A stretch of 23,691 nucleotides of DNA from a virus. A model generated the notes under the pieces. It did no database searches and was not told where the DNA came from. It worked only from the letters and a program-made list of their open reading frames with translations. Numbering within the stretch: the first letter of the stretch is position 1; every line of letters begins with the position of its first letter. The stretch lies in the IMG/VR virus record IMGVR_UViG_3300046454_000964, positions 1 through 23,691 of that record. One strand, 5' to 3'. Shown here one piece after another: positions 1 through 23,691 of the stretch. The position numbers and the translations under genes were made by a program.

Positions 1-2
1 CC

Positions 3-953
3 CGTGAGCTGAACGAGCGGGACGTATTGCCGCCCGCTGAACACGCACGGCAGCGCGACGGCCGAAAGCTGCGCGGCGGGGTGTGGCACTCGACCACGCT
101 ACGGGACGTGCTCTATTCGCCCGCCGTTCGCGGATGGCTCGTAAAGGCCACCCCGGGCACCAAGCGTTCCGCCCTCACAAATCAGCCCGTCCTCGACGCG
201 CAGGGTAACCCGCTGAATGCCGGGCCCTCGATCCTCGACGCCGAAACGTGGTCCTCCGTGCGCGCGATTATCGACGGCAAATCGGTGGGTCGGGGCAAGA
301 CCCGCAACGGAAAGGCACTGCTTTTGCACGTGGCGCGCTGTTCCGAATGCGACGGACCGTTGTACCGGCAGCGCCGAGAAGTCAACGGCAAGGATTACAG
401 CACCTACGTGTGCCGCGCCGGGGTCGGAAAGCGCGGCATCCACAAGCCGAACGTCGTCATTGCCCGCAATTTGGAAGACCTCGTGTCGGCCGACTTCCTT
501 AAGCGTTTCGGCGGGTTCGGCCGTAAGCGGTGGGTGGAGGCCGACGGCAGTGCGGTTCTCCAACTCGCCGACGTCACAGCACAGTTGGACAATCTCTCTG
601 CCAGCATTCCGCACCTGCCCGCCGGTGGCCGAACGTGGCGCCTCGCTATGGACCAGGTGGCAGCGCTGGAAGCACGCGAGGCGGAATTGCGCGCCGAGGC
701 CGAACACGCCGAGGGCCGTTGGGAAGACAGCGGAACGACCGTCGGCGACGAGTGGGCACAGCGCGACGAGGAAGGACGCCGGGCCCTACTCGCCGACCTC
801 GGCGCCCGTGTAGTGGTCCGTCCGGCAACGCCCGGTGCACCTAAGCGGTTTGACCCGTCGCGGGTGGCCGTCGAGTTCGAGGGTCCGGCGTGGTGGCGTA
901 ATGACCCGGCGGCGGGGGCGCGTACCGCCCTGGCAATGGATCTGAGCGACTAG
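3..953 (+). CDS. Large serine recombinase, C-terminal part (5' cut by window)
   Basis: The reading frame is open from the window edge; the first full codon at 3 corresponds to residue 198 of the 513-aa enzyme in unit B, so this is an intact gene cut by the window, not a pseudogene. Seen here are the end of the recombinase (DNA-binding) domain, the zinc-ribbon cysteines (CSEC pair and the later YVC cysteine, equivalent to C310, C313 and C334 of the full protein) and the coiled-coil stretch near the C-terminus. In the family the catalytic domain cleaves att sites through a serine, while the C-terminal domains choose sites and control direction. A TTG at 27 is an internal Leu codon, not a start. 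It differs from the B/C copy by scattered, mostly synonymous changes. Confidence 0.93.
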   Translation, partial: RELNERDVLPPAEHARQRDGRKLRGGVWHSTTLRDVLYSPAVRGWLVKATPGTKRSALTNQPVLDAQGNPLNAGPSILDAETWSSVRAIIDGKSVGRGKTRNGKALLLHVARCSECDGPLYRQRREVNGKDYSTYVCRAGVGKRGIHKPNVVIARNLEDLVSADFLKRFGGFGRKRWVEADGSAVLQLADVTAQLDNLSASIPHLPAGGRTWRLAMDQVAALEAREAELRAEAEHAEGRWEDSGTTVGDEWAQRDEEGRRALLADLGARVVVRPATPGAPKRFDPSRVAVEFEGPAWWRNDPAAGARTALAMDLSD

Positions 954-974
954 GCGCCCGTCTAAGCGCCTCTT

Positions 975-1010
975 AGCCCCGTTCGGCCCCCTCGGTCGGG
1001 CGGGGTTTTG
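975..1010 (+). terminator. Terminator after recombinase gene
   Basis: Arms CCCCG (977-981) and CGGGG (1001-1005) with extra pairing inside, followed by TTTT. It lies 22 bp after the recombinase stop codon. Confidence 0.65.
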
Positions 1011-1225
1011 CATGCCCGCAGACGGGCGTACAGAGCGTCGAGGCGGCATCCCTAAGTTACCGGCCAGTAACATCTAGAGCCGTACCGGCGCCACCCCTCG
1101 GGAGGCCGAGCCGCCCCTTGCCGCCGTAAGGCGCTGTAGGGCCCCCTACACGCCCCGTGGGGGGCTAGGTAGGCCGAGGGCCTTAGGGCGCCTGCGAGGC
1201 GCTCAGACGGGCGCACAGCATCACG

Positions 1226-1243
1226 TAAACAGTTGCGCTCTAG
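1226..1243 (+). promoter_or_regulatory. Shared upstream motif, copy before 62-aa gene
   Basis: TAAACAGTTGCGCTCTAG matches the element-wide consensus TAnnCnnYYGCGCTCTAG. It lies 42 bp before the ATG at 1286. It may be a promoter for an element-specific factor or an operator. Confidence 0.6.
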
Positions 1244-1285
1244 GTATCGCGGCAAGGGGACCGCCCGGAGAGAAGGAGTTTCCCC

Positions 1286-1474
1286 ATGGCAGCCGACCAA
1301 CTCATATCAGCGATCCTTTCGTGGGCCTCGGAGAAGTCCCACCGTGGAGCACTCGCCCGCGCATTCCGAGACAACCTCGGGAACGATGCCCGACTGCAAT
1401 CAAAGCGACTCGCGATGCTCGGTATCTACGCCGAGGAACAGGCGAAGCGAAAGAACGGCCTAGCGCTGGTCTGA
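1286..1474 (+). CDS. Conserved 62-aa protein, unknown function
   Basis: Starts at ATG 1286 with a strong Shine-Dalgarno (GAAGGAG) about 8 nt upstream. The equivalent gene in unit B (10572) has the same length and is clearly homologous; both contain NDARxQxxRLxxLxIYAE and an N-terminal MAA(D/E)xLI segment, so the frame is under protein-level selection. The composition predicts a soluble, mostly helical, charged protein with no Cys and no membrane segment. It is the first gene after the recombinase and is transcribed alone, from the shared motif to a terminator directly behind it. Position suggests an early regulatory or recombination-accessory role, for example a recombination directionality factor, but nothing in the sequence shows it. 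Confidence 0.8.
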   Translation: MAADQLISAILSWASEKSHRGALARAFRDNLGNDARLQSKRLAMLGIYAEEQAKRKNGLALV

Positions 1475-1481
1475 TCAATCA

Positions 1482-1518
1482 GCCCCGGATAGTCCATGCG
1501 ACTGTCCGGGGCACTCTT
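1482..1518 (+). terminator. Terminator after 62-aa gene
   Basis: 13-bp stem (1482-1494 with 1500-1512, one G-U pair), 5-nt loop, followed by a short T-containing tail. It lies 7 bp after the stop codon. Confidence 0.75.
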
Positions 1519-1760
1519 ATGTCCGCAACGCGGAGTGATCAGGGTCACAAAATGCGACGAGGAAAGGGGCTTTCGTCTCACCATGTGAGATTTTCCAGAA
1601 AGCCGCTTTTTCGATTCGGCAGCGCCACAGCGGGGAGGACGGCTGCGACCTGGGATGTTCCTAATCTCAATGTCGTGTTACACACTTTATAAAGTACGTA
1701 GAACATCTAAAGGAAAACGAGAGCCCGTAACAGCGTCACGAGTTTGGGAACACCCCCGCG
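1519..1760. other. A+T-richer non-coding patch unique to unit A
   Basis: No gene seen. It contains a second hairpin (GGCTTT ... AAAGCC with an inner TCTCAC/TGAGA-type stem, about 1569-1609) ending in TTTTT, a 9-bp dyad GTGTTACAC (1675-1683) directly followed by the 12-bp palindrome ACTTTATAAAGT (1684-1695). Its lower GC than the surroundings fits a control or melting region. In B the same position holds the five 32-bp-spaced repeats. Confidence 0.45.
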
Positions 1761-1778
1761 TAAACCCTTGCGCTCTAG
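1761..1778 (+). promoter_or_regulatory. Shared upstream motif, copy before zinc-finger operon of A
   Basis: TAAACCCTTGCGCTCTAG, exact in the GCGCTCTAG core. It precedes the structured leader of the zinc-finger gene at 1948. Unit B lacks a motif at this operon. Confidence 0.6.
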
Positions 1779-1947
1779 TGGTGCACGAGGGTAGCGCCCC
1801 CTCGGCTGACAACCACCTAGAGCCGATGCGCGCCCTTTCCTGACTTGCCCCCGCATGGGTGTGCCATTTCGCGTTCGTGGTTGTCCGCGCTGTGGTCGCC
1901 CGTGTGGGGGCGACTTGCATTCTCAGACAACCACACGGAGTTTTCCC
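1779..1947 (+). promoter_or_regulatory. Structured 5' leader of zinc-finger gene
   Basis: The nonamer GACAACCAC occurs at 1808-1816 and 1926-1934, and its complement GTGGTTGTC lies between them at 1877-1885. The middle segment can pair with only one of the two at a time. The first copy sits in the loop of a CGGCT/AGCCG hairpin (1803-1825); the last lies immediately before the Shine-Dalgarno GGAG (1937-1940). A second long imperfect stem of GC-rich arms (about 1856 with about 1899) is nested inside. The layout resembles a translational switch; no ligand class is recognised. Confidence 0.5.
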
Positions 1948-2370
1948 ATGCCCTATTACGCCTGGACCGAGCACAGTGAAGACTGTGAGCACTGCGGAGA
2001 ACGCCTCGCAGGCAAACAGGAGCGCTACTGCTCCTCTGCGTGCCGACAGGCCGTCTACCGGGCGCGTAAGGACCCCTCCGCGCTGCCCAAGCTAAAGCCC
2101 TGCGAATTGTGCGGCGAGGCTTTCCAGCCCAAGAACGCCCGGCAGCGCTGGTGCGACTACGCCGAGGAAGCCGAACGCGACTGCCAAAGCATGCAGGACG
2201 ATTTGGAGGAAGCGGCCGAGTACGCAGCTGAAGAACGCCGCGAGGTACTGTGCGAGCACTGCGGCGAGTCTGCCGGTTGGACCGGCCAGGGGCGACCGCG
2301 CAAGTTCTGTTCAAACCGCTGTAAGACCGCCGAATACCGCGCCCGTAAGCGGGGTGCGGCGCATGTCTGA
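1948..2370 (+). CDS. Three-finger Cys4 zinc protein (140 aa)
   Basis: The frame is open from an ATG at 1855, but ATG 1948 is chosen because GGAG lies 7 nt before it and the upstream part overlaps leader stems. Three repeats of the form CxxC ... CxxxC are seen: residues 13-16 and 28-32 (CEHC, YCSSAC), about 52-55 with later Cys at 69 and 80, and about 103-106 with 121-125 (CEHC, FCSNRC). The first and third end in a basic YRAR tail. Such small zinc fingers are common in actinomycete phages and mobile elements and are usually taken as nucleic-acid-binding. The gene overlaps the next by 8 nt. The B counterpart is a shorter one-finger protein, so this locus has been rearranged. The function is probably regulatory, but not proven. 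Confidence 0.75.
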   Translation: MPYYAWTEHSEDCEHCGERLAGKQERYCSSACRQAVYRARKDPSALPKLKPCELCGEAFQPKNARQRWCDYAEEAERDCQSMQDDLEEAAEYAAEERREVLCEHCGESAGWTGQGRPRKFCSNRCKTAEYRARKRGAAHV

Positions 2371-2719
2371 TGGTGAGCTGTCCGGAAAGGCACTGCGCGT
2401 TGCCATTGAGGAACGCGACCGACTACTAACCCAGTGGACTCGGAAATATCCTCGCGCGGCAAAGGACGTCGTTACCGCGCTGCGCAAGGTCCGTTTCTTC
2501 CGGGGCGACCCCGACGAATACGCGTGCGCCATGTGCGCAGAGCAGGCCATCGAATGGGTGCTCACGGATATAACCGAGGTTGAGGGCCCGGCGGTTCTCC
2601 CGTACAGCGACGACGTCCACGCATACGAGCCAATGTGCACGCCGCATGCAATACCCGCGTGTGAGGAGCGGCTAGGCGCGCTGAACGCGTGGCGCTATAG
2701 CGGCCCTACCACCTACTAG
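2363..2719 (+). CDS. Cys-containing 118-aa protein, unknown function
   Basis: ATG 2363 overlaps the end of the zinc-finger gene and suggests translational coupling; a GTG at 2354 would add three residues. The N-terminal half is charged and helical (KALRVAIEERDRLLTQW). The middle has CAMC and the C-terminal part has MC ... AC, together a possible split zinc site. No family is recognised and unit B carries a different protein here. The stop codon TAG (2717-2719) lies inside the left arm of an inverted repeat whose right arm contains the ribosome-binding site of the next gene. Confidence 0.65.
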   Translation: MSDGELSGKALRVAIEERDRLLTQWTRKYPRAAKDVVTALRKVRFFRGDPDEYACAMCAEQAIEWVLTDITEVEGPAVLPYSDDVHAYEPMCTPHAIPACEERLGALNAWRYSGPTTY

Positions 2720-2732
2720 TCACTAGGAGGTG
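2710..2732 (+). promoter_or_regulatory. Inverted repeat covering stop codon and RBS
   Basis: CACCTACTAG, tca, CTAGGAGGTG: 10-bp arms with one mismatch. The right arm contains AGGAGGTG, the Shine-Dalgarno of the gene at 2739, so folding would hide the RBS and ribosomes finishing the upstream gene would open it. The same palindrome, without an RBS role, recurs after the capsid gene. Confidence 0.65.
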
Positions 2733-2738
2733 CCCACC

Positions 2739-2927
2739 ATGGCAACCCCATTCCTTGCCGGAACCTCGGCGCTGTTGATTCTTGAGGACCACATTCCCGT
2801 GCCCCGCAACCTCGCGGAAAGGAACACGGTTTTTCGTTCCCTGGACATAATTCGGGCGCTAATTCTCGGATATGACACCCCCGAGCCGGCTGCCGTTACC
2901 GAATTGATGCAATCGGAAACCGACTAA
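2739..2927 (+). CDS. Conserved 62-aa protein (MATPF type), unknown function
   Basis: ATG 2739 follows AGGAGGTG by 6 to 7 nt. The homologue in B (11552) has the same length and is nearly identical apart from residues 6-18, with conserved core VPRNLAERNTVFRSL(D/N)IIRALILGY. It is soluble and helical with an acidic C-terminus (SETD), and has no Cys or membrane segment. It is the last gene of the zinc-finger operon; the next motif begins 14 bp after the stop. No domain is recognised. Strong conservation while the upstream finger genes are exchanged suggests it works with the conserved part of the element. Confidence 0.8.
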   Translation: MATPFLAGTSALLILEDHIPVPRNLAERNTVFRSLDIIRALILGYDTPEPAAVTELMQSETD

Positions 2928-2941
2928 TGTCCAATTTGGGC

Positions 2942-2959
2942 TAAGCCATTGCGCTCTAG
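2942..2959 (+). promoter_or_regulatory. Shared upstream motif, copy before structured RNA
   Basis: TAAGCCATTGCGCTCTAG. It is placed directly before the structured RNA and head operon, about 380 bp before the first head gene. Confidence 0.6.
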
Positions 2960-2960
2960 A

Positions 2961-3317
2961 AACACATAGGGAACAGAGCTGCGCCTCGCGCACCATTCCC
3001 TTTCATGCTCGGCGGACGGGAAACCGCCGATGGCAACAGCGCACCTCGGAGGGTTACCGAGGGGTGGCGGCTTGTTCGCGCTTGTTCACGCCACCAGCGC
3101 TGTTGCCTCCCAATTCTCCGGTAGTCGTGCCGTAATGCGTCGCGCCTAATACCCAGGGGGCGCGACGTTCAGCGCGCGGCTACCGGAACACCTTTTGCGC
3201 ATGCTTGGCGGCAGCGCGCGGCGTCGAGTGTGCCTAGCACCTCCGCCCCATTGCTTGGCCCGTTCGTCTTGGACACACGCCGCCCATGGTGTCCTGGACG
3301 AGCGGGCCTTTTTATTT
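2961..3317 (+). ncRNA. Structured RNA / head-operon leader (about 350 nt)
   Basis: No ORF is supported here. A series of stems is seen: GGGAA/TTCCC enclosing TGCGC/GCGCA; TCGGCGG/CCGCCGA; an 11-bp stem 3032-3042 with 3097-3107 enclosing two hairpins (3044-3049 with 3057-3062, and GGTGGCG 3063-3069 with CGCCACC 3089-3095); CCGGTAG/CTACCGG enclosing CGTCGCGCC/GGCGCGACG; and the terminal terminator stem. In B the second inner hairpin is GGTAATCCG/CGGATTACC, changed on both sides so that pairing is kept, which argues for a selected RNA fold. It may be a free small RNA or a cis-acting leader deciding terminator readthrough. No Rfam family is recognised. Confidence 0.75.
3257..3317 (+). terminator. 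Intrinsic terminator just before head operon
   Basis: About 20-bp stem (3257-3276 with 3289-3308, few mismatches or G-U pairs) followed by TTTTTATTT. It stands only about 23 bp before the first head gene and no second motif lies between. Confidence 0.85.
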
Positions 3318-3339
3318 ATCTCGAAAAGGAACCGAGTCA

Positions 3340-3564
3340 ATGCCTAATCCGCCCACCGTGCCCAATCTCCGAGACCGCCTAGACGCCATTGTCGCGGCTG
3401 TTCTCGCCCGCATTGAGGCCGACGGCCCCGTATCGCCCGAGGGTGCCCCTCACGCCCTTCTAGGGCACCTTGCGTCTCTCGTCGACGCCGGTACAGCCCT
3501 ACGGGATACCAAGGCTTCGCGCTGGGCGATGAATGCCGCTCTAGAAACTCGGGGCGCTCGATGA
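3340..3564 (+). CDS. Head-operon small protein 1 (74 aa)
   Basis: ATG 3340 is preceded by AAAAGGA with 9-nt spacing; an in-frame start further upstream (3286) would lie inside the terminator and is rejected. The protein is soluble and mostly helical (NLRDRLDAIVAAVLARIEADGP, then LLGHLASLVDAGTALRDTKASRW). It is the first gene of a coupled operon with the capsid gene; its stop overlaps the next ATG (ATGA). The B homologue differs by only a few residues. A head-assembly, size-determining or scaffolding-related role is possible from position only; no family is recognised. Confidence 0.8.
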   Translation: MPNPPTVPNLRDRLDAIVAAVLARIEADGPVSPEGAPHALLGHLASLVDAGTALRDTKASRWAMNAALETRGAR

Positions 3565-3809
3565 CGCACGTTGAGAGCGCCGTAGCGCCAATTCCTCGTG
3601 AGCGTCGTATGAGGCTCGCCGCATCCCTCGCCGCGTGTGCCGACCCGCTGTTGCAGGCGCTCGGAATGGACATTTTGGCGATCAGCGCGCGCGAGGATGC
3701 CGAGTTTGCCGAGTTGGCCGAGGGCTTTGCCGCTGAGAGAGACCGAGAGAACGAGCTTCGGGCGGCAACCCTGCCCCCGATTCCCGCACCCACGAAGGAA
3801 ACTGAGTGA
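3561..3809 (+). CDS. Head-operon small protein 2 (82 aa)
   Basis: ATG 3561 overlaps the preceding TGA (ATGA) and its own TGA overlaps the capsid GTG (GTGA), so the three genes are translationally coupled. The sequence has an N-terminal basic stretch (PIPRERRMRLAASLAA), then an acidic helical part (REDAEFAELAEGFAAERDRENELRAA) with coiled-coil character and a Pro-rich tail. This profile is compatible with a small scaffold or capsid-binding protein, but that is inference. The B copy has the same length and is close in sequence. Confidence 0.8.
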   Translation: MTHVESAVAPIPRERRMRLAASLAACADPLLQALGMDILAISAREDAEFAELAEGFAAERDRENELRAATLPPIPAPTKETE

Positions 3810-5158
3810 ATAAGCGAGAAATGGTCGTCGATCTGCGCACTAAGCGTAGGGCCGAGCACGAACGCATGCGCACGCTGCTCGATAAGGCCACCGCTGAAAA
3901 GCGGTCGCTAAACGCCGCCGAGTCCGCCGAGTTTGACCGGCTAGAGGCCGACATTCGGGCCTTTGACGACCGCATCGAGGAACTCGAAATTCAGATTTCG
4001 GCCGACGACGCCGCCGCGTCTACGGCAGGCAAGTACGCACCGAACAGCAAGGGAAACACGCGAATGACCACGACCGTAAACGAGCCTGGCCCCTACCGCC
4101 CGGACGGTGAGCATTCCTGGTTTGGTGACATGTACGCCGCGCGGAGTGGCGATTATGCCGCCGCTGATCGTCTGCGCCGTTCTAGCGAGGCGCGGGGCGT
4201 TACCACTGGCGCTGGTTCCGGTGCCGCCTTTATCCCGCCGAAGTACCTGGTTGACCAGTGGATCCAGCTTGCCCGCCCGGGGCGTCCGACGGCGGATCTT
4301 CTGGCGCCAATGCCGATGCCGACGGGCACGAACACCGTGAGCATTCCGAAGATTGCGACCGGTTCGTCTGTCGCGTCGCAGGCAACGGAACTCACTGGGA
4401 TTTCGCAGACTGACATCACCTCGTCCAGTGTTACCGCGCCGGTCATCACCCTGGCTGGACAGCAGGTTGTCAGTGTGCAGGAGCTGGAAATGTCGCCCGG
4501 CGCTATCGACCAGGTCGTCATGAGCGACCTTGCCGCGCAGTACGGCCAGGTGCTCGACTCGCAGGTGCTCAACGGTGCCGGTACGGGCAACACGCTAAAG
4601 GGCCTGCTTAACCAGACCGGAATTACCTCGCTTACGTGGACTGCCGCCACTCCGGCCGTTACCGGCGCGAATGGTTTGTGGGGCAACCTGGCCAACCTGA
4701 TTTCCCAGATTCACGCTGCGCGATTCGCCCCGCCGACGGCCATCATTATGGCCCCGAGGCGCTGGGCCTGGATTGCCGCTGCCACGGATAACCAGTTCCG
4801 TCCGCTGGTGAATCCCGAGGCGTCCGGCGTCAACGTGTACGGCACGAATGGCGCCGTGGTTTCTGAGGGATACGTCGGCAAGATCATGGGTGTCCCTGTC
4901 TACACCGATGCGTCGATTCCGACCAACCTTGGTGCGGGCACGAACCAGGACGCGATCATCGTTCTCCGCGCCTCTGACGTGATGCTGTGGGAAGGCGTCG
5001 CCGGTGGCACTGAGCCGCGAATCGAAGCCTTCGAGCAGCCTTTCGCTGGTTCGCTCGGTGTGCTGTTCCGCGTGTACAGCTTCGCTGCAATGGCACTACG
5101 GTTCCCGGCAAGCGTCGGTGTGATAACCGGAACCGGTCTGGTGGCCCCGTCCTTCTAG
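3806..5158 (+). CDS. HK97-fold major capsid protein (450 aa, unit A type)
   Basis: GTG 3806 overlaps the previous stop; ATG at codon 6 is an alternative. Residues 1-70 form a charged helical/coiled-coil domain like the delta (scaffolding) domain of HK97-type capsid proteins. The rest shows family features: the LARPGRPTADLL segment, the (I/V)MAPRRWAW block, GKIMGVPVYTDASIPTN and a C-terminal AFEQPFAG ... FRVYSF region. The protein would form the icosahedral shell. No prohead protease, portal or terminase is encoded nearby, although delta-domain capsid proteins normally need a protease; a helper phage is the likely source. Of the first 70 residues, 64 match the B capsid protein, after which identity falls sharply. 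Encapsulin was considered and judged unlikely because of length and the N-terminal domain. Confidence 0.92.
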   Translation: MNKREMVVDLRTKRRAEHERMRTLLDKATAEKRSLNAAESAEFDRLEADIRAFDDRIEELEIQISADDAAASTAGKYAPNSKGNTRMTTTVNEPGPYRPDGEHSWFGDMYAARSGDYAAADRLRRSSEARGVTTGAGSGAAFIPPKYLVDQWIQLARPGRPTADLLAPMPMPTGTNTVSIPKIATGSSVASQATELTGISQTDITSSSVTAPVITLAGQQVVSVQELEMSPGAIDQVVMSDLAAQYGQVLDSQVLNGAGTGNTLKGLLNQTGITSLTWTAATPAVTGANGLWGNLANLISQIHAARFAPPTAIIMAPRRWAWIAAATDNQFRPLVNPEASGVNVYGTNGAVVSEGYVGKIMGVPVYTDASIPTNLGAGTNQDAIIVLRASDVMLWEGVAGGTEPRIEAFEQPFAGSLGVLFRVYSFAAMALRFPASVGVITGTGLVAPSF

Positions 5159-5186
5159 CCCTACGGGCATACGGCGAGAGCGGCAT

Positions 5187-5209
5187 CACCTACTAGTCAA
5201 TAGTAGGTG
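5187..5209. repeat. Palindrome after capsid gene (degenerate form)
   Basis: CACCTACTA, gtcaa, TAGTAGGTG: 9-bp perfect arms, 28 bp after the capsid stop. It corresponds to the longer perfect palindrome of units B and C. No T-tract follows, so it is not a usual terminator. Confidence 0.7.
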
Positions 5210-5650
5210 GTGGCCGCCCTGGTTACCGCGACTATGGTTACCCGAGGCATGGTCGTCTGCGAAGCATTCCCGCCCCGCTGTGGTGGTTGGCGTACGGCGT
5301 ACATAGGGCGCTAGGTGTTGACCTCACAGCGGGGCATTCGTTGGCCCGTGCGCGCCGGTCTGCCGGTGGTTGGCACAGCGGGAATGTGCTGGGGAATTAC
5401 TCTTCGGCTCGCCGCTTGTGGTGTCGGTGCCGCGCACTTCCGCTGTGTGGTCGTCGTGCTCTGTGCCTTTGGTCTGCACAGCGAATGCCCCGCCTAGGTT
5501 CTTCCCTCACGGCGCAGCGCAGCGAAAGCCCGAGCGGCCTTACCCGTGGCTAATGATCCCTTTCATCGCGCGCTGTGCGTTCCCTGCCTCGCATTATCAC
5601 AGAGTGTAGCTACCAAATAGGACATTATGTGCAGTATGGGGCCGTATCAA
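5210..5650. promoter_or_regulatory. Conserved non-coding region with six 7-bp repeats
   Basis: CGCTGTG or its complement CACAGCG occurs at 5276-5282, 5325-5331, 5374-5380, 5441-5447, 5477-5483 and 5571-5577. Two of them belong to an 11-bp perfect inverted repeat (5272-5282 with 5325-5335). All six are kept in B although the capsid gene beside them has diverged. ORFs here are not kept between units: one is shifted by a 1-bp indel near 5237, another has a TAG at 5495-5497 in A. This looks like a cis-acting site such as packaging (cos/pac) or replication origin. Confidence 0.55.
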
Positions 5651-5801
5651 ATCTCTACGCGATTACATGCAGTGGACCCAAGCCCAGGGCAGGGATACAT
5701 GACTGCGAAATTTTGACCCGGGGGGTGTCGAGAATTTCCCCATTTTCAGCCGGCTGACCCCTTGAAAATGCCGTTTTCCTCCCTTTCTAAGGCAGTAGAA
5801 A
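5651..5801. other. Non-coding segment with central palindrome
   Basis: Contains the 10-bp palindrome CAGCCGGCTG (5747-5756) inside the inverted repeat ATTTTCA/TGAAAAT (5742-5748 with 5763-5769), and a weak GAAATT/AATTTC dyad around a G-run (about 5706-5738). The last 80 bp are almost unchanged in B. A 46-aa ORF found here in B is stopped after 5 codons in A (TGA 5714-5716). Confidence 0.5.
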
Positions 5802-5924
5802 TTGAAGAAAAAGATAGCGAAAATTCCGAGCGGAACTGACGCGACCCTACAGCGCGTACTAGCGCGGCTAGACCGAATGGAACGGGCCCTCCGCCCCTAC
5901 GTCGAGCGTGAGCGCGCCGCGTAA
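5802..5924 (+). CDS. Small basic helical protein (40 aa)
   Basis: Starts at TTG 5802 (an in-frame TAG at 5796-5798 excludes a longer form), with AAGG about 9 nt upstream. The product begins with a lysine-rich KKKIAKIPSG segment followed by an amphipathic helix (LQRVLARLDRMERALRPYVERERAA). The B copy is the same at protein level (CTC to CTG only). The stop TAA overlaps the first bases of the next shared motif. Length and charge suggest a nucleic-acid-binding or small accessory protein. The non-ATG start keeps confidence moderate. Confidence 0.5.
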   Translation: MKKKIAKIPSGTDATLQRVLARLDRMERALRPYVERERAA

Positions 5925-5939
5925 ACCGCTGCGCTCAAG
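5922..5939 (+). promoter_or_regulatory. Shared upstream motif, degenerate copy before DUF2637/HNH operon
   Basis: TAAACCGCTGCGCTCAAG: the core is changed at the TCTAG end. It is followed by a leader of about 65 nt and an intrinsic terminator before the first gene. Confidence 0.5.
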
Positions 5940-6003
5940 TGATGTTGACCAGGCAGGGTCGCACACACACCCCATAAACCCCCGGCGCTGATCACGTCGG
6001 GTT

Positions 6004-6059
6004 GCCCCTCGGTTGAGTTCACGCGGCTGCCTCCCGTGAACTCCCGAGGGGCTTTTTTT
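6004..6059 (+). terminator. Intrinsic terminator just before DUF2637-like gene
   Basis: Two stacked stems, GCCCCTCGG (6004-6012) with CCGAGGGGC (6044-6052) and GAGTTCACG (6015-6023) with CGTGAACTC (6035-6043), followed by seven T. It ends 20 bp before the start codon, repeating the motif-leader-terminator-gene layout of the head operon. Confidence 0.88.
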
Positions 6060-6079
6060 GTTTTTGGAGGCAGGAATTT

Positions 6080-6709
6080 ATGAAATCGCGTGACTTTCTA
6101 TCTTGGCTCGCCCTCGGCGCCGCCCTGGTACTGACAGCGAGCGCCGAATACGGCCTTGCGGTTGCGTGCGGCGCATCTAGGGCCGTCGCTGCCGCACTCC
6201 CTGTAGCCCTCGACGTGTATTCCGTCCGTGCGCTGCGGGCGCATCGTGAGGTTGCAACGTCTGTCGGTGCACTCATTGCCGTGAATGCGGTTGCGCACCT
6301 AGTGAGTGCGCATTTCCTCGCCGCATCCGTGCCGGTTGTCATCGGCGTATCCGCACTCGGCCCCCTCGTGCTATGGCGAGTGCACGCGTTGCGCGTTCCC
6401 GCGCCCGCTATAGCGCCTTTCGAGGCTGTGCCGGTATCTGCGCCCGTTGAATCGCCGACAGCGCCGCAGACGCCCGCTGGTGGCTTTCCTCCGCCGATTG
6501 TTGTCGACTGCGCCCCGGTTGCGTTGCATGTTGTGCCGGATGCGACAGATTGCGCCGACCCGCTGTTGTCGGATGCGCGCCGCCTCGACGTCGAGATACG
6601 CACTCGCACGGGTAAGGGTGCATCGCTGCGCACTCTGCAAGCGGAATTGCGCATCGGGCAGGCTCGCGCACAGCGCATTCGCGCCGCACTCGCCGAGGTG
6701 GCAGCGTGA
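6080..6709 (+). CDS. DUF2637-like membrane protein with C-terminal HTH (209 aa)
   Basis: ATG 6080 follows GGAGG. The N-terminal half has three to four predicted membrane segments (about residues 8-28, 32-48, 62-82 and 85-103), with the ALDVYSVRALRAHRE segment typical of DUF2637-like proteins of actinomycete plasmids and phages. A Pro/Ala-rich linker follows (about 110-165), then a short helix-turn-helix-like domain (TRTGKGASLRTLQAELRIGQARAQRIRAAL, about 173-205; an internal part is LRTLQAELRIGQARAQ). The family is often near transfer or replication genes; the exact role is unknown. Its stop overlaps the GTG of the HNH gene. The B homologue lacks seven residues in the linker. Confidence 0.8.
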   Translation: MKSRDFLSWLALGAALVLTASAEYGLAVACGASRAVAAALPVALDVYSVRALRAHREVATSVGALIAVNAVAHLVSAHFLAASVPVVIGVSALGPLVLWRVHALRVPAPAIAPFEAVPVSAPVESPTAPQTPAGGFPPPIVVDCAPVALHVVPDATDCADPLLSDARRLDVEIRTRTGKGASLRTLQAELRIGQARAQRIRAALAEVAA

Positions 6710-7284
6710 ACCTTGAACACCTGGTGATGGTCCCGTTTGCTGAGCCGCGCGGAATTGCCCGGCGGGTGTGCACGAAGTGCGGACAGTCTAAACCGCTATC
6801 CGAGTTTGCCCGATACGGCAAAAACTCGCTTGGCAGGCGCGCTGCTTGTAAGCCCTGCATGAGCCGCTTCAATAAGCGGTACAGGATTGCCCATAACGAG
6901 AAACGACGTACAGCGCGCTACTTGCCCGAGAACGTCGAGAAGACTAGGGCAGATGGACGCAGATACGAGGCGCAGCGACGGGCCCGCAAACTCAATGGAT
7001 GGACCGATAACCACAGCGCCGCCGACCTCGCCGCGTATTTCGTCGAAATCGGTGCTCACAACTGCGTTTACTGCGGAGGACCCGCAGAGCACATCGACCA
7101 CGTTGTCCCCCTCGCCCGGGGCGGAGCGCACGCGATAGGGAATCTCCTCCCCGCATGCGCTGAGTGCAACAAAAGCAAGGGCGCCCGCGACCCGTATGCG
7201 TTCCTCGCCGCGCGGTTCCCGGGCCTAGCCCCGCTGTTTGCCCCGTATATCGGCACGCTGCCGCTAGTCGACTCTTTCCAGTAG
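6706..7284 (+). CDS. HNH endonuclease (192 aa, unit A N-terminus)
   Basis: GTG 6706 overlaps the upstream stop (GTGA). There are two parts. N-terminal residues 1-60 carry a Cys4 zinc finger (C22, C25, C48, C51) and a basic linker. C-terminal residues about 98-192 form the HNH nuclease: C120 and C123, the DH pair D131-H132, N146, C151 and C154, and N155. The HNH domain is a metal-dependent DNA nicking or cutting module. Small HNH proteins encoded near head genes assist terminase cleavage in several cos phages, which is a plausible role here. The C-terminal domain is close to the B enzyme, whereas the N-terminal part is not. Confidence 0.9.
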   Translation: MNLEHLVMVPFAEPRGIARRVCTKCGQSKPLSEFARYGKNSLGRRAACKPCMSRFNKRYRIAHNEKRRTARYLPENVEKTRADGRRYEAQRRARKLNGWTDNHSAADLAAYFVEIGAHNCVYCGGPAEHIDHVVPLARGGAHAIGNLLPACAECNKSKGARDPYAFLAARFPGLAPLFAPYIGTLPLVDSFQ

Positions 7285-7297
7285 CTAGCTGACGTAT

Positions 7298-7324
7298 CAT
7301 CAGATGTACCTGATGACCCATCAG
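7298..7324. repeat. CATCAG/CTGATG dyad after HNH gene
   Basis: CATCAG (7298-7303), atgtac, CTGATG (7310-7315), and a further CATCAG at 7319-7324. In unit B the site also contains CTGACG-tat-CGTCAG. It lies between the HNH stop and the bidirectional terminator; role unknown. Confidence 0.4.
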
Positions 7325-7353
7325 ATTGCCTTTTGAGCGCCTAGCACAACAAG

Positions 7354-7403
7354 AACGGCCCCTAGGGTCCCCCGGTTAGTTCCGGAGGCTCTAGGGGCCG
7401 TTT
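7354..7403. terminator. Bidirectional terminator between convergent operons
   Basis: 12-bp perfect arms AACGGCCCCTAG (7354-7365) and CTAGGGGCCGTT (7391-7402) with an inner CCGG/CCGG pairing, T-containing tails on both strands. It separates the HNH operon from the minus-strand operon. Confidence 0.88.
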
Positions 7404-7418
7404 CTGTGTTCCTGGGGG

Positions 7419-7673
7419 CTACGCCGCCCGCGCGGCCATCTGCGCCGACGTCCATCGTTCCGCACGTCGCCATAGGACCGAGACGATTACGCCGTCCGGC
7501 GCCACCACAGCGACGACGCCGTTACGACCAATCCAGCGCGTACGGCCGTCGTGCGGTTCCGTACCTATGGGGTGGGTGAACACACACGCCAAATCGTCGA
7601 CCTCGACCGCACGTGCGCGCATCTGCTCAAGTGCGTGACGCGAAAGGCGGAGGCTTTCAGGGATACAGGTCAT
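7419..7673 (-). CDS. DUF4258-like protein (84 aa)
   Basis: The protein begins with an LRLSRHALEQMRARAVEVDDL segment followed by R(T)RWIGRNGVVAVVAPDGVIVSVLWR, the pattern of DUF4258 (an N-terminal helix with HAxxxMxxR, then beta strands ending in a V(I/V)SVxWR). Members of this group are often encoded as the second gene of small stability or toxin-antitoxin-like pairs. The start overlaps the stop of the upstream 98-aa gene (ATGA on the minus strand). The B copy differs mainly at the first residues. A role as a toxin-like or RNase-related protein is possible but not shown. Confidence 0.7.
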   Translation of the reverse strand: MTCIPESLRLSRHALEQMRARAVEVDDLACVFTHPIGTEPHDGRTRWIGRNGVVAVVAPDGVIVSVLWRRAERWTSAQMAARAA

Positions 7674-7966
7674 CGCTGCCCGCCCTGCAGCGCATTCCGC
7701 ACGGCAACCGCAGCGGCACCAAACAGAGGTTCGTCGTTCGGCGCGAGGGCGTCGAGGATTTCGCCGAGTGCGTCGTTCAACGCAGGTACGAAAGCGCTGA
7801 GTTCCTCGTCTGTAGCCTGCCCGGCGTCGAGGATCACGGACACAACGCAGTGCAGCGCGTACGCCGCCTCGACCGTTACGGCTGCCTCGATGGCCCCGCC
7901 CCGCTGCACGAACACCGTTCGCCCTGTGACCGGGTCTTTGCCCAACCGCCTAAACTGCTCGTTCAT
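7670..7966 (-). CDS. Conserved 98-aa protein, unknown function
   Basis: The frame is open further upstream, but the start ATG (complement of 7964-7966, MNEQF) is chosen because a 1-bp indel just upstream changes the reading frame between A and B while the protein from MNEQF onward is conserved. The sequence has a beta-like start (RTVFVQRGGAIEAAVTVEAAYAL) and an acidic helical second half (DEELSAFVPALNDALGEILDALAP). It is the first gene of the minus-strand operon with the DUF4258-like gene. By position it could be the antitoxin-like partner or a repressor, but no domain is recognised. Confidence 0.75.
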   Translation of the reverse strand: MNEQFRRLGKDPVTGRTVFVQRGGAIEAAVTVEAAYALHCVVSVILDAGQATDEELSAFVPALNDALGEILDALAPNDEPLFGAAAVAVRNALQGGQR

Positions 7967-7988
7967 GGCAGCGTCCATTCGCTGTCTA

Positions 7989-8023
7989 GGCCCGGTTCGG
8001 AGGTAGCCCCCTCCGACCGGGCC
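7989..8023. terminator. Strong hairpin upstream of minus operon
   Basis: Arms 7989-8003 and 8010-8023 pair with one bulged T; on the plus strand it is followed by GTTCTGTTTT. It may stop plus-strand transcription entering the GntR control region, or act as leader structure for the minus operon. Confidence 0.6.
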
Positions 8024-8075
8024 GTTCTGTTTTGCGCCGTCCGGCGCGCTGCCAATCATTGCACTCTGCGCACGC

Positions 8076-8098
8076 TGTGCACAGTCCGCACAGTGTGC
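8076..8098. promoter_or_regulatory. Paired dyads, probable GntR operator
   Basis: Palindromes TGTGCACA (8076-8083) and GCACAGTGTGC (8088-8098) lie 12 bp apart, centred in the divergent region between the minus operon and the GntR gene. Winged-helix GntR proteins usually bind short dyads near their own promoter, so this is the natural candidate. Confidence 0.5.
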
Positions 8099-8141
8099 TA
8101 CTCGGTGCGCTGGATGCACGGGGCGCACGGAGTATGGAGTC

Positions 8142-8354
8142 ATGGAACCGGTGTACGAGTGGCAGCGAGTAGCCGCAGATATCGAACGGCGAATCAGCGC
8201 AGGGGAGGTACCGAAAGGCGGACGGCTGGAAAACGAGCGGGAGTTGGCGGACCACTATCGCGTGAGCGCGGGCACTGTCCGGCGCGCTGTGCGGGACCTG
8301 CGGGACCGAGGATTGGTCGCCACGCTGCCCGCAAAGGGCACCTACGTGCTGTGA
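8142..8354 (+). CDS. Compact GntR-type winged-helix regulator (70 aa)
   Basis: The whole protein is the GntR DNA-binding domain: the start (VAADIERRISAGEVPKGGRL), the ENERELADHYRVSAGTVRRA helix-turn-helix at about residues 31-50, and the wing ending in LPAKGTYVL. There is no effector-binding domain; such short forms are common in actinomycete plasmids and integrative elements. ATG 8142 has GGAG 4-8 nt upstream. It lies between the divergent minus-strand operon and the recombinase gene and probably controls one or both. The copy at 17072 is identical. Confidence 0.88.
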   Translation: MEPVYEWQRVAADIERRISAGEVPKGGRLENERELADHYRVSAGTVRRAVRDLRDRGLVATLPAKGTYVL

Positions 8355-8423
8355 CACACCGCATGTACGCTTAGGTCGGACACCCGCCCGGGTGGCCCCC
8401 TTAACCCTCCACGGAGGGACGGG

Positions 8424-8441
8424 GTAGCCGTTGCGCTCTAG
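8424..8441 (+). promoter_or_regulatory. Shared upstream motif, copy before recombinase
   Basis: GTAGCCGTTGCGCTCTAG ends only 8 bp before the recombinase ATG; the following AGGGA could serve as a weak RBS, or transcription may be nearly leaderless. Two dyads precede it: CACCCG/CGGGTG (about 8380) and CCCTCC/GGAGGG (about 8405). Confidence 0.6.
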
Positions 8442-8449
8442 GGACCCAC

Positions 8450-9991
8450 ATGCGACCTCTGACCTGCGTCATTTACGACCGACTCTCGCGCCTCCACGCC
8501 GAGGAAGCCCCAGACCACCGCATCGCTGCGTGCCGCGCGTACGCCGAACAGCGCGGGTGGAAGGTGGTGCACGTCGCCACCGACACGAACGTGAGCGGGG
8601 CAAGCAAGCTGGAGGACCGCCCCGGTATGCGCGAGGTGCTCGCATGGCTGCCGCGCGTCGATTTCGTGGTGGCCGCGAAGCTGGACCGGTATGCGCGTAG
8701 CGTGCTGGAATTTCAGCGGCTTATCGACGCCGCAAAGAGCATGCGCACCACGGTCGTGACCGTCGATGGCGTTGTGTCGCCGGAAAACGCGTCCATTATC
8801 ATCAACGTTCTCGCCGCTTTCGCCGAATACGAGCGAGACATGATTCAGTCCCGCATCACAGCGAGCAAAGAGCACTTCCGGCAGCGCGGCAACCACCTCG
8901 GCGGAATCGCGCCCTATGGCTACGCCGTAACCGGCCCCGTGAACGACAAGCGGTGGGGTATCGACGAGTCAGCGGCGGCGATTCTGCGGGATTGTGCCGA
9001 CCGGCTGATCAACCACGGGGCGTCGTTGACTGGCCTTGCCCGTGAGCTGAACGAGCGGGACGTATTGCCGCCCGCTGAACACGCACGGCAGCGCGACGGC
9101 CGAAAGCTGCGCGGCGGGATGTGGCACTCGACCACGCTACGGGACGTGCTCTATTCGCCCGCCGTTCGCGGATGGCTCGTAAAGGCCACCCCGGGCACCA
9201 AGCGTTCCGCCCTCACAAATCAGCCCGTCCTCGACGCGCAGGGCAACCCGCTGAATGCCGGGCCTGCCATCCTCGACGCCGAAACGTGGTCCGCCGTGCG
9301 CGCGATTATCGACGGTAAGGCGGTAGGTCGAGGCAAGACCCGCAACGGAAAGGCGTTGCTTTTGCACGTGGCGCGCTGCTCCGAATGCGACGGGCCGTTG
9401 TACCGGCAGCGCCGAGAGGTCAACGGCAAGGACTACAGCACCTACGTGTGCCGCGCCGGGGTCGGAAAGCGAGGCATCCACAAGCCGAACGTCGTCATTG
9501 CCCGGAATTTGGAAGACCTCGTGTCGACCGACTTCCTTAAGCGGTTTGGCGGGTTCGGCCGTAAGCGGTGGGTCGAGGCCGACGGCAGTGCGGTTCTCCA
9601 ACTCGCCGACGTCACAGCGCAGTTGGACAATCTCTCTGCCAGCATTCCGCACCTGCCCGCCGGTGGCCGGACGTGGCGCCTCGCTATGGACCAGGTGGCA
9701 GCGCTGGAAGCACGCGAGGCGGAATTGCGCGCCGAGGCCGAACACGCCGAGGGCCGTTGGGAAGACAGCGGAACGACCGTCGGCGACGAATGGGCACAGC
9801 GCGACGAGGAAGGACGCCGGGCCCTACTCGCCGACCTCGGCGCCCGTGTAGTGGTCCGTCCAGCAACGCCCGGTGCACCTAAGCGGTTCGACCCGTCGCG
9901 GGTGGCCGTCGAGTTCGAGGGTCCGGCGTGGTGGCGTAATGACCCGGCGGCGGGGGCGCGTACCGCCCTGGCAATGGATCTGAGCGACTAG
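8450..9991 (+). CDS. Large serine recombinase / integrase (513 aa)
   Basis: Residues 1-145 are the resolvase-type catalytic domain: YDRLS with R11 and catalytic S13, RPGM (57-60), KLDRYARS (77-84) and the helix with EYERDMIQSR (126-135). Residues about 150-270 are the recombinase DNA-binding domain beginning at GGIAPYGY (151-158). A zinc ribbon follows (C310, C313, C334) and a coiled-coil insertion (about 380-440), together the usual large serine integrase layout and length. The enzyme should integrate and excise the element at att sites; a directionality factor would be needed for excision and may be among the small proteins. ATG 8450 is the only sensible start. Confidence 0.96.
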   Translation: MRPLTCVIYDRLSRLHAEEAPDHRIAACRAYAEQRGWKVVHVATDTNVSGASKLEDRPGMREVLAWLPRVDFVVAAKLDRYARSVLEFQRLIDAAKSMRTTVVTVDGVVSPENASIIINVLAAFAEYERDMIQSRITASKEHFRQRGNHLGGIAPYGYAVTGPVNDKRWGIDESAAAILRDCADRLINHGASLTGLARELNERDVLPPAEHARQRDGRKLRGGMWHSTTLRDVLYSPAVRGWLVKATPGTKRSALTNQPVLDAQGNPLNAGPAILDAETWSAVRAIIDGKAVGRGKTRNGKALLLHVARCSECDGPLYRQRREVNGKDYSTYVCRAGVGKRGIHKPNVVIARNLEDLVSTDFLKRFGGFGRKRWVEADGSAVLQLADVTAQLDNLSASIPHLPAGGRTWRLAMDQVAALEAREAELRAEAEHAEGRWEDSGTTVGDEWAQRDEEGRRALLADLGARVVVRPATPGAPKRFDPSRVAVEFEGPAWWRNDPAAGARTALAMDLSD

Positions 9992-10012
9992 GCGCCCGTC
10001 TAAGCCCCTCGC

Positions 10013-10050
10013 AGCCCCGTTCGGCCCCCCTCGGTCGAGCGGGGCTTTTT
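10013..10050 (+). terminator. Terminator after recombinase gene (B)
   Basis: AGCCCCG (10013-10019) pairs with CGGGGCT (10040-10046), with further TCG/CGA pairing inside, followed by TTTTT. Confidence 0.8.
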
Positions 10051-10512
10051 CATGCCCGCAGACGGGCGCACAGAGCGTCAAGGCGGCATCCCTAAGTTAC
10101 CGGCTAGTAACATCTAGAGCCGTACCGGCGCCACCCCTCGGGAGGACGAGCCGCCCCTTGCCGCTGTGAGGCGCTGTAGGGCTCCCTATGCGCCCCGGAG
10201 GGTCGAGGTGGACCGAGGGCCTTAGGTCGTCCCCCGAGGCGCTCAGACGGGCGTACAGGGCGTAGAGGCTCTACAGCGCGAGGGGCTGACGCTGGCTGAC
10301 GTTATAAAAGTGCTCTTTCTCATTCCCACCCCCTCTAGCCTGCTACTTCTGACGACTGACGTTTTGACTATCAAACTCAGTATGTCTATAGAGACTCTTA
10401 AGGGATACCGGACAACACCTTTCATCCGTCAGTCGTCATGACGCCGCCCCGCGCCGCTGTTAAATGTGCCCCACGTCACATTTCCTTTTCTCTCCTTTTT
10501 CGCCCCTCCGCG

Positions 10513-10530
10513 TATGCCCCCGCGCTCTAG
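10513..10530 (+). promoter_or_regulatory. Shared upstream motif before 62-aa gene (B)
   Basis: TATGCCCCCGCGCTCTAG keeps the GCGCTCTAG core. It ends 41 bp before the ATG at 10572. Confidence 0.55.
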
Positions 10531-10571
10531 GGACACCAGCAAGGGGAACCAAGGAGAGAGGGTGAACCCTT

Positions 10572-10760
10572 ATGGCAGCCGAACGCCTGATAGCCGTCAT
10601 TGTGGCTTGGACCTGCGAAAAGTCCGCGCGAGGGCGCATGGCCCGGGACTTTGTGGACAACGTCGGCAACGACGCGCGCATGCAGGCGGAGCGGCTATCG
10701 CGACTCGCCATCTACGCCGAGCAGCAGATCGGGCGGACGGGCGGGCTCGCGTTCCATTAA
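10572..10760 (+). CDS. Conserved 62-aa protein, unknown function (B)
   Basis: Homologue of the 1286 gene with the same length and the same NVGNDARMQAERL core, but with many replacements elsewhere, so the two have diverged as proteins while staying intact. ATG 10572 follows an AAGGAGAGAGGG purine run at 10551-10562, 9 nt upstream of the ATG. It is flanked by a motif and a terminator and is thus a single-gene unit. It has one Cys (C16) absent from A. Confidence 0.8.
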   Translation: MAAERLIAVIVAWTCEKSARGRMARDFVDNVGNDARMQAERLSRLAIYAEQQIGRTGGLAFH

Positions 10761-10768
10761 GAGGTAAG

Positions 10769-10794
10769 GGCGCCATTTCGGCGCCTTTTCTTTT
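10769..10794 (+). terminator. Terminator after 62-aa gene (B)
   Basis: GGCGCC (10769-10774), 5-nt loop, GGCGCC (10780-10785), then TTTTCTTTT. Confidence 0.88.
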
Positions 10795-10812
10795 GGTCTC
10801 TTTCGTGACCAG

Positions 10813-10964
10813 CCGTCCCATCGAGGGACGGAACCCGGGTCTAGCCGTCCCATCGAGAGACGGAACCCATTCTCAACCGTCCCATTGATGGACGTAACCC
10901 GTTTTGATCCGTCCCCTAGCAAGACGGAACTAACGCCGATCCGTCCTCTCATGGGACGGAACCT
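10813..10964. repeat. Five dyad repeats at exact 32-bp spacing
   Basis: Units start at 10813, 10845, 10877, 10909 and 10941. Each is CCGTCCC, five variable bases, then GGGACGG-AACC or a close variant, followed by about 8 variable bases. 32 bp is close to three DNA turns, so the dyads face the same side. Changes in units 3 and 4 break pairing on one side without compensation, which favours a DNA-binding array (operator, iteron, partition or packaging site) over RNA hairpins. It sits between a terminator and the zinc-finger operon, which has no shared motif here. Absent from A. Confidence 0.85.
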
Positions 10965-10985
10965 AACTTGAATCGAGACAGCCGC

Positions 10986-11243
10986 ATGGACAAGAACGAG
11001 CTTATTCACCTACTCCGGGTCGCCGAGACAGCGCTATGGGACGCCGTCTTTAAGGGCGTGCCCTCCGCCGAGGCCGCCCACCGGGAAATCACGCGCGCCC
11101 TACACGATCTCACCGATACGGGTAGCTGCGGCAAGTGCGGCAAGACCCTCGCGCAGGCCGACACGGGCCGTCAACGCCTCTATTGCTCGGACAAGTGCCG
11201 TAAGGCAGCGCACCGGAAGCGTAATGCGCAGGTGGCAGCGTGA
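10986..11243 (+). CDS. One-finger Cys4 zinc protein (85 aa)
   Basis: ATG 10986 is preferred; a TTG at 10968 is an in-frame alternative and neither has a strong RBS. The first 45 residues are helical (LIHLLRVAETALWDAVFKG, EAAHREITRALHDL). The C-terminal part is a zinc finger CGKC ... YCSDKC with a basic tail (RKAAHRKRN). Lies directly behind the five dyad repeats, which probably control it. The stop overlaps the next GTG. Likely a nucleic-acid-binding regulator; exact target unknown. It replaces the three-finger gene of A. Confidence 0.75.
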   Translation: MDKNELIHLLRVAETALWDAVFKGVPSAEAAHREITRALHDLTDTGSCGKCGKTLAQADTGRQRLYCSDKCRKAAHRKRNAQVAA

Positions 11244-11539
11244 ACGCCCCGGGCATCGATGCCACGCAGGCCGAGCTAGCCGCGTGGTGTGCCTTTTGGC
11301 GCAGTGGCGCCTACGGCGCAAGCCCGAAACCCGATCGCAAATGCGAAACGTGCGGAACGGTAGTAACCGGCGGGCGTAGTTATTGCTCGAATTCCTGCCG
11401 GTGGCCGCCTAAGCCCCCGTGCGTGCGCTGTGGGAAGCCAAATAGGCGTACGGGCCTCGCCGGTCGCCGAATCGTCCCGTACTGCTCCTCGCGCTGCCGG
11501 TATGAGGCAAGCGCCACCACCCCACCTACTAGTCACTAG
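11240..11539 (+). CDS. Two-finger Cys4 zinc protein (99 aa)
   Basis: GTG 11240 overlaps the previous stop. Two fingers are seen: CETC ... YCSNSC (about residues 35-52) and CVRC ... YCSSRC (about 61-86), separated by a Pro-rich link. A short Trp-containing N-terminal helix (AELAAWCAFWRSG) precedes them. The C-terminal residues are encoded by the inverted repeat at 11523-11545, in a different frame from that used by the A gene at the same palindrome. Probably DNA- or RNA-binding; no named family. Confidence 0.75.
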   Translation: MNAPGIDATQAELAAWCAFWRSGAYGASPKPDRKCETCGTVVTGGRSYCSNSCRWPPKPPCVRCGKPNRRTGLAGRRIVPYCSSRCRYEASATTPPTSH

Positions 11540-11545
11540 GAGGTG
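11523..11545 (+). promoter_or_regulatory. Inverted repeat covering stop codon and RBS (B)
   Basis: Same 23-bp element as at 2710-2732, with the stop TAG of the two-finger gene at 11537-11539 and the RBS AGGAGGTG of the next gene inside it. Its sequence is kept although the upstream gene and reading frame differ from A. Confidence 0.65.
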
Positions 11546-11551
11546 CCCACC

Positions 11552-11740
11552 ATGGCAACCCCATTTGATGCTGGAACCTCGGCGCTGTTGGCGATCGAGG
11601 ATCACTTGCCCGTGCCCCGCAACCTCGCGGAAAGGAACACTGTCTTTCGTTCCCTGAACATAATTCGGGCGCTAATTCTCGGATATGAAACCCCCGAGCC
11701 GGCGGCCGTTACCGAATTGATGCCATCGGAAACCGACTAA
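11552..11740 (+). CDS. Conserved 62-aa protein (MATPF type) (B)
   Basis: Near-identical homologue of the 2739 gene; differences are concentrated in residues 6-18. ATG 11552 follows AGGAGGTG. The preserved RBS palindrome and protein indicate that this gene belongs to the fixed part of the element while the finger genes before it are exchanged. Function unknown. Confidence 0.8.
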   Translation: MATPFDAGTSALLAIEDHLPVPRNLAERNTVFRSLNIIRALILGYETPEPAAVTELMPSETD

Positions 11741-11754
11741 TGTCCAATTTGGGA

Positions 11755-11772
11755 TATGCCTTTGCGCTCTAG
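11755..11772 (+). promoter_or_regulatory. Shared upstream motif before structured RNA (B)
   Basis: TATGCCTTTGCGCTCTAG, followed as in A by AAACACATAGGG. Confidence 0.6.
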
Positions 11773-11773
11773 A

Positions 11774-12130
11774 AACACATAGGGAACAGAGCTGCGCCTC
11801 GCGCACCATTCCCCCAATGCTCGGCGGACGGGAACCCGCCGATGGCAACAGCGCACCTCGGAGGGTTAGAACCGAGGGGTAATCCGGTCGTGCTCCGACG
11901 GATTACCAGCGCTGTTGCCTCCCAATTCTTCCGGTAGTCGTGCCGTAATGCGTCGCGCCTAACGCCCAGGGGGCGCGACGTTCAGCGCGGCCACCGGAAC
12001 ACCTTTTGCGCATGCTTGGCGGCAGCGCGCGGCGTCGAGGGTGCCTCTAGCACCTCCGCCCCATTGCTTGGCCCGTTCGTCTTGGACACACGCCGCCCAT
12101 GGTGTCCTGGACGAGCGGGCCTTTTTATTT
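11774..12130 (+). ncRNA. Structured RNA / head-operon leader (B)
   Basis: Same fold as in A: 11-bp closing stem 11844-11854 with 11909-11919, first inner hairpin 11856-11861 with 11872-11877, second inner hairpin GGTAATCCG 11878-11886 with CGGATTACC 11899-11907. The last stem differs from A on both strands yet pairs fully and is 2 bp longer. The CGTCGCGCC/GGCGCGACG hairpin and the terminator are kept; the outer CCGGTAG stem has one mismatch here. Confidence 0.75.
12070..12130 (+). terminator. Intrinsic terminator just before head operon (B)
   Basis: Same sequence as at 3257-3317: a stem of about 20 bp with TTTTTATTT tail, 23 bp before the first head gene. Confidence 0.85.
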
Positions 12131-12152
12131 ATCTCGAAAAGGAACCGAGTCA

Positions 12153-12377
12153 ATGCCTAATCCGCCCACCGTGCCCAATCTTCGCGACCGGCTAGACGCC
12201 ATTGTCGCCGCTGTTCTCGCCCGCATTGAGGCCGACGGCCCCGTGACGCCCGAGGGTGGCCCTCACGCCCTCCTAGGCCACCTAGCGTCCCTCGTCGACG
12301 CCGGTACAGCCCTACGGGATACCAAGGCTTCCCGCTGGGCGCTGAACGCCGCTCTAGAAACTCGGGGCACCCGATGA
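12153..12377 (+). CDS. Head-operon small protein 1 (74 aa) (B)
   Basis: Close homologue of the 3340 gene with a handful of replacements (for example VTPEGG for VSPEGA). ATG 12153 follows AAAAGGA; the stop overlaps the next ATG. It remains conserved although the capsid core two genes downstream is strongly different, so it may contact the conserved N-terminal domain of the capsid protein rather than the shell; this is inference. Confidence 0.8.
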   Translation: MPNPPTVPNLRDRLDAIVAAVLARIEADGPVTPEGGPHALLGHLASLVDAGTALRDTKASRWALNAALETRGTR

Positions 12378-12622
12378 CGCACGTAGAGAGCGCGATAGCG
12401 CCAATTCCTCGTGACCGCCGAATGCGCCTCGCCGCCACCCTCGCCGCGTGTACTGACCCGCTGTTGAAGGCGCTCGGAATGGACATTCACGTCATCACAG
12501 CGCGGGAAGATGCGGAATTCGCGGAGCTGGCCGAGGGATTCGCGCAGGAGAGAGACCGAGAGAACGAGCTTCGGGCGGCAACCCTGCCCCCGATTCCCGC
12601 ACCCACGAAGGAAACTGAGTGA
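12374..12622 (+). CDS. Head-operon small protein 2 (82 aa) (B)
   Basis: Homologue of the 3561 gene, same length. The acidic REDAEFAELAEGF ... ERDRENELRAA half is the best conserved part; the middle around residue 40 (MDIHVIT versus MDILAIS) differs. Coupled on both sides by ATGA and GTGA overlaps. Confidence 0.8.
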   Translation: MTHVESAIAPIPRDRRMRLAATLAACTDPLLKALGMDIHVITAREDAEFAELAEGFAQERDRENELRAATLPPIPAPTKETE

Positions 12623-14037
12623 ATAAGCGAGAAATGGTCGCCGATCTGCGCGCTAAGCGTAGGGCCGAGCACGAGCACATGCGCGCGCTGGTCGATAAGG
12701 CCACCGCTGAAAAGCGGTCGCTAAACGCCGCCGAGTCCGCCGAATTCGACCGGCTAGAGGCCGACATTCGGGCTTTCGACGACCGCATCGAGGAACTCGG
12801 AATTCAGATTTCGGCCGACGACGCCGCCGCGCCTAAGGCAAGCCAGTACGCACCCCGCAGCAACGGAGACAAGATGATTGAGCGTCGCACCGACGTCATG
12901 CCCGGCACCTCCCGTATTCAGGTGACCCGCGCCGAGGAAATCTACCGGCCGGACGACAACAAGTCGTATTTCCGTGACCTCTACATGTCGCGCCATAAGG
13001 GCGACCGGGACGCTGCGGACCGGCTAGCGCGGAATAACAAGCTTCGGCTCGATGAGCGAAGCTCTGTCGGCATCAGCACCACGAACGGCGCCGGTGGCGA
13101 ATTCGTCCCGCCTCTGTGGATCGAGTCCGAGTTTATCAAGCTTGCCCGCCCGGGGCGCGTGACGGTCGACCTGACCAACGTTGCGCCGCTTCCCGCTGGC
13201 ACCGACACCATTAACCTGCCCAAGGTTTCCGGTGGTACCTCCGTCGCTGTTCAGTCGGCGCAGAACAGCGCGATTTCGAATACCGACATGCAGACCACTA
13301 GCGTCAGCTCGCCGGTTACGACCGTGGCAGGTGGCCAGACTGTAAGTTTGCAGCTCATCGAGCAGTCGCCGCTAAACGTCGATCAGGTGATCCTCGGCGA
13401 TCTCGCTGCCGCCTATGGCGCCACTTTCGATTCGCTCATCCTCAACGGTTCCGGCACTTCCGGGCAGCCGACCGGCATTATGAACGTCGCCGGTATCAAC
13501 GCCGTCGACTTCCCGACGCCGACCGGCACGCCGACTCAGGCGCAGATCGTAAGCGCGCTGTACAGCAAGCTTGCGAACGCGATTCAGCTTATTTCTACGA
13601 ATCGCTTCCTCCCGCCGGACACCATCATCATGAGCCCGCGTCGCTGGGCTTGGCTCACGGCGACTTCCGACGCCTCGAACCGTCCGCTTGTGGTGCCTCA
13701 CGCTAACGGCGCCTTCAATGCGGTTGGCGTTTCCGGTGCTGTGGCCGCCGAGGGTTACGTGGGCAGCCTGCTCGGTCTTCCCGTGTACGTCGACCCGCAG
13801 ATTCCGACCAACCTTGCGCTAGACGCGGGTACGGGTGAGGACGCGATTATCGTCGCGCGTATGGCCGATCTCTGGACCTATGAGTCTCACATCAGGGCGG
13901 AAGCTTTCGAGCAGACCTACGCGTCGAACATGAGCGTCTTTGTCCGGCTGTACAACTACGTCGGATTCATCGGCAACCGCTACCCGAAGTCGATTTCGGT
14001 CGTGACCGGTTCCGGTCTTACCGCGCCGACGTTCTAA
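12619..14037 (+). CDS. HK97-fold major capsid protein (472 aa, unit B type)
   Basis: GTG 12619 overlaps the upstream stop. Residues 1-70 (charged helical, delta-like) match the A capsid protein at 64 positions. From about residue 71 the sequences part: an extra basic segment at about 85-110, then a related but strongly diverged shell domain with IIMSPRRWAW (about 336-345), LLGLPVYVDPQIPTN (about 384-398) and a C-terminal RLYNYVGFIGNRYPKS region. The gene is intact and ends 7 bp before a 35-bp palindrome. As in A, no portal, protease or terminase accompanies it. Confidence 0.93.
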   Translation: MNKREMVADLRAKRRAEHEHMRALVDKATAEKRSLNAAESAEFDRLEADIRAFDDRIEELGIQISADDAAAPKASQYAPRSNGDKMIERRTDVMPGTSRIQVTRAEEIYRPDDNKSYFRDLYMSRHKGDRDAADRLARNNKLRLDERSSVGISTTNGAGGEFVPPLWIESEFIKLARPGRVTVDLTNVAPLPAGTDTINLPKVSGGTSVAVQSAQNSAISNTDMQTTSVSSPVTTVAGGQTVSLQLIEQSPLNVDQVILGDLAAAYGATFDSLILNGSGTSGQPTGIMNVAGINAVDFPTPTGTPTQAQIVSALYSKLANAIQLISTNRFLPPDTIIMSPRRWAWLTATSDASNRPLVVPHANGAFNAVGVSGAVAAEGYVGSLLGLPVYVDPQIPTNLALDAGTGEDAIIVARMADLWTYESHIRAEAFEQTYASNMSVFVRLYNYVGFIGNRYPKSISVVTGSGLTAPTF

Positions 14038-14044
14038 CAAGAGT

Positions 14045-14079
14045 GGCCACCACCTACTAGTGACTAGTAGGTGGTGGCC
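14045..14079. repeat. 35-bp perfect palindrome after capsid gene
   Basis: 16-bp perfect arms (14045-14060 and 14064-14079) around TGA; the core CACCTACTAG ... CTAGTAGGTG is the same as in the RBS palindrome at 11523. No T-tract follows. The longest perfect dyad in the window; it may be a protein-binding or DNA-processing site, or an mRNA 3' hairpin protecting the capsid transcript. Confidence 0.85.
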
Positions 14080-14560
14080 GCCCTGGTTACCGCGACCGTG
14101 GTTACTGGTGGGCATGGTCGTCTGCGAAGCATTCCCGCCCCGCTGTGGTGGTTGGCATACGGCGTACATAGGGCGCTAGGTGTTGACCTCACAGCGGGGC
14201 ATTCGTTGGCCCGTGCGCGCCGGTCTGCCGGTGGTTGGCACAGCGGGAATGTGCTGGGGAATTACTCCTCGGCTCGCCGCTTGTGGTGTCGGTGCCGCGC
14301 ATTTCCGCTGTGTGGTCGTCGTGCTCTGTGCCTTTGGTCTGCACAGCGAATGCCTCGCCGAGGTTCTTCCCTCACGGCGCAGCGCAGCGAAAGCCCGAGC
14401 GGCCTTACCCGTGGCTAATGGCCCTTTCATCGCGCGCTGTGCGTTCCCTACCTCGCATTATCACAGAGTGTAGCTACCAAATAGGACATTATGTGCAGTA
14501 GGGGGGCGTACTGAATCTCTGTCCGGAATGTCCGAATGGACCCAAGCCCAGGGCAGGGAC
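14080..14560. promoter_or_regulatory. Conserved non-coding region with six 7-bp repeats (B)
   Basis: CGCTGTG/CACAGCG at 14141, 14190, 14239, 14306, 14342 and 14435, matching all six sites of A with nearly the same spacing. Only scattered base changes separate A and B in this region. A 97-codon ORF (14180-14473) with hydrophobic stretches exists here but is interrupted in A, and a second ORF is frame-shifted between units, so neither is called a gene. Confidence 0.55.
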
Positions 14561-14562
14561 AC

Positions 14563-14703
14563 ATGACTGCGAAATTATGGGGTGGGGGGTGTCGAGAATT
14601 TCCGCATTTTCAGCCGGCTGACCCCTTGAAAATGCCGTTTTCCTTCCTTTCTAAGGCAGTAGAAATTGAAGAAAAAGATAGCGAAAATTCCGAGCGGAAC
14701 TGA
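14563..14703 (+). CDS. Possible 46-aa ORF (interrupted in unit A)
   Basis: ATG 14563 is preceded by CAGGG. The frame encodes a short Cys/Phe-containing start (GGGCREFPHFQPADPLKMP) and an acidic end (EIEEKDSENSERN). In A the same frame has TGA after five codons, although the DNA downstream is almost unchanged. It overlaps the 40-aa ORF by 38 nt in another frame. Either a non-essential peptide lost in A or a chance ORF over a conserved site. Confidence 0.25.
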   Translation: MTAKLWGGGCREFPHFQPADPLKMPFSFLSKAVEIEEKDSENSERN

Positions 14704-14788
14704 CGCGACCCTACAGCGCGTACTAGCGCGGCTAGACCGAATGGAACGGGCCCTGCGCCCCTACGTCGAGCGTGAGCGCGCCGCGTAA
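14666..14788 (+). CDS. Small basic helical protein (40 aa) (B)
   Basis: Same product as the 5802 ORF; the only DNA change in the coding part is synonymous (CTC to CTG). TTG start with AAGG upstream; the TAA stop forms the first bases of the next shared motif. Head-of-operon position before the DUF2637/HNH genes, but separated from them by motif and terminator. Confidence 0.5.
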   Translation: MKKKIAKIPSGTDATLQRVLARLDRMERALRPYVERERAA

Positions 14789-14803
14789 ACCGCTGCGCTC
14801 TAT
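14786..14803 (+). promoter_or_regulatory. Shared upstream motif before DUF2637/HNH operon (B)
   Basis: TAAACCGCTGCGCTCTAT, overlapping the stop codon of the 40-aa ORF. Confidence 0.5.
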
Positions 14804-14864
14804 TTCTGGTGAGGCGAGGCAGCGCCCCACCCCATTGACCCCGGACAGCGACGGCTGTGCGGTC

Positions 14865-14926
14865 GCCCCTCGGTCGAGTTCACGTTGACTGCCTCTACGT
14901 GAATTCCCGAGGGGCATTCTTGTGTT
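14865..14926 (+). terminator. Terminator just before DUF2637-like gene (B)
   Basis: GCCCCTCGG (14865-14873) pairs with CCGAGGGGC (14907-14915), with an inner 10-bp GAGTTCACGT/ACGTGAATTC stem. The T-tract is weaker than in A (ATTCTTGTGTTT). Ends 16 bp before the start codon. Confidence 0.75.
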
Positions 14927-14942
14927 TAAGAGGCAGGAATCT

Positions 14943-15551
14943 ATGAAATCCCGCGACTTTCTATCTTGGCTTGCCCTCGGCGCCGCCCTGGTGTTGACAG
15001 CGAGCGCCGAGTACGGCCTAGCGGTTGCATGCGGCGCATCTAGGGCCGTTGCCGCCGCACTCCCTGTAGCCCTCGACGTGTATTCCGTCCGTGCGCTGCG
15101 GGCGCATCGTGAGGTGGCTACGTCGGTCGGTGCACTCATTGCCGTGAATGCGGTTGCCCACCTAGTGAGTGCGCATTTCCTCGCCGCATCCGTGCCGGTT
15201 GTTATCGGCGTATCCGCACTCGGCCCGCTGGTGTTGTGGCGAGTGCACGCGTTGCGCGTTCCTGCGCCCGCTGTGGCGCCTTTCGAGGCTGCGCCGGTAT
15301 CTGCGCCCATTGAAGCGCCGACAACGCCGCAGGTGCCCGCTGGTGGCTTTCCTGCGCCGCTCGCCCCGGTTGCGTTGCACGTTGTGCCGGATGCCGCCGA
15401 CCCGCTGTTGCCGGATGCGCGACGGCTGGATATCGAGATACGCACTCGCACGGGTAAGGGCGCGTCGCTGCGCACTCTGCAAGCGGAATTGCGCATCGGG
15501 CAGGCTCGCGCACAGCGCATTCGTGCCGCACTCGCCGAGGTGGCGGCGTGA
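14943..15551 (+). CDS. DUF2637-like membrane protein with C-terminal HTH (202 aa)
   Basis: ATG 14943 corresponds to the start used in A; the frame extends 21 nt upstream to a GTG, which would fall in the terminator tail. The membrane half is essentially identical to A; the Pro/Ala linker is shorter and has lost the VVDC and DCAD segments. The HTH end is unchanged. The stop overlaps the HNH GTG. The extreme conservation of the membrane and HTH parts against linker variation suggests both ends are functional. Confidence 0.8.
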   Translation: MKSRDFLSWLALGAALVLTASAEYGLAVACGASRAVAAALPVALDVYSVRALRAHREVATSVGALIAVNAVAHLVSAHFLAASVPVVIGVSALGPLVLWRVHALRVPAPAVAPFEAAPVSAPIEAPTTPQVPAGGFPAPLAPVALHVVPDAADPLLPDARRLDIEIRTRTGKGASLRTLQAELRIGQARAQRIRAALAEVAA

Positions 15552-16219
15552 CGCTGACGCTAGAACCTCGCCTGGCTCTGCTGGCCGACAAGAAAGCACG
15601 CGCGGCACGTAACCGGCGATTCCGTGCGCTGGGGCTGCCATATAAGGCTTGCAACCGGTGCTTTCGGGTAAAGGGACACAGCAGCTTTGCAGCGCGTGAG
15701 GCTTCCACAGACAAACTTTCTTTCACGTGCGGGGCTTGCGACGCTGAGCGCAAGAAGACTCCCGAGTACCGCGCGTACGTGCATAATTACTGCGTAGTCA
15801 CTGCCGAGCGGAAGCGGGTATACAACCGCGAGTGGCGACAGGCTAACCCGGAATACCATCGTGGGTGGCGACAGACCAACCCAGACAAGCGCCGTGCGGA
15901 GTCTCAGCGGCGCCGTGCCCTAAAGCGTGGCGCATGGACGGACAACCACACCGCCGCCGACCTCGCCGCGCATTTCGAGGAAATCGGCGCGTTCACTTGC
16001 GTGTACTGCCACGCTCCCGCCGAGCACCTCGACCACGTTGCCCCCCTCGCCCGTGGTGGCGCTCACGTGCTGGGGAATCTGCTTCCAGCGTGCGCCGACT
16101 GCAACCTAGAGAAGAGCGCCCGTGATCCGTATGAGTTCCTCGCCGAGCGATTCCCGGGCCTAGCCCCGCTGTTTGCCCCGTATGTCGGCACGCTGCCGCT
16201 GGTCGACCCTTTCCAGTAG
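15548..16219 (+). CDS. HNH endonuclease (223 aa, unit B N-terminus)
   Basis: GTG 15548 overlaps the upstream stop. The N-terminal part has its own Cys4 finger (C35, C38, C61, C64) and a long basic helical linker with two NPxxxR-type repeats (about 95-125); it is unlike A. The nuclease domain from about residue 129 is closely similar to A: C151, C154, D162-H163, N177, C182, C185 and N186. The exchange point is near the RxALKRGAWTDNH segment. Role as in A: DNA nicking or cutting, perhaps in packaging with a helper terminase. Confidence 0.9.
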   Translation: MTLTLEPRLALLADKKARAARNRRFRALGLPYKACNRCFRVKGHSSFAAREASTDKLSFTCGACDAERKKTPEYRAYVHNYCVVTAERKRVYNREWRQANPEYHRGWRQTNPDKRRAESQRRRALKRGAWTDNHTAADLAAHFEEIGAFTCVYCHAPAEHLDHVAPLARGGAHVLGNLLPACADCNLEKSARDPYEFLAERFPGLAPLFAPYVGTLPLVDPFQ

Positions 16220-16223
16220 CTAG

Positions 16224-16238
16224 CTGACGTATCGTCAG
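16224..16238. repeat. CTGACG-tat-CGTCAG dyad after HNH gene
   Basis: Perfect 6-bp arms (16224-16229, 16233-16238). The half-site CTGACG is the one repeated four times at 10286-10361. In A one arm is changed (CATCAG). Confidence 0.5.
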
Positions 16239-16288
16239 ATGCGCCTGATGACCCATCAGATTGCCTTTTGAGCGCCTAGCACAGCAAG

Positions 16289-16338
16289 AACGGCCCCTAG
16301 GGTCCCCCGGTTAGTTCCGGAGGCTCTAGGGGCCGTTT
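16289..16338. terminator. Bidirectional terminator between convergent operons (B)
   Basis: AACGGCCCCTAG (16289-16300) with CTAGGGGCCGTT (16326-16337); same as in A. Confidence 0.88.
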
Positions 16339-16353
16339 CTGCGTTCCTGGGGG

Positions 16354-16602
16354 CTACGCCGCCCGCGCTGCCATCTGCGCCGACGTCCAGCGTTCCGCAC
16401 GTCGCCATATGACCGAGACGATTACGCCGTCCGGCGCCACCACAGCGACGACGCCGTTACGACCAATCCAGCGCGTACGGCCGTCGTGCGGTTCCGTACC
16501 TATGGGGTGGGAGAACACACACGCCAAATCGTCGACCTCGACCGCACGTGCGCGCATCTGTTCAAGCGCGTGGCGCGAAAGGCGGAGGTTTTCGGGGATC
16601 AT
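16354..16602 (-). CDS. DUF4258-like protein (82 aa) (B)
   Basis: Same as the A protein except for the N-terminus (MIPENL for MTCIPESL) and two other replacements (S for T near residue 32, I for L near residue 67). The start overlaps the stop of the upstream 98-aa gene. The HAxxxMxxR helix and the final strand VSVIWRR are intact. Confidence 0.7.
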   Translation of the reverse strand: MIPENLRLSRHALEQMRARAVEVDDLACVFSHPIGTEPHDGRTRWIGRNGVVAVVAPDGVIVSVIWRRAERWTSAQMAARAA

Positions 16603-16895
16603 CGCCGCCCACCCCGCAGCGCATTTCGCACGGCAACCGCAGCGGCACCAAACAGCGGTTCGTCGGTCGGCGCGAGGACGTCGAGGATTTCGCCAAGTGC
16701 GTCGTTCAACGCCGGTACGAACGCGCCGAGTTCCTCGTCTGTGGCCTGCCCGGCGTCGAGGATCACGGACACAACGCAGTGCAGCGCGTACGCCGCATCG
16801 ACCGTTACGGCTGCCTCGATGGCCCCGCCCCGCTGCACGAACACCGTTCGCCCTGTGACCGGGTCTTTTCCCAACCGCCTAAACTGCTCGTTCAT
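16599..16895 (-). CDS. Conserved 98-aa protein, unknown function (B)
   Basis: Starts at MNEQF (ATG complement of 16893-16895). The upstream frame differs from A because of a single-base insertion at about 16902, whereas the protein from this Met is nearly unchanged, which fixes the start. First gene of the minus-strand operon. Confidence 0.78.
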   Translation of the reverse strand: MNEQFRRLGKDPVTGRTVFVQRGGAIEAAVTVDAAYALHCVVSVILDAGQATDEELGAFVPALNDALGEILDVLAPTDEPLFGAAAVAVRNALRGGRR

Positions 16896-16918
16896 GGCAG
16901 CGCTCCATTCGCTGTCTA

Positions 16919-16953
16919 GGCCCGGTTCGGAGGTAGCCCCCTCCGACCGGGCC
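16919..16953. terminator. Strong hairpin upstream of minus operon (B)
   Basis: Same bulged 14-bp stem as at 7989-8023, with GTTCTGTTTT on the plus-strand side. Confidence 0.6.
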
Positions 16954-17005
16954 GTTCTGTTTTGCGCCGTCCGGCGCACTGCCAATCATTGCACTCCGCG
17001 CACGC

Positions 17006-17028
17006 TGTGCACAGTCCGCACAGTGTGC
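17006..17028. promoter_or_regulatory. Paired dyads, probable GntR operator (B/C boundary)
   Basis: TGTGCACA (17006-17013) and GCACAGTGTGC (17018-17028), unchanged from the A/B boundary while neighbouring bases differ. Confidence 0.5.
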
Positions 17029-17071
17029 TACTCGGTGCGCTGGATGCACGGGGCGCACGGACTATGGAGTC

Positions 17072-17284
17072 ATGGAACCGGTGTACGAGTGGCAGCGAGT
17101 AGCCGCAGATATCGAACGGCGAATCAGCGCAGGGGAGGTACCGAAAGGCGGACGGCTGGAAAACGAGCGGGAGTTGGCGGACCACTATCGCGTGAGCGCG
17201 GGCACTGTCCGGCGCGCTGTGCGGGACCTGCGGGACCGAGGATTGGTCGCCACGCTGCCCGCAAAGGGCACCTACGTGCTGTGA
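17072..17284 (+). CDS. Compact GntR-type regulator (70 aa) (C)
   Basis: Identical to the 8142 gene. The sequence before it still shows A/B differences (last at 17062), so the identical tract between units begins 9 bp before this start codon. Confidence 0.88.
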   Translation: MEPVYEWQRVAADIERRISAGEVPKGGRLENERELADHYRVSAGTVRRAVRDLRDRGLVATLPAKGTYVL

Positions 17285-17353
17285 CACACCGCATGTACGC
17301 TTAGGTCGGACACCCGCCCGGGTGGCCCCCTTAACCCTCCACGGAGGGACGGG

Positions 17354-17371
17354 GTAGCCGTTGCGCTCTAG
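17354..17371 (+). promoter_or_regulatory. Shared upstream motif before recombinase (C)
   Basis: Identical to 8424-8441, ending 8 bp before the recombinase ATG. Confidence 0.6.
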
Positions 17372-17379
17372 GGACCCAC

Positions 17380-18921
17380 ATGCGACCTCTGACCTGCGTC
17401 ATTTACGACCGACTCTCGCGCCTCCACGCCGAGGAAGCCCCAGACCACCGCATCGCTGCGTGCCGCGCGTACGCCGAACAGCGCGGGTGGAAGGTGGTGC
17501 ACGTCGCCACCGACACGAACGTGAGCGGGGCAAGCAAGCTGGAGGACCGCCCCGGTATGCGCGAGGTGCTCGCATGGCTGCCGCGCGTCGATTTCGTGGT
17601 GGCCGCGAAGCTGGACCGGTATGCGCGTAGCGTGCTGGAATTTCAGCGGCTTATCGACGCCGCAAAGAGCATGCGCACCACGGTCGTGACCGTCGATGGC
17701 GTTGTGTCGCCGGAAAACGCGTCCATTATCATCAACGTTCTCGCCGCTTTCGCCGAATACGAGCGAGACATGATTCAGTCCCGCATCACAGCGAGCAAAG
17801 AGCACTTCCGGCAGCGCGGCAACCACCTCGGCGGAATCGCGCCCTATGGCTACGCCGTAACCGGCCCCGTGAACGACAAGCGGTGGGGTATCGACGAGTC
17901 AGCGGCGGCGATTCTGCGGGATTGTGCCGACCGGCTGATCAACCACGGGGCGTCGTTGACTGGCCTTGCCCGTGAGCTGAACGAGCGGGACGTATTGCCG
18001 CCCGCTGAACACGCACGGCAGCGCGACGGCCGAAAGCTGCGCGGCGGGATGTGGCACTCGACCACGCTACGGGACGTGCTCTATTCGCCCGCCGTTCGCG
18101 GATGGCTCGTAAAGGCCACCCCGGGCACCAAGCGTTCCGCCCTCACAAATCAGCCCGTCCTCGACGCGCAGGGCAACCCGCTGAATGCCGGGCCTGCCAT
18201 CCTCGACGCCGAAACGTGGTCCGCCGTGCGCGCGATTATCGACGGTAAGGCGGTAGGTCGAGGCAAGACCCGCAACGGAAAGGCGTTGCTTTTGCACGTG
18301 GCGCGCTGCTCCGAATGCGACGGGCCGTTGTACCGGCAGCGCCGAGAGGTCAACGGCAAGGACTACAGCACCTACGTGTGCCGCGCCGGGGTCGGAAAGC
18401 GAGGCATCCACAAGCCGAACGTCGTCATTGCCCGGAATTTGGAAGACCTCGTGTCGACCGACTTCCTTAAGCGGTTTGGCGGGTTCGGCCGTAAGCGGTG
18501 GGTCGAGGCCGACGGCAGTGCGGTTCTCCAACTCGCCGACGTCACAGCGCAGTTGGACAATCTCTCTGCCAGCATTCCGCACCTGCCCGCCGGTGGCCGG
18601 ACGTGGCGCCTCGCTATGGACCAGGTGGCAGCGCTGGAAGCACGCGAGGCGGAATTGCGCGCCGAGGCCGAACACGCCGAGGGCCGTTGGGAAGACAGCG
18701 GAACGACCGTCGGCGACGAATGGGCACAGCGCGACGAGGAAGGACGCCGGGCCCTACTCGCCGACCTCGGCGCCCGTGTAGTGGTCCGTCCAGCAACGCC
18801 CGGTGCACCTAAGCGGTTCGACCCGTCGCGGGTGGCCGTCGAGTTCGAGGGTCCGGCGTGGTGGCGTAATGACCCGGCGGCGGGGGCGCGTACCGCCCTG
18901 GCAATGGATCTGAGCGACTAG
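17380..18921 (+). CDS. Large serine recombinase / integrase (513 aa) (C)
   Basis: Same protein as at 8450, residue for residue: catalytic S13, KLDR at 77-80, zinc-ribbon C310, C313 and C334. With the partial gene at the left edge the window thus holds three recombinase genes, of which B and C have not diverged at all. Confidence 0.96.
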   Translation: MRPLTCVIYDRLSRLHAEEAPDHRIAACRAYAEQRGWKVVHVATDTNVSGASKLEDRPGMREVLAWLPRVDFVVAAKLDRYARSVLEFQRLIDAAKSMRTTVVTVDGVVSPENASIIINVLAAFAEYERDMIQSRITASKEHFRQRGNHLGGIAPYGYAVTGPVNDKRWGIDESAAAILRDCADRLINHGASLTGLARELNERDVLPPAEHARQRDGRKLRGGMWHSTTLRDVLYSPAVRGWLVKATPGTKRSALTNQPVLDAQGNPLNAGPAILDAETWSAVRAIIDGKAVGRGKTRNGKALLLHVARCSECDGPLYRQRREVNGKDYSTYVCRAGVGKRGIHKPNVVIARNLEDLVSTDFLKRFGGFGRKRWVEADGSAVLQLADVTAQLDNLSASIPHLPAGGRTWRLAMDQVAALEAREAELRAEAEHAEGRWEDSGTTVGDEWAQRDEEGRRALLADLGARVVVRPATPGAPKRFDPSRVAVEFEGPAWWRNDPAAGARTALAMDLSD

Positions 18922-18942
18922 GCGCCCGTCTAAGCCCCTCGC

Positions 18943-18980
18943 AGCCCCGTTCGGCCCCCCTCGGTCGAGCGGGGCTTTTT
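18943..18980 (+). terminator. Terminator after recombinase gene (C)
   Basis: Copy of 10013-10050: AGCCCCG/CGGGGCT stem with TTTTT. Confidence 0.8.
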
Positions 18981-19442
18981 CATGCCCGCAGACGGGCGCA
19001 CAGAGCGTCAAGGCGGCATCCCTAAGTTACCGGCTAGTAACATCTAGAGCCGTACCGGCGCCACCCCTCGGGAGGACGAGCCGCCCCTTGCCGCTGTGAG
19101 GCGCTGTAGGGCTCCCTATGCGCCCCGGAGGGTCGAGGTGGACCGAGGGCCTTAGGTCGTCCCCCGAGGCGCTCAGACGGGCGTACAGGGCGTAGAGGCT
19201 CTACAGCGCGAGGGGCTGACGCTGGCTGACGTTATAAAAGTGCTCTTTCTCATTCCCACCCCCTCTAGCCTGCTACTTCTGACGACTGACGTTTTGACTA
19301 TCAAACTCAGTATGTCTATAGAGACTCTTAAGGGATACCGGACAACACCTTTCATCCGTCAGTCGTCATGACGCCGCCCCGCGCCGCTGTTAAATGTGCC
19401 CCACGTCACATTTCCTTTTCTCTCCTTTTTCGCCCCTCCGCG

Positions 19443-19460
19443 TATGCCCCCGCGCTCTAG
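19443..19460 (+). promoter_or_regulatory. Shared upstream motif before 62-aa gene (C)
   Basis: Copy of 10513-10530. Confidence 0.55.
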
Positions 19461-19501
19461 GGACACCAGCAAGGGGAACCAAGGAGAGAGGGTGAACCCT
19501 T

Positions 19502-19690
19502 ATGGCAGCCGAACGCCTGATAGCCGTCATTGTGGCTTGGACCTGCGAAAAGTCCGCGCGAGGGCGCATGGCCCGGGACTTTGTGGACAACGTCGGCAAC
19601 GACGCGCGCATGCAGGCGGAGCGGCTATCGCGACTCGCCATCTACGCCGAGCAGCAGATCGGGCGGACGGGCGGGCTCGCGTTCCATTAA
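19502..19690 (+). CDS. Conserved 62-aa protein, unknown function (C)
   Basis: Identical to the 10572 product, with the same RBS, motif and terminator around it. Confidence 0.8.
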   Translation: MAAERLIAVIVAWTCEKSARGRMARDFVDNVGNDARMQAERLSRLAIYAEQQIGRTGGLAFH

Positions 19691-19698
19691 GAGGTAAG

Positions 19699-19724
19699 GG
19701 CGCCATTTCGGCGCCTTTTCTTTT
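19699..19724 (+). terminator. Terminator after 62-aa gene (C)
   Basis: Copy of 10769-10794 (GGCGCC stem, TTTTCTTTT). Confidence 0.88.
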
Positions 19725-19742
19725 GGTCTCTTTCGTGACCAG

Positions 19743-19894
19743 CCGTCCCATCGAGGGACGGAACCCGGGTCTAGCCGTCCCATCGAGAGACGGAACCCAT
19801 TCTCAACCGTCCCATTGATGGACGTAACCCGTTTTGATCCGTCCCCTAGCAAGACGGAACTAACGCCGATCCGTCCTCTCATGGGACGGAACCT
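19743..19894. repeat. Five dyad repeats at 32-bp spacing (C)
   Basis: Copy of 10813-10964; units start at 19743, 19775, 19807, 19839 and 19871. Confidence 0.85.
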
Positions 19895-19915
19895 AACTTG
19901 AATCGAGACAGCCGC

Positions 19916-20173
19916 ATGGACAAGAACGAGCTTATTCACCTACTCCGGGTCGCCGAGACAGCGCTATGGGACGCCGTCTTTAAGGGCGTGCCCTCCGCCG
20001 AGGCCGCCCACCGGGAAATCACGCGCGCCCTACACGATCTCACCGATACGGGTAGCTGCGGCAAGTGCGGCAAGACCCTCGCGCAGGCCGACACGGGCCG
20101 TCAACGCCTCTATTGCTCGGACAAGTGCCGTAAGGCAGCGCACCGGAAGCGTAATGCGCAGGTGGCAGCGTGA
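19916..20173 (+). CDS. One-finger Cys4 zinc protein (85 aa) (C)
   Basis: Identical to the 10986 product; the same TTG alternative start exists at 19898. Stop overlaps the next GTG. Confidence 0.75.
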   Translation: MDKNELIHLLRVAETALWDAVFKGVPSAEAAHREITRALHDLTDTGSCGKCGKTLAQADTGRQRLYCSDKCRKAAHRKRNAQVAA

Positions 20174-20469
20174 ACGCCCCGGGCATCGATGCCACGCAGG
20201 CCGAGCTAGCCGCGTGGTGTGCCTTTTGGCGCAGTGGCGCCTACGGCGCAAGCCCGAAACCCGATCGCAAATGCGAAACGTGCGGAACGGTAGTAACCGG
20301 CGGGCGTAGTTATTGCTCGAATTCCTGCCGGTGGCCGCCTAAGCCCCCGTGCGTGCGCTGTGGGAAGCCAAATAGGCGTACGGGCCTCGCCGGTCGCCGA
20401 ATCGTCCCGTACTGCTCCTCGCGCTGCCGGTATGAGGCAAGCGCCACCACCCCACCTACTAGTCACTAG
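20170..20469 (+). CDS. Two-finger Cys4 zinc protein (99 aa) (C)
   Basis: Identical to the 11240 product, with both CxxC ... CxxxC fingers and the C-terminus read through the inverted repeat at 20453. Confidence 0.75.
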   Translation: MNAPGIDATQAELAAWCAFWRSGAYGASPKPDRKCETCGTVVTGGRSYCSNSCRWPPKPPCVRCGKPNRRTGLAGRRIVPYCSSRCRYEASATTPPTSH

Positions 20470-20475
20470 GAGGTG
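20453..20475 (+). promoter_or_regulatory. Inverted repeat covering stop codon and RBS (C)
   Basis: Copy of 11523-11545. Confidence 0.65.
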
Positions 20476-20481
20476 CCCACC

Positions 20482-20670
20482 ATGGCAACCCCATTTGATG
20501 CTGGAACCTCGGCGCTGTTGGCGATCGAGGATCACTTGCCCGTGCCCCGCAACCTCGCGGAAAGGAACACTGTCTTTCGTTCCCTGAACATAATTCGGGC
20601 GCTAATTCTCGGATATGAAACCCCCGAGCCGGCGGCCGTTACCGAATTGATGCCATCGGAAACCGACTAA
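20482..20670 (+). CDS. Conserved 62-aa protein (MATPF type) (C)
   Basis: Identical to the 11552 product; ATG follows AGGAGGTG. Confidence 0.8.
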   Translation: MATPFDAGTSALLAIEDHLPVPRNLAERNTVFRSLNIIRALILGYETPEPAAVTELMPSETD

Positions 20671-20684
20671 TGTCCAATTTGGGA

Positions 20685-20702
20685 TATGCCTTTGCGCTCT
20701 AG
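20685..20702 (+). promoter_or_regulatory. Shared upstream motif before structured RNA (C)
   Basis: Copy of 11755-11772. Confidence 0.6.
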
Positions 20703-20703
20703 A

Positions 20704-21060
20704 AACACATAGGGAACAGAGCTGCGCCTCGCGCACCATTCCCCCAATGCTCGGCGGACGGGAACCCGCCGATGGCAACAGCGCACCTCGGAGGGTTAGA
20801 ACCGAGGGGTAATCCGGTCGTGCTCCGACGGATTACCAGCGCTGTTGCCTCCCAATTCTTCCGGTAGTCGTGCCGTAATGCGTCGCGCCTAACGCCCAGG
20901 GGGCGCGACGTTCAGCGCGGCCACCGGAACACCTTTTGCGCATGCTTGGCGGCAGCGCGCGGCGTCGAGGGTGCCTCTAGCACCTCCGCCCCATTGCTTG
21001 GCCCGTTCGTCTTGGACACACGCCGCCCATGGTGTCCTGGACGAGCGGGCCTTTTTATTT
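20704..21060 (+). ncRNA. Structured RNA / head-operon leader (C)
   Basis: Copy of 11774-12130, with the GGTAATCCG/CGGATTACC form of the covarying stem (20808-20816 with 20829-20837). Confidence 0.75.
21000..21060 (+). terminator. Intrinsic terminator just before head operon (C)
   Basis: Copy of 12070-12130. Confidence 0.85.
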
Positions 21061-21082
21061 ATCTCGAAAAGGAACCGAGTCA

Positions 21083-21307
21083 ATGCCTAATCCGCCCACC
21101 GTGCCCAATCTTCGCGACCGGCTAGACGCCATTGTCGCCGCTGTTCTCGCCCGCATTGAGGCCGACGGCCCCGTGACGCCCGAGGGTGGCCCTCACGCCC
21201 TCCTAGGCCACCTAGCGTCCCTCGTCGACGCCGGTACAGCCCTACGGGATACCAAGGCTTCCCGCTGGGCGCTGAACGCCGCTCTAGAAACTCGGGGCAC
21301 CCGATGA
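21083..21307 (+). CDS. Head-operon small protein 1 (74 aa) (C)
   Basis: Identical to the 12153 product; first gene of the coupled head operon. Confidence 0.8.
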   Translation: MPNPPTVPNLRDRLDAIVAAVLARIEADGPVTPEGGPHALLGHLASLVDAGTALRDTKASRWALNAALETRGTR

Positions 21308-21552
21308 CGCACGTAGAGAGCGCGATAGCGCCAATTCCTCGTGACCGCCGAATGCGCCTCGCCGCCACCCTCGCCGCGTGTACTGACCCGCTGTTGAAGG
21401 CGCTCGGAATGGACATTCACGTCATCACAGCGCGGGAAGATGCGGAATTCGCGGAGCTGGCCGAGGGATTCGCGCAGGAGAGAGACCGAGAGAACGAGCT
21501 TCGGGCGGCAACCCTGCCCCCGATTCCCGCACCCACGAAGGAAACTGAGTGA
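21304..21552 (+). CDS. Head-operon small protein 2 (82 aa) (C)
   Basis: Identical to the 12374 product; ATGA and GTGA overlaps on both sides. Confidence 0.8.
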   Translation: MTHVESAIAPIPRDRRMRLAATLAACTDPLLKALGMDIHVITAREDAEFAELAEGFAQERDRENELRAATLPPIPAPTKETE

Positions 21553-22967
21553 ATAAGCGAGAAATGGTCGCCGATCTGCGCGCTAAGCGTAGGGCCGAGC
21601 ACGAGCACATGCGCGCGCTGGTCGATAAGGCCACCGCTGAAAAGCGGTCGCTAAACGCCGCCGAGTCCGCCGAATTCGACCGGCTAGAGGCCGACATTCG
21701 GGCTTTCGACGACCGCATCGAGGAACTCGGAATTCAGATTTCGGCCGACGACGCCGCCGCGCCTAAGGCAAGCCAGTACGCACCCCGCAGCAACGGAGAC
21801 AAGATGATTGAGCGTCGCACCGACGTCATGCCCGGCACCTCCCGTATTCAGGTGACCCGCGCCGAGGAAATCTACCGGCCGGACGACAACAAGTCGTATT
21901 TCCGTGACCTCTACATGTCGCGCCATAAGGGCGACCGGGACGCTGCGGACCGGCTAGCGCGGAATAACAAGCTTCGGCTCGATGAGCGAAGCTCTGTCGG
22001 CATCAGCACCACGAACGGCGCCGGTGGCGAATTCGTCCCGCCTCTGTGGATCGAGTCCGAGTTTATCAAGCTTGCCCGCCCGGGGCGCGTGACGGTCGAC
22101 CTGACCAACGTTGCGCCGCTTCCCGCTGGCACCGACACCATTAACCTGCCCAAGGTTTCCGGTGGTACCTCCGTCGCTGTTCAGTCGGCGCAGAACAGCG
22201 CGATTTCGAATACCGACATGCAGACCACTAGCGTCAGCTCGCCGGTTACGACCGTGGCAGGTGGCCAGACTGTAAGTTTGCAGCTCATCGAGCAGTCGCC
22301 GCTAAACGTCGATCAGGTGATCCTCGGCGATCTCGCTGCCGCCTATGGCGCCACTTTCGATTCGCTCATCCTCAACGGTTCCGGCACTTCCGGGCAGCCG
22401 ACCGGCATTATGAACGTCGCCGGTATCAACGCCGTCGACTTCCCGACGCCGACCGGCACGCCGACTCAGGCGCAGATCGTAAGCGCGCTGTACAGCAAGC
22501 TTGCGAACGCGATTCAGCTTATTTCTACGAATCGCTTCCTCCCGCCGGACACCATCATCATGAGCCCGCGTCGCTGGGCTTGGCTCACGGCGACTTCCGA
22601 CGCCTCGAACCGTCCGCTTGTGGTGCCTCACGCTAACGGCGCCTTCAATGCGGTTGGCGTTTCCGGTGCTGTGGCCGCCGAGGGTTACGTGGGCAGCCTG
22701 CTCGGTCTTCCCGTGTACGTCGACCCGCAGATTCCGACCAACCTTGCGCTAGACGCGGGTACGGGTGAGGACGCGATTATCGTCGCGCGTATGGCCGATC
22801 TCTGGACCTATGAGTCTCACATCAGGGCGGAAGCTTTCGAGCAGACCTACGCGTCGAACATGAGCGTCTTTGTCCGGCTGTACAACTACGTCGGATTCAT
22901 CGGCAACCGCTACCCGAAGTCGATTTCGGTCGTGACCGGTTCCGGTCTTACCGCGCCGACGTTCTAA
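21549..22967 (+). CDS. HK97-fold major capsid protein (472 aa) (C)
   Basis: Identical to the 12619 product. The array therefore carries two capsid types: one A-type and two B-type copies. Confidence 0.93.
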   Translation: MNKREMVADLRAKRRAEHEHMRALVDKATAEKRSLNAAESAEFDRLEADIRAFDDRIEELGIQISADDAAAPKASQYAPRSNGDKMIERRTDVMPGTSRIQVTRAEEIYRPDDNKSYFRDLYMSRHKGDRDAADRLARNNKLRLDERSSVGISTTNGAGGEFVPPLWIESEFIKLARPGRVTVDLTNVAPLPAGTDTINLPKVSGGTSVAVQSAQNSAISNTDMQTTSVSSPVTTVAGGQTVSLQLIEQSPLNVDQVILGDLAAAYGATFDSLILNGSGTSGQPTGIMNVAGINAVDFPTPTGTPTQAQIVSALYSKLANAIQLISTNRFLPPDTIIMSPRRWAWLTATSDASNRPLVVPHANGAFNAVGVSGAVAAEGYVGSLLGLPVYVDPQIPTNLALDAGTGEDAIIVARMADLWTYESHIRAEAFEQTYASNMSVFVRLYNYVGFIGNRYPKSISVVTGSGLTAPTF

Positions 22968-22974
22968 CAAGAGT

Positions 22975-23009
22975 GGCCACCACCTACTAGTGACTAGTAG
23001 GTGGTGGCC
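22975..23009. repeat. 35-bp perfect palindrome after capsid gene (C)
   Basis: Copy of 14045-14079 with 16-bp perfect arms. Confidence 0.85.
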
Positions 23010-23595
23010 GCCCTGGTTACCGCGACCGTGGTTACTGGTGGGCATGGTCGTCTGCGAAGCATTCCCGCCCCGCTGTGGTGGTTGGCATACGGCGTACATA
23101 GGGCGCTAGGTGTTGACCTCACAGCGGGGCATTCGTTGGCCCGTGCGCGCCGGTCTGCCGGTGGTTGGCACAGCGGGAATGTGCTGGGGAATTACTCCTC
23201 GGCTCGCCGCTTGTGGTGTCGGTGCCGCGCATTTCCGCTGTGTGGTCGTCGTGCTCTGTGCCTTTGGTCTGCACAGCGAATGCCTCGCCGAGGTTCTTCC
23301 CTCACGGCGCAGCGCAGCGAAAGCCCGAGCGGCCTTACCCGTGGCTAATGGCCCTTTCATCGCGCGCTGTGCGTTCCCTACCTCGCATTATCACAGAGTG
23401 TAGCTACCAAATAGGACATTATGTGCAGTAGGGGGGCGTACTGAATCTCTGTCCGGAATGTCCGAATGGACCCAAGCCCAGGGCAGGGACACATGACTGC
23501 GAAATTATGGGGTGGGGGGTGTCGAGAATTTCCGCATTTTCAGCCGGCTGACCCCTTGAAAATGCCGTTTTCCTTCCTTTCTAAGGCAGTAGAAA
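23010..23595. promoter_or_regulatory. Conserved non-coding region with six 7-bp repeats (C)
   Basis: Copy of 14080-14665. CGCTGTG/CACAGCG at 23071, 23120, 23169, 23236, 23272 and 23365. The possible 46-aa ORF of B recurs at 23493-23633. Confidence 0.55.
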
Positions 23596-23691
23596 TTGAA
23601 GAAAAAGATAGCGAAAATTCCGAGCGGAACTGACGCGACCCTACAGCGCGTACTAGCGCGGCTAGACCGAATGGAACGGGCCCTGCGACCC
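23596..23691 (+). CDS. Small basic helical protein, 3' cut by window (C)
   Basis: Copy of the 14666 ORF; TTG 23596 start, 32 codons present before the edge. The a at 23688 (c in B) would change the last but one codon from CGC to CGA, both Arg. Confidence 0.45.
   Translation, partial: MKKKIAKIPSGTDATLQRVLARLDRMERALRP

Follow-up and report, generated by a model that had tools for sequence, protein, structure and literature searches.

Organization of the element and its probable helpers

The window analyzed here, an IMG/VR virus contig of 23,691 bases, comprises about 2.65 tandem units of approximately 8.93 kb each. The unit encodes a serine integrase, a GntR-type regulator, zinc-finger ORFs and a 62-aa ORF, together with a structured RNA segment, ORF74, ORF82, an HK97-type capsid protein, a 209-aa protein (mem209) and an HNH/endonuclease VII-like protein. 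Across positions 8133-14757 (offset 8930), units B and C do not differ in a single base, and unit A is diverged from both and mosaic. With its upstream box and terminator, the RNA segment recurs on the plus strand in copy B (11755-12121; 123.6 bits with model R1) and in copy C (20685-21051); since copy C is identical to copy B, the window holds two alleles of the RNA, not three. Non-identical units of about 8.9 kb in tandem, mosaic between alleles, were observed in the window (1-23691) and in records L036 and L006, for which tandem integration and a concatemer with recombination are possible readings.

The relative L039 (9014 bases) presents a terminal overlap of 127 bases, indicative of a unit of about 8.9 kb that is circular or terminally redundant. 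L039 and L057 carry other serine integrases and different genes around a common backbone, a pattern of modular exchange, and small terminase genes were found only in these two relatives. Portal (PF04860) and large terminase (TerL_ATPase, PF03354) domains were not found in the window or in the L039 and L036 records, and the element revealed no recognized replication protein, large terminase or portal.

Two phage records of about 40 kb, G786 (L061) and G787 (L062), have three sites in common with the element: an 18-bp box, a 23-bp palindrome and a segment of about 100-170 bp upstream of terS. L061 encodes small and large terminases, portal, protease and capsid, and the L061 and L062 capsids share 62-63% identity with the unit B capsid. 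Judging from these sequences, G786 and G787 are probable helpers. With sites common to the element and the ~40-kb phage records, and with no portal or large terminase found, the element looks like a phage satellite, that is, a parasite of a larger phage, and its hosts are probably actinobacterial.

The box (TAANCNNTTGCGCTCTAG) has 11 matches in the window at up to 3 mismatches, all on the plus strand, compared to 0.36 expected, in agreement with the first-pass annotation, which had the segment start at a shared motif. Its sites precede the first 62-aa ORF, the zinc-finger operon, the RNA, mem209 and the integrase, ending in the latter case 8 nt upstream of the ATG. The box is also present in both phage records, in which a reversed control pattern has 0 matches; a promoter is the reading that suits it best. 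In the probable helpers, it also introduces a leader and a cluster of tRNA genes, beyond which come the genes for packaging and the head; after this late leader (L161 317-730, L162 274-754), two to four tRNA genes are predicted before the packaging genes begin.

The palindrome (CACCTACTAGTSACTAGTAGGTG) lies at 2710-2732 on the plus strand, where it overlaps the ribosome-binding site of the 62-aa ORF that immediately precedes the RNA, and again at 5187-5209, 11523-11545 and 14051-14073, flanking the head module (0 copies expected by chance). The two phage records contain 14 and 11 copies, and the palindrome is possibly an operator or an RNA hairpin. The third common site, at 5574-5747 and 14437-14594, matches the terS-upstream region of the two ~40-kb phages at 80-89% identity and is recognizable in Streptomyces sequence L133; its sequence makes it a candidate cos/pac site for packaging of the element.

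The segment, its terminator and the head operon

In copy A, the promoter-like box (TAAGCCATTGCGCTCTAG) occupies positions 2942-2959 of the plus strand, and an intrinsic-terminator hairpin (stem 3257-3308) with its U-run, from 3309, spans 3257-3313, so that the coordinates first assigned to the segment were right within a few bases. From the box, we place the 5' end of the transcript at about position 2969, which would give an RNA of about 345 bases (~2969 to ~3313). The strong terminator reported at the 3' end is borne out, with hairpin energies of -33 to -36 kcal/mol in the different alleles. Part of its stem is replaced in block when A/B are compared with the remaining alleles, yet pairing persists. 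The U-run is strong in A and B (TTTTT) and weaker in L036 and L009.

As the first-pass annotation had proposed, a head operon (3340-5158, plus strand) lies behind the segment. It consists of ORF74, ORF82 and a gene at 3806-5158 encoding an HK97-type major capsid protein (PF05065, E 1.5e-22; phrog_2263, E 2.3e-49). The Shine-Dalgarno sequence (SD; AAAAGG) and ATG of ORF74 fall at 3324-3342, and the distance from the terminator stem to the ATG is just 31 nt. An ordinary promoter would hardly fit in this gap, and a polymerase that transcribes ORF74 should therefore come through the terminator; a promoter inside ORF74 or ORF82 may instead drive the capsid gene.

A second unit with the same order (box, leader, strong terminator, ribosome-binding site and then gene) precedes the mem209/HNH operon on the plus strand at 5922-6082, with the box at 5922-5939, the terminator at 6004-6052 and the ATG at 6080. 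Two operons of the element thus sit directly behind their own box-led terminator. The loop of the mem209 terminator (CTGCCTCC) is complementary to the SD (GGAGGCAG) over 8 bp, a match reached by 0.3% of shuffled loops. In copy B of this unit both loop and SD are altered (CTGCCTCT/AGAGGCAG); across the stem and the loop-SD pairing, three pairs are altered on both sides, one of them in the loop-SD pairing. Its sequence suggests that the region at 6004-6082 is possibly a combined transcription and translation gate. Unlike at mem209, no pairing of the terminator loop with its own SD was found at the head operon.

Fold and allelic variation of the RNA

The multi-branched structured RNA described by the first-pass annotation is recovered in the predicted fold of the plus strand. 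It starts with P1 (GGGAA/UUCCC) and P1a (UGCGC/GCGCA) at 2969-3000, at the putative 5' end, followed by the P2 hairpin (UCGGCGG/CCGCCGA, 3009-3030) and by a three-way junction at 3032-3107 that is made up of the closing stem P3 (3032-3042/3097-3107), P3a (3044-3062) and P3b (3063-3095). The long P4 hairpin with an internal loop (3116-3187), the P5 (3197-3219) and P6 (3220-3247) hairpins and the 3' terminator hairpin complete the prediction. A larger stem closing P2 to P6 is not claimed, as the predicted folds differ between alleles.

The minimum free energy of the RNA is -185.4, compared to -147.9 +/- 5.8 for shuffled sequences (z -6.44; reached by 0 of 100 shuffles). Without the terminator, z is -5.05 (0 of 200 shuffles), and the fold z ranges from -4.7 to -5.9 across all five alleles. 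Among the 122 strand-windows of 288 nt in the element, the RNA ranks third by fold, indicating that it is exceptional, yet that other structured stretches exist. In B and L009, the minus strand folds equally well, and a strand call from fold energy was accordingly rejected as undecided; the plus strand is assigned on the basis of the box and the terminator. Reverse-strand matches of the covariance model (24 bits) correspond to the palindromic stem read from the opposite side, and were not retained as separate copies. Indels that are not in multiples of three and the lack of a conserved ORF count against a coding role. Elsewhere in the element, the leader of the zinc-finger operon (1785-1950) is also strongly structured (z -4.0) and contains GACAACCAC twice with GTGGTTGTC between, so that alternative pairings are possible, and in unit B about three copies (TRF) of a ~32-nt hairpin repeat (CCGTCCCATCGAGGGACGGAACCC) lie at 10810-10915, before a zinc-finger ORF.

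Five distinct alleles were available (A, B, L036/L050, L009 and L039, the last identical to L132), all of them from one family of satellite-like elements of about 8.9 kb, and any inference from covariation rests on these five closely related sequences. The closing stem (GGCAACAGCGC/GCGCTGTTGCC) is the same in A and B, as originally noted. The first inner hairpin, also described as unchanged, retains its stem (CCTCGG/CCGAGG) and differs in its loop (AGGGTTA versus AGGGTTAGAA). The second inner hairpin is indeed GGTGGCG/CGCCACC in A and GGTAATCCG/CGGATTACC in B; the A form is found in copy A alone, the remaining four alleles having that of B.

The compensatory change read from this comparison holds insofar as pairing is kept: P3b is 100% paired, with four pairs altered on both sides, a result matched by 0 of 500 shuffles and by slid controls with none or one. 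All four two-sided changes occur in allele A, so that they probably stem from one replacement event, and the change amounts to the replacement of a single block in just one allele of the five. When copy A was left out of the covariance model built for P2-P3, the model recovered A with 86 bits, aligning its different hairpin to P3b. P1, P1a, P2, P3 and P3a are invariant across the five alleles (P2 being 100% paired) and hence provide no evidence either way on pairing, and because most helix pairs never vary, an R-scape-type test is almost powerless here. In P4, two one-sided changes keep pairs (UA to UG and GC to GU), and three changes break pairs, alongside a 2-nt gap. Taken together, the structure of P3b and the terminator is well supported, and that of the other helices is plausible.

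The homologue collection suggested by the first-pass annotation returned, among the viral contigs searched, matches in the same element family only. Consistent with its failure to recognize an RNA family, a search of the window against Rfam 15 yielded 0 matches above the gathering cut-off, and at E<=5 only sub-threshold matches appeared, the best of them at 20.3 bits compared to the 70 needed. Searches for distant homologues of the RNA in annotated phages and plasmids elicited only chance-level pieces, and 396 genomes from the family of a Streptomyces relative gave only matches of 27-32 nt. The neighboring 62-aa ORF was absent from 397 genomes of the phylum of that relative, a weak result in a search that had no positive control. 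No homologue of the RNA was found in the probable helpers either. Their late leader and the RNA both contain CTCGGCGGAC, about equally far from the start; homology between the two was not accepted, given that 1.4-21% of shuffles reach the local score, and is suggestive at most. The RNA is thus new to Rfam and narrow in its known distribution, and its functional kind is already known.

Interpretation and relation to known systems

We read the segment, with confidence that is about evenly balanced, as a cis-acting, terminated 5' leader RNA of the satellite head operon, the operon being reached by readthrough. Ending as it does at a stop signal just before the capsid genes, the RNA probably helps gate those genes. 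The fold z values, the preserved junction and terminator, the spacing between box and P1 (which starts 8-9 nt past the box in all alleles) and the strand bias of the box all count for a leader, as do the layout at mem209 and the box-led late leader of the probable helpers. The lack of an antiterminator, the weak U-run in two alleles and the missing loop-SD pairing count against it. The candidate antiterminator, a pairing of GGCGGACGGG (P2 strand and loop) with the terminator sequence CCCGUUCGUC, was no better than shuffles; pairing of the leader with the 5' arm of the terminator is reached by a fraction of 0.51-0.98 of shuffled leaders, leaving an antiterminator unsupported. A search for leader-SD pairing at ORF74 was likewise abandoned, with no match conserved across all alleles.

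We infer transcription, its start site, termination efficiency, readthrough and the role of the body, and would order the events as follows. RNA polymerase would initiate about 9-10 nt downstream of the box at 2942-2959, produce about 290 nt of structured RNA and then reach the intrinsic terminator at 3257-3313, right before the ribosome-binding site of ORF74. By default a free RNA of about 345 nt would be released, and a polymerase passing the terminator would transcribe the capsid operon. The structured body would most likely be a cis-acting platform governing this passage, either through a direct effect on the polymerase or through a bound factor of satellite, helper or host origin. A bolder form of this proposal, in which the body represents a novel class of antiterminator RNA that acts in cis and, from a helper-type promoter and with no satellite protein factor, couples capsid expression to the late program of the helper, we regard as rather unlikely.

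A stand-alone, trans-acting small RNA that lies before the head operon by chance, and that interferes for instance with helper genes, could also possess a promoter-like box and a terminator of its own, and abundant non-coding RNAs have been described from satellites (PMC7567579). The terminator, however, leaves scant room for a separate promoter of the head operon, and neither a homologue in the probable helpers nor a nameable target supports such a role. Complementarity to the rest of the element does not exceed 13 nt, near chance, and antisense targets within the element were discarded on that ground, making a trans-acting RNA improbable in our view. Similarly doubtful is an ordinary long 5' leader with a non-regulatory body, in which the folds protect the message and an insulating terminator blocks readthrough from outside. 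The T1 terminator of Tn916 does sit just before a start codon (PMC11658703), other stretches of the element fold as strongly, and several box-led phage transcripts start with hairpins as well; yet the body is large, its P1-P3a stems are invariant, and an insulator behind its own promoter would silence its own operon unless passed.

The inverted repeats could, lastly, mimic RNA structure in what is in fact a DNA element, such as a packaging, replication or recombination site. Good folding on both strands fits this idea, as does the lack of a recognized replication protein, large terminase or portal in the element. A better candidate for a packaging site, common to the phages, nonetheless lies elsewhere (5574-5747 and 14437-14594), and the promoter-like box, the U-run and the position all suit an RNA, so that we give a DNA site very little credence.

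A terminated leader of the head operon would have a counterpart in the pR'-tR' region of phage lambda, where a terminated late leader (6S RNA) is read through with the aid of Q into the late operon. The order of promoter, short terminated leader and late or head operon fits both, the promoter and the need for readthrough being putative in the satellite, where the leader is of greater length and more highly structured. Among the main ORFs scanned with Pfam and PHROGs no Q-like match appeared, and a qut site was likewise not identified.

The canT/T1 region of Tn916 is also comparable, as a structured non-coding region of a mobile element located behind a promoter, with a terminator directly before the gene start (PMC11658703). 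The cis action of canT has been established by experiment (PMC11658703), whereas that of the satellite RNA is proposed. In the lambdoid phage HK022, put is a structured RNA that begins an operon with its genes located downstream of terminators; it measures about 70 nt, forms two hairpins and serves early genes (PMC9378689). The satellite RNA, with about 290 nt, helices P1-P6, a three-way junction and downstream head genes, falls outside the put class.

Among non-coding RNAs of phage satellites, the PLE transcript between inverted repeats and the regulatory RNAs of P4 and PhiR73 are the closest in kind (PMC7567579). The PLE and P4 RNAs are complementary to leaders of their own element (PMC7567579), whereas for the RNA described here no complementarity clearly beyond chance was found. 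In encoding its own major capsid protein, the element resembles capsid-forming PICIs (cf-PICIs) and the satellite or satellite-like MulchRoom and MiniFlayer (PMC10690885). Portal and large terminase, which were not found in the present element, are also encoded by the cf-PICIs and by the Streptomyces satellites (PMC10690885); of the set that defines cf-PICIs (capsid, portal, large and small terminase), the window holds the capsid only.

How satellites time their own late genes to those of the helper is understood in few systems, and this element offers a self-contained test case, with a promoter-like box also found in its probable helpers, one structured leader, one terminator and a capsid operon. 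Should readthrough be controlled by the leader body, a new RNA family would join the few known processive antiterminators, and would do so in a satellite-like element that encodes a capsid and whose hosts are probably actinobacterial. As an ordinary leader, the RNA would still be a strongly structured one that is missing from Rfam.
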